This document shows, in pieces, positions 1 to 45,556 of a stretch of DNA of 45,556 nucleotides (its first letter is position 1; each line of letters begins with the position of its first letter). Origin of the DNA: a virus. The notes under the pieces are model-generated. The model did no database searches, had not been told where the DNA came from, and worked only from the letters and a program-made list of their open reading frames with translations. Location: IMG/VR virus record IMGVR_UViG_3300036985_001699, positions 1-45,556 of that record; one strand, 5' to 3'. Position numbers and translations under genes: made by a program.

Positions 1-890
1 CTAGAAAGGTGCTAAAATCGGGCTTTAAAGCAGAAACTTGGCGAGAACAATTCCCCGATGAACTCGCTTTCAACGTAGCGTGTGCCATCACGGGTGTTCT
101 TCCTCACAAAAAGTCGTGGCGACCTATCTACCTACACATACTGAACGATTGGCGCAGTAAGGAGTACATAATTGACAAATACATAGGGCTGTCCATCATT
201 GGAACGGAAGTGAAAAGCACAGACATAATTAAAATCTACAACGACTTCGTGTCCTACTACTTTGATATGGCAGGCTTCAAAGAGAAATTCACCTACACCC
301 CGAAGCTAGCCGACAACAAACGGATAATTGGCTACTATCACGTTTATATGAAGAACGCTTGGAAGTCCATCGTGACCGAACAATACGAGATTATGAAAAG
401 GTCGGGGCTGTACTACGAACTACAAGAAATCCATGTAGGGGTGATTGGGGCGCAAGAGGATACTAAGGACTTGATTGAAATACTAGACGGAGATAAGTTT
501 AAATTCCACTATTGGGGCGTGGAAGGCTACGAAAGACCTACCATCACCCTTATGCACGAGCTATCTCAAACCGTGCCGAGTATCATTCTATACTTCCACA
601 CTAAGGGAGCTAGTAAAGTAGCGGACAACGTGGCGGAATGGAGGGATGAAATGAATACACAAGTTTTGTTAAATTGGCGTGACTGCATTGCACATATCAG
701 GAATGGTTACGATACTTGCGGTGTGAATTGGATAGGCTTCTACGAGGGCAACTTTTGGTGGTCTAGGACTAATTACATCAGAAGATTGGACGCACCTAAA
801 GTGGGTACACGATACGAGGACGAAGAATGGATAGCAAGTGGAACACCAAATTATATTTCAATACCATCAACTAAAACCAAATATATATGA
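1..890 (+). CDS. Glycosyltransferase-like protein, 5' truncated by window edge
   Basis: The reading frame is open at the left edge; a GTG at position 9 is the first possible start inside the window, but the visible N-terminus looks like the middle of a protein, so I treat the gene as partial. About 293 residues are visible. The middle and C-terminal parts contain segments typical of large-polysaccharide glycosyltransferases: a YFHTKGAS segment near residue 200 and a C-terminal GNFWWSRTNYI segment followed by an acidic EDEEW stretch. The role would be sugar transfer to a nucleotide-free acceptor, such as phage DNA, virion protein or host glycan; the substrate cannot be told. It ends in an ATGA overlap with the DnaA-like gene, so the two are translationally coupled. 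Family call is inference from motif memory; no catalytic residue can be assigned with certainty. Confidence 0.6.
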   Translation, partial: RKVLKSGFKAETWREQFPDELAFNVACAITGVLPHKKSWRPIYLHILNDWRSKEYIIDKYIGLSIIGTEVKSTDIIKIYNDFVSYYFDMAGFKEKFTYTPKLADNKRIIGYYHVYMKNAWKSIVTEQYEIMKRSGLYYELQEIHVGVIGAQEDTKDLIEILDGDKFKFHYWGVEGYERPTITLMHELSQTVPSIILYFHTKGASKVADNVAEWRDEMNTQVLLNWRDCIAHIRNGYDTCGVNWIGFYEGNFWWSRTNYIRRLDAPKVGTRYEDEEWIASGTPNYISIPSTKTKYI

Positions 891-1390
891 CTAGAACAGA
901 AAAAATCCAAGAAGCGTTCACTATTGTGTACACGCTAACAGAAATCACTCAACAACAAATTAAGTCAAAGAGTAGGCTAAGACCTATCGCTCAAGCACGA
1001 CACTTATTCTGCTATCTGCTACGAAATCATTACTTGGACGGTATGTACCCATTTACTTTAAAAGACATAGGAAAAGAAATCGGTGGTCGTCATCACTCTA
1101 CCATACTAAGTTCCCTAAAAGAACTACAAGACCTATGCGATAGTGACGAGGATGTAAGACTACAAGTCGCTCAAGCGGTGAGCATGGTTTCTGACTACGC
1201 AGAACCTTTGTTGCGCCAAAAGAATTATTCTGACTTTGTATCGGAAGCCTACTCTGAATTGGTAAGACTATACGCCATCACGGGAGAGAAAAACCAAGTG
1301 GTGTTGAAGAATTTAAACACTCTGCTAAGAAAAATCGGATGCGAGAATACGGAGGTCATTAGCCTTGTCGACTTGGCTCAAGCTAGCTGA
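887..1390 (+). CDS. Stand-alone DnaA domain IV-like DNA-binding protein
   Basis: 167 residues. Residues about 31-84 match the C-terminal DNA-binding domain of the initiator DnaA: an R-x-x-x-QARHLFCYLLR helix, a TLKDIGKEIGGR segment and the signature GGRHHSTIL, which in DnaA contacts the DnaA box. There is no AAA+ ATPase domain; the rest is a helical tail of unknown role. Such isolated domains could bind DnaA boxes in the phage origin or in host oriC and compete with or recruit host initiation factors (inference). The start ATG overlaps the stop of the upstream glycosyltransferase (ATGA). The last 66 bases overlap the convergent glycosyltransferase gene on the other strand. The domain assignment is strong; the function in infection is not known. 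Confidence 0.75.
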   Translation: MTRTEKIQEAFTIVYTLTEITQQQIKSKSRLRPIAQARHLFCYLLRNHYLDGMYPFTLKDIGKEIGGRHHSTILSSLKELQDLCDSDEDVRLQVAQAVSMVSDYAEPLLRQKNYSDFVSEAYSELVRLYAITGEKNQVVLKNLNTLLRKIGCENTEVISLVDLAQAS

Positions 1391-1972
1391 TACGCTACCA
1401 CTCCAAACTCTCTGACCAATAATGGGTTTCTGTATTATGTACGGAAGCCCATATTTTTTTACTAGCTTATTGTAAAAGTCGGTGTCTAATAAAGTAATCA
1501 GTCTAGTATCCATTCTTACGTCCGTGTCCCACAGCCCGACCACCGATGGCATACCGATTGTGTTAATCTCGTTTAGGCGGTGCGTGAAAGACGGCTGAAC
1601 ATTCCACATAGGCAGTCCTCGCTCGTCAATCAGATTGGATAGTGATACTACCCACTTATAACTATCTAAAGCATCGCTGAAATCTTTTAGGGCGGTGTCG
1701 GTCATAAAGAGGTCATCTTGATACATTATTTTTATCTTACCTTTTATTGTATCAAGCAGGGCGTTAGTGTTGGCAGCCGTTCCTTTCTTATCGCAGTAGG
1801 TGTGACCAAACCCATATCGGGCGCAAAGGTTCTCAACATGGTCTAGGTCAGAGTTGTCGCTGACTACAACGGAAAAATCCACCCCCTTTTGGACGGAGAT
1901 GGACTTGAATAATAGGTCTAGCTTATCTAGTGTTCGGGTGTCCTTGTAGTAGGTCGGGATGGCTATTGTCAT
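1325..1972 (-). CDS. Family 2-like glycosyltransferase (GT-A fold)
   Basis: 215 residues. The N-terminus has the GT-A pattern: a first beta strand TIAIPTYYKD, a second strand ending in VVVSDNSD, and a DxD-like metal/nucleotide-sugar motif in MYQDDLF near residue 88. At 215 residues it is short, close to a bare catalytic domain with little acceptor-binding C-terminus. It would transfer a sugar from a nucleotide sugar in the cytoplasm; target unknown. Its ATG overlaps the stop of the 113-aa gene upstream (ATGA), and that gene in turn overlaps the next glycosyltransferase, so the three form one translation-coupled unit. The 3' end overlaps the convergent DnaA-like gene by 66 bases, which is unusual in a compact phage genome. 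Confidence 0.75.
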   Translation of the reverse strand: MTIAIPTYYKDTRTLDKLDLLFKSISVQKGVDFSVVVSDNSDLDHVENLCARYGFGHTYCDKKGTAANTNALLDTIKGKIKIMYQDDLFMTDTALKDFSDALDSYKWVVSLSNLIDERGLPMWNVQPSFTHRLNEINTIGMPSVVGLWDTDVRMDTRLITLLDTDFYNKLVKKYGLPYIIQKPIIGQRVWSGSVSASLSQVDKANDLRILASDFS

Positions 1973-2310
1973 ATTGATTTTTTTATGTCGTTACATTGTT
2001 CTTCAATCTTCTCCACATCTTCCAAAGGTAGCAAAATAAGCACCGAGAAGATATTGGATAAAGCCATCATCTTTTCTTCGCTCATTGTCATTTCCTCGTC
2101 AAATGCTTGTTTGGACTTTGGCATATAATCTTTTAATCGCTCAATTCCGTTCTTAAACCCGTTCACGAGCATAGCTAGGGTGTTTTTAAATCCGCTATTC
2201 AGTCCCTTAAACTTCAAGAAAGTCTGATGCTCGATGTGTAGCATCTTCATTAAGTAGGTCTGTCTGAATAAACTCTGCGATAGTTCTTTGGCTAATTCTT
2301 CTTGGTTCAT
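1969..2310 (-). CDS. Hypothetical protein between two glycosyltransferases
   Basis: 113 residues, largely alpha-helical by composition, with an amphipathic N-terminal half (MNQEELAKELSQSLFRQ) and a C-terminal acidic helix ending in KKSI. No motif is recognised. It has 4-base ATGA overlaps with the genes on both sides, so it is almost certainly translated together with the two glycosyltransferases. Small helical proteins of this kind, sometimes with a mention of head or tail accessory roles, are common in Bacteroidota phages, but nothing here supports a specific function. Confidence 0.65.
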   Translation of the reverse strand: MNQEELAKELSQSLFRQTYLMKMLHIEHQTFLKFKGLNSGFKNTLAMLVNGFKNGIERLKDYMPKSKQAFDEEMTMSEEKMMALSNIFSVLILLPLEDVEKIEEQCNDIKKSI

Positions 2311-2978
2311 GCTATTTTATTGTGTTCTAGTCTATAAAAATAATCGTTCTTAAATACATCGCCTTTCTCGATATACGGTGCTTGGACTATGTTAATTCCG
2401 TGCTTCCGCATAGAGTAAGGGAAAGCCGCTTGGTCAAAGTAGGAATATGTGGTAGTAATATCCCACCAAAGGTCGAAGGCTTCGTTCATTTTTATTCCGT
2501 TGTGCCTCATCCATATTCCGCACGACCATAGCCCCCATTTAGGCGGGTGTCCTTGCTCCACATAGAACGCTCGTTCAAGGGGTAACTGCTGATTGGCGTA
2601 CCTTGATGTCAAATACTCGTCTTTAGAGTTTATTATCACGTCTAGTTCATCGTAGATACATTCTCGTTGATTGTGTTTGCCTATCACAATATCCCCACCG
2701 CTTTCTAGTAATCTTGTGGTCATGTCCTTTAAAAACAACGGGCTTGTTATTTGTACGCTACCGTCCACCCAACAATGTAGGTCGTATTCCTTGAGTTCTT
2801 CCACTCTGTGCGATTGGCACTTGTAATACTTGGACTTTAGTCTGTCGTTGAGATTGGGAAACGGTCTGCTGTTGTCCTCGTTAAAGAAGAAAGTCTTGTA
2901 CTCAAACCCTTCTTGGGTGGGTACGTCTTTCGGGGTGTCGTGTCCTCCGAATACTGATGATAATAGTGCTATTTTCAT
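2307..2978 (-). CDS. DUF616-like glycosyltransferase
   Basis: 223 residues. The sequence starts with a beta strand (MKIALLSSVFGGHD), then carries a YDLHCWVDGSVQI segment near residues 65-78 and IGKHNQRECIYDE near 98-110. These follow the layout of the DUF616 (TOD1/MUCI70-like) sugar transferase family: a W-x-D-G-S-x-Q core and a conserved H-x-x-x-x-C-x-x-E segment. A second conserved patch, GLWSCGIWMRHN, lies near residue 150. The product would be a soluble sugar transferase; acceptor unknown. It starts 11 bases downstream of the primase-helicase stop and leads a coupled set of three genes. Family assignment is moderately sure; activity is inference. Confidence 0.65.
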   Translation of the reverse strand: MKIALLSSVFGGHDTPKDVPTQEGFEYKTFFFNEDNSRPFPNLNDRLKSKYYKCQSHRVEELKEYDLHCWVDGSVQITSPLFLKDMTTRLLESGGDIVIGKHNQRECIYDELDVIINSKDEYLTSRYANQQLPLERAFYVEQGHPPKWGLWSCGIWMRHNGIKMNEAFDLWWDITTTYSYFDQAAFPYSMRKHGINIVQAPYIEKGDVFKNDYFYRLEHNKIA

Positions 2979-2989
2979 ATATATATAAT

Positions 2990-4891
2990 TTAAAATGGTG
3001 CTTCTTCTTCCCCGCTTTTCGGTTCGTTGTGATAAGATACTTCCCCAACAGCCCCGTAAAGGTCGGTGTAGTAGCAGTTCACGTTCCTCTCTAGTCTAAT
3101 CGGTTCGCTCGTGATGTTACCGCCCGAAAATTTACTCTTAATCTTTCTAACGTGCCACTCTGTGATAAACCACTCCGTAGGGTGGCTAATTCTTCTGTGC
3201 AACGTAAGGAAATTATCGCACCGATTGTTCCACATACTGCCGTATTCAATATCAGCAGCGTAAGGGGCTTCGGGGTATCCGTTTTTCATTCTCTTGTTAG
3301 CCTCCGTGTTAGGGTGCGCCAAAGCAAATATACTTATTTTGGTATTCTTGGTGAATAACCTGAACTCCGTAGCCATTCGGTAATTGTAGCGGTACTCTCC
3401 GTACAACTTCAACTCCTTAACATCGTACTCAAGAGCAGACAAGGGGTCAATTAATAACCCTGCGTAGGCTTTCTTTTTAGCTTCCTTGATAGCCGAGTTG
3501 AGTACATCGTGGTAGGTGTATATTCTTTTGTTGGAGAACACCGTAAAATGCTTCTTAGCCCACGCCTTAGCTTGGATGTATTCGTTATTGTCAATCTTTT
3601 TAATCGGCTTGGACAAGTAGTATTCGATTATCACTTTGAATATCTCTCCAATATCGTTCTCCATCGAACACACCATCCAATTGAAGCCGTGTCTTTTACT
3701 TAGCATAGTCAGCCACCACAGAAAACTATCGGTCTTTCCGATGTTCGCCATACCACCAATCATATTGAATGAAGCGGGTTTAAACACCCAACTAGCGTCT
3801 AACGATGGCATACCGATACCAACACCCATCTGCAACTCATCGTTCCTATAAGCCTCTAAGAACTCGTCTGCCTCGCTGTCGTCCGCTAGGTATGTACCCG
3901 TTGTGTCGGCTTCAATCTGCTTATCTATCGCATCCAATTCGGGCATGGTGTCCCCGTAGCCCATCTTCATCAACTCTTTAGCCGCTTCCGAGTAGGTTTC
4001 CTTGTTAAGACTGCCGTACTTGAGCATCACGAACACTTGTACGGGGTTGTATCCCTTACTAGGCTCAAACTCACTTGATGAAGTAAAGCAGAAGAATATT
4101 CTCTTATCGGTGTGCCAATCTGCTGACGTTCTGCTATCCGTTTGCCCCGCCCGTCTAAACCGCATATTATTTCCCTCTGTTTCCACATAAGTCCAACCCG
4201 CTTCTTCGAGTAGTCTTGGAACGTCACCGTCCATATTGAAAGCGTCAAAAGGGGACGATGCTAATTTCTTGCCCCGTGCTATCGGTGCTAGGACTTCCTT
4301 CTTTGTCCAAAGATTTGTTTGGTCGAACTTCTTTAAAATGTTGTGGAGCTGTTCTCTCTCTTTGGGCGTGATGGTCGGTACGTCCTTAAACGAGATTGAT
4401 TTCTTGCTCGTAATCTGATACCCTTGTGTCGGGGCGCAAACTATGTAACCACCCTCGCCTCGTGTTTCAATTAATGGCTTGTACTTTTCTTTTGGATTTT
4501 TCTTAATTTCTTCCTCTGTGGCGTATCTTCTAGCTAAAACTTTATTACCTTCAATTTCTTCGCATTTATAGAAAAAATGAATACCCTTATTTGTTGACGT
4601 TTCAACGAGAAAATCGTGAGCAAAAGGCAACGACTTAATTTCTCCTTTAATTCTTTCGTATAGAGTGCCTGTCGTGTCGTACTTTAAATCAATATCTATT
4701 GGTTCTAATCCACCACTAACCTTGCCACAAACAATTCCTATTCCAAAAGCGTCTAAAGCGTCTTTCTCTTTTGGCTCAATTAATTGTTTTTGCAACTTAC
4801 TCCAAGAATGTAATGGTTTCTTTGCTTTATCGCAAAAAAGTACCGAGTAACCCCAATTATAGTATATTCTACCTGCTTCTATCAACGTCAT
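2990..4891 (-). CDS. Primase-polymerase / replicative DNA helicase fusion
   Basis: 633 residues. The N-terminal 190 residues look like an archaeo-eukaryotic-type prim-pol: GIGIVCGKVSGG, then the catalytic IDIDLK (D66, D68), GIHFFYK near residue 104 and a TRGEGGYIVCAPT segment typical of these domains. The C-terminal half is a RecA-like ATPase with Walker A GGMANIGKTDS near residues 377-387 and a LLIDPLSAL Walker B-like strand. The protein would prime and unwind DNA at the phage fork, like the gp4-type primase-helicases. Its start overlaps the stop of the 121-aa gene by 4 bases. No DNA polymerase gene lies in the window, so that function is either outside it or supplied by the host. Confidence 0.85.
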   Translation of the reverse strand: MTLIEAGRIYYNWGYSVLFCDKAKKPLHSWSKLQKQLIEPKEKDALDAFGIGIVCGKVSGGLEPIDIDLKYDTTGTLYERIKGEIKSLPFAHDFLVETSTNKGIHFFYKCEEIEGNKVLARRYATEEEIKKNPKEKYKPLIETRGEGGYIVCAPTQGYQITSKKSISFKDVPTITPKEREQLHNILKKFDQTNLWTKKEVLAPIARGKKLASSPFDAFNMDGDVPRLLEEAGWTYVETEGNNMRFRRAGQTDSRTSADWHTDKRIFFCFTSSSEFEPSKGYNPVQVFVMLKYGSLNKETYSEAAKELMKMGYGDTMPELDAIDKQIEADTTGTYLADDSEADEFLEAYRNDELQMGVGIGMPSLDASWVFKPASFNMIGGMANIGKTDSFLWWLTMLSKRHGFNWMVCSMENDIGEIFKVIIEYYLSKPIKKIDNNEYIQAKAWAKKHFTVFSNKRIYTYHDVLNSAIKEAKKKAYAGLLIDPLSALEYDVKELKLYGEYRYNYRMATEFRLFTKNTKISIFALAHPNTEANKRMKNGYPEAPYAADIEYGSMWNNRCDNFLTLHRRISHPTEWFITEWHVRKIKSKFSGGNITSEPIRLERNVNCYYTDLYGAVGEVSYHNEPKSGEEEAPF

Positions 4892-5253
4892 AATGCTACT
4901 ACCCTCCCGTTTATTGCGTGATAATTTTCTCTGAATGATACGTTTGGTGTTTCGTAGATAGTACCATGCTTAGTATTAATCTCCTTGAACTTACTCTTGT
5001 TTTTCAGCAACCACTCTTGCTCGTCCTCTGTCATTTCAAGTTCGCCAATCGTGTTGATAATGGGATACAACTTATTAAATCGGCTCAATCGGAGTTCAAA
5101 GTTTATTCTTCCCTCGCTTGCTTCGTAGTAAAATTTCTTTAGTTGCTTGAAGTCAGCGATAATAGCTGAATGTTTGCCCCACATATTTCTAGTTACTACC
5201 ACACAGAATGTGAACGGCATTTTTTCGTATAATATTTCTAATCTGTTTTTCAT
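4888..5253 (-). CDS. Hypothetical early protein (121 aa)
   Basis: 121 residues, mixed alpha/beta composition. I see no known motif. It is overlapped by 4 bases at both ends (ATGA joints with the 90-aa gene before it and the primase-helicase after it), so it is expressed in the replication unit. The C-terminal segment FRENYHAINGRVVAL is intact and the frame is well coded, so it is a real gene; the function is unknown. Confidence 0.65.
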   Translation of the reverse strand: MKNRLEILYEKMPFTFCVVVTRNMWGKHSAIIADFKQLKKFYYEASEGRINFELRLSRFNKLYPIINTIGELEMTEDEQEWLLKNKSKFKEINTKHGTIYETPNVSFRENYHAINGRVVAL

Positions 5254-5522
5254 CTTCCAAAGGTTTTTCTAATCTGCAAATCCATTTCGTGCGCTTCGAC
5301 TGCCGCATCGTATTCTTCCTGAATACTCTCGATTAATCTCCTCTTGAGTTGTTCGTCAATATTGTCGATTAATTCTTCCTCAATGAGCGTGTCAAAGCAC
5401 TCGTCCTCTTCGTTTTCTACCGCTATTCTTATGATATAAATATCGGCATCATCGTATAGGTTGAAGTCTGCGGAGTAGGTCTTGCCTTTGGAGGTGAATA
5501 GGTGGTCTTCGTATTTTTTCAT
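5250..5522 (-). CDS. Small acidic hypothetical protein (90 aa)
   Basis: 90 residues, strongly acidic in the middle (NEEDECFDTLIEEEL) with predicted beta strands at the N-terminus and a long helix at the C-terminus. No family is recognised. Small acidic early phage proteins sometimes mimic DNA or block host enzymes, but there is no direct sign of that here beyond the charge. It is translation-coupled to the following 121-aa gene by an ATGA overlap. Confidence 0.6.
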   Translation of the reverse strand: MKKYEDHLFTSKGKTYSADFNLYDDADIYIIRIAVENEEDECFDTLIEEELIDNIDEQLKRRLIESIQEEYDAAVEAHEMDLQIRKTFGR

Positions 5523-5539
5523 GGTTTATGGTTTAATGA

Positions 5540-5785
5540 TTAATATTCTTTTGCTTCTCTTACAATGTCTTTCAACTGTGCGTAATTGAACGGGCAAAGA
5601 AACTCTTTTCCGACCGCAAATACAACAGAGTATTCAGTATCATTTTCAAAATAACACCCAATAGCGTCTATATTATAGAAAGTGATAGGCTTGAGTTCTA
5701 AATCCTCTATTTCAATTTCTAATTCTAATTCAGCAAGTTTGAGTGTGTCCTCACCGTAGTGATAGATTGGTAGTTCTAGTTCCAT
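5540..5785 (-). CDS. Small acidic hypothetical protein (81 aa)
   Basis: 81 residues, beta-rich and acidic, with an alternating LELEIEIEDLEL stretch near residues 19-30 that would form an exposed beta strand. No known motif. It sits in the early gene run with short gaps (2 and 17 bases), so it is read from the same transcript as its neighbours. Confidence 0.6.
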   Translation of the reverse strand: MELELPIYHYGEDTLKLAELELEIEIEDLELKPITFYNIDAIGCYFENDTEYSVVFAVGKEFLCPFNYAQLKDIVREAKEY

Positions 5786-5787
5786 AG

Positions 5788-5994
5788 TTATGCGTTTTTA
5801 AGGGTTAATTCTTCATTGTAATCCACCATACCTTCCATTTCAACGCCATACAAATATTCACCTGCGTAATCTCCTAATAAACAAAGGCACACACCATATC
5901 TTGTAAAGTATCCAATCCATCCATTTGCCGACATAAGTTTTGGGAAAGGTTTAGTTCCTTGCGTTTTCTGTTCGCCAACTATTACGTTTATCAT
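5788..5994 (-). CDS. Small hypothetical protein (68 aa)
   Basis: I place the start at the ATG at 5994 (MINVIVGEQK), 10 bases after the stop of the upstream gene. A longer frame opens with TTG at 6030, but that would overlap the upstream gene by 26 bases. The product is 68 residues with aromatic/glycine segments (ANGWIGYFTRYG) and an acidic C-terminus. No family recognised; expressed with the early genes. Confidence 0.6.
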   Translation of the reverse strand: MINVIVGEQKTQGTKPFPKLMSANGWIGYFTRYGVCLCLLGDYAGEYLYGVEMEGMVDYNEELTLKNA

Positions 5995-6004
5995 AGTTTT
6001 TATT

Positions 6005-6394
6005 TTAACGAGTTTGCATTGATGCTTCAATTAATTTCTTTTCGTAGCTGATTAAAGTCACGATACTTTGTCTGCGCTTGTCCAACTCACTTCCCTGCTC
6101 CTTGATTAACTCGTAGATGGATAGTTCGGGGGCGCAAAGGGAGTTGATGTATTCCTTAGTGACCAATGGCGTATAGCCCTTTTCTGCCGCTTCGGGTATC
6201 ACCTCTTTCTTCTTCTGCTCCAAGTAGTATTTTGCACTAGCTTGCATCAAAGGGATGTTAGAAGCCACGTTGCATACGTCCATAATATGTTCTCGTAGCA
6301 TATCCACGTTGTCGGAAGATAGCTGTAAGGTGAGTATCTGCTGAACTTGCTCAACGTACACTTTTAAATCGTTACTTGGGATTATTAGGCTCAT
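6005..6394 (-). CDS. Hypothetical helical protein (129 aa)
   Basis: 129 residues, almost all helical by composition (for example YYLEQKKKEVIPEAAEKGY), ending in a long helix with basic residues. I do not recognise the family. It begins 9 bases downstream of the T-run of a terminator-like hairpin, so it must either rely on read-through from upstream or on a promoter I cannot see. The downstream early genes follow with short gaps. Confidence 0.65.
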   Translation of the reverse strand: MSLIIPSNDLKVYVEQVQQILTLQLSSDNVDMLREHIMDVCNVASNIPLMQASAKYYLEQKKKEVIPEAAEKGYTPLVTKEYINSLCAPELSIYELIKEQGSELDKRRQSIVTLISYEKKLIEASMQTR

Positions 6395-6402
6395 ATCTTA
6401 GT

Positions 6403-6432
6403 TTTAAAAAGCGTTGGGTTCTCGCACCCAAC
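6403..6432 (-). terminator. Rho-independent terminator-like hairpin
   Basis: On the minus strand a perfect 7-bp stem (GTTGGGT ... ACCCAAC) with a 6-base loop is followed by GCTTTTTAAAA. It lies between the SSB-like gene and the early genes that follow. It would end the candidate small RNA just upstream or attenuate transcription into the following genes. Confidence 0.6.
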
Positions 6433-6535
6433 AAACGGTCTGACTACTATTCCCGTATGAATAATTACAGCGCACGGGGTTTACCTTACTATACCCTGTC
6501 AAAAGATGGGGGTTAAGAACATACTCGAAGTAACC
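6404..6535 (-). ncRNA. Candidate structured small RNA / long leader
   Basis: This is most of the 210-base gap between the SSB-like gene and the 129-aa gene. A TATATTTG box (6543-6550) lies at the upstream end and a terminator-like hairpin at the downstream end, giving a transcript of about 130 nt. Within it, on the minus strand, short inverted repeats can form successive hairpins: GGTTA/TAACC, GGGT/ACCC and CCCGT/ACGGG, then the terminator. The second and third would compete for the same C residues. No known RNA family is recognised. The alternative is a regulatory leader of the downstream operon. The call is inference from layout and pairing. Confidence 0.35.
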
Positions 6536-6542
6536 TTAATTT

Positions 6543-6550
6543 CAAATATA
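6543..6550 (-). promoter_or_regulatory. Bacteroidota-type -7 box
   Basis: TATATTTG on the minus strand fits the Bacteroidota -7 consensus TAnnTTTG. No TTTG lies at the expected -33 distance, so this is weak alone. It is placed to start the candidate small RNA. Confidence 0.35.
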
Positions 6551-6604
6551 GCAAGTATCATAATAGTCTGTGATGCTTTGACTTTCATCTTTCCTGCGCC
6601 TACC

Positions 6605-6979
6605 CTATAAATATCTTTCTAGTGCCGCTTTAATTGTAGCGTCAACTTGTTCTTTAGTGATTTTGTCGTTAGCAAGTAGTGTCATAGCACCCAAGTAGGC
6701 GAAACCTTTTTTCATGTCGTCCCATTTTGCGCCACCGCCTCCACCGAAACCACCGCCTGACTGAACGGGCTTGATGTTCCAATAGCCTTTGTCGTTTTGG
6801 GTAAGTTCCGCTTCCACTTCTTGTCCTACTACGAACTTGGTTTGTGGGTTAGACTTGCTCAAGTAGTTGTAGCTGTGAGGCTGACCTTTAATCTTGATGT
6901 TAAAGGAATAAAACTTTCCGTGTTTCAAATCTACTTCTTTTTGAAACGAGCTTTCTGTGATTGTTACTTTCTCTGCCAT
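6605..6979 (-). CDS. SSB-like OB-fold protein
   Basis: 124 residues. Residues 1-72 have the beta-strand pattern and length of an OB fold (FYSFNIKIKG, FVVGQEVEAEL, YWNIKPV), followed by a glycine-rich linker GGGFGGGGG at about 76-84 and a helical C-terminal segment. This is how many phage single-strand DNA-binding proteins look. The typical acidic tip of bacterial SSB (DDDIPF-like) is missing. It would coat single-strand DNA during replication and recombination, and it lies next to the exonuclease gene, 11 bases downstream of it. The call rests on fold pattern and context, not on a distinctive motif. Confidence 0.6.
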   Translation of the reverse strand: MAEKVTITESSFQKEVDLKHGKFYSFNIKIKGQPHSYNYLSKSNPQTKFVVGQEVEAELTQNDKGYWNIKPVQSGGGFGGGGGAKWDDMKKGFAYLGAMTLLANDKITKEQVDATIKAALERYL

Positions 6980-6990
6980 TTTTATTTAAT

Positions 6991-8019
6991 TTAATTGTTT
7001 ACTTCTTCTTCTTCAATATCTGTCATGTCTGCAACAAGTTCCTTGATATTGAACCCTGCTTTCTCGATTTCTTCTAGGGCTATCTTGTTCTTGTCAGTCA
7101 GCACTATCGGCTTGCCCGTTGGGGTCGTTTCACCTTTCTCAATCTTCTTTAATCTAGCTAACACAGCGTTTCTCGATGTGACCGTCTTGCTTACAAAAGC
7201 CCTATAATCTTCGGGTGTTTCAAATCCGTACAGCAAAGTTAAGTAATTGCTGTATTCTACATAAAAATTTCTGTTAAATTTTCCTTCCCAAACAATTAAA
7301 GGTGATACGGGTGGTCTTTCGTTGTGTACCAAGTAATCGTACAACTCGTCAATAGTTCTTTCGTATCTTGCGTCTAAGTCCTTGTTAGGGTACTCCACCT
7401 TCACTTGCTCCATCAAAGCATCGTCCTTAGAGATATAGTCAACGTATCCCATAGGTAAGTTCAATCCTTTTAGATAGTGGTATAGTTGAAGTTCGTGTCC
7501 TATCATCCGCCCACCTCTCTGAACCTTGTCAATAACGTAGGAAGAACAAGACTTACATTCTCTCACCATTGGTGCGAACTCGGTGTCGCCATATACGTTA
7601 TAGAACCTATCCACCACCGCTAACAAGTAGTCGGTCAATTCTGTGCTGAAAAATAACTTAGAGATGTAGTGTCGGGCTGCTTCATAATCGGGTTTGCCTT
7701 CGATTAAGAAATCTAATTTACCTTTGACCTTTATGCGACCGTGTGTCCACACTTCTTCTTGCTTCTCTAGTCGGATACCCATAGCCTTGATAGGAATGGT
7801 TTGAATGTCCTCCCAAATATTCCCCGCTAGGAATTTTCTGCGTGAACGTGCGTTAGGTGGGTTGGTAGGTTTCTCTCCCTTCATCGAAAGAAAGTTATCT
7901 ACGGTAGGTTGATTGAGTTGTGATGCCCAAAGGTAGTCACGTTCTACTAGGGGTCTGTCGGGGCGTAAGGAAGCCATATTCCATACATCACGCATCGAGA
8001 AGTCGGTTATTGTGTTCAT
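6991..8019 (-). CDS. PD-(D/E)XK exonuclease, RecB/Cas4-like
   Basis: 342 residues. The catalytic pattern of the PD-(D/E)XK superfamily can be read: an acidic helix GNIWED near residue 70, D103 in GKLDFLI, E154-x-K156 in VRECKS, and a Q178-x-x-x-Y182 motif in HELQLYHYL, which is typical of RecB- and Cas4-like nucleases. It would degrade or trim double-stranded DNA ends for recombination, together with the SSB-like protein encoded just downstream. Cysteines occur only near 155-158, so an iron-sulphur cluster as in Cas4/AddB is unlikely. Length is within the usual range for phage exonucleases of this type. Confidence 0.75.
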   Translation of the reverse strand: MNTITDFSMRDVWNMASLRPDRPLVERDYLWASQLNQPTVDNFLSMKGEKPTNPPNARSRRKFLAGNIWEDIQTIPIKAMGIRLEKQEEVWTHGRIKVKGKLDFLIEGKPDYEAARHYISKLFFSTELTDYLLAVVDRFYNVYGDTEFAPMVRECKSCSSYVIDKVQRGGRMIGHELQLYHYLKGLNLPMGYVDYISKDDALMEQVKVEYPNKDLDARYERTIDELYDYLVHNERPPVSPLIVWEGKFNRNFYVEYSNYLTLLYGFETPEDYRAFVSKTVTSRNAVLARLKKIEKGETTPTGKPIVLTDKNKIALEEIEKAGFNIKELVADMTDIEEEEVNN

Positions 8020-8038
8020 GTTTTTATTTTTAGGTTAA

Positions 8039-8257
8039 TTATAAAATCTCTGATTGAAACTCATCGTTACTCACATTCGCTACTATGTAATCCATAGCAC
8101 CAAATAAGTTACGTTTCTCTAGTGGCTGATTAAGCGACTTTAATTCCTCAACATTTACTTGGTCTATCGTAATAGATATGTCGAGGTTGATAGAAAGCGG
8201 AAACAACTTCTTGATGTCGCTCTCAAATTGCTTTCTTAATTGATTGTATTTTTCCAT
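8039..8257 (-). CDS. Small hypothetical protein (72 aa)
   Basis: The start is set at the ATG at 8257 (MEKYNQLRKQF). A longer frame starting with TTG at 8281 uses the TTTG of the -7 promoter box as its start codon, so it cannot be right. The product is 72 residues with a helical N-terminus and a beta-like SINLDISITID core. No family recognised. It is the first gene after the strongest promoter in the early region and leads into the exonuclease gene, so it is probably expressed very early. Confidence 0.65.
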   Translation of the reverse strand: MEKYNQLRKQFESDIKKLFPLSINLDISITIDQVNVEELKSLNQPLEKRNLFGAMDYIVANVSNDEFQSEIL

Positions 8258-8278
8258 TTCAATGTTCGTTTGGTTACG

Positions 8279-8310
8279 CAAATGTAGGTATTACATTTAG
8301 TACCAACAAA
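8279..8310 (-). promoter_or_regulatory. Strong Bacteroidota-type promoter for early genes
   Basis: On the minus strand TTTG (8307-8310) is followed after exactly 20 bases by TACATTTG (8279-8286). This matches the Bacteroidota consensus TTTG-N19-21-TAnnTTTG. Transcription would start near 8273 and first reach the ATG at 8257, then the exonuclease, SSB-like gene and beyond. It should be read by the unmodified host sigma factor at once after entry. Confidence 0.75.
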
Positions 8311-8340
8311 CATTATCAAATAATTCTTTGCAAAAAAATG

Positions 8341-8616
8341 TTAAACTATTATTGAGGTAACTTCGTAATAAACATTTCCAAGTTCATCTGTTACCTTATC
8401 AATGCTTTCACCTTTTTTAATCTTAACCTTCTTAGGTTCAGAAAAAATGTAGCTTCCTAGTTCCCATCCATCAGGAGTAATAGGCGTTTGTTTTGATTTA
8501 ATAATGTATTTAGAGAATAGTTTATTGCTTGATAGTTCTTTAAATGTAGCAACTGTTCCCCAAAATGTAAGCAACATTCCTGTATTTTCTTTTGCTATTT
8601 GTGTTTCTATGTTCAT
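8341..8616 (-). CDS. Hypothetical protein (91 aa)
   Basis: 91 residues, no known motif. Two lysine-rich segments (KKVKIKKGESIDK) flank a predicted beta hairpin. It starts 12 bases after the fibre-like gene and is read in the same direction. It may be a small fibre accessory or an early gene at the end of the late transcript; neither can be shown. AT content is similar to the neighbours. Confidence 0.55.
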   Translation of the reverse strand: MNIETQIAKENTGMLLTFWGTVATFKELSSNKLFSKYIIKSKQTPITPDGWELGSYIFSEPKKVKIKKGESIDKVTDELGNVYYEVTSIIV

Positions 8617-8628
8617 GTTTTTATAATT

Positions 8629-10161
8629 TTAGAATGTTACATAAGATAATACTCCTCCTGATAAAATTTGCTCAACATCTCCGTCAACTGCATCAAGAAG
8701 TGTAACAGATGGTGAAAAAGCCTGCATCCCCGCAGTAGATGTAAATGTTTTATTTTCAATACCTGCCATAAATAAGTTTCGATTAATGTCACCTGTTACA
8801 ATATTGTTTTCAAGATAACTAAAATTGTTATCGTCAAAAGTGCCATCAATTGAATTATTTATAAAAAAAGTTCCCGTATTATTTAAAAAATCATAACTTA
8901 ACTCACTTTCAGCTAATTCCACTAAAGTATTATGACTGACTTCACCATCAAATTGGTTACTTTGAACGTATGTAATGTTATTGTTTCCAAATTCAAGTAA
9001 ACATAATTGGTCAAGCAATATATCAATATTATTTACAGCAAATATTTCTTGAAATGTTGATAAAGCCCCAAGTGAAACTTTTGATACAGCACAATCTAAT
9101 TGAAATACAACATTATCTAATTGATAAGGTAATCCCAAACCTATTTGATTTAATTCTAACCCTGAACCTACACTTACATCAAAAGCTCCCTCAATTAAAT
9201 TAAATGGAGTGAAATCTTGAAATGCAAAACCTGTGTCAGTATAATTATTATAATCACCACTACCACTTACTGTTTCCCAACGTCTAAAGATGACATTTCT
9301 CCAATCGTAATCTCTATAAAGTTTTAAAAGAGTGTCGTAACGAGAAGTGATAACTCCTGTTGATTGACCTAGTACGGCATCGTAATCTCTATCATTAAAA
9401 ATAGGTTTCCAAGTAATTTTATCAGTCGGATAAACAGTTGACCAAATTTCCGTAGCAAGTTCAGAGCTTGAAACAGCTTGAACAAGCATTGGTTCTATTG
9501 CTCCTGTATGTATTTCTTCATTACTTATGCTATCGGAAAATTGAATATAATGAGCTGTTTGGAAATCTGTAATTTTATACCAACTTCCTGCTATTAATTG
9601 CGATGTGGATATTAATGTTTCAAGTTGACTGAATACTATATTTGTTGCAACTACACCATTTACATTGCTACTTGAATTTGATTGTAAATTATAGAACTCT
9701 AGTACCGTGAGATTATCCCCTGCGTTACCCTCTACTACTACGGGGTCAACAAAGAAATCAGTAATAGGCTTGAATGAAATCGTATTTAAAGCCCCTATTG
9801 CGCTTCCCGATACCGTACCCGTGCCATCGCCCGTGCTAATCACTTCCCAACCAAATAACTTACTCTCAATGAGGTTGAAGTCGCCCGTATAGGCAGAAGC
9901 ATCTCTATCTACCTTGATAAATTGCCCGAACCACGCTACTACATTGAAAGGTGCGGTGCTTGTACCATCCCAAACCCATAAACTTATTTTTTGTTGCTGT
10001 TTATTTGCGCCCGCTTGTACAAGAATGGCATCTAAAGCAGCAGCCGTTCCACTATATTCTAGTAAGAGAACATCGCCCGCAAAAGGGGTTAATGTACCTG
10101 CTTGAACAACAGAGGCGGGGATAGTGGTTAAGTCTGTTACGGTGCGTACATTAGGGTTCAT
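8629..10161 (-). CDS. Fibre / receptor-binding-like virion protein
   Basis: 510 residues. The N-terminal 170 residues are beta-rich. Near residue 189 a segment LIAGSWYKITDFQT opens a module that recurs in Bacteroidota phage fibres; it ends near residue 299 with YDWRNVIFRRW. The C-terminal 130 residues are full of paired asparagines (FGNNNI, LNNTG, FDDNN, LENNIV), the pattern of a right-handed beta-helix. This is the composition expected for a tail fibre or adsorption protein. It follows the internal-virion genes and has its own late-type promoter (10181-10201). The host receptor is unknown; beta-helices often bind or cleave polysaccharide, but no active site is visible. Confidence 0.65.
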   Translation of the reverse strand: MNPNVRTVTDLTTIPASVVQAGTLTPFAGDVLLLEYSGTAAALDAILVQAGANKQQQKISLWVWDGTSTAPFNVVAWFGQFIKVDRDASAYTGDFNLIESKLFGWEVISTGDGTGTVSGSAIGALNTISFKPITDFFVDPVVVEGNAGDNLTVLEFYNLQSNSSSNVNGVVATNIVFSQLETLISTSQLIAGSWYKITDFQTAHYIQFSDSISNEEIHTGAIEPMLVQAVSSSELATEIWSTVYPTDKITWKPIFNDRDYDAVLGQSTGVITSRYDTLLKLYRDYDWRNVIFRRWETVSGSGDYNNYTDTGFAFQDFTPFNLIEGAFDVSVGSGLELNQIGLGLPYQLDNVVFQLDCAVSKVSLGALSTFQEIFAVNNIDILLDQLCLLEFGNNNITYVQSNQFDGEVSHNTLVELAESELSYDFLNNTGTFFINNSIDGTFDDNNFSYLENNIVTGDINRNLFMAGIENKTFTSTAGMQAFSPSVTLLDAVDGDVEQILSGGVLSYVTF

Positions 10162-10180
10162 TTTATGTGGTTTTTACTAT

Positions 10181-10201
10181 GCAAATTTAATATTTTTTAA
10201 C
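10181..10201 (-). promoter_or_regulatory. Late-type promoter motif, fibre gene
   Basis: The minus strand carries a -7 box TAAATTTG preceded by GTTAAAAAATAT. It matches the motif at 37873-37893 and 41486-41506 at 18 of 21 positions. It lies about 20 bases before the fibre start codon and overlaps the stop codon of the 1024-aa gene. Confidence 0.5.
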
Positions 10202-13200
10202 TAATTTACGCTTTCTTGTGGTTTTTTCTTCTTATCCTCTTGAACACTTATACCACCACCGAAAAATCCGTAGAACAATAGCATCCCATCTAATGCAGTA
10301 GGGTCGTCTTTCAATAGGTCTAGCACGGTATTCAAGTAAATAGGGCGCATAACCTCACCTAGTTCATTTTTAAACGAGTATTCTTTGCCGTATAGCTTAC
10401 GCATACCATCTCTATCAACATTTGACTTCATATAATTTACGAGTAACCCTGCTGACGGTGCTAGTTTATTGGTAGCTTGTTGTGTAATTAAGTCAAACTT
10501 AGTAGGGGTAAAAATACCTTGCCCTAGTCTTTTAGTTTCTCCGCCTTTAGTAATGCTGTCTAAAATCATTCTTGAAGCAAACACAATTTGTTGGATTTTA
10601 CCACCCCACGGGTCTATTCGCCTATTCCCAATAATAATCTTACCAAAGTCACTACTTGTTGGGTCTGAACCCACGCTTGTTTCATCATCGTCATCAGTTC
10701 CTAAACCTGCGGCTGCTAACATAACCATAGAAGTAGTCAATCCCATCATTTTTGATAAGTCGCCTAGTGCTATCTTATTAGCTACCGACACTTCTTTCGT
10801 GCCGCTATCTTTTTGCCACTTATAAACTTGTCTAGGTAGTAAAATAGTAGTTTTTAAGCCCGAAGCCCAATTTCGAGGCGAGAAGAAAACCTTACTTAGT
10901 TCTTCCGAAAATCCTTCCAATTTACCAATAGAAGCACGACCCGTTAGTGTGTTCACTACGTCCGCCATATCTTTGTAGGCTTGTTGGTTTTCGTTGTAGT
11001 TCTTGCCCTTCATTTCTAGCATTTGAACGCCATCAAGGAAACGAAGCACACGAATAGTGTCTAGGTAGCCTACTGACGCACGTTCCAACGCTTTAAATGG
11101 ATTGGCTTTTAACCAACCTTCGTAAGCACTTTCGCTTTTTAGTTTTAGAGGTGAGCCAAGTACACCCCAAGCTATGTTCGTCCATTGGCTATTGAATAAC
11201 TCCTCTCTCGCTGTAATTTTAGAATTAGGTTCGGTTATCGCCAATTTAGACTGCTTCATTATCGGGTAGAACTCTTGCGCTCGTAGGTTACTAATGAACT
11301 CATCTGATTTCTTTTCACTCCACATCATTGACCAAGCGGTCTTTGCCGCCTTGTAGCTATTGCTAGGATTGGATATTAATTGTGTCAAGCCTTGCACCCC
11401 AATAAACGACCACTCACCCGTTGCGCTTAATGCACGGGTAATTCCCCATGCTTCCCACGCCTTGTCTTTCCAAACTTCAACCTTAGTTCTGTTTCTTAGT
11501 TCGGCTTTTTGGATTTCCTTGTCGTACTCGTCTTGAAGTCTAATCTTTTCAGCACGAAGTTTTGTCAATTCGGTATCCTCAATTAATAGCTTCTTAGGCT
11601 TCTTGTCAAAGTCCTCGTTCTTCAATTTATTTTTTAGAACCTCTATGCGCCTTTCGGTAGCACGTTTGGTCATTTCTAATCTCTTCGCTTCTTTGTAGGT
11701 TTCGTCCTTGAACATTTCATCGTAACGCTTCTTAACTTCATCACGCTTTGCTTTAAGGTCGTCCAATTCTTTGTCACTACGCATCGTTCTAGCACTCTTA
11801 GGTACTTGCTCCCCTTTGGCTATTTCGGCTTCCATGTCCTCGATTTGGTTACTCAACCTAGTCTTAGCGGCATCTAACGCTGTTTTAAGTTGCTTTTCCA
11901 TCGTGGCTTCGTCAACACCTAATTCTTTAAGTGCCTCTCTTACCTTTTTACGCATTTCACGTTGCTCAACAGTTGGTGCTTCTCTTTGCTGACCACTCTT
12001 TAACGGACGTTGACCTTTTTCAATATCTTCTAGTGCGCTAATCATTCGACCGATGTCTTTCATTCGGTTGATTTCTTTGGTTATATCATCACCGTTTTTA
12101 AATGTCTTGCCGTAACCCGTAATAGCGTCACGAATTTCTCGTTCCGTTCCACTATAATCTTTTTGGATAGCTTTTACTAGGTCGTCAATGTTATCAATAC
12201 CGTCCTCTACCAACCCACGAATGTATGAGTTTGGTATCTTTAGCTTGTTATCGCTTTCTTCGGGTAGCATAGCAAGGTCGAAATCAGTAGCAAAGTCGTC
12301 AAAGTTTAATTTGTCGCCAAACTTAGTCTTAACAAACTCACGCACTTTTTCGCCTACGTTTTCAATAGTTGCTTCACCGTTCAATATTAGTGACTGACCT
12401 ATCTTAGTAAGACCCGTTACCACGCTTGCACGTTTCGTTCCACTAGCCATCAACTGAACGCCTAATGCTTGTGCAATGTCGTCCAATCCTTCGCTCATTA
12501 ATCGCTTTGCCTTTGCTTTTTTATTGGCAGTAGGATTTCGCTTAATGGATGCTTTTATTTCATCTACGACTTGTTGTTCTGACGCTTTTTGTGCTTTGTT
12601 TTCGGCTTCCTTAATCTGCTTAGACAACTCCTTTATTTGGTCGTCTAGTTCCTTGAATTTAGCGGCTATTTCAGCAGGGATTTCTCCGTTGTTAGCGTCC
12701 TTGTATTCCTTGATTTTCTTTTCGTAGTTATAGCCTAAGTCGCTATCTCTGTCGTAAATGTACCCTAATTGAGAACCAAATTGTCCCGCTTCGGTGGCTA
12801 CATTGCTAAACCTACTATAAACAGCCGCCAAGTCTTTAGATAGAATTTCAATTTCCTCTGTTGTTTTAGCTGAATTTATTTGTTCGTTTAAGTCACGGAT
12901 TTTAGCGGCATACACCTCTGCGGCTGAACCGCCCACAATGTCACCATTAATTGTCGCTTGGTAAGCCATATCCAAACCGACTTGTTCGATTAACTTCTTA
13001 GCATTGGCTTCCGCTTCTGCGTGAGGTATCTTATCTCTATTTAAGCCGAACTTCTCAATTTCTTTACGCACTTCTTCTCTAGTATCACCCTCATACACAC
13101 GATACGTTAAGACGGTCTTTTTTACGCCACCATCTTTTACTCCCGTTTCTGCTTTTCCTTTAGGAGGCTTCTGCCCGCCACTAGCCATATCAAACAAATC

Positions 13201-13275
13201 ATCATTTTCAAGTAGTGCTTGTTTAAATTGCGCTTCGGTTAATACTTTGCCGTTAAGTGTGTATTTACAACCCAT
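10201..13275 (-). CDS. Large internal virion / polyvalent protein (1024 aa)
   Basis: 1024 residues. The first 650 residues are mostly charged helix with long coiled-coil segments (DLKAKRDEVKKRYDEM-type). The C-terminal 350 residues carry a membrane-like segment GLTTSMVMLAAAGLG near 860-875 and a conserved block SSDFGKIIIGNRRIDPWGG near 885-905, which is shared by many phage 'large polyvalent protein' C-termini. It is likely an internal head protein ejected with the DNA. Start and stop joints are tight: its ATG overlaps the stop of the ferritin gene (TAATG). No enzyme motif is seen. The assignment to the polyvalent class comes from my memory of that family and should be checked by profile search. 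Confidence 0.6.
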   Translation of the reverse strand: MGCKYTLNGKVLTEAQFKQALLENDDLFDMASGGQKPPKGKAETGVKDGGVKKTVLTYRVYEGDTREEVRKEIEKFGLNRDKIPHAEAEANAKKLIEQVGLDMAYQATINGDIVGGSAAEVYAAKIRDLNEQINSAKTTEEIEILSKDLAAVYSRFSNVATEAGQFGSQLGYIYDRDSDLGYNYEKKIKEYKDANNGEIPAEIAAKFKELDDQIKELSKQIKEAENKAQKASEQQVVDEIKASIKRNPTANKKAKAKRLMSEGLDDIAQALGVQLMASGTKRASVVTGLTKIGQSLILNGEATIENVGEKVREFVKTKFGDKLNFDDFATDFDLAMLPEESDNKLKIPNSYIRGLVEDGIDNIDDLVKAIQKDYSGTEREIRDAITGYGKTFKNGDDITKEINRMKDIGRMISALEDIEKGQRPLKSGQQREAPTVEQREMRKKVREALKELGVDEATMEKQLKTALDAAKTRLSNQIEDMEAEIAKGEQVPKSARTMRSDKELDDLKAKRDEVKKRYDEMFKDETYKEAKRLEMTKRATERRIEVLKNKLKNEDFDKKPKKLLIEDTELTKLRAEKIRLQDEYDKEIQKAELRNRTKVEVWKDKAWEAWGITRALSATGEWSFIGVQGLTQLISNPSNSYKAAKTAWSMMWSEKKSDEFISNLRAQEFYPIMKQSKLAITEPNSKITAREELFNSQWTNIAWGVLGSPLKLKSESAYEGWLKANPFKALERASVGYLDTIRVLRFLDGVQMLEMKGKNYNENQQAYKDMADVVNTLTGRASIGKLEGFSEELSKVFFSPRNWASGLKTTILLPRQVYKWQKDSGTKEVSVANKIALGDLSKMMGLTTSMVMLAAAGLGTDDDDETSVGSDPTSSDFGKIIIGNRRIDPWGGKIQQIVFASRMILDSITKGGETKRLGQGIFTPTKFDLITQQATNKLAPSAGLLVNYMKSNVDRDGMRKLYGKEYSFKNELGEVMRPIYLNTVLDLLKDDPTALDGMLLFYGFFGGGISVQEDKKKKPQESVN

Positions 13276-13766
13276 TATTTTCCTAGTTCTTTGTCAATTA
13301 TTAATAATGCGCAAGCATCATCTTTAGCTAATTCTACTCTTGCTAGCAAATCCCCATATTCGCCCACCGTCTTGCGCTGAATTTCCACATAAGGCAATAG
13401 GTGTTGTAGAATTTCGGGGTACTCCATACCCTCTGTCTTAGCTAATTCTTTGTAGTATTCCAACAAGTCATATTCTGCTTCCATCGCTTCGGTTAAAGCA
13501 TTTTTCAGCGTAGTTACCTTGTTAGATATAGCATCGGTCTTTGGCATACCCACCGTTATTCCCATATCGTTCAAAAAGTCAATATGATTTTGAGCGTGTC
13601 CATTTTCTTCGGAAATTTCCGATAAGAATTTCTTTTGTGCGCCAAAGTACCCAACGCCCTGCATCTGACTAGCTAAATGTCGGTATAGCTGTGCGTGGTA
13701 GAGTTCGTATTTAATTGCTTGCTCAAATTTGCCAACACATGATTGGTCTAATAGTTTTTTTCTCAT
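13275..13766 (-). CDS. Ferritin-like diiron protein
   Basis: 163 residues, close to the length of bacterial ferritins (about 165). Four helices are evident. The diiron site can be read by spacing: E21 in YELYHAQLY, E54 and H57 in SEENGHA, E98 in EAEYDLLEYY, and Q130 in EIQRKT, with the E21-E54 and E54-E98 distances (33 and 44) equal to those in E. coli FtnA as I recall. So the ferroxidase centre looks complete. The role would be iron oxidation and storage. The gene is coupled to both neighbours: 1 base of overlap (TAATG) with the 1024-aa gene downstream and a 1-base gap after the 1601-aa gene. That suggests coexpression, perhaps copackaging, with the internal proteins (inference). Confidence 0.8.
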   Translation of the reverse strand: MRKKLLDQSCVGKFEQAIKYELYHAQLYRHLASQMQGVGYFGAQKKFLSEISEENGHAQNHIDFLNDMGITVGMPKTDAISNKVTTLKNALTEAMEAEYDLLEYYKELAKTEGMEYPEILQHLLPYVEIQRKTVGEYGDLLARVELAKDDACALLIIDKELGK

Positions 13767-13767
13767 T

Positions 13768-16700
13768 TTAGCACTCTATTTTTAGGTTTTTGATTTCTCC
13801 GTTATCTATCTTGGTTTGAAGCATAGTTTTCATGTCCTCAAAGTTATCAATTATTTCTCTAACTCTTTGCGCTTTTTCGGGATTTTCTTTTGCGTATTCT
13901 GATAGCAACTTATCTTTTTTGCTTGCCCCTTTAGTTTCATCGTAGGTTTCAAAAATAGATTTTTCTTCTACTTTAGCTTTTTTGCCACTAGCTTCATCCC
14001 AAGCTAGTTTAATATTATCGTTTATTTCTTCACCAATTTCTTCTGCCCACGCTTGTATATCACCACCGACTTCGGCAATGTATTCTTTCGCTACTTCAAC
14101 ATAGGCATCGAATAGTTCTCGGTCTGCTTTTGCTTGGTTCTTTGCATCTTCAAACGGGTCAACGACTGCGCCTAAGTTGCCTTTCTTTTTGGCGAGTTCG
14201 TCACGCTTCTTTTTGATTTCGGCTAACTTGGCTTTTGCGGCTTCGAGTTTGGTTGGCTTCAAATCTATCTCCACTTGACCTTTCAACTTATCGTCCACCA
14301 ATCCTTGCGCTTTATCGTAGGCTTCTTTCGCCTCATCGAATTTGCGTTTAGCGTCTTTGGCTTGCTTGGCTAAGTCTGCGCTATCGTCAAATAGTTTTTG
14401 TTCTTTGCCTTCAAACACAGAACTTTGCTTATTTGCTAAATCGGCTTCTAGTGCTTTTGTGACTTTATTGTATTCGTTTTCCGCATCTAAGAAGTTGCGC
14501 TTGGCTTCTGCAAGTCTTTCTTCGTTTTTATTTCTTGCATCTTTTTGATTTTCAACATCCTTTTCGCTTTCTCCTCGTTGGTTAGTTTTGGCGTTTGCAT
14601 AGTCTAGTTCTTTTTGTTTTTCTTCGTTAGATAATGTATTTAGGTATTCATCGTATTCTTTTGCTTCTCGGATAACATCTTCTTCTGTAATTCCACTTTC
14701 TTCTAATTGATTAGAATATTCATCCATTTCGGATTGTTCTTCCCAATTTAAACCGTTTTCTTTGTACCACTTCTTCTCTTGCTCTGCCTTATATTTACCT
14801 TCTTCAACATACGCTTCATATTGTGAGCGTGTCATACCATAATTCTCCATAAAAGAAGCATCATCATATTTCTTAGCCAACTCTGATTGTAAATCAAGTT
14901 TGCTATCATATCTGCTTAACACCTCAATTATTTCGCTTCTGATTTGCTGTTGGTCGTACTCCATGTCGGGGTTCATTGCGGTCATTTCTTCTGCAATATT
15001 CATAACCAAATCGTCCATTCTCGGTGCTTTGCTAGAATGAACCCAACTACGTTTCTTGAAATCTTCTTTACCTCTAGTTTCTGAAATTACATTACCCTTA
15101 CTCGTTATTCTTCCACCACCTTTTTGAGAACCAAATCCCGTTTCTGACTTTAAATCTTCTGTGTTTATTCTACCACCAACGGCAAAGTATTTCATTACCG
15201 CATCAAATGTATCTAGTGGCACATATTTTCTTGATGCCTCTAGTATTTTTATAGGCTTAACTTCGTCTACTTGTTCAGCTTTAGGTGCTTCTTTAATAAC
15301 CTTTTCTGTACTTTCAATTACTACGGGTGCTTGTTCGGTTGTTCCCTCTTGCCCCGCCTCTGCTTTGGGTGTTTTTTTGAGGGATTGTTCTACTGCTTCA
15401 AAATCTTTTTTAAACTGGTTGGCTTGACCTTTAGGCACTTCTATTGCCACTTTCCCAATGCCTAATTCTTTTGCTGCAAGTATTCTGTGTCTACCATCTT
15501 CAAATGATATTTTACCATTGTTTATTTGTGCGATACTTGGTTCAAATTCAGCCTTTGTTGTTTCGCTTCTTACACCTGTCTTTGGATTAATCCATCTTTT
15601 ATCTTTAGCGTAATTTAAAATAAAATCTTTTGCTTTTTGAACCCTACTACCTATTTGATTTTTTTTGTTTTGCACATCATAATCAGGGTCGTCTTTCGTA
15701 AGCCTATCTAATACCTTAGATGGGTCAACAAATACGACTTCATGTGTTTTAGGGTAACGCTGTTTGTATTCAACTGTTGTCAAATCAACCTCTCCCCCTA
15801 CTACACTACCTGCTTTAACTTCTTGAGTAGGTTCGGTTGCTCCCCCTTGCCCCGCTTCTGCTACGGGTTGTTGCTTATCTTCGGGGTAAAGTATTTTACT
15901 TTCGTCAAGAACAATTATTTCATTTTCATATTGAGATGAATTTTTATCTATAATGGCATCGTAGCCTAGTTTTTTTGCCGCATCCGATATGTGATACGAA
16001 GGGATTTCTGCTATTTCTGAAATATTATCGGGGTCATACCTAAAATATGCTTCATCTTCCCCTAATTTAAGTCCTTTCTTTTTCCCATATTCTTCATCAG
16101 CTAACCTAATTGCTTCTTTTTCTATCTCATTCCACTCTTTTGTATTTGTATATACAGGTTTGTTTATAGTCAATTCTGCCTCTGTTATGTTCTCTCCAAA
16201 CTCATTTGTTACCAAATCTTTGTTAGTAGAAAAATAAACTCCTGTCCCAAATTGGGGGGCATTACTATTTTTTAACCTACCGCTTCTTTTTTGACTAGAG
16301 GCGTGAAAAAATATTTTATTTCCCCCTAATGAGAAAACACTACTACCTTCATTAACCTTACTCTCACTAACCGTAGGTTCTAACTCCACTTCCACCGTTT
16401 CTGCGTTGGGCTGTTGGGCTTCGACTATTTTCTGCGCTTCCTTCTCTTGCTCGGCTTTGGTCTGTTGCTCAATTATTTTAGTCGCCTCTTTTTGCCTATC
16501 CTCCAAGAACTTTAATCGCTCTTTATCGTAGTCGGTGTTGCTGTCCTTTGCGGTCTGTAATTTATTGAGTTCGGCTTTCTCCTTTGCTGTTAAAGGGATA
16601 GCGGCTTTAATTTGTATCTCCGATGATAGTTGCTCAATTTTGCCCTCTATTGCGGGGAGTGCTGCGGGGGAAGCGGTTTTCTTTTGTTCTTCTAATACGT

Positions 16701-18573
16701 CCAACTGCTTCTGTAAATCAATTACATCGTCAACTGATTGTTCGGGGATTTCTACGCCTTGTAGTTTCTGTTGAGCTTTGGCACTTTTCTGAACGTCTTG
16801 TATAAATTGATTAGCATTTGCTTCATTAGCCACCCCTTGCTTTACAGCATCATCTACTATTGCTTGTATATCTTGAAAAGGTGCTTTAGCCATCGTATTA
16901 ACAATAGTTCCATAGCCCTTTACTTTTTGACCGCCTGTTACTGCTACTTTCACTCCTAAGCCAAAAAATGCTTCTCCTGCCATATTTTCAATGACACCTT
17001 CGTGCAACTTTCTATCTAACCCTAATCGTTGTATGTTTGCGTTTTGCCCTGCGGCAACAAGCCCTGCCGTAACAACATCAATTTGGGCTTCTTTTAACCC
17101 CGATTTTACAGCCTCTTTAAAACTTTTTGATACTACGCTTGCTACGGGTTTTCCGCCTGCGGTTACTAAACCCGCCAATCCTTCTACTACTCCACCAACC
17201 CCGCCTACTACTGCTTGCTTTTTAGCTAACGCTAACGCCTCTGCTTGAGTTTTACCTTGTGACCTAGCTGTGGTATAAACATCTAAAATACCGCTACCAA
17301 TACCCATTCTTCCATAATACAAAGCACCTGCACCTACACCGACTGCGGGGCTTAAAGCACTCGCAGTAACAGATACCGCCATAGGCTTAACTTGACCACC
17401 AATCATAGTACCTATATCTCCACCAACCGTAGTTTCTGTCGGCATAGTGGCTTGTTCCATGTAAAGATTTTCGAGAGATTTACCAAGTTGGTCGTCATCT
17501 CCCGATAAATATAAGTCAGCTAAAGTATTTGATATTGTTGTTTGATTAATGCCATCAAAGAAACCTTTGGTAAATCCAACTTTTTCAAGTTTATCCTTAT
17601 TGAGATTATACATCTCTTTGATGTTCAAATCAATTTGTGCCGCATTTTCTTTGTACTTATTGATGCTAGTAGATAATTCTTTTGACTTTATATCAGCCAC
17701 TCCAAGAACATCTCTTAATTTTACTTTCCCCTCGTATGCCGCTTTTGCTTCAAAAGATTTCTTGCCTTTGTTTACAATGTCTTTTATCTGATTTTGTCTA
17801 TTTACTTCTTCCGACATATCATCGGATGGCATATTAAAAGTAGGTATTGTAACGGTTGCATTGTATTCGTCTGTTTGACTTACATCTGTATCTAGTAAAG
17901 CATCTCGTTTGGCAACTAAAGCATTGTAAGCGTCTATCTGTTCTTTTGTTTTTGGCTCACCCATTGCCGCTAACTGACCGTCAATAGCTGTCAATTCTTT
18001 GTATTGAGGTAGATTAGTGGCAAAATCAATTTGGCTAGAAAGGTTTTCTATTTTCTTTCCTTCTTGAAATACTTGGTCTTGTTTTGCAACGGTTTGTTCT
18101 TGTAGTTTTTTTGTTCTTACATATCGTGACTGATTAATGTCTTCTAAAGCCTTTTGAGCGTTTTCAGCATTAACTTTAATCTCGCCAAAAACATCACCTT
18201 TGGCAATACCCATCTGCCTACTCTCGTCACCAAGAGTTAATTTACCCGTTATCCTTGAGTTTGTCTTATTAATTTCGTCAATAGCGTACTTTCTAGCATC
18301 AGCCATTGACGATTGACCCTGCAAGTCGCTTATGCGCTTTTCTGCAAGTTCTTGGATATTCTTTTCCGTAGGCTCAATAATAAACTTATCCCTTGTTCCA
18401 CTCACGGTAGAAGGCACGGATTGAGGCTTTAAGTCGGGCTGTAAAACTCCGCTTTTTCCACTTATAGGTTCGTTTTTTTTTTCGACAGACAAGTCAACCT
18501 CATCGTCAGATAAAAGAGAAGTTTTACCAATTACAACCTCTTCGTCAGAAAGCAAATTCTTATCTAATGCCAT
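13768..18573 (-). CDS. Giant polyvalent internal virion protein (ART + ParB-like domains)
   Basis: 1601 residues. From the N-terminus: acidic helical region; glycine/alanine-rich hydrophobic segments at about 380-480 (GGDIGTMIGG, VGVGAGALYYG, GGVGGVVEGLAGLV) that could insert in membrane; coiled coil to 740; an ADP-ribosyltransferase-like domain at about 750-895 (IFFHASSQ, FGTGVYFS, GYDAIIDKN); a ParB/sulfiredoxin-like domain at about 930-1080 centred on FEDGRHRILAAKELG; a conserved polyvalent-type block near 1130-1215 (KAPRMDDLVMNIAEEM, IIEVLSRYD); and a long coiled coil to the end. Such chains are known as polyvalent proteins, injected with phage DNA to meet host defences. The adjacent genes also look like internal proteins. 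Domain calls are by eye; activity is inference. Confidence 0.7.
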   Translation of the reverse strand: MALDKNLLSDEEVVIGKTSLLSDDEVDLSVEKKNEPISGKSGVLQPDLKPQSVPSTVSGTRDKFIIEPTEKNIQELAEKRISDLQGQSSMADARKYAIDEINKTNSRITGKLTLGDESRQMGIAKGDVFGEIKVNAENAQKALEDINQSRYVRTKKLQEQTVAKQDQVFQEGKKIENLSSQIDFATNLPQYKELTAIDGQLAAMGEPKTKEQIDAYNALVAKRDALLDTDVSQTDEYNATVTIPTFNMPSDDMSEEVNRQNQIKDIVNKGKKSFEAKAAYEGKVKLRDVLGVADIKSKELSTSINKYKENAAQIDLNIKEMYNLNKDKLEKVGFTKGFFDGINQTTISNTLADLYLSGDDDQLGKSLENLYMEQATMPTETTVGGDIGTMIGGQVKPMAVSVTASALSPAVGVGAGALYYGRMGIGSGILDVYTTARSQGKTQAEALALAKKQAVVGGVGGVVEGLAGLVTAGGKPVASVVSKSFKEAVKSGLKEAQIDVVTAGLVAAGQNANIQRLGLDRKLHEGVIENMAGEAFFGLGVKVAVTGGQKVKGYGTIVNTMAKAPFQDIQAIVDDAVKQGVANEANANQFIQDVQKSAKAQQKLQGVEIPEQSVDDVIDLQKQLDVLEEQKKTASPAALPAIEGKIEQLSSEIQIKAAIPLTAKEKAELNKLQTAKDSNTDYDKERLKFLEDRQKEATKIIEQQTKAEQEKEAQKIVEAQQPNAETVEVELEPTVSESKVNEGSSVFSLGGNKIFFHASSQKRSGRLKNSNAPQFGTGVYFSTNKDLVTNEFGENITEAELTINKPVYTNTKEWNEIEKEAIRLADEEYGKKKGLKLGEDEAYFRYDPDNISEIAEIPSYHISDAAKKLGYDAIIDKNSSQYENEIIVLDESKILYPEDKQQPVAEAGQGGATEPTQEVKAGSVVGGEVDLTTVEYKQRYPKTHEVVFVDPSKVLDRLTKDDPDYDVQNKKNQIGSRVQKAKDFILNYAKDKRWINPKTGVRSETTKAEFEPSIAQINNGKISFEDGRHRILAAKELGIGKVAIEVPKGQANQFKKDFEAVEQSLKKTPKAEAGQEGTTEQAPVVIESTEKVIKEAPKAEQVDEVKPIKILEASRKYVPLDTFDAVMKYFAVGGRINTEDLKSETGFGSQKGGGRITSKGNVISETRGKEDFKKRSWVHSSKAPRMDDLVMNIAEEMTAMNPDMEYDQQQIRSEIIEVLSRYDSKLDLQSELAKKYDDASFMENYGMTRSQYEAYVEEGKYKAEQEKKWYKENGLNWEEQSEMDEYSNQLEESGITEEDVIREAKEYDEYLNTLSNEEKQKELDYANAKTNQRGESEKDVENQKDARNKNEERLAEAKRNFLDAENEYNKVTKALEADLANKQSSVFEGKEQKLFDDSADLAKQAKDAKRKFDEAKEAYDKAQGLVDDKLKGQVEIDLKPTKLEAAKAKLAEIKKKRDELAKKKGNLGAVVDPFEDAKNQAKADRELFDAYVEVAKEYIAEVGGDIQAWAEEIGEEINDNIKLAWDEASGKKAKVEEKSIFETYDETKGASKKDKLLSEYAKENPEKAQRVREIIDNFEDMKTMLQTKIDNGEIKNLKIEC

Positions 18574-18575
18574 AT

Positions 18576-20294
18576 TTATCTTTTAACCTTTTTTAAAACG
18601 CCATTCTGTTTAACTCTTTCAACCCCATCAACAAATATAATATCTCCTTCCTTTAACCCCGAAACAAATTCGGTAGTTATTGAACTAGATGTATAATCGG
18701 TCTTTTTGTTTTTCGTAGCGGTTTCCTTTGGCGTATTTACCGCCTTTTCTTCTACTACTTTATCAGCAGGGAAAGCCTTTTCAATAGTAGGCTTCACAAA
18801 TCCCGATAATCCTTCAATAAACGCATCTTCATCCTCTTGGCTTTTTTTGTAAAACATATCGTGGTCGTAAGTAGTACCACCTTTTGACGCACCTTTGTCC
18901 TTAACCATTTTAAGGAACGCACCTAAATTATCGTCAGCACTTTCGCCAAACTCTGCTTGGAGAATAGACGGCAATAACTCTCCCGCATTTGAATACTTCA
19001 CAAGTTTCGGTCTAACGGGTTTTGGGTCTTCGCTATCCTTATTAGCCTCTATGTCTTCTCGGTTCGTTACTCTACTCTTTGTGGTCTGCAAGTAAACATT
19101 GCCTTGAGCGTCCATAAACCAACTCTCAATCACGTTTGGAACTTTAGCCGTACCGACAATTACATCGCCACCGACCTTCGTACCGTTAAACATATTTGAC
19201 GTATAAAGTTTTCTGTCCTTTATTTGAGTTTGGTCTGTCGGGTTGTCTATCGCTGTCCATAGGTTCTTGTCCTTATTAAACAAAGCTGCTAATGTTTCTG
19301 CGTAAGGTGCTACGTTTTGAACTTTCTCATCGTTGCCGTACTTTTGTCTTGCTTTTTGTTGCGCCTCTGCTTGTTGAGTAGGCGTAAACGTAATACCGCC
19401 TCTATCTTTTTTAGTGGCTTGGAAAGTTTTTATTTGGTCTTCCACAAATAATTGGTAAGGCGTTTTGCCTTTGTTCTGCGGTTGTGCCGCCCTATTTGTG
19501 TAAACATTTAACAAATCTTGATTGCCGTATGTTTGAGTTGCGGGGTCGTACTCCAAAGCGTTAGCCCAATCTTGTTTACGCTTTGAATTATACTCTTTGT
19601 CGAGTAGAAGTTCTGTCGCCAAATCCGATATTTGCTTGTCGGGCAAGAACACTTCTGTTTTTTCTTCGGTAAACCCACCCGTTGCTTTATCTCTAACGGT
19701 TCTAGCTTCAACCGTAGACTTCAAATCTTTTACCCTTGCGCCCAATATTTCCAATGAAGTCTTCTGCTTTGGCATAGTGGTCATTTTCAATCTAGCTTCT
19801 TGTCTTTTGTCGCTTTCTATCGGGGCGGTGCGTAGCGTTGCCCCCGAAGTCAATAACTCGTCAATATTATCAATCTTCTCTAACTTAGTCGGGTCTTGGA
19901 ACACTTTAAGTAATTCATCGTCCATCTTAGACGCTTTTACGCTATTCTCAATCTTCGCCTTTAGTGAGTTCACTTTCTGTAAATATTCGGGCGACTGCGT
20001 TTCGTAATACTTAGCGGCAACGTCAACCAACTCTTGCGACATTTTTTGTATTTCAGGTCTGTCGTTATTCAAAACGCCCGTTGTGTCAAACTTCAAGTCA
20101 GCAATTAGCTTTTGGTAGTCTGCGGCTTTCTTGTCTATGTTGGCTTGTTTCTGTTTGGCGAAGTCGTCTAGGTCGTCAGCTACCTTCATGCCAATCTCTT
20201 GAGCGTCATATTTTGGCTTGTCAAATATAACCGCACCTACCCTCGCACTTGCTTGGTTAGGTAACATACTTCCACTTGGCTGTACTATCTGCAT
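18576..20294 (-). CDS. Internal virion protein (572 aa), function unknown
   Basis: 572 residues, highly charged and rich in Q, K, D and T, with helical segments (KQKQANIDKKAADYQKL) and no transmembrane segment. No recognised motif. It is followed at 2 bases by the 1601-aa protein and preceded at 4 bases by the 260-aa protein, so it is in the same internal-protein operon. The order of a small, a medium and one or more very large proteins is like the ejection protein set of podoviruses (T7 gp14-gp15-gp16), and it may correspond to the middle member. That is inference from order and size only. Confidence 0.55.
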   Translation of the reverse strand: MQIVQPSGSMLPNQASARVGAVIFDKPKYDAQEIGMKVADDLDDFAKQKQANIDKKAADYQKLIADLKFDTTGVLNNDRPEIQKMSQELVDVAAKYYETQSPEYLQKVNSLKAKIENSVKASKMDDELLKVFQDPTKLEKIDNIDELLTSGATLRTAPIESDKRQEARLKMTTMPKQKTSLEILGARVKDLKSTVEARTVRDKATGGFTEEKTEVFLPDKQISDLATELLLDKEYNSKRKQDWANALEYDPATQTYGNQDLLNVYTNRAAQPQNKGKTPYQLFVEDQIKTFQATKKDRGGITFTPTQQAEAQQKARQKYGNDEKVQNVAPYAETLAALFNKDKNLWTAIDNPTDQTQIKDRKLYTSNMFNGTKVGGDVIVGTAKVPNVIESWFMDAQGNVYLQTTKSRVTNREDIEANKDSEDPKPVRPKLVKYSNAGELLPSILQAEFGESADDNLGAFLKMVKDKGASKGGTTYDHDMFYKKSQEDEDAFIEGLSGFVKPTIEKAFPADKVVEEKAVNTPKETATKNKKTDYTSSSITTEFVSGLKEGDIIFVDGVERVKQNGVLKKVKR

Positions 20295-20298
20295 ATTA

Positions 20299-21081
20299 CT
20301 AGATTATTCCCATTTGTTTTAGTAAGTCAATCGCTTCGGCATCGGTCTTGCCCTTTAATGCGGCACTTATTGCAGTTTGAGATAACCCACCTCCACTACC
20401 CGTTGCAGTTGTACCAAACAAAATATTTCTTCTTTGAGCATCAAAGTCTTTTGTATCCATTCCTTTTGCTTTCAAAGTATTAATATCCGCACCCGCACTA
20501 ATCCCCTTTCCGAGTGCCGTTCCCAAACCCGTTACCGTTGAACCTACATTCTCTAGTGCCGTTTGCTTGTTAGCTGTGCTAGATTGCAATAACGCTTCCG
20601 CACTAGCCATAATTTTACGCTTTTCGTCTAATTGTTCTTGGGTCAATCTCTCTTGTTCCGCTCCGACACCTTTCAGTTCTTGGATAGCGTTCTGTCTGTT
20701 ACGCAATTTAAACTCACCTTGCGTTGCATCTAGGTTCACCAATTCTTTATTTTGATTTCCCAACACAGCCGAAATAGCGTCAGCCGTCACGCCACCGTAA
20801 GGACTTGCTTCTCTGATTGAACGTAGTGCATTGGCTGAATTAGCGTCTATGTTTGCTTTAGCCGCCCCGTAGGTGGGCATACCACTCTGCGCTAATAACT
20901 CTGCTTCGTTTAAAGCCGTCATATATTCGGGACGTATATCTCGCTTCTTTACGTTTTTGGCTTCTTGTTGCAACTCCCCCGCACGTTTCTTTTGCTCTTT
21001 AGCTACTTGAAATTGATTAACCATCGAAGGGATTTGTGCTAATAAACCTAAGCCCGAAGCCGCTAATTGAGGAATAAACAT
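20299..21081 (-). CDS. Internal virion / ejection-like protein (260 aa)
   Basis: 260 residues. It has a small hydrophobic N-terminal stretch (AASGLGLLAQI), then a long alanine/glutamine-rich helix (QFQVAKEQKKRAGELQQEA), and a glycine-rich tail with a TTATGSGGG linker. This is the look of gp14-like internal proteins of short-tailed phages, which are ejected first and sit in the outer membrane. It leads the internal-protein operon, just after a -7 box at 21098-21105. Family call is based on composition and position. Confidence 0.55.
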   Translation of the reverse strand: MFIPQLAASGLGLLAQIPSMVNQFQVAKEQKKRAGELQQEAKNVKKRDIRPEYMTALNEAELLAQSGMPTYGAAKANIDANSANALRSIREASPYGGVTADAISAVLGNQNKELVNLDATQGEFKLRNRQNAIQELKGVGAEQERLTQEQLDEKRKIMASAEALLQSSTANKQTALENVGSTVTGLGTALGKGISAGADINTLKAKGMDTKDFDAQRRNILFGTTATGSGGGLSQTAISAALKGKTDAEAIDLLKQMGII

Positions 21082-21097
21082 ACCTATATTTTTGCTA

Positions 21098-21105
21098 CAA
21101 AGATA
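21098..21105 (-). promoter_or_regulatory. Bacteroidota-type -7 box, internal virion operon
   Basis: TATCTTTG on the minus strand, 16 bases before the ATG at 21081. No TTTG at the -33 position. The AT-rich gap after the nuclease stop (21082-21122) makes it the likely start of the internal-protein transcript. Confidence 0.45.
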
Positions 21106-21122
21106 CTAAAGTTATTCGATTT

Positions 21123-21527
21123 CTATACTACTAACTTCTTTAAATCTTCTTCTAATTGCTGACAATTTGAAGCCGTATATCTCAATACTTTGTACCCCAA
21201 TATTTGCGCTTGATTATATTTCTCTGCGTCTTTCGTGTACCCCGTTACGTTGGTGTGCCTTGATGCGCCCCCGTATATGCCCTCGTATTCGATTAGAACT
21301 TTTAAGCCTTCGTGGTAGTAGTCTGCTCTCCATTTACGCTTTGGGTGGAATTTAAACTCGGTCTGCCATCCTTTAATCACTTTATTCATAACTTCCCACA
21401 TACGGTCTTTGTAGTCCGCTTTTGAGTTGCGTGTTTTCTTTTTAGGTACACTTGGTTTCTTAGTAGGCTTCTTGGTCTTACTCAAGTTCTCTAATAGCTT
21501 CTGATATTCTTGTGTTGATATTCCCAT
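21123..21527 (-). CDS. Vsr/DUF559-like PD-(D/E)XK endonuclease
   Basis: 134 residues. After a lysine-rich N-terminus (KKPTKKPSVPKKKTR) comes the nuclease core: E57 in EFKF, RKWRADYY with D69, KVLIEYEG with E80 and E82, then SRHTNVTGYTKDAEKYNQ and LGYKVLRYT. This order (R-W-R-x-D, I-E-x-E-G, G-x-x-x-D-x-x-K-x-N, G-x-x-V-L-R-x-T) is typical of phage Vsr-like and DUF559-type endonucleases near terminase genes. It may resolve branched DNA before packaging, or cut at a mismatch. It sits 4 bases after the terminase gene and in the same direction. Confidence 0.7.
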   Translation of the reverse strand: MGISTQEYQKLLENLSKTKKPTKKPSVPKKKTRNSKADYKDRMWEVMNKVIKGWQTEFKFHPKRKWRADYYHEGLKVLIEYEGIYGGASRHTNVTGYTKDAEKYNQAQILGYKVLRYTASNCQQLEEDLKKLVV

Positions 21528-21531
21528 AGTT

Positions 21532-23646
21532 TTAGTATTTTCTCATTTGCATAAACGACCTAAATGAAACAGGTTCTTTTTTCGTTCTTGTCTTTAACTC
21601 CCTTACAGGCATTAAGGTGTAAGCACCCGCCACAAAGCTATCGAAAGGACTGATATTGTCATATCCCACTTCCCGACAATCGGTGAGTAGATTAGGGAAC
21701 TTGCATCTGTTACCGTGTGTTTCAATGTACCAATCCACACTCGCAAATAAGCTATCCTTCATCGCCCCGCCTAGTGTGGTCGCCCCCGAATTGACGTTCT
21801 CCTTAATCTGAACCACGCCATCTTTCTTCACCAATTTCTTTCCATAGTGCAAATACTTCTCGTACCCTCTGCGTACAAAGTGCTTTGAGATAATATCTGC
21901 GTTCATTTCGGGGTTCACCTTGCACGAAGAATAGATAGCCCACATCAACATATCCTCTGCGAATAGGTCGGTAGTGGCAGGACGGAAAAGGTACTCCCCT
22001 ACAAAATCATCTGTTAGCCAATCTATCTCATCTTTTTGTCCGTCTATTGATTGGTCAAAGTACATCCATTGATACCCCGCACCGTGAGAGGGTTTGTTGG
22101 AAGTGGTTACATTGTACTTAAAAGGGTCACAGCCTATCACAAACTTGTCAAAGTTAAGTGGAATTTTCTTGCCCAAGTTCTCCCCACCTCTGTTCGATTG
22201 GTCTTGGTCTAGTACATAAGCCATAAGCCATCGCCCGTTAGGGGTTGGTCGCCAAATCACTTCTGTATCTTCTACTCCATTCTTCCACTCGAAGTTGCCA
22301 CGAACTTTGCCCTTCTCCTTATCAAACAAATACTCGCTCATTCGGTCATTGATTATACCTAAGTTAAAGTGGCAATGGGTTGCTGAACTTCTAAATGCTT
22401 CCGTAACCGTTCTAGGAAATTTTCGTATCTCGTCTTGTTTCTTACGTTGGTCTTTGATTGACCTAAACTTCAAATCTAAATATTCTTTTGCGCCTAGCTT
22501 ATCCAAGCCTAGTTTGAAATCTTCTTCCGAGCATTGCTTCTTTCTGTCCTCTAACTGATAGCCACTAGGGTTCTCTATTATCGGATAGCCAAATCTGTCC
22601 CACAAATAACACTCGTAGGACGGGGTGAAGTAAGGGATAAGCCCCGATAAGGTTTCGCCCAATTCGTTTATCTTTCCATCCTTTTCTAGCCTAGAGCTAT
22701 CTGCCCACAATTTGATGAACTTCTCTAGTCCGCCTTTCTCCATTTCCTCGATTGTAGTTGAGATAATGCACTTGCCTATAATCTTATCATCTTCAATTAA
22801 GCACGGCTTCACTTTGTCCCACATTTTCACGGGGTCTGCGGGTGGCTTCATCTTACCGCCCTCATCCATAAAGTATCTGTGTAGTTTCTCACCGTCATAA
22901 GCCGTATCGGTTGACGACCTATAATCAATCCAACTCTCTAGCGTTCCTTCTGTCACACCGTTGTCCGTAAAGGCTATGTCTTTCTTCATTTTACCCGCCT
23001 TGTCATAGGTAGGCTTGAAGAAGAACGGTAGCTTTCTAAATGGGCTTACAATGGCTTTATGGAATAGACTTTCGGCATCGGCATCGGACTTGGACTGCGC
23101 CCCCGCAAAGGAGTTCTCATTTCTAGTCACATAATCTAATAGAATACTCCCCGCTTTGTATGTCTTACCGCTTCTTCTTCGGTTCAAATCACAAAGACCG
23201 TACACTCTGTTATTCTTAACCACCTCAAAATCCCATAGCCAAAATTGCTTCAAGTCGTTGTACCTAAATGCAGGGAAGCCAATATCTAGTTGGTAGAAGT
23301 TAAGATAGAAATAGTAACTGCCCGTTATGTAAGTAGGATTTCCGTTAATCAATACCCACTCCCCGTTTAACCTCTTATCCCACGCCATCGCTATGAAGTC
23401 AGCGCACTCCTTGTCTTTCATTGCTACTGCAAACGCTTCGTCCCTATCTAATCTATTTAATTTCATTAGCTTGTCGGGAACTCTATCTCGGTGATAGATT
23501 TGCTTCATTACCTCCTTGCCGTAGTTTTTAAACTTCTCAATGGGTGGCGGGGTAGTTGGTAATGTAATGAAATATGTTTCTATTTCGGGTATGTTGTCGC
23601 ACAACGCAACGTGAGGGTTGTAGTCCTTGTAATCAGTAAACTTCAT
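21532..23646 (-). CDS. terL: Terminase large subunit
   Basis: 704 residues. The ATPase has Walker A RRRSGKTYKAGS near residues 155-165 and a Walker B strand ending RYFMDEGG near 255-262. The nuclease domain begins with FVIGCDPFKYN near 503-510 (first catalytic Asp), with further acidic residues in DLFAEDMLMW and NISPFDSFVAGAYTL near 668. This is the packaging motor that cuts and translocates DNA through the portal. Length is a little above the usual 450-650, with extra sequence in the ATPase domain. No small subunit is recognised nearby. The promoter box 23665-23672 is 18 bases upstream of the ATG. Confidence 0.85.
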   Translation of the reverse strand: MKFTDYKDYNPHVALCDNIPEIETYFITLPTTPPPIEKFKNYGKEVMKQIYHRDRVPDKLMKLNRLDRDEAFAVAMKDKECADFIAMAWDKRLNGEWVLINGNPTYITGSYYFYLNFYQLDIGFPAFRYNDLKQFWLWDFEVVKNNRVYGLCDLNRRRSGKTYKAGSILLDYVTRNENSFAGAQSKSDADAESLFHKAIVSPFRKLPFFFKPTYDKAGKMKKDIAFTDNGVTEGTLESWIDYRSSTDTAYDGEKLHRYFMDEGGKMKPPADPVKMWDKVKPCLIEDDKIIGKCIISTTIEEMEKGGLEKFIKLWADSSRLEKDGKINELGETLSGLIPYFTPSYECYLWDRFGYPIIENPSGYQLEDRKKQCSEEDFKLGLDKLGAKEYLDLKFRSIKDQRKKQDEIRKFPRTVTEAFRSSATHCHFNLGIINDRMSEYLFDKEKGKVRGNFEWKNGVEDTEVIWRPTPNGRWLMAYVLDQDQSNRGGENLGKKIPLNFDKFVIGCDPFKYNVTTSNKPSHGAGYQWMYFDQSIDGQKDEIDWLTDDFVGEYLFRPATTDLFAEDMLMWAIYSSCKVNPEMNADIISKHFVRRGYEKYLHYGKKLVKKDGVVQIKENVNSGATTLGGAMKDSLFASVDWYIETHGNRCKFPNLLTDCREVGYDNISPFDSFVAGAYTLMPVRELKTRTKKEPVSFRSFMQMRKY

Positions 23647-23664
23647 AATGTAATTTAAACACTA

Positions 23665-23672
23665 CAAAGATA
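23665..23672 (-). promoter_or_regulatory. Bacteroidota-type -7 box, terminase gene
   Basis: TATCTTTG on the minus strand. It has a near-match TTAG 19 bases upstream instead of TTTG. It is placed 18 bases before the terminase ATG in a 45-base AT-rich gap. Confidence 0.5.
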
Positions 23673-23691
23673 ACTATTAAATTGTGTTTGA

Positions 23692-24489
23692 CTAAATGAT
23701 AAGTTCGTTTAAAGACTTTATTCTCTTGTAGCCAACATCGTATCTTTGGTTATGTGGTGCATCAAATAAAAAACAGCATATTCCGTTCTTATTTAATTCA
23801 ACAAAGTTTTCATATCTGTCATCAACAAATATCTCAACGCCCGACTGCTTGGCGACTTCTACCTTGCTCATACCTAACCCGATTGAGTAAACGGGCATTG
23901 TAGGAAATCCGTTTTTATCTAACCATTCTTCTGTCCACTCCTTAGGTATTGAGCGAGAAGTTATATAGCAATGTGGCTCAAAGTTTATTTCAAATGGCTT
24001 AGTCTTAACGGGTATTGATAACCAAAACTCTTTGTCATTAGAAAGTTTATCAAACTTGTCTTTTATGTTTCTGTCGAAGTTCCATATTTCGGGGACTTCT
24101 TGACCGTGAAACTTTGTCCAATGACCGACCCAATCAGCTAGAACCTCGTCAATATCTAATCCTATTTTAGCTAATCTAAGGTAGTTGTGTGGTCTGTCAT
24201 CGCCTTGTGGATATATCTTGTAATACTCCGTCAAAAATGCGGCATTGCACATGATGTGAGCCGTATGCAACAGACCCGTTTCTTTGTCGTAATCTTCGCC
24301 TAACTCGAAGGCTTCTAAATGTCTTTTTAGTGAAGCGGTTACTTTACTCCATCGCATACCTAATTCCCAATTTCGTTCTGCGTATTTTTCAGAACCCTTA
24401 GTCAATACTTTTGCGTATTGCTGTTGGGCGAATTGAGGTACTAGGTCGTGCCTAGTCTTGCCTTCGTTAAAGCGTAATCCTCTATCCAT
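23692..24489 (-). CDS. Fusion of dATP/dGTP diphosphohydrolase and HAD 5'-nucleotidase
   Basis: 265 residues with two domains. Residues 1-90 match the phage dATP/dGTP diphosphohydrolase pattern: RFNEGKTRHDLVP, GSEKYAERNWELGMRW, and RHLEAFELGEDYDKETGLLH with a TAHIMCN helix. Residues 107-265 are a HAD phosphatase: motif I GLDIDEVLADW (D112, D114), an ITSRS segment near residue 175, and the acidic FVDDRYENF near 222. The first domain would hydrolyse a dNTP to dNMP and pyrophosphate; the second would then dephosphorylate the dNMP. Fused, they form a two-step nucleotide removal enzyme. The first family is known from phages that alter their DNA bases, but no PurZ-like gene is in the window. Confidence 0.75.
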   Translation of the reverse strand: MDRGLRFNEGKTRHDLVPQFAQQQYAKVLTKGSEKYAERNWELGMRWSKVTASLKRHLEAFELGEDYDKETGLLHTAHIMCNAAFLTEYYKIYPQGDDRPHNYLRLAKIGLDIDEVLADWVGHWTKFHGQEVPEIWNFDRNIKDKFDKLSNDKEFWLSIPVKTKPFEINFEPHCYITSRSIPKEWTEEWLDKNGFPTMPVYSIGLGMSKVEVAKQSGVEIFVDDRYENFVELNKNGICCFLFDAPHNQRYDVGYKRIKSLNELII

Positions 24490-24495
24490 AGTCTA

Positions 24496-24939
24496 TTATT
24501 TAAAATACTCTTGCTTTAATGCTTCTTCTAATTCAAACACCCACTTCCATTTCGGGTTGTCCCGTATCTTATGCTTGTGTTCTTGCCAAAGTATGTGTTC
24601 ATCGGGAGTTTTTAAGATTATGTTTCGTTTGTCGTATTTGAATTTCGGATATGCGCCTTTTCCCAACAGATGCGAGAAGCACCAATGCCACATTGGGTGT
24701 CCTTTTGGGAGTAAGGGTTCTCCGCTAACTTCACTTCGGTGTACTCGCTCTGACCATATTTCGTTATAGATGTCGATTTCGGATAGTTCGTTGTTGAGTA
24801 CACTAACTCTCTTATTTTTCTTCGTTTCATTTGTTTTCCCCTTTTGCGCCCGACCATAGCACCCCATACACATCTTCTTTGCGTATATGTACTTTTCTTT
24901 CTCGCAAGACACACATATTTTTTTCTTTCTAGGTATCAC
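24496..24939 (-). CDS. NinG/HNH-like zinc endonuclease
   Basis: 147 residues from a GTG start at 24939; no ATG is available upstream and the next one is inside the zinc finger. The N-terminus has CVSC and CMGC pairs forming a zinc ribbon. The centre has HRSEVSGEPLL, HWCFSHLLGKGAYPKF and NIILKTPDEHILWQEH, the pattern of HNH-type endonucleases related to lambda NinG. It probably cuts DNA and helps recombination or resolves branched DNA. It is 12 bases after the MazG stop and 6 bases before the diphosphohydrolase fusion gene. Confidence 0.7.
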   Translation of the reverse strand: MIPRKKKICVSCEKEKYIYAKKMCMGCYGRAQKGKTNETKKNKRVSVLNNELSEIDIYNEIWSERVHRSEVSGEPLLPKGHPMWHWCFSHLLGKGAYPKFKYDKRNIILKTPDEHILWQEHKHKIRDNPKWKWVFELEEALKQEYFK

Positions 24940-24951
24940 AAAAATAGGGAA

Positions 24952-25278
24952 TTATTTTTTCATTAATCTTCTTTCCAATCGGTTTATCTTTCGGTCAACG
25001 CTAATCTGTATTCGTTCACTACAAAGCATTAACTCCAACTGCGCCAACATTATCTTTACGTCAGCGACTTCTGAACACAAATCGTTGTATGCACGGATTT
25101 CTTTTAGCTCCATCCACCAACTAGGCTTCGTGATAGTATGCTCAACAAGCCCGCTTCGCTTCAACTTATTGATAGCTTGGATAAGTTCCGCACTTTCCTC
25201 GACTGCCATATCTAACTGCGACCTAGTGCCATATCTTGATATAGCTTTCTCTAAGATTTCAATTTGTTCGGGTGTCAT
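24952..25278 (-). CDS. MazG-like nucleotide pyrophosphohydrolase
   Basis: Start at the ATG at 25278, which overlaps the stop of the upstream gene (TAATG). A TTG at 25284 gives a two-residue longer version. The product has 108 residues and the all-alpha NTP-PPase motifs: EESAELIQAINK near residues 27-38 (E-x-x-E) and EVADVKIMLAQLE near 70-82 (E-x-x-D). It would hydrolyse dNTPs or (p)ppGpp-related nucleotides, so limiting host nucleotide signals or changing the pool. It adjoins the dNTP diphosphohydrolase fusion gene, supporting a nucleotide role. Confidence 0.75.
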   Translation of the reverse strand: MTPEQIEILEKAISRYGTRSQLDMAVEESAELIQAINKLKRSGLVEHTITKPSWWMELKEIRAYNDLCSEVADVKIMLAQLELMLCSERIQISVDRKINRLERRLMKK

Positions 25279-25553
25279 TAACAAGCGGTATAAGTGTACT
25301 CAAAGGTTTCATCGTTGGTAAACAAATCAATTACCGCTTCTGTTGAAATCGGCATAATGTGATATGTTTCGCTACCTCTTTTCTTAATGTATAATTTAGG
25401 CTTATCAAGTGCGCCACTTACCACACAGACCATTTGCCTTCTATTTAACTTCTTCTCTAAAGCAAATCCGTAGTATCCTGTTCGCTCAAACTCAATACTA
25501 TCAGACATATCGGTTCTTTTGAAACCTAATTTAATGTAATCTTTGTAATCCAT
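25278..25553 (-). CDS. Hypothetical protein (91 aa)
   Basis: Start at the ATG at 25553 (MDYKDYIKLGFK). A frame starting with TTG at 25574 takes its first codon from the -7 box TACATTTG (25572-25579) and is rejected. The product is beta-rich with basic segments (FALEKKLNRRQMVC) and ends in cysteine. No family recognised. It is the first gene of the MazG-NinG-diphosphohydrolase operon. Confidence 0.6.
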   Translation of the reverse strand: MDYKDYIKLGFKRTDMSDSIEFERTGYYGFALEKKLNRRQMVCVVSGALDKPKLYIKKRGSETYHIMPISTEAVIDLFTNDETFEYTYTAC

Positions 25554-25571
25554 ATCATTTATTTTATACCG

Positions 25572-25579
25572 CAAATGTA
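25572..25579 (-). promoter_or_regulatory. Bacteroidota-type -7 box, nucleotide operon
   Basis: TACATTTG on the minus strand, 18 bases before the ATG at 25553. It lies just after the terminator at 25616-25650, so it must start the next transcript. The -33 box is unclear: TTTG copies occur at 12 and 25 bases, not at 19-21. Confidence 0.5.
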
Positions 25580-25615
25580 CCTATTTGAAGCCAAACTTAA
25601 AACACAAAGTGTGTT

Positions 25616-25650
25616 AAAAGACAACGCCCCGTTTTTTAGGCGAGGCGTTG
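25616..25650 (-). terminator. Intrinsic terminator after the 169-aa gene
   Basis: CAACGCC (7 bp) pairs with GGCGTTG across an 15-base loop containing AAAAAA, followed on the minus strand by TCTTTT. It lies 20 bases after the stop codon of the 169-aa gene. The stem is symmetric, so weak termination on the other strand is possible. Confidence 0.6.
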
Positions 25651-25669
25651 ATTAATCCAAATCGTATTT

Positions 25670-26179
25670 TTACACACCGTAGTATTCGTAGTAGTAATCT
25701 ACTGCTGTGGTTTGGTCGCCATCAACGAACAACTGCTTCGCTTGTAATTCAAACGCATCGCAATAAATGTCGGTTACGTCCTCGCTCGGTAGATACACCT
25801 TGCGGATAATCTTGTGTTCGTTAATCAACACAGGACGGCTAGTAATTGTGTTCTCAATGTTGCCAATCGCAATCAAAGCAAGATACTTCACTACCTTATT
25901 TCCTGCGCTCTGTGCGTCCAAGATAGCCTTGAATTGGTCTAATGTTGCTCCGTTGGTTGGGAACAAGTAAGTTGTTCTGCGTAGGTTTAAGTGGCTTACT
26001 CCACCCTCGCATACTTCAACTTGGAATACTTCCAAATTAGTTTGAGTGTCGGGGTTAATCCAAGTTTTTTCAAGAACAAGTAAAATGTTCTCAATGTTCA
26101 AATCCTCGAAGCGCACGGGCGTGTTCGGGAAAACGTCTATCCAACCTGCGGTGGACGTTGCTATAAATGGTGCTGCCAT
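25670..26179 (-). CDS. Hypothetical beta-rich protein, possible virion component
   Basis: 169 residues, beta-rich with few lysines, N-terminus MAAPFIATSTAGWIDVF. Composition and the own transcript (a -7 box upstream at 26213-26220 and a strong terminator downstream) resemble highly expressed small virion proteins such as head decoration or adaptor proteins. I see no motif to prove that. It is isolated between the spanin-like gene and the nucleotide operon. Confidence 0.55.
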   Translation of the reverse strand: MAAPFIATSTAGWIDVFPNTPVRFEDLNIENILLVLEKTWINPDTQTNLEVFQVEVCEGGVSHLNLRRTTYLFPTNGATLDQFKAILDAQSAGNKVVKYLALIAIGNIENTITSRPVLINEHKIIRKVYLPSEDVTDIYCDAFELQAKQLFVDGDQTTAVDYYYEYYGV

Positions 26180-26212
26180 AGTTTCCTAAGTTTTAGGCGT
26201 TAATTAATGTCA

Positions 26213-26220
26213 CAAATATA
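26213..26220 (-). promoter_or_regulatory. Bacteroidota-type -7 box, 169-aa gene
   Basis: TATATTTG on the minus strand, 33 bases before the ATG at 26179, in an AT-rich gap. No proper -33 box (nearest TTTG is 27 bases away). Confidence 0.45.
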
Positions 26221-26239
26221 GTTAATTTTTGTGATAATT

Positions 26240-26704
26240 TTAATTTGCAAATATTCCTAATATTACTCCTAACCCAAATCCCACAAGCAATCCGCCTACT
26301 CCGAACCCCAAAGACTTCTTAATGGTCTGACCCCTTTGAAATTTTATTTGCCCAATCATATTTTGCTTCTGCGTCTTGAGCGTCATTATCACGCTGTCTT
26401 GAGAGAAGATGGTTTCGTTTGACTTGGCGATAAAGTTATTCATATCAATTATGCTAGCTTTTGACGTGCGCACAAATTCGTCACATATTTCTATTTTTTT
26501 CTCTAGCGTCTTGTTGTAGTCCTTGATTTGTTCACACTCGTCCAATTTCTCAACGACTGTAATCATGTCCTTAATGGCTACTACGGTGCTATCTTTTTGT
26601 GTGCTTTGCCCACAACTTCGATAAGCTATCAGAAGAGATATTAGAATAATTATTACGGCTAGGTAGCCTTTTTTTGGTTTTAAGTACATTGGTGATACTA
26701 TCAT
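26240..26704 (-). CDS. Spanin-like protein with two membrane ends
   Basis: 154 residues. The N-terminus is KPKKGYLAVIIILISLLIAY followed by RSCGQS, a hydrophobic signal ending at a cysteine. The centre (residues about 40-120) is a long helical, coiled-coil-like region. The C-terminus is a glycine-rich membrane segment (LGFGVGGLLVGFGLGVILGIF). An N-terminal signal with cysteine plus a C-terminal transmembrane helix is the layout of single-protein spanins, which fuse inner and outer membrane at the last step of lysis; but the lipobox is poor. The first 116 bases overlap the i-spanin-like gene in another frame. The lysis role is inferred from context. Confidence 0.5.
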   Translation of the reverse strand: MIVSPMYLKPKKGYLAVIIILISLLIAYRSCGQSTQKDSTVVAIKDMITVVEKLDECEQIKDYNKTLEKKIEICDEFVRTSKASIIDMNNFIAKSNETIFSQDSVIMTLKTQKQNMIGQIKFQRGQTIKKSLGFGVGGLLVGFGLGVILGIFAN

Positions 26705-26954
26705 ATTTGTAGGTTAAGATTTCAAGTTTGTAAATGCTTTCCGTTGCCTTCTCTTGTGCGCCATTGTATTCCACTTTCAAAGCAGATAACCGCTTCTCCT
26801 GCTCCGCCAACTTAATTTCGTACTGCTTTGATAGCAACTCCAATTCCGCTTTAGCTCTTGACTTACCTATTGATAATAGAAGGATTGTGTATCCCAATAA
26901 TACCACAACCGCTACTGAAATTTGTATCCAATATTTTTTTAAAAGGGTATTCAT
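26589..26954 (-). CDS. i-spanin (Rz-like) protein
   Basis: Start at the ATG at 26954 (MNTLLKKYW), five bases after the stop of the 32-aa membrane gene; a GTG at 26969 would overlap that gene. The 121-residue product has one N-terminal transmembrane segment (IQISVAVVVLLGYTILLLSIG), then a coiled coil of about 65 residues and a polar, basic tail. That is the layout of Rz-type inner-membrane spanins. The 3' end overlaps the next gene by 116 bases in a different frame, as in many Rz/Rz1 pairs. It follows the endolysin gene, the normal position. Confidence 0.65.
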   Translation of the reverse strand: MNTLLKKYWIQISVAVVVLLGYTILLLSIGKSRAKAELELLSKQYEIKLAEQEKRLSALKVEYNGAQEKATESIYKLEILTYKYDSITNVLKTKKRLPSRNNYSNISSDSLSKLWAKHTKR

Positions 26955-26958
26955 AGTC

Positions 26959-27057
26959 TTATTTTTCACAGCATTGCAAAGATAACAATATCAAACCTAA
27001 AATCACTAGCATAATAAACGTGGCGATTAAATAGGCGTATTGTTTAAATTCGTTCAT
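26959..27057 (-). CDS. Tiny membrane protein in lysis cassette (32 aa)
   Basis: A short gene of 32 codons: MNEFKQYAYLIATF start, a single strong transmembrane helix of about 20 residues, and a terminal CCEK. The ATG overlaps the endolysin stop codon (ATGA) and the stop is 5 bases before the i-spanin ATG. So it is in a coupled operon and probably real. Candidates are an antiholin or pinholin-type protein, a holin regulator or a mini-lipoprotein o-spanin (the CC is near the end of the helix, but the lipobox is weak). None is proven. Confidence 0.6.
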   Translation of the reverse strand: MNEFKQYAYLIATFIMLVILGLILLSLQCCEK

Positions 27058-27575
27058 AGCCGAATGTAATTAGTCACGCCAAGTAATTGTTTGTTATCAA
27101 ACCTAGACCTAGCTTCGGCAATAGTCAATCCGAATGTCTTTTGAAAATGAGGCGTATCCTTAAAGCTAGTCCAATCACCACCCCACTCCCATCCGTACAA
27201 CTTAAACACATAAACAACTTCTAACCAATCAGCAACTCCATCACCATCAAAGTCTATTTTATTATCCCATGAAGCCGTTTCGTTTGTGCCGTTGTCGTCC
27301 TTATCGTGAAGCATTACAATGTCAATAGCCAATCCGTAATTGTGCCAAGACTGACCGCCTTTAGCGTTTGTTACTTTTACTCCTTTTGTCGTGCGCCCTT
27401 GTGCGTATAGTGCATCTTGTTCGGCAAACGTGCGAAGCGTAAACGCAAACCTGCAAAGCACTCGACCGTTTAAACGCTCACATATTTCTTCGTATATCTC
27501 TTTGGCTTCTTGCCTTACTGATGGGTGTAATAATTCAATCCTTTGTAGAGTTAATGCGTCTTTTTTTACACTCAT
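27054..27575 (-). CDS. Endolysin, M15 (VanY/Ply500-type) peptidase
   Basis: 173 residues. The zinc peptidase motifs are visible: FAEQDALYAQGRT near residue 50, then SWHNYGLAIDIV (zinc ligands H and D) near 80-92, and DTPHFQKTF (second H) near 142-150, with GWEWGGDW just before. This is the L-alanyl-D-glutamate / D-Ala-D-Ala peptidase fold used by phage lysins to cut peptidoglycan. No signal peptide, so it needs the holin. A DKDDNGTNE insertion followed by DFDGDGVADW resembles a calcium-binding loop. ATGA overlap with the holin stop upstream and with the 32-aa gene downstream. Confidence 0.85.
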   Translation of the reverse strand: MSVKKDALTLQRIELLHPSVRQEAKEIYEEICERLNGRVLCRFAFTLRTFAEQDALYAQGRTTKGVKVTNAKGGQSWHNYGLAIDIVMLHDKDDNGTNETASWDNKIDFDGDGVADWLEVVYVFKLYGWEWGGDWTSFKDTPHFQKTFGLTIAEARSRFDNKQLLGVTNYIRL

Positions 27576-28045
27576 GCGTTTTCATTTTTAATTGATGCGT
27601 TTTTATAGCTATCAATATTGTTCAAAATATTCAGCAACAATCCTTGCGGGATAAACCCTATCAAACTTGCGTTCTTTAATGTGGATATTATCTGAAACAC
27701 CAAAATAGGCATGATTATAGTTTCACTTAAAAAGAAGGCTGATGGATGTGCTTTTTCTACCGCCAACACCGTAAATAAAATAATCGAATATGCAAATATG
27801 TAATAAACAATTTTTATTGCTTTTCTAGTGCGCCACACTTTATTCTTTAAAGCAAGTATCGTTCCCATAACCCAATCTGAAACTACCACAACAACAACTC
27901 CCATAAATAGATTTGAGTTGTCTAGTACAATCAACTGACTATACCCTAATATAAATGAAAATGAAGTTATGATTAAGTTAAAAATAAATTCCTCTATTGA
28001 GCGTAAATGAGCTATTGATAGTATATTGTGGAACAGATTTTTCAT
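27572..28045 (-). CDS. Holin (phage holin/toxin-secretion family)
   Basis: 157 residues with four hydrophobic segments (LIITSFSFILGYS, VVVVVVSDWVMGTILAL, IVYYIFAYSIILFTVLAV, IIMPILVFQII). The D-W-x-x-G-x-x-x-A-L-K-N segment and the following R-x-x-K-A-x-K-I helix are typical of the phage holin family found widely in Bacteroidota and Firmicutes phages. It would form lesions in the inner membrane for the endolysin. It starts just after the consensus promoter at 28050-28080 and overlaps the endolysin gene by ATGA. Confidence 0.75.
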   Translation of the reverse strand: MKNLFHNILSIAHLRSIEEFIFNLIITSFSFILGYSQLIVLDNSNLFMGVVVVVVSDWVMGTILALKNKVWRTRKAIKIVYYIFAYSIILFTVLAVEKAHPSAFFLSETIIMPILVFQIISTLKNASLIGFIPQGLLLNILNNIDSYKNASIKNENA

Positions 28046-28049
28046 ACCA

Positions 28050-28080
28050 CAAATATAATTAATTTCAAATTATGTACAAA
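28050..28080 (-). promoter_or_regulatory. Consensus promoter of the lysis cassette
   Basis: On the minus strand TTTG (28077-28080) is followed after 19 bases by TATATTTG (28050-28057), a full match to the Bacteroidota consensus. The holin ATG is at 28045, only 5 bases after the box, so the transcript would be nearly leaderless or start inside the gene. An alternative is that it drives expression from a start just at the ATG. Confidence 0.6.
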
Positions 28081-28083
28081 AGA

Positions 28084-28332
28084 CTATACATCCCATTTTC
28101 TGATAACTCCACTTGTAAGTAATCTATCAAAAGTTTCTGCTTCTACAAACTTAAATTGTTGGTCTTTGAATAGTCTAAGTAGTTCGTATCCCTTTAGCAC
28201 CCCGTCCTCGTGGACTACTTGCCACACGATAAAATACTTAGCACCTTCTTTGGTTACTTGCTGATAGGTTTCGTACATACACGCACGAAGATTAGCTAGC
28301 TTTTTAGGCTTTTCTGTTGTAGGAGTATTCAT
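28084..28332 (-). CDS. Hypothetical protein (82 aa)
   Basis: 82 residues, mixed alpha/beta, with the core ACMYETYQQVTKEGAKYFIVWQVVHEDG and a C-terminal TSGVIRKWDV. No known family. It stands alone between the KSFCAR protein and the lysis cassette. Upstream is the 146-base gap 28333-28478, where I see AT-rich sequence with a 13-codon frame and no clear terminator. Confidence 0.55.
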   Translation of the reverse strand: MNTPTTEKPKKLANLRACMYETYQQVTKEGAKYFIVWQVVHEDGVLKGYELLRLFKDQQFKFVEAETFDRLLTSGVIRKWDV

Positions 28333-28478
28333 ACCTTATTGGTTATAATTTAATTTAATAAATGATGTTTTGTACATATTGCTTCTTTTGTATGACTGTA
28401 ACTTACATAATTTATAATTACATATCAATGAAGCGTTGAGCCTTATTTATTAGAAGATTTTTTAGCTAAACAATATAA

Positions 28479-28718
28479 CTAACAATCCCATCTTTTGCGA
28501 GCCGCTTTGCCTCTTTCTCCTGTCCACCCTGCGCTTCTTGCACAAAAAGATTTCTTTCTAGCTTTGTCGGCTTCCGTCTTAGGTTTTGGTGCAGGTGCTT
28601 TAAGATTAGAACCTGTTTCTTTATTATATTTTTCACGACCTTTAGCAGTTAGTCCCGCCCCTTTAGATACAGGTAATTTCTCACCTCTGCCTACGCTTAA
28701 ATTTACATTTTTAGCCAT
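28479..28718 (-). CDS. Small conserved phage protein with KSFCARSAG motif
   Basis: 79 residues, very basic. Its parts KGAGLTAKGREKYNKETGSN and RKKSFCARSAGW followed by a C-terminal RKRWDC are a pattern I recognise from many unrelated phages (the 'K-S-F-C-A-R' small protein with a GLTAKGR-x-K-Y-N start), usually with no known function. It probably belongs to the virion or to DNA packaging, given its frequent place near portal, tail or terminase genes. It follows the 52-aa gene by 2 bases and both are placed after the tail-protein gene. Confidence 0.7.
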   Translation of the reverse strand: MAKNVNLSVGRGEKLPVSKGAGLTAKGREKYNKETGSNLKAPAPKPKTEADKARKKSFCARSAGWTGERGKAARKRWDC

Positions 28719-28720
28719 AG

Positions 28721-28879
28721 TTATTTTGATTTAATTTTTTTTTCTTGTTCTTTCATTGCTTTTGTAGGCTTGTTAGGCTTTGCTCCTGTCTTAATATTTT
28801 GTTTAGCCTTTTCTCTAATGTTGTCATAAAGACCTCTTTGAGATACACTACCGTCTTTTCGTTTTATCATTTCTTTCAT
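28721..28879 (-). CDS. Small conserved phage protein, GLYDNI type (52 aa)
   Basis: A gene of 52 codons from the ATG at 28879. Its core is SVSQRGLYDNIREKAKQN followed by a GAKPNKPTK segment. This matches the short 'G-L-x-D/A-N-I-x-x-K-R' phage proteins that often lie next to the KSFCAR protein in virus genomes. The rest is lysine-rich (24% K). Its stop lies 2 bases before the ATG of the KSFCAR gene, which strengthens the call. The two probably act together; the function is not known. Confidence 0.65.
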   Translation of the reverse strand: MKEMIKRKDGSVSQRGLYDNIREKAKQNIKTGAKPNKPTKAMKEQEKKIKSK

Positions 28880-28907
28880 AATTTTTTATTTTAATGTTTT
28901 GTATAAG

Positions 28908-28915
28908 CAAATGTA
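28908..28915 (-). promoter_or_regulatory. Bacteroidota-type -7 box, small basic gene pair
   Basis: TACATTTG on the minus strand, 28 bases before the ATG at 28879. A TTG lies 23 bases upstream. It lies right after the stop of the 1575-aa tail gene. Confidence 0.45.
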
Positions 28916-28921
28916 ATAAAA

Positions 28922-31900
28922 TTATCTAAACGACTTCACAATAGTAGTGAATATTGTTTGAATTGACGCAAAGAGTGGGCTAGGATTAACGAACTTTAAC
29001 ACCAATTCTTCTCCCCTTAAATTGCGCCCGTTGACTATCGGGTTACTCACCGTAGTGTCAGTAGTGTCACGCAAGAACGAAGCCGACCAAAGGTTTTCTT
29101 TCAATCTAAAATGAGCCTTTTTAAGCCTCGATTGCTGACCGTATCTATTGGTGATTTGCTCAATTTCCCACTCGCTCTTTAACGGGTCGCCTTGCACCCC
29201 ATAGAATGATATAGCGTGGAATGTTTGCTTGTCGCCAATCTTGCAGACTATCGGTGTAATCTCGCTACGGTACTGAACCCCGTAGAAATTGTTGTATAGC
29301 GTATTGGTGTTGTGAAGCCAAAGTTGTCCGTCTTTGAAACTCACTAAATCACGCTGAATGTATGAGTACATTTCGGGGGTGAATGAATAGAAGCTACTCC
29401 ATCTGTTCTTATCCTCGTCCCATCCTATTGTGGATTTCTCACCATCTGTATTGGTAGTGGTCAAGAAGTACATTCTAAAGTAAGGGTCAAATACCCCTAC
29501 TGCCCGTTCTACCCCATCAGCGCACAACTGACGAATATAAGACCTTACTAACTTATCACTAATCGCATCAATACCGTTGTTATCGTATCTCCATACTACC
29601 CCTTTGGCGGTGTCAAGTCCGTACACGAACCCTTGATATGACGCAATGGAATTGTATTTGTCCGACCCGTATTCGGACTGCATAGGTCTATCGTTCCCAA
29701 AGTACGCATCAGAGATTGCCAATAACCCGTCCGTTTGGTTTGCGTCCGAGAGTGAACGTAGTTCGATATAATTAGCCACAACTTTGTTCGTGTGAACAGA
29801 TATAAGAGTATTACCGACATAGACTAATCTTGTTATCGCCCCAAAGTTTACATTTAGTATCTTGAAGTTAGATGTTTCAAAACTTGATAACCCATTCACC
29901 GCACTTCCCTCTATGAATATGTTAGAGTGTTGCATCATTGTAGGGTAGTGGATTTGCTTGAATGTTTCATCTATTACCCCTACACGCCCGATGTCCTCGT
30001 CCTCACTTGCAAAGAAATCACTTATACTTCTGTCCTCAACTACCAATGGATAGATAGCCGAGAAGTTAGTGGTGTCGTCTAGCACAGGAATAGAACGACC
30101 TCTCCAATATGTGTCGCCACTATCAAATACTACGGTGTCGTTTTCGTACGCTCCGTTGGTTATTTTAATCGGCTGACCACACTCAAAGAATAACTTGTCC
30201 TCTGTTACGGGTCTGTTGTTATACACCTCAAAGAATGTACCCGACTTTATCTCGCTTAGGCTTACTCTGTTTTGAATGAGCAACCATCCGCCCGTCTTGT
30301 ACCCAAACACTTCGGTGTCGAATAGTCCGTTGAAATAGTTAATATCTCTGTCAGCTATCAATCTTAGTCTGTCACCGTCCTCGTAAGCATACCCTACTTG
30401 GCTATTGTTATTCTGTCTAGCGTATGTAGCGATGTTGCTTATGTTAATCATTATCATTGTGGCATCGCCATTCTGATAAGTTGTTTCAATGAATGTATCT
30501 AGGTCGTTGTCGTAGCTTGTAATGTACTTGACTTCGTTGGCGCACCATTGTAGGTACTTGCCTTGAAACAAGTTCTTTGTCCACATAAACCTAAAATACT
30601 TAGCCCAACTTGGCGGTGGCGTTGTAATAGTAGCCGTGATAGTAGGTCGCCCGTATTTGTATGTGTTAGGAGTAGTGTACTTGTTGGGGAAATAAGTATT
30701 TAAATCTTCCGTGATGTACGGTATGTAAACTTCTGACGCTTGTACCACCGAACAAAATCTTCCGTGTTCATCGTAGAAGCGTCCGCCTAGTAGGTATGAA
30801 CCACCACGCTTTCTAGCTTTCTGAATACTTGAATTAGGTATAGATATAATCAATCCGTTGATTGTATAGAATTGAGTAGGCGTATAATCGGGGATAAAAG
30901 GGTCTAGTTCAATAGTGAATATTTCACCGTTTGGATATGTAGCAGGGCAAATAGAATTTGAGTTAATTATCAATCTATCGACTACACGATTATTTTGGTT
31001 TCCATCTTGCGCTAACCCACGCATATCACCCCAAAGAAGAATAGAGAAATCTCCGTTGTTATCGGTGTACGTTTTTCTACCGCTTTCGTAAACTACCAAA
31101 CAATTCATAACGGGATTTCCGTCTTGGTCTAATACTTTTCCTTTTATGAACGTAGATAGCGTTTCTCTTGCCGTATTTAATGTAACGGGTATAATACATT
31201 CAAACCAACTAGAATTGCCACTATAAGTTATAGGTATTGTTCCGTTTTGTAATTGCTGTAAAGCACTTACCTCGCCTTGTAGCGTAGGCATAAACGTAGA
31301 ACTATATGGGTGTATTTCGGTTGTTATTGCTAGGTTTTGATTAATCTGTTCTACCAATACCGTTCTTTGCAAAGCAAGTGTTCCGTTATACACCGAAAAA
31401 TATCCATTGTGGTCTGTCCAATCAATACCTAATTCTTTGTAAGGATTTGATATGTACTGCCATTGCTTGACTTGACTTTTTTCTACCGTAACACCTAGCT
31501 TCAATTCTTCAATATCGGTTGACCCGTTAGCGTCCATTACATAACCCGTAACACAAAGAGTGTAACCCAATGAACCACCTAAGTCAAAGAATACAACGTG
31601 GTCTTTAATCACGAACTCACCAATGAATACGTCCGAGTTAGTAACTACAACCGTTGCTTCTGCTACTGATTGCCAAGTGTATGTTCCGCTTGTTTCATCG
31701 TATTTATTTACACCCCAAATTGGCGCACTCGTTGATTGATAACCACGCCCCGTTGATAGGTCGTAATATGCACTACCTTTCCCTAACTTATCCCCAATAG
31801 AAACCCACGGGGACGCAACTCTTAAAACATAAGTACCCGATGGTACATTTTTAATCTCAAATGAACTGAATATATCCGAACCGCTTGTGTAGAAGTTCTT

Positions 31901-33649
31901 TGCTTTATTCAAACTATCGGGGCTTCCAACTTCAACTATCCCACTATCCCCTTGCGTTAAGCTAGGTTCTTGCTTTTGTTTTGATATTGCGTAAAAGTCC
32001 GTACCCGCCAAGTAGAATGTAAATCCATTTTCGGGTAGTATTTGTTCTTTTGCTTGTGCATTTTGCAAAGGGGTCTGCGGTAAAGACGGGTCAATTTCTT
32101 CTGTGATATAGACACTCCCACCCGTGTATATCGCACCACCGTATAGTGGGTACTTGGATATGCTTTCGTCTTTGAATATAGCACCTCTGCGTTCTAGGAT
32201 ATTAGGAGAAACTAATCTCGATGGCACTACGTTGTTGTTATCCAATAACGGATTGAATATTCTTGCAATGCCTCGAACCGTGTATGTTTGTGGCGTAGCT
32301 ACTTCCTCGAAATCTTGTTCAACCGTTACCTCCAAGCAGTCGGGCGTGTCGTACCCCTTTGTGACATTTGATAGCACCGCACGGTTTTTAATCACCAAAC
32401 CATCACCGCACTCTAGCGGAACGTCATCGTAAGGCTTATTAACCGTTGCGTCATCAATAGCAGTCGTAGCTATGTCGTTGTAGAATGTGTAAGTAGCCGT
32501 AATATTTCCGTCAACTAAATCTACCCATTGGCAATAGTCGAGATTTTCAACTATTCTCCATATCCCCTCGTTACCCTCACGCACCAATATCCTTACTTGT
32601 TTGATAATGGACATCGAACTAGGTGTTACTAAAGAGGTATCGGGAATGGTCAACTTAATACAATTATACGCTTCGTTCACTCCCGAACCGCACAGCATAT
32701 TGTTAATCGGAATGGTACTGATTGACCCTAGTGCGAGGTCGCTTCCCTCGTTGTCGTCATACCAATATTGCAATCGGAATTGAAACACCTTTTCGCTTAC
32801 CCGATTGTACAAGATATTAGGGTCTTTTGCAAATTCAACTAATGGCTCTAATGGTGGTTGCCATTTCGCTCTGTCAAATATTCTATCCGTCAGCACGTTG
32901 CCGTACCAATTAGTCGGCACAATAAAGTAGTAAGGAAAGTTATCAATAGTCGGATAGACTAAATTTACTTGCTTCTCGGTTAAAGTAATCTTGCAGTCGC
33001 AGTATTCGGCTTCAAAGTATTGGCTTAATTCTGCGTTGATGAAGTCAGCTAGTTGTTCCAATTTCGCCCCGACACTCCCACCGTCTAGGAAAAATAGCTT
33101 AGTGGTGAGCAACGTGCCGTTCATCGAGTACACATTGAAATCCACAAGGTCATTGCCCGTTACGGATTTCGCTATTACTATCTCCCACTCTTTTTTCTTG
33201 TTCGCTATCGGTGCTTTCTCAATGTTTATCTTTCTAGGCTTAGGGTCGTTCCAATACAGCAACTTATTACTCTGCAATGTAACCCCTTTAATCTCGGTGT
33301 CTGCGTTCCAACCGAAATCGTATTCCACAATCAAACTAATTTTATTTGATGCGTCTTTGTCGTATCTTAGTATTTGGTCTTTGCCACTACCCGTTAAATC
33401 GTGCAAAAAATAAATGACAGTATTTTCTTGAATGTCCGCATACGCTCCGACTACTTTTGTGCTATTAGTCGGTAATGTGTAAGGCTCAAGTGTGTTACCC
33501 TTAACAGAAGTAATCACATTCTGTTGACCCGTGTACGCCACACCACTCACAATGTTCAAGGCAGTTCTCCAATCGGTACTTGCCACACGCACATCGGATT
33601 GGTCTAAATCCATGCCCCCAACTAAATCGTTGATTAATTTTTCTTGCAT
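28922..33649 (-). CDS. Large tail/muzzle-like protein with carboxypeptidase-regulatory-like domain
   Basis: 1575 residues. The N-terminus (GGMDLDQSDVRVASTDWRTALN, then repeated VVGAYADIQ- and LLYWNDPKPRKIN-type segments) and the C-terminal 250 residues (GVFDPYFRMYFL, DGQLWLHNTN, NNFYGVQYRSEI) are the layout of the large beta-propeller-rich structural protein of crAss-like and related Bacteroidota podoviruses. Around residues 833-876 is KGKVLDQDGNPVMNCLVVYE followed by TYTDNNGDFSI, a carboxypeptidase-regulatory-like beta-sandwich also common in host TonB receptors. It is probably part of the tail stump or muzzle that closes the portal and opens on adsorption. Inference by layout. Confidence 0.65.
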   Translation of the reverse strand: MQEKLINDLVGGMDLDQSDVRVASTDWRTALNIVSGVAYTGQQNVITSVKGNTLEPYTLPTNSTKVVGAYADIQENTVIYFLHDLTGSGKDQILRYDKDASNKISLIVEYDFGWNADTEIKGVTLQSNKLLYWNDPKPRKINIEKAPIANKKKEWEIVIAKSVTGNDLVDFNVYSMNGTLLTTKLFFLDGGSVGAKLEQLADFINAELSQYFEAEYCDCKITLTEKQVNLVYPTIDNFPYYFIVPTNWYGNVLTDRIFDRAKWQPPLEPLVEFAKDPNILYNRVSEKVFQFRLQYWYDDNEGSDLALGSISTIPINNMLCGSGVNEAYNCIKLTIPDTSLVTPSSMSIIKQVRILVREGNEGIWRIVENLDYCQWVDLVDGNITATYTFYNDIATTAIDDATVNKPYDDVPLECGDGLVIKNRAVLSNVTKGYDTPDCLEVTVEQDFEEVATPQTYTVRGIARIFNPLLDNNNVVPSRLVSPNILERRGAIFKDESISKYPLYGGAIYTGGSVYITEEIDPSLPQTPLQNAQAKEQILPENGFTFYLAGTDFYAISKQKQEPSLTQGDSGIVEVGSPDSLNKAKNFYTSGSDIFSSFEIKNVPSGTYVLRVASPWVSIGDKLGKGSAYYDLSTGRGYQSTSAPIWGVNKYDETSGTYTWQSVAEATVVVTNSDVFIGEFVIKDHVVFFDLGGSLGYTLCVTGYVMDANGSTDIEELKLGVTVEKSQVKQWQYISNPYKELGIDWTDHNGYFSVYNGTLALQRTVLVEQINQNLAITTEIHPYSSTFMPTLQGEVSALQQLQNGTIPITYSGNSSWFECIIPVTLNTARETLSTFIKGKVLDQDGNPVMNCLVVYESGRKTYTDNNGDFSILLWGDMRGLAQDGNQNNRVVDRLIINSNSICPATYPNGEIFTIELDPFIPDYTPTQFYTINGLIISIPNSSIQKARKRGGSYLLGGRFYDEHGRFCSVVQASEVYIPYITEDLNTYFPNKYTTPNTYKYGRPTITATITTPPPSWAKYFRFMWTKNLFQGKYLQWCANEVKYITSYDNDLDTFIETTYQNGDATMIMINISNIATYARQNNNSQVGYAYEDGDRLRLIADRDINYFNGLFDTEVFGYKTGGWLLIQNRVSLSEIKSGTFFEVYNNRPVTEDKLFFECGQPIKITNGAYENDTVVFDSGDTYWRGRSIPVLDDTTNFSAIYPLVVEDRSISDFFASEDEDIGRVGVIDETFKQIHYPTMMQHSNIFIEGSAVNGLSSFETSNFKILNVNFGAITRLVYVGNTLISVHTNKVVANYIELRSLSDANQTDGLLAISDAYFGNDRPMQSEYGSDKYNSIASYQGFVYGLDTAKGVVWRYDNNGIDAISDKLVRSYIRQLCADGVERAVGVFDPYFRMYFLTTTNTDGEKSTIGWDEDKNRWSSFYSFTPEMYSYIQRDLVSFKDGQLWLHNTNTLYNNFYGVQYRSEITPIVCKIGDKQTFHAISFYGVQGDPLKSEWEIEQITNRYGQQSRLKKAHFRLKENLWSASFLRDTTDTTVSNPIVNGRNLRGEELVLKFVNPSPLFASIQTIFTTIVKSFR

Positions 33650-33653
33650 ATTG

Positions 33654-33661
33654 CAAAGATA
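33654..33661 (-). promoter_or_regulatory. Bacteroidota-type -7 box, large tail gene
   Basis: TATCTTTG on the minus strand, five bases before the ATG at 33649, in a 37-base gap. There is no -33 box at standard distance. Confidence 0.4.
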
Positions 33662-33686
33662 ACAAATTAGGTGTAGTTTGTTTTAT

Positions 33687-34391
33687 CTATTGACCTGCTA
33701 TCTGACGCTGATTAGCCATCTCGTATAGCAGCTCCTCTCGAATGTTAATTGCTAAATATTTTAGCACACGATAAGTGAAGTCAATGTGTAGCGTTTCGGG
33801 GTATTCGATTTGAATACTACCGATAGGCTGATACGTTGTCAAATCAGTTACGGGGTCAAGGGTGTATTTTCTTAGAGGGGTTAACGGTATGCGAAGATAA
33901 GTCAAATCAATCTTCTCAATTATTTTCGGAAACACTTTCCATCCGTTTGAATACCACGCACCTACGGGGTACTCGAAGTCGGGGTACACCACCGTATTGT
34001 CTAGTCTATCGGACAACTCACCGTCTGTTACTAATTCAATAGTTCTTGTTCTCACATCGGGCGTGTCGCAACCGTTGTTCAATATTCTCGAATATCTTAA
34101 TGAGCTAAATGCACCGTAATTAGTTGGGTAAGGAAACACGCCACCTACTTTATTAATCTCCACTTCGGTAACAAACTTACGCATATCATCCGATATTTTA
34201 GTCGTTACTTGCCACTCCTGCCTCGCCCTTGCTTGCCCTACTTGGTATTCTTCGGGTATGCCTACTTTCGTCTTAAACAACTCTAGGTTAGCACTAGACA
34301 TAGCGATATTGAACTCGTCATCGCTAATCTGCCTAGACTGATATTTGTCAGAGAGAAAATTCGTTAGTAAGTAAACCTCTTGTACCGTCAT
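33687..34391 (-). CDS. Head-tail connector / stabilisation-like protein
   Basis: 234 residues. The N-terminus MTVQEVYLLTNFLSDKYQSRQIS with a D-x-F-N-x-A-x-x-x-A-N-x-x-x-F helix and a VGIPEEYQVGQA segment, then a C-terminal REELLYEM helix, follow a set of proteins adjoining the tail protein in Bacteroidota podoviruses. In those phages the protein is thought to seal or extend the portal. It lies directly upstream of the tail protein and its ATG overlaps the stop of the 350-aa fibre gene (TAATG). No motif proves the function. Confidence 0.55.
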   Translation of the reverse strand: MTVQEVYLLTNFLSDKYQSRQISDDEFNIAMSSANLELFKTKVGIPEEYQVGQARARQEWQVTTKISDDMRKFVTEVEINKVGGVFPYPTNYGAFSSLRYSRILNNGCDTPDVRTRTIELVTDGELSDRLDNTVVYPDFEYPVGAWYSNGWKVFPKIIEKIDLTYLRIPLTPLRKYTLDPVTDLTTYQPIGSIQIEYPETLHIDFTYRVLKYLAINIREELLYEMANQRQIAGQ

Positions 34392-35443
34392 TATCCTACT
34401 CTAGTATAAGTTATTGAAACAAAACCTCTGCCCCCTGCCGTTGTCTTGGCGGTGGTAATTCTTATGTCGTCATTTATTGCCACGCTACCCCCTGACGTAA
34501 TTGTCGCACCAACTCTAGTTCCAAACGCTGTTGAAGCGGGGATAGAAGCTAATCCTCCCGTCATGTTTGTACCTGCGTTGTCCGCAAATTGAATTGTGCC
34601 TGCATCTGTTCCCGCTAATGCTTTTGTGCATACGAACTGATAAGAAAGAATAGTGCAAGCATAAGGGAAGTCAACAAAGAAAGTTCCCACTTCTCCCGTT
34701 TCAAAGCTAACGGGTACAATCAATGTTTCATAAACTGAACTTATTGAAGTTATACCGCTACTCACTTTTACAAATCCCGTTGAAGAACTTGCGTCTAGTC
34801 CTAACCCACCACGCACGGGTGAAAGGGTTGCCTCACTTGAAAATGCACCTGCACCACTATTAATTAAAACGTGACTTGCTGTGCCGTTTGCTAGTTTGCT
34901 TCTGTCAATAGCGGCACTTGCGTTTACGTCTGCATTAACAATTACTCCCGAAGAGATTGCTGTTACCCCTGCGTTGCTAATAGTAACGTCACCCGTTACT
35001 GCTACTGCGGTTGGTACGTTTGCGCCACTACCTACGATAATTCTTCCGCTTGTTAATGCCGATAATTTATCAAATGGTACTGTTCCGTCAATTAAAACGC
35101 TTCCATCTAACACATCAGGCAAAGCTAAATTTTGAGTTACAGATAACCCCCAAGCACCGTCTATGAACAAGAAGCTATACAAAGCACCGTTTAACGCATT
35201 TGCTTCGCTTATAACTTCACCGTTTATGGTAAATGTATTTCCGTTAAGGTCAATTCCGTAGAAGTAAGCATCAATCTGTTGGCTATCGCTTGGCGTTCCA
35301 CTAAAGTTGAATACCAAGTTAGCGGATAGAACAGCAGGTGATATGTCGGGCTTTATGTAAAACCCATCTGCGGATGTAGATAACTCAAAAGTGAATGTTC
35401 CACCTAGAGAAGTTACTTCATATATTGGCAATACTTTGTTCAT
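34391..35443 (-). CDS. Fibre-like virion protein (350 aa)
   Basis: 350 residues, rich in S, T, A, G and V with almost no lysine in the middle. A VNASAAIDRSKLANGTASH segment near residue 180 resembles the trimeric-fibre repeats ('AAI-x-x-S-K-L') seen in tail fibres. The C-terminus (TLIVPVSFETGEVG on) is beta-sandwich-like. It is the first of three adjacent fibre-like genes with coupled or near-coupled starts. It probably makes a head or tail fibre. The host-binding tip would lie in the C-terminus (inference). Confidence 0.6.
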   Translation of the reverse strand: MNKVLPIYEVTSLGGTFTFELSTSADGFYIKPDISPAVLSANLVFNFSGTPSDSQQIDAYFYGIDLNGNTFTINGEVISEANALNGALYSFLFIDGAWGLSVTQNLALPDVLDGSVLIDGTVPFDKLSALTSGRIIVGSGANVPTAVAVTGDVTISNAGVTAISSGVIVNADVNASAAIDRSKLANGTASHVLINSGAGAFSSEATLSPVRGGLGLDASSSTGFVKVSSGITSISSVYETLIVPVSFETGEVGTFFVDFPYACTILSYQFVCTKALAGTDAGTIQFADNAGTNMTGGLASIPASTAFGTRVGATITSGGSVAINDDIRITTAKTTAGGRGFVSITYTRVG

Positions 35444-35452
35444 TTTCTTTTT

Positions 35453-36004
35453 TTATATTGTTATTACTGAATAAAGAACAGTTACTTTAATATCGCTATC
35501 ACCACCTGTCGGATTTGAACTAGATGTTGTCATAACCAATGGAGTGTTAGTTATATAAGCTAAACCACCACCGCTACTTAAACTTAACGTACTTGCTGTT
35601 AATGAAACAATCCCGTCTGCCGATAAAGCAATAACTGTAGTGTTTCCAAAATTAGTAGTAATAAAAGACGGGTCTAAAGTAGTTCTCAATATCGTATCGC
35701 CAACATAAGGTGTTGTAGCAAAATCCATATAAGAAGTAATCCTTATCGGGATTATAATTGTATTTGCGCCTTGTGCGGCAACCAATGTTATCGGTGTCGT
35801 TTTTATTGCTAAAAGCTGTGCGCTAGTTATTGTAACTGTTGCTGACTGCAAAACACCCGCACTACTTGATGTCCAAGTAGCGTTACCACTTGCGTCAGAA
35901 GTCAAGACCTTACCGACACCTTCTGCGCCATTTACTATTTTAACCCCTCCTTGAAACTCAACTTCCCCCGTATGAAGATAGTTTTGATTTTGCTCTATTG
36001 CCAT
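35453..36004 (-). CDS. Fibre-like virion protein (183 aa)
   Basis: 183 residues. The N-terminus has IVNGAEGVGKVLTSDASGNATW, a collar motif found where fibre shafts join a C-terminal head. The remainder is beta-rich, serine/threonine-heavy, with a hydrophobic end (DIKVTVLYSVITI). It is likely a short fibre or receptor-binding subunit that pairs with its neighbour. Spacing to the next genes is 9 and 12 bases. Confidence 0.6.
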   Translation of the reverse strand: MAIEQNQNYLHTGEVEFQGGVKIVNGAEGVGKVLTSDASGNATWTSSSAGVLQSATVTITSAQLLAIKTTPITLVAAQGANTIIIPIRITSYMDFATTPYVGDTILRTTLDPSFITTNFGNTTVIALSADGIVSLTASTLSLSSGGGLAYITNTPLVMTTSSSNPTGGDSDIKVTVLYSVITI

Positions 36005-36016
36005 TTTTTTAGTTTT

Positions 36017-37855
36017 TTATTGGTAATCAATTTGTACTTCTGATGCTCCGCTTATTGCTAATACAAAGGTTAATATATCCGTAGTGTTATTATATGTCCA
36101 ATCTGATGTGTCTAACAATTCGCCATCTAAGTAAACTCGTCTAATCGTTTTACCAAAACTTCCAATTACGTTAGGGTAAGTTTGAACAGCATTAGTTGTC
36201 GTAAATGGTACTCCGTAGAAAATAGCAGAAGAAGAACTTACTTGAGTTCCGTATTTAACCACTTCTACTTGGAATAATTCACAAGTAACGGGATTGTTAC
36301 CATTGTCATTTGCGTATATTTGAATATCTAATGCGCCCGCCCAAGTACGAACTATTGTTTCAATAGGGAAGTTACTTTTATATATTTCTCTGTAATCAGA
36401 AACCCAAAGTAACGGTGGTGCATTTGTAACAGATAAAGTTGAATACCCATCTATTTTACCCTCTGTTGGGTTTGTTCTTGTGATATACATTTCAATTTCA
36501 CTAAGCGTTTGGTTTCTATTAAATGCCGAAAAAATAGATACAGCAGAACCGCCTAAGTAAACATAGCACTCTTTAACATTAAACCCAACTTCGGGCGATG
36601 TAGTAAATCTTGCACGGATTTTAAGTATATCTCCGTTGTTAGACAATGTACCCGCAGGTAGTTGATATGTTTTGTTAGTTAGTAATTCTAGCGCATCGGT
36701 AACAGTTGTCGAATTAGTTATGTCATTATGCAATACAATTGCCCCACTTGCTCCATCTAATCCGTTAGCCCCTGCTGCTCCCGTTGCACCCGTTACACTT
36801 GACAAACTAAACAAGTTAGCCCAAGTGCTTCCGTTGTTATAACTTACTTGTATCCAAGTTCCCGTGTTCTGAAACAAAGGTGTTACTCCATCCGTGCCAT
36901 CTTCTCCGTTTATAATTGAAGTAGGTACTACGGGCGTTGGGTTGTCATTTGCGCTACATCCGCAATCACAAGTAGGGTCTAGCCCCAAAATAGCATAAGC
37001 CTTGTCAATATACCCTTGTACCTCGCTTTGTGGGCGACCACATCTAGTTGCTTGAATAGCCAAAACATATTCGTCCATAGCCAAACTCCAAGCACGTTCC
37101 ATCTCTGCCGTGTTCACCTTGCCAAACTTCTTAAACAAGTCGGCACGATATGTTTTCAATACACACAATGTCTTGCACAATGTATCGGCTTCTACCAAGA
37201 ACTCTTTGCTTCCGCTTACCTCACAAGTAATATAGGTGTCGTTTGCCTTTAAGGTTACAATCGTACTCTCAATCTGTACCGACCAAGTGGTTGTTACGAT
37301 GTTAGAGTACACATTGGTTGTTGCAGAAGTTGACTGACTAGGCAATCCGCTAATCGGTGGTGGGTAAATCGTGTGGCTTCTTGTCAACGAAACATAAGCA
37401 CCATAATTAGTGGTGTCCGTTGTCGTAATGACTGCCGTTGCGTAGTCTACATCTACGTCAATACTTACCACCGTAGTGCAACCACATACAAAAGAAGTAG
37501 TCGTTGCGCTACCATAGATAGTGTCATCACCTTGTATTACTTGGCATTTTAAGTCAATAGTGTATGTTCCCGTAATATAGTTACCCAAAACGTCTGTCGG
37601 GATACTCTCTGCTAATGTAGTCGTTGCGTTATCAAAGTCAGGTGAATTGTAATTATCGGTATCAAATCCCGCATTTTGGTACACGACTGCGCCCGTTGGG
37701 TCAACAATCTTAACCAAAGTAGCCCATGTGTTTGGAAAAATTACTCCCGAACCTGCGAAGTTTGTCAAATCGGTTAAGTCTAAATCGCCATTTACGAGAT
37801 TAAACTCCTTCTTTACTCGAAGTATGCTTGATAGTTGGGCGGATGTGATTGGCAT
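36017..37855 (-). CDS. Fibre protein with collagen-like stretch (612 aa)
   Basis: The start is the ATG at 37855 (MPITSAQLSSILRVKKEF). A GTG at 37885 overlaps the promoter box, so it is rejected. 612 residues. The first 220 residues form beta-sandwich domains with a CGCTT pair; then a helical region with cysteines (LCKTLCVLKTYRADLFKKFG) and DCGCS near residue 300; then a short collagen-like stretch (GEDGTDG, GATGAAGANGLDGASGA) near 320-370; then beta structure. This looks like a structural fibre. Collagen-like repeats help trimerise many phage fibres. Promoter at 37874-37893 is immediately upstream. Confidence 0.65.
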   Translation of the reverse strand: MPITSAQLSSILRVKKEFNLVNGDLDLTDLTNFAGSGVIFPNTWATLVKIVDPTGAVVYQNAGFDTDNYNSPDFDNATTTLAESIPTDVLGNYITGTYTIDLKCQVIQGDDTIYGSATTTSFVCGCTTVVSIDVDVDYATAVITTTDTTNYGAYVSLTRSHTIYPPPISGLPSQSTSATTNVYSNIVTTTWSVQIESTIVTLKANDTYITCEVSGSKEFLVEADTLCKTLCVLKTYRADLFKKFGKVNTAEMERAWSLAMDEYVLAIQATRCGRPQSEVQGYIDKAYAILGLDPTCDCGCSANDNPTPVVPTSIINGEDGTDGVTPLFQNTGTWIQVSYNNGSTWANLFSLSSVTGATGAAGANGLDGASGAIVLHNDITNSTTVTDALELLTNKTYQLPAGTLSNNGDILKIRARFTTSPEVGFNVKECYVYLGGSAVSIFSAFNRNQTLSEIEMYITRTNPTEGKIDGYSTLSVTNAPPLLWVSDYREIYKSNFPIETIVRTWAGALDIQIYANDNGNNPVTCELFQVEVVKYGTQVSSSSAIFYGVPFTTTNAVQTYPNVIGSFGKTIRRVYLDGELLDTSDWTYNNTTDILTFVLAISGASEVQIDYQ

Positions 37856-37872
37856 TTGACTTATTTTTGAAA

Positions 37873-37893
37873 GCAAATATAACACTTTTTAAC
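37873..37893 (-). promoter_or_regulatory. Late-type promoter motif, fibre genes
   Basis: On the minus strand GTTAAAAAGTGTTATATTTG then C. These 21 bases are identical to those at 41486-41506, in front of the scaffold gene. The TATATTTG -7 box ends 18 bases before the ATG. Confidence 0.6.
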
Positions 37894-37894
37894 G

Positions 37895-37925
37895 AAAAAA
37901 GCCCCACCATTATCTAGTGAGGCTT
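37895..37925 (-). terminator. Intrinsic terminator after the 319-aa head gene
   Basis: Minus-strand stem AAGCC-T-CAC / GTG-G-GGCTT (one G-T pair) with a 9-base loop, then TTTTTT. It directly precedes the fibre promoter, so it separates the head and fibre transcripts. A T-run on the other side could allow termination in both directions. Confidence 0.65.
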
Positions 37926-37946
37926 CTCCGTTTTTTTTATTTTAGA

Positions 37947-38906
37947 CTACGAAGCTAGTTGAGCATCGGCTAAAGCGAGTTTTTTATCTTCCAACTCTTT
38001 TTTGATTTGGTTGTAAACACCGCTATTGTCCTTTTCCCTCATCCACCCAACAAAGTAATCTAGTGGGTCAAGTCCTGCCGAACATTGAGTAATGATACCG
38101 TTGTTTGTAGTACGCTTACCTTTTGACAAGTCTTTGTACTTAACGTATGGTAAATCAAATTCGATAACTCCGTGTGCAACTGCGTCCGCCAATATCGCTC
38201 TGATTTCAGTTGCCGCACTTGTTAAGTCGCTAATCAACTTGGTCGGGTTCTTCTTAGCTTTCTCAATCAAGAACTTGTTGATGTCCTTTCTGCCCTTGTT
38301 CAACATACTTCCGTAACCATAAGCCTTAGCCAAAGCGATTGCCGCTTCGTCATTAACGTAGTTCTTAGAAGTAGCATCGCCAATCATCGTCACTGCCTTA
38401 GAGATAGCCAATTCGTAATCCAAGAAATCACTTGCTTCCACATCGGGTAAGATTTGTGTGAATTGGAACGGTTTGCTAGGCTTAGATAATCCGTTAGCGT
38501 ATTTAGGGTTGTTCTTGTTAATCGGTGAGTTCAATAAAAAGAAGAATAAATCCGCTTGCCCCTCTTCCACCGCCAATACACCTCTCTCGAAGATAATCGG
38601 CTCAATAGCGTTTTGGTTATGACCCGAATTGTCGGGAATGAAATTCCTAACATAAGTTAGGTTATCCGTTAAACCCGTTTGTCTGTTGCTGTACAAATAG
38701 GTCGCCTCGATATGAAATTCGGGCGCAACAAACATTCGCTCTTTCATCTGATTGGAATTGACTTCCATCTGATACACCTTGCGCCAATAGCTTTCGACTA
38801 ATCGGAAGGTTGTGGGTTTTTGTAAATTTTTAAGTTCTAAACCAAGTAGTTTACATTGGTCTTTTAGCCATTCAGAGGCTACGGGTGTTCTGTTTAGTAG
38901 TAACAT
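37947..38906 (-). CDS. Head-module structural protein (319 aa), unknown
   Basis: 319 residues, mixed charge, with a helical C-terminus and a RNFIPDNSGHNQNAIEPIIFERG segment. No known motif. It lies right after the major capsid gene, is bounded by terminators on both sides and has its own promoter box (38929-38936). So it is made in quantity, as expected of a virion component such as a head-decoration or minor head protein. Function not shown. Confidence 0.55.
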   Translation of the reverse strand: MLLLNRTPVASEWLKDQCKLLGLELKNLQKPTTFRLVESYWRKVYQMEVNSNQMKERMFVAPEFHIEATYLYSNRQTGLTDNLTYVRNFIPDNSGHNQNAIEPIIFERGVLAVEEGQADLFFFLLNSPINKNNPKYANGLSKPSKPFQFTQILPDVEASDFLDYELAISKAVTMIGDATSKNYVNDEAAIALAKAYGYGSMLNKGRKDINKFLIEKAKKNPTKLISDLTSAATEIRAILADAVAHGVIEFDLPYVKYKDLSKGKRTTNNGIITQCSAGLDPLDYFVGWMREKDNSGVYNQIKKELEDKKLALADAQLAS

Positions 38907-38928
38907 AGTTATATAATTTAAGTTGATG

Positions 38929-38936
38929 CAAATTTA
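38929..38936 (-). promoter_or_regulatory. Bacteroidota-type -7 box, 319-aa gene
   Basis: TAAATTTG on the minus strand, 22 bases before the ATG. The 25 bases after it (TTTGCATCAACTTAAATTAT) nearly repeat the leader of the scaffold gene. Confidence 0.5.
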
Positions 38937-38951
38937 ACAAAATTTGTGAAA

Positions 38952-38976
38952 TAAAAAAGGGAAGCCTAAGCCTCCC
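38952..38976 (-). terminator. Intrinsic terminator after the capsid gene
   Basis: GGGAGGC-TTAG-GCTTCCC (one G-T pair) on the minus strand, followed by TTTTTT. It lies about 26 bases after the capsid stop codon and is one of the clearest terminators in the window. Confidence 0.75.
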
Positions 38977-39002
38977 TCTTTCATTACAATTATACTAATT
39001 GA

Positions 39003-40358
39003 TTAGGTAGTAAATTGGTAGAACGCATTAAGTCCAAACTGCTCTGCACCCATATGTGTTCTGTTATGCAATTGAACACTATCAATGTCGTTAGTTTTGA
39101 AACCGAAGTTACCTGCTGAACCTGTGTACCATGCTTCCATCTTACGAGAGTAGCCACCAAGCTCTTTGTAACGAACTCCTAAGCGTGGTACTTGTCCACC
39201 TTTAGGTTGTGTAGGTTTGTCAAGAGGTACGAAAATCATACGAGATGCTTCGGTAAAGCCTGCTGCACCGTACAATTGAGGGTTGCTAAGTTGCGCCAAT
39301 TTCAACAAGTGGAAGGTTCTGTCAGTCTTAGTGATTGAACGGAAACCGATGTCAACGCTGCTATCAATCTTAGAAGCCATGTCACCGTACATCATTTGAC
39401 CTAATGTTTTACCGTTTCCGCCTGCGAAGATGATTGGGTTTTGTGTGAACACATTGCTCAAAGCATTTTCAACGTCTTGGAACGCTTGGTATCCTAATAG
39501 ACCTGTGTACTCGTTAGGTGCTTGTTGCTTGTCTAAGTAGCGGTTCATTTGGTCGAACAATGCAACAGAGAACAAACCTTGAGTGTAAGTACCGTTACCA
39601 CCTTGTGTAGTTACAGCGTCTACCAAACCTTCTGATGTAGTTCCCAAGATGCCCGTGTTGTCCGCTTTAGTACCGTACAAAAGCATACCGTCAATAGCAA
39701 GTGCCATACGGTAATCTAAGTCAATAGACTTGGCTTTGTCGAACCATGCGTTGATAGTCGTACCATCAATTGAGTTTACCCAAAGTTGGTTAGTCAATTC
39801 TGTACCTGTGGTAGAAATGGTTTCTTTGATGATTTGCATATTAAAGTCATAACGGAATACGTCTGACACACGACCATCAGGTTGACCTGTACCTTCTGCA
39901 AAGGCGTTAGTTGGGATGATGATTTGGTCGTCTGCTGTGTAAACAATAAGTCCCGTTGTTTTCAAAGGTTTAACAGTCAATAAACCTGTTCCGTTGTCAA
40001 CGATAACTTGTGCTTTCACACCGTTAGTAAACATCAAAACGTCATTCAAACGTGGATAGTAGTTACCACTTGCGTCAATGTATGAAGGTGAAACTTGCAA
40101 TTGTACTTGTACGCCTGCGCCTTGTGCGCCCGTAATTGTTGTTGAACTTGTAAACGAACTAGCTATCCAATTCTCCTCGAAGTGGTAGAAGTTTTCTTGA
40201 GCAACAGGTGTTACGTTACCTAATGATTGCAAAAATTGAAAGGCTGTGAAACCTTGTTTGCCGTACTTGCGGAACAAAAAGTTCGAGTATTCGGGCTTGT
40301 GTAAGTTGAATGTGGACACCAATGTATTGTTAATTGGTGCTGTTACTGCTCCTGCCAT
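39003..40358 (-). CDS. Major capsid protein
   Basis: 451 residues. Length, the placement after a scaffold gene, and the N-terminal region (HKPEYSNFLFRKYGKQGFTAFQFLQSLG) fit the major capsid protein of crAss-like and related Bacteroidota phages. Towards the C-terminus are SSVDIGFRSITKTDRTFHLLKL and MIFVPLDKP, and RMIFVPLDK continues in beta strands. It has the expected low cysteine content. A strong terminator follows it. It is not proven that the fold is HK97, but no other fold is common in this setting. Confidence 0.75.
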   Translation of the reverse strand: MAGAVTAPINNTLVSTFNLHKPEYSNFLFRKYGKQGFTAFQFLQSLGNVTPVAQENFYHFEENWIASSFTSSTTITGAQGAGVQVQLQVSPSYIDASGNYYPRLNDVLMFTNGVKAQVIVDNGTGLLTVKPLKTTGLIVYTADDQIIIPTNAFAEGTGQPDGRVSDVFRYDFNMQIIKETISTTGTELTNQLWVNSIDGTTINAWFDKAKSIDLDYRMALAIDGMLLYGTKADNTGILGTTSEGLVDAVTTQGGNGTYTQGLFSVALFDQMNRYLDKQQAPNEYTGLLGYQAFQDVENALSNVFTQNPIIFAGGNGKTLGQMMYGDMASKIDSSVDIGFRSITKTDRTFHLLKLAQLSNPQLYGAAGFTEASRMIFVPLDKPTQPKGGQVPRLGVRYKELGGYSRKMEAWYTGSAGNFGFKTNDIDSVQLHNRTHMGAEQFGLNAFYQFTT

Positions 40359-40395
40359 TTTTATTTGGTTTTAGGGGGTTATGAATTATTGTTTA

Positions 40396-41469
40396 CTATC
40401 TAAGGCTTGCCACAAATTCAACAAATTGTTCGTCTGCTGTTTTGGCTTTAGCGAAATCTCCTACGGGGGCGGTGTTCTTGCCACCACTAGGGTTATTCAC
40501 TTTAGCTTCCCATTCAGCGTTTGCCTCGCTCAATCCTTTTTTGTATGAGTTAGAAATCAAGTTACTCATCTTGTTATAGACGTAAGTCATTTCAACAATC
40601 TTCTGTACTTGTTCCATTCCATTAGCATCGGGAGAGAAACTTGGAGCAACCTGCGAAGCAATTTCGGACAACAATGCCTTGTCTGCTTGTGGGATGTCAA
40701 ATTTAACTTTCTTGCCTTTGTCAACTTCAAACTCGAAAGAATTAATCTTGGCGACTACTTCATTTGTTTTAGTTTTCCATTCCAAGTTGCGCTTCTCGGT
40801 GTCGATGGCTTTTAACTCATTTGTTTTGTTGGGAACGTCCTTCAAAGTGTTAATTTGCAATTCTCGAATTGCGGACTTTGCTTTCTCGCTGTCCAACTTC
40901 ATTTGAATTTGACCTAGACGCTGCTCATCATCAGAAGCGTATTCGCTTAACTTGTATTTACTAGAAATAAGCAAGTCAATCTCTTCGCTACCTAACGATG
41001 GGTACTCTTGCTTCATTTGAAACGCAATAGCTTGTTTGCTATCCATTGTCGCTACGTCTGTGGTAAGAACATCAAATGCGTTCTTAAATGCTTCCGTTTG
41101 TGACTTTGGGTCGCCATATTGCGATACTAATTGGTCAATGTACTCTGCGAACTTAGTTTGGTACTTCGGTGCTTCCGAACTTGCTTTTAATTCGTCATAA
41201 CCTAAAAGCCTTTCCTTAATAGTATCGGGGTTGTCAATACCAAATAACTCATTTAGTATTTTACCTCTATCCATTTCGGACGCTTGGTTTGACGTATTAT
41301 TAGCGGTTGGTTGTACCGTTTGTGGTTCGTCATTATTAATTGAAAGAACGGTGTCAATAGGTTCAACTACTTGCTGAACTTGTGTTGTTTCAACGGGCGG
41401 TGTAACGGGGTCAACTTGTTGTTGAACATCGGGTACAGCACCCATATCTTCTAGCATTGTATCTAACAT
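40396..41469 (-). CDS. Scaffold-like protein
   Basis: Start at the ATG at 41469 (MLDTMLEDMG); a longer frame from 41508 runs through the promoter box and is rejected. 357 residues, highly charged, low in aromatics, with a proline/glutamine-rich N-terminus (VDPVTPPVETTQVQQVV) and long helical parts (RELQINTLKDVPNKTNELKA). This is the normal look of phage scaffold proteins, which guide capsid assembly and are then removed. It lies immediately upstream of the capsid gene with a 37-base gap and no promoter between, so both are likely cotranscribed. Confidence 0.7.
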   Translation of the reverse strand: MLDTMLEDMGAVPDVQQQVDPVTPPVETTQVQQVVEPIDTVLSINNDEPQTVQPTANNTSNQASEMDRGKILNELFGIDNPDTIKERLLGYDELKASSEAPKYQTKFAEYIDQLVSQYGDPKSQTEAFKNAFDVLTTDVATMDSKQAIAFQMKQEYPSLGSEEIDLLISSKYKLSEYASDDEQRLGQIQMKLDSEKAKSAIRELQINTLKDVPNKTNELKAIDTEKRNLEWKTKTNEVVAKINSFEFEVDKGKKVKFDIPQADKALLSEIASQVAPSFSPDANGMEQVQKIVEMTYVYNKMSNLISNSYKKGLSEANAEWEAKVNNPSGGKNTAPVGDFAKAKTADEQFVEFVASLR

Positions 41470-41485
41470 ATAATTTAAGTTTGAT

Positions 41486-41506
41486 GCAAATATAACACTT
41501 TTTAAC
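41486..41506 (-). promoter_or_regulatory. Late-type promoter motif, scaffold-capsid operon
   Basis: Same 21 bases as at 37873-37893, with TATATTTG at 41487-41494. The -7 box is 17 bases before the scaffold ATG. It lies back-to-back with the plus-strand box at 41519-41526. Confidence 0.65.
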
Positions 41507-41518
41507 AAATTTAATAAC

Positions 41519-41526
41519 TACCTTTG
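41519..41526 (+). promoter_or_regulatory. Plus-strand -7 box, phosphoesterase gene
   Basis: TACCTTTG on the plus strand, 21 bases before the ATG at 41548. It is the only plus-strand box of this type I could place in the head module. Confidence 0.5.
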
Positions 41527-41547
41527 CTATACATTAAAATATACAAA

Positions 41548-42546
41548 ATGCGACAAACTACCCAAATAGGCAAGATTGCAAAAGAGTACATTGAAAAATT
41601 CCCAAACAGCAGTAAGAAAACTTTAGCCGAGAAAATGGCTTTAGAAAATCCACTTGTATTTACAGACCTTGAACACGCAAGAAGTGTCATTAGGCACTAC
41701 ACGGGCGCAGGGGGGAAGAAAACAAGAAAGCCTACTTCAACTAACTTGGTGATGGAAAGTGATTTTACTAGAGAAAATCCATACGGGCTTCCCGAAAGCG
41801 AAGAAAAGCCTGCTGTTATATATAAGATGCCAACGGCTAACAACAACATTCTAGTTTTATCTGATGTGCATTTGCCTTACCAAAACAACAAAGCGTTGAC
41901 TTTAGCACTTGATTACGGCAAAAAGGAAAACATAAATACAATCCTTTTACTTGGTGATATTATGGATATGCACAAAGCATCATTCCACGAACAAGACCCT
42001 AAGAAGCGTGACCTTACATACGAGTTTGAAATATGCAGACAATTCTTAGACGTACTTAAAAACGCTTTTCCAAATGCTAAAATATTCTACAAAGAGGGCA
42101 ACCACGAGGTTCGATGGGAACGCTTTTTGAGAGTTAAAGCACCAATAGTTTTAGATATGCAAGAGTTTAGGTTGCAGACCATTTTGAAGTTAGGTGAGCG
42201 TGGCATTACTTGGATACCAAACAACCAAGTGATGAAGATAGGAAAGTTGTACGCAATTCACGGTAATGAATATAAAGGGAGTGGTGGTATTAATGCGGCT
42301 CGTACCCTATGGCTTCGTGCGGGGGAAAGCACCATCTGTGGCGACAAGCATAAGACGCAAACAATGCTCAAAACTAACATTAGCCAAAAGGTACACGGCA
42401 CATTCGTGGTTGGGTGTCTTTGCGAACTTAACCCCGACTATTTAAGTCTAAACGAATGGAACTTAGGGTTTGCTGTTATTAAAGTCCTAAAGGGCGGTGA
42501 GTTTGAGGTTTACAACAAATCCATTATTGACGGCAAAGTTTTGTAA
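41548..42546 (+). CDS. Calcineurin-like metallophosphoesterase
   Basis: Start at the ATG at 41548; a TTG at 41524 overlaps the promoter box. 332 residues. A helical N-terminal domain of about 60 residues (IAKEYIEKFPNSSKKTLAEKM) is followed by the five phosphoesterase motifs: LSDVHLP, LLGDIMDMH, EGNHEVRW, IHGNEYKG and CGDKHKTQT. These bind two metals and cleave phosphodiesters or monoesters. Phages use such enzymes on RNA, cyclic nucleotides or DNA ends, but the substrate cannot be told. It is on the opposite strand from all neighbours and its stop is directly next to the stop of the metallopeptidase gene, so it looks like an independently expressed insert. Confidence 0.8.
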   Translation: MRQTTQIGKIAKEYIEKFPNSSKKTLAEKMALENPLVFTDLEHARSVIRHYTGAGGKKTRKPTSTNLVMESDFTRENPYGLPESEEKPAVIYKMPTANNNILVLSDVHLPYQNNKALTLALDYGKKENINTILLLGDIMDMHKASFHEQDPKKRDLTYEFEICRQFLDVLKNAFPNAKIFYKEGNHEVRWERFLRVKAPIVLDMQEFRLQTILKLGERGITWIPNNQVMKIGKLYAIHGNEYKGSGGINAARTLWLRAGESTICGDKHKTQTMLKTNISQKVHGTFVVGCLCELNPDYLSLNEWNLGFAVIKVLKGGEFEVYNKSIIDGKVL

Positions 42547-42786
42547 TTAGTCGTCTATCCGTCTAAACTTTAAAGACCACATACTATTGCATATCTTCTT
42601 AGATATTCTGTCCACTTCTTTTTCGGATAGGTCGGGAAAATGTATGTGCAATAGTTCGTGTAATACCACAAGCATATATGGTTTTTTCTTCATGCGTTCG
42701 TCTATGTGAATTTCATTGTGTTCGATGAACGCAAGTCCCTCTGCTTTCTGACGACCAAGTTTTTTATGAACTATTTTTGTTGCCAT
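42547..42786 (-). CDS. Small HELLH zinc metallopeptidase-like protein
   Basis: 79 residues. The core is VVLHELLHIHFPDLSEKEVDRI: the HExxH zinc motif HELLH followed by a F-P-D-L-S-E-x-x-V segment. These are minimal SprT/ImmA-like zinc domains often found in phages next to head genes. They may act as peptidases or, because so small, as zinc-binding proteins only. The gene lies between the portal gene (19-base gap) and the convergent phosphoesterase gene, with abutting stop codons. Confidence 0.65.
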   Translation of the reverse strand: MATKIVHKKLGRQKAEGLAFIEHNEIHIDERMKKKPYMLVVLHELLHIHFPDLSEKEVDRISKKICNSMWSLKFRRIDD

Positions 42787-42805
42787 ACTGCAAGGGTTTT
42801 ATGTT

Positions 42806-45127
42806 TTATTTCGGTGGCAAACTCGCCTCAAATGCTTTCTCGCCTTTCTTGGTTTCCGACCTTACTATTGTTTGTTCGTTTCTGTACGGTTGCGTTTCTT
42901 TAAACACCCTTATTTGCGCTTCGGCTTCCGCTTGTATTACAGCTAGTTTTGTTTCACGCTCATATTGTAACATTTGCATTTGCCCTTCTGTTGACGCTTG
43001 GGTCTGTTGTACGATGCCGTCTGATTGTGTCTTAATCTTCATTTGCTCATTCGCCACAAACTCATCTCTGCGCTTTTTCAACAAGTAAGAATACTTACGC
43101 ATAATTACTTTAAGATTTACACCACTATATATCTCGGTAATCAATGGGATTGCATCGTCCACGAACAGACCGCCCGTAGTAGGGTTGTTAGGATTGATAA
43201 CGCTACTCATTATCATTTCCTCCATTTTTCTTCTTTGCTGTTCGGTAGGCAATGGCTCTAATGCAATACCAAATGTCATAGGGCTTACTTCTTCACCGAC
43301 CTCTATTATCTTGCCTAATGCTTTGTCATATACGCCAATAGTTTTATCCTTGAGCATGATTTGTAGCTTCAATGATATATCCGTAGCTAATCTCTCGTGG
43401 ATGTTGGTTACTGCGTCCAAGATACTTCCCAAAGAGTTTTCCGATGACGACACAGCTTGTTTTGCCACACCACTTAACATATTCGGGTCAGGGTTGCTTG
43501 CCGCCATTACCTCGTTAATACCGCTTACCTCGTATATCATTCGCATATTGTAGTCCAAGTCTGCTATGATTTCGCTAAATTGTCGCCCTAATCCACCGTC
43601 CAATTCCTCAATAGGTTTACCTGCTATCCGCCCGTTCTCATCCATTGTAGAAGTACCACGATACAATACGATACCCGTTTCGGTAGCCATTTGGAACAAC
43701 TCTTCTGTGGATTTTATCTTTCCGTCCACCATCACATTATCCCACGCTTCCAAGTTAATCATCAAACCTTTTGGTAGTGCCGTTGCTTTTAAGTTCTGCA
43801 ACTTCAACCAACTTAACTGAATAGCGTCCGCAAATGGGAGAATACTCTCCAAAATACTTTTGTTGTCGCTTCTGTATATTTTAATAGGCAATGAACATTC
43901 TCTAGGGTTTCTTTTATCTCTAGGAATGTCGTACATTTTTCCGTAGTTGTACACATAGTTGGTGTTGATTAACCAACTTGTTTTGTAAACCGATACTATA
44001 TCTACGGGATAAATTTCTTTTTCTACTTTTTGCCCTTCCTTGTAGTCTACGTTTTTACCCAATTTAGCGTTAAAGCCTTTTTGGTACACCATTTCCCCAT
44101 CGTTAGACTTGACTTTCTTCATTTTGTATCTGTCGGTACTGATGAAGTAAATGTCCATAATCACTACTTGGTAGTTCTGCCATTGACCGAAGTTGGCATC
44201 TGTATTGACGTAAGGTTGTGTGGCGTTGTTTGGAGCGAAAGGTTGGTTGTAACTATTCTGCGCTTGTGCTGCTATCTGCTCGTATTCCTCGTCTGTAAAT
44301 TGACTTCCTGCTTCTTGTTTTAATTGAGCAATAGTCACCGCACGAAGTTCCGCTATTCTTTCAATATCTCCGTCACCCATTCCGCCCGTCTTGCCTCTAA
44401 AGTTATCGAATAAAAGGTTCACGGGGTCAACGTATCTTACGTCAATTTCTTTGGTGAAGATATTTGTTTCCACTTTGGAAGCCGCCAACCCTAAGTCAAA
44501 AGCGTCCTCAATGTTCTTTCTGTGTATGTCGTTGAACCTATTTTTGTCAAGAATGTGCTTTGTTGCTAATTCTATTTTCATTTCCTCTGCCATCTTGTAG
44601 GTCATAGAAAATAGCATTTCAAATTCTTCTCTTACTTCGGGTATAATATCTAATTCAGGGTTGGTTAATGGAACACCCGACTGCGCCTCGACTTGCGCCA
44701 AAAAGGGCTGTAATTGCTTTTCTGCCCACGTTCTAATCTTTACAGTTTCTTTGGAGTTTACCGCTTCGGGGTTTACTGCCGTTGCGATAATATCGTAGTT
44801 CAATTTTAGTAGGAAGTTAATCACTACTCTTCTAATCTTTGGTATCGTGGAAACAATGCTCCAATCTAAGTTCAAATACGTTGCCCTTCTCCCCTCGTTG
44901 TCTTTTACCCTTGCCAACATATCCATGTACTTCTGCGTAGTTTGATTTCCGTCAGCGTACTTTCGGTTGCTTATCCAATCAGCCCTACGTTGTAAAACAT
45001 ATTGATTTTTCACCCACGCATTGTAGGCGGCTTGACAATATTGAGCAAACCATTGTTTCCCCTTTAAATTAGGGTCAATTAAATGGGACGGGAAAAAACT
45101 AAGGTATGTCGGGTTAGGTAAGTTCAT
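42806..45127 (-). CDS. Portal protein
   Basis: Start at the ATG at 45127 (MNLPNPTYLSFF); a TTG at 45139 adds four residues and is less likely. 773 residues. The region up to about 500 has the mixed alpha/beta core of portals, with an NEVMAASNPDPN segment and a following helix (DAVTNIHERLATDISLKLQIMLKD) that looks like the crown/barrel region. The tail is helical and Q/E-rich (MQMLQYERETKLAVIQAEAEAQI), typical of the C-terminal barrel. It would be the dodecameric ring for DNA packaging. Supported by size and position upstream of scaffold and capsid. Confidence 0.7.
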   Translation of the reverse strand: MNLPNPTYLSFFPSHLIDPNLKGKQWFAQYCQAAYNAWVKNQYVLQRRADWISNRKYADGNQTTQKYMDMLARVKDNEGRRATYLNLDWSIVSTIPKIRRVVINFLLKLNYDIIATAVNPEAVNSKETVKIRTWAEKQLQPFLAQVEAQSGVPLTNPELDIIPEVREEFEMLFSMTYKMAEEMKIELATKHILDKNRFNDIHRKNIEDAFDLGLAASKVETNIFTKEIDVRYVDPVNLLFDNFRGKTGGMGDGDIERIAELRAVTIAQLKQEAGSQFTDEEYEQIAAQAQNSYNQPFAPNNATQPYVNTDANFGQWQNYQVVIMDIYFISTDRYKMKKVKSNDGEMVYQKGFNAKLGKNVDYKEGQKVEKEIYPVDIVSVYKTSWLINTNYVYNYGKMYDIPRDKRNPRECSLPIKIYRSDNKSILESILPFADAIQLSWLKLQNLKATALPKGLMINLEAWDNVMVDGKIKSTEELFQMATETGIVLYRGTSTMDENGRIAGKPIEELDGGLGRQFSEIIADLDYNMRMIYEVSGINEVMAASNPDPNMLSGVAKQAVSSSENSLGSILDAVTNIHERLATDISLKLQIMLKDKTIGVYDKALGKIIEVGEEVSPMTFGIALEPLPTEQQRRKMEEMIMSSVINPNNPTTGGLFVDDAIPLITEIYSGVNLKVIMRKYSYLLKKRRDEFVANEQMKIKTQSDGIVQQTQASTEGQMQMLQYERETKLAVIQAEAEAQIRVFKETQPYRNEQTIVRSETKKGEKAFEASLPPK

Positions 45128-45147
45128 TCTTTCTTTCAATATTGTTA

Positions 45148-45155
45148 CAAAATTA
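45148..45155 (-). promoter_or_regulatory. Bacteroidota-type -7 box, portal gene
   Basis: TAATTTTG on the minus strand, 20 bases before the portal ATG. It is preceded by GCAAAAAATGT, similar to the AAAAA-GTGT part of the late motif. Weaker match than the others. Confidence 0.4.
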
Positions 45156-45169
45156 ACATTTTTTGCTTA

Positions 45170-45529
45170 CTAAATCGAAGAAACAAACACTATCGGGTCT
45201 TGCGCTGTTTCTTCTGTTACGGTTTCTGCGTAGTTGTCAATAGTGATTTCACCGTTTAGCCAATAGGTGTTTATCGCTTTGGCTTCTTCGTGCCATTGAC
45301 TTCGTGTGTCGGCAAGGGTTCGCTCAAATTCTTTTAGGTCTTGTTTGTACCCTGCGTTAAGTACACGCTTCTCAAACTCCGCTTCGTGCAAAGCATTTAT
45401 TTCAGCAATGTGCGCTTGTTTATCCCATAAACTTGGTAATGATAACAAGTAATTTTCTAAAGAAATGGCATCGTCAAAATATAAAATTTGACTTCCATTT
45501 GTATACTTATAATTTGTTACAATTTCCAT
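45170..45529 (-). CDS. Hypothetical protein upstream of portal (119 aa)
   Basis: 119 residues, acidic, with a helical central segment (IAEINALHEAEFEKRVLNAGYKQDLKEF). No known motif. It lies upstream of the portal gene with a 42-base gap, on the same strand. Possible roles are head completion or terminase small subunit, but the sequence does not support either. About 27 bases remain between its start and the right edge of the window. Confidence 0.55.
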   Translation of the reverse strand: MEIVTNYKYTNGSQILYFDDAISLENYLLSLPSLWDKQAHIAEINALHEAEFEKRVLNAGYKQDLKEFERTLADTRSQWHEEAKAINTYWLNGEITIDNYAETVTEETAQDPIVFVSSI

Positions 45530-45556
45530 AGTTCAATAGTATATAATGTTAAAATT

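Follow-up and report, generated by a model that had tools for sequence, protein, structure and literature searches.

The window analysed here, a stretch of 45,556 nucleotides forming the virus record IMGVR_UViG_3300036985_001699, carries a gene for ferritin, a protein of iron oxidation and storage, between the genes of two very large proteins, A upstream and B downstream (Table 1). A first-pass annotation of the window had proposed a 163-aa ORF at this place. The ORF is real. It is read on the minus strand from an ATG start, from position 13766 to position 13275, and translation of the plus strand over the same region gives many stops. The near-zero spacing claimed with respect to the 1601-aa and 1024-aa genes is also borne out: the stop codon of A occupies positions 13770-13768, which leaves 1 nt before the ferritin ATG, and the ferritin stop shares one base with the start of B (TAATG), giving a 1-nt overlap. 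Considered by order only, the 572-aa and 260-aa genes that precede A have the relative positions of gp125 ('virion structural protein') and gp124 of Cellulophaga phi13:2, respectively. At the contig start, the ORF at positions 9-890 is cut, and full-length homologues of 466 aa, 98-99% identical, are found in two related contigs, G002 and G004. The window is therefore a fragment of a larger genome.

Table 1. Genes and segments of the window around the ferritin gene and in the virion gene block.
Feature	Position	Strand	Remarks
Protein B, 1024 aa, downstream of ferritin	10201..13275	-	Starts MGCKYTLNG; N-terminal Cys motif weakly resembles other B proteins
Ferritin gene P0001, 163 aa	13275..13766	-	Predicted two-iron, H-like centre (E21, Y28, E54, H57, E98, Q130); five predicted helices, including E helix 150-162
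Protein A, 1601 aa, upstream of ferritin	13768..18573	-	Shares homology with L001 proteins that carry ART-PolyVal and LPD38; predicted to be a polyvalent protein that is ejected
C-terminal 80 aa of protein A, ending ...IDNFEDMKTMLQTKIDNGEIKNLKIEC	13771..14010	-	Position equivalent of the conserved Cys-ending terminus beside ferritin in other phages
572-aa protein, gene before A, same operon	18576..20294	-	Probable ejection protein; relatives have 646-, 549- and 554-aa genes in synteny with it
260-aa protein, opening the predicted ejection cassette	20299..21081	-	Identity 74-89% to close relatives and 33% to G001
Terminase large subunit (phrog_6681)	21532..23646	-	98% identical in G002, whose ejection cassette differs
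Portal protein (phrog_6547), start of the virion gene block	42806..45139	-	

The close relatives of the window are four viral contigs. When the window is compared with G002, its nearest relative, the terminase, portal and capsid genes are 92-99% identical but the ferritin is only 51% identical, and the 572-, 1601- and 1024-aa genes have either been replaced or become mosaic. In G002-G004, one ORF of 2528 or 2991 aa replaces the two large genes and is followed by ferritin, with no separate B. Since ferritin is present even though the ejection block is replaced or mosaic, the block would have been exchanged between these phages with ferritin kept each time. As for protein A of the window, its first half matches G004 and a later part matches G002. 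The ejection region of Pachyviridae and Elemovirus (phi13:2 and Flavobacterium elemoF) offers a more distant comparison. These phages have related terminases, and their late genes follow a comparable order, with very large virion genes at the end, but they differ from the window in having no ferritin gene. The gene is also absent from the ctfjg026 genome, another with a related terminase. Thus, ferritin is not required for this virion type.

Fold and metal centre of the ferritin

The identity of the product as a ferritin, put forward in the first-pass annotation, is upheld by a profile search, in which the 163-aa protein matches Pfam PF00210 (Ferritin) at 3.1e-12 and 47 bits, for a cut-off of 24.5. 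The Rubrerythrin profile also exceeds its own cut-off, as a related superfamily match. Solved relatives retrieved from the sequence are nearly all ferritins, with the Archaeoglobus and E. coli proteins at the top. The AlphaFold2 model, computed from an alignment with four phage relatives, has a mean pLDDT of 91.7 and shows five helices, among them the C-terminal E helix. It overlays E. coli FtnA with a TM of 0.88. In a fold search with this predicted model, the best matches are bacterial, archaeal and animal ferritins, with Z of 21-22 over nearly the whole chain. The predicted fold is thus the expected four-helix bundle. Two outcomes named in the first-pass annotation as refuting a ferritin, a failed profile match and a different fold, therefore did not arise. 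Together with proteins of L030 and L033, two other ferritin-bearing phage contigs, the window ferritin matches phrog_16594, a phage family that overlaps the window clade and has no functional name in PHROGs ('unknown function'). The G002-type ferritin gives no match to this family at E 0.01.

The ligands claimed earlier, E21, E54-x-x-H57, E98 and Q130, are all present in the window protein. With Y28, they are 100% invariant in an alignment of 51 phage ferritins (47 distinct sequences, with identity to the window protein down to 33%). These residues are the equivalents of the ferroxidase residues of EcFtnA (E17, E50, H53, E94, Q127 and Y24), all of them present, intrasubunit and invariant in the 51 sequences. 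The ferritin gene is under strong purifying selection, the median dN/dS among close relatives being about 0.13. The ligands are not there by chance, because they are invariant in 51 relatives down to 33% identity and because dN/dS is so low.

The claim of bacterial-ferritin spacing stands for E21, E54 and E98 (33 and 44 residues) but not for helix D, which is without the bacterial third-site glutamates. Site C of E. coli FtnA (E49, E126, E129 and E130) is not kept: the equivalent of E130 is S, A or T in 51/51 phage ferritins, and Glu is found at the equivalents of E126 and E129 in only 4 and 5 of the 51. The helix-D motif of the phage ferritins reads Q-x-K/T-S/T/A-V-G-E-Y-G-D, which we take to resemble that of animal H chains, as in the human sequence. 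Judged from the alignment, the centre of the phage clade is a two-iron, animal-H-like one, in which the bacterial site-C glutamates have been lost.

Compared with FtnA and the H-type ferritins (PF00210), the window protein has in common the four-helix bundle with its E helix, the intrasubunit diiron ligands and the conserved Tyr. It differs in being only about 16-25% identical to them, in missing the site-C glutamates of FtnA, as animal H chains do, and in its fixed phage virion-gene setting. Its score with NF007638, the E. coli FtnA equivalog, is 29.8 bits against a curated cut-off of 178. By its profile scores, the window protein is a ferritin, but no FtnA equivalog.

Two other classes were considered. 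The marks that we take to distinguish a bacterioferritin are a His ligand on helix D, H130, and the interface heme Met52 (Bfr numbering). Position 133 is S, A or T in all phage sequences and the window residue beside E54 is N55, and bacterioferritin is ruled out. Dps, taken as having an inter-subunit ferroxidase site and no E helix, is likewise ruled out: the ligands are intrasubunit, the E helix is present and the best fold matches are maxi-ferritins. As modelled, the product of the window gene is probably an active maxi-ferritin.

Gene order around the ferritin in other phages

About 65 viral contigs, counted by contig name, carry a ferritin of this clade, and about 48 of them, counted in the same way, show the order A-ferritin-B, or ferritin-B at a contig edge; some of the 65 are near-identical and therefore do not represent independent events. 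A scan of viral contigs with the phage ferritin alignment gave 29 loci. At 13 of the 30 loci with readable context, the immediate neighbours of ferritin on both sides are ORFs of at least 900 aa on the same strand; of the 39 other ORFs of 140-200 aa at these loci, none is flanked in this way. The order can also be approached independently of ferritin. With the last 80 aa of A as bait, 31 contigs are retrieved and ferritin is the next gene in all of them (31/31). When the first 60 aa of B serve as bait, ferritin is found immediately upstream in 34/34 testable contigs, a count that leaves out one more contig, whose sequence begins too late to show the preceding gene. Both bait searches reach one large clade. 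The spacing is narrow: ferritin begins 7-11 nt after the preceding gene or slightly overlaps it, and 1-4 nt separate it from the following one. The identical order is found with divergent sequences in the window, L066, L046, L049, L062, L063 and L105. By gene order, ferritin thus has a fixed place in a phage cassette of three genes, a giant A, ferritin and a giant B. The earlier proposal that ferritin is made in step with large ejection-type genes is supported, and is strengthened by this result, since none of the independent retrievals departs from the order A-ferritin-B. In G009, the cassette ends the late gene block, after the terminase, portal and tail genes and several further genes. In L105, a contig from a Zoogloea MAG, it stands beside apparently ordinary bacterial genes and may therefore belong to an integrated prophage. 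A broken remnant of the cassette is found in another Zoogloea MAG (L106).

Ferritins of the same clade also occur in other settings. In Mu-type phages, the gene directly follows Phage_Mu_F (L030, L042, L047 and L050) or Portal_Mu (L045 and L048). It follows a lambda-type portal in L059; in L043/L044, a single 100-aa gene separates it from the terminase and portal that precede it. In L065/L068, it comes after a giant ORF (~3000 aa) and a small ORF, just before the terminase and portal. L033/L041, which are one contig, provide the only case with ferritin away from the head genes. The terminases of the ferritin-bearing phages are unrelated (phrog_6681, phrog_2 and Terminase_3). The recurrence of ferritin beside head-internal or portal genes across unrelated terminases argues for a functional link rather than for one inherited gene order. 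Two of the ferritin-bearing Mu-type phages carry intein-like splicing domains, in the terminase large subunit of L030 (4422-6737, 771 aa) and in the Mu F protein of L050 (8214-9998, 595 aa). In BFVD, several phage proteins of 333-763 aa named prohead protease, ParB/Sulfiredoxin or Dps align, with weak scores, over a ferritin/Dps-like part. These matches hint at ferritin-superfamily domains fused to head proteins.

It may be asked whether the gene is simply a passenger, a host ferritin acquired once and having no particular tie to its neighbours. Bacterial ferritins are common, so that such a gene would be easy to acquire. Nevertheless, this explanation is very improbable in view of the strong purifying selection, the invariant ligands and the invariant position. 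In addition, the phage ferritins form one group in a tree, with support 100/99, against a small cellular sample of five ferritins, and the cellular relatives are only 23-26% identical. A first genome scan for relatives gave no match. In a genome scan with the phage alignment, all close matches fall on phage-like contigs, binned with Burkholderiales, Rhodoferax and Zoogloea, and cellular ferritins, from Chloroflexota, show 23-26% identity. A recent origin from a host gene is disfavoured on these grounds. Among 399 Burkholderiales genomes, matches are limited to the seed genome and to two genomes with weaker matches, one of which (L128) is a cellular-type ferritin with site C. A named phage collection contains no relative of the window ferritin, the weak matches being unannotated records. 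One of these records, L031 (MT836766.1, 'Bacteriophage sp.'), has genes resembling two-component regulators, ferritin and a glycoside hydrolase, and therefore looks like a bacterial chromosome. The hosts of the ferritin-bearing phages would be Bacteroidota, as suggested by related phages, and Burkholderiales-type bacteria, in whose bins contigs are found.

The flanking proteins A and B

Several relatives of A and B carry the domains ART-PolyVal, LPD38, LPD23, Zeta-toxin, SNF2-helicase with DNA methylase, and metallopeptidase. In a Pfam search, A and B of the window show no significant polyvalent domain of their own. Window A is homologous to proteins of L001 with ART-PolyVal and LPD38, and its residues 1112-1296 (185 residues) weakly match a protein annotated as virion structural in Cellulophaga phi13:2 and phi19:3. 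According to a survey of this class in phages and conjugative elements, polyvalent proteins would be packaged and injected with phage DNA (PMC5512222). A and B are predicted to be polyvalent ejection proteins, a class assigned through their relatives. The first-pass annotation had placed internal virion proteins on both flanks of ferritin; homology and gene context agree with this view, as a prediction.

The ends of these proteins that face ferritin have features in common. In the A-B lineages seen, the last or last-but-one residue of A proteins is a Cys (INCD, INCK, KDCP, KIEC, IKC), and B proteins have a Cys within about their first six residues (MTCTY, MANCTY, MSLKPC, MGCKY). It may be imagined that A or B docks on ferritin through these Cys-bearing ends. 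A structural or chaperone role can be envisaged on this basis. A ferritin cage, or a smaller oligomer, would be a prohead platform for A and B, near which the C-terminus of A and the N-terminus of B, each with its Cys, would dock, and iron chemistry would be secondary. The position of the Cys residues, within the last two residues of A and near the N-terminus of B, fits such a role, as does the conservation of the A C-terminal and B N-terminal segments in the main clade, where the middles of A and B are variable. However, a pure scaffold could do without the ferroxidase ligands, all of which are invariant, and the termini of the window resemble those of the main clade only weakly in direct profile comparison. 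The platform is therefore an improbable account of the gene.

Profile comparison supports a common origin of two A-terminus lineages, the window not being one of them (P 2e-5), and gives no link between the B termini of these lineages. For the window, the A terminus matches the main clade weakly (P 0.006), as does the B terminus (P 0.017 and 0.0006). Since these matches are weak, homology of the window A and B termini is not claimed; the link of the A terminus to the main-clade termini is suggestive.

Possible roles of the ferritin

Considering these data, we hold it slightly more probable than otherwise that an active ferritin, in a fixed trio with A and B, belongs to the entry kit of these phages. 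In such a model, A, ferritin and B would be translated together late in infection, and A and B would be loaded into the head as polyvalent ejection proteins. Ferritin would associate with them and be taken into the particle, or at least have a part in their entry function. Whether in the particle or following entry, it would use O2 or H2O2 to oxidise Fe2+ and would sequester the iron, and the removal of Fe2+ would suppress Fenton chemistry harmful to the packaged or incoming DNA and to the injected enzymes. As dozens of phages from the environment have this gene order, the control of iron probably plays a part in infection by these viruses.

That ferritin is packaged in the head or injected, as suggested in the first-pass annotation, is a reasonable inference from the polyvalent class of its neighbours (PMC5512222) and from the repeated finding of the gene next to those of Mu F and portal proteins. 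At 12 nm, an assembled 24-mer is too wide for a tail channel, and ejection would therefore need single subunits or small oligomers. A more specific version, in which ferritin would be an internal virion component assembled with A and B, possibly via their Cys-bearing termini, and delivered into the host for iron handling at entry, is proposed tentatively, at less than even confidence.

Alternatively, ferritin would act only in the producing cell and never in the particle, the late operon serving for timing. It would buffer the iron released during takeover and protect replicating or packaged DNA. The Dps and Mn-catalase genes of phages have been interpreted in terms of oxidative-stress tolerance (PMC8008677), and Dps is found in the DNA-metabolism region of Lactobacillus phages (PMC6669764). 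A soluble 24-mer is hard to eject, and the ferritin of L041 lies outside the head region. However, timing by itself does not explain a position exactly between A and B at 31/31 and 34/34 loci. Nor does it account for a ferritin that in other phages adjoins Mu F or portal genes instead of lying at an arbitrary place in the late operon. A role confined to the producing cell is thus possible but rather doubtful. The membership of ferritin in the entry kit is preferred because of gene position, and the size of the cage keeps the producing-cell explanation alive.

The ferritin-superfamily proteins already described in Gratiaviridae, Flandersviridae and other gut phages (Dps and Mn-catalase; PMC8008677) are likewise phage-borne and linked to iron or oxidative stress. 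Their Dps are mini-ferritins described as oxidative-stress genes, with no fixed cassette with ejected proteins. ART-PolyVal, LPD38 and LPD23 are common to the polyvalent proteins and to the relatives of A and B; in the present case, ferritin has a gene of its own with a fixed place between those of two such proteins, and the main text of the polyvalent survey makes no mention of ferritin or Dps (PMC5512222). In the literature open to search, which mostly excluded subscription papers, reports on phage or virion ferritin deal with Dps, catalase and giant-virus ferritin, and no A-ferritin-B cassette was found. To our knowledge, ferritin-type genes of phages have so far been treated as scattered accessory genes. 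The ferritin family and the presence of ferritin-superfamily genes in phages are already known; the fixed cassette appears to be new with respect to this searchable literature.

The present analysis brings out one ferritin clade locked to genes of predicted injected proteins, across unrelated terminases and distant hosts. A part of iron or oxidative chemistry in phage entry therefore becomes open to experiment. This ferritin provides a concrete test protein for the old question of iron in virions, and the cassette is short enough to be cloned and assayed. If ferritin is indeed packaged and delivered, a kind of phage common in the environment would have iron within its capsid, and a virus-borne iron-handling enzyme would be active at entry.
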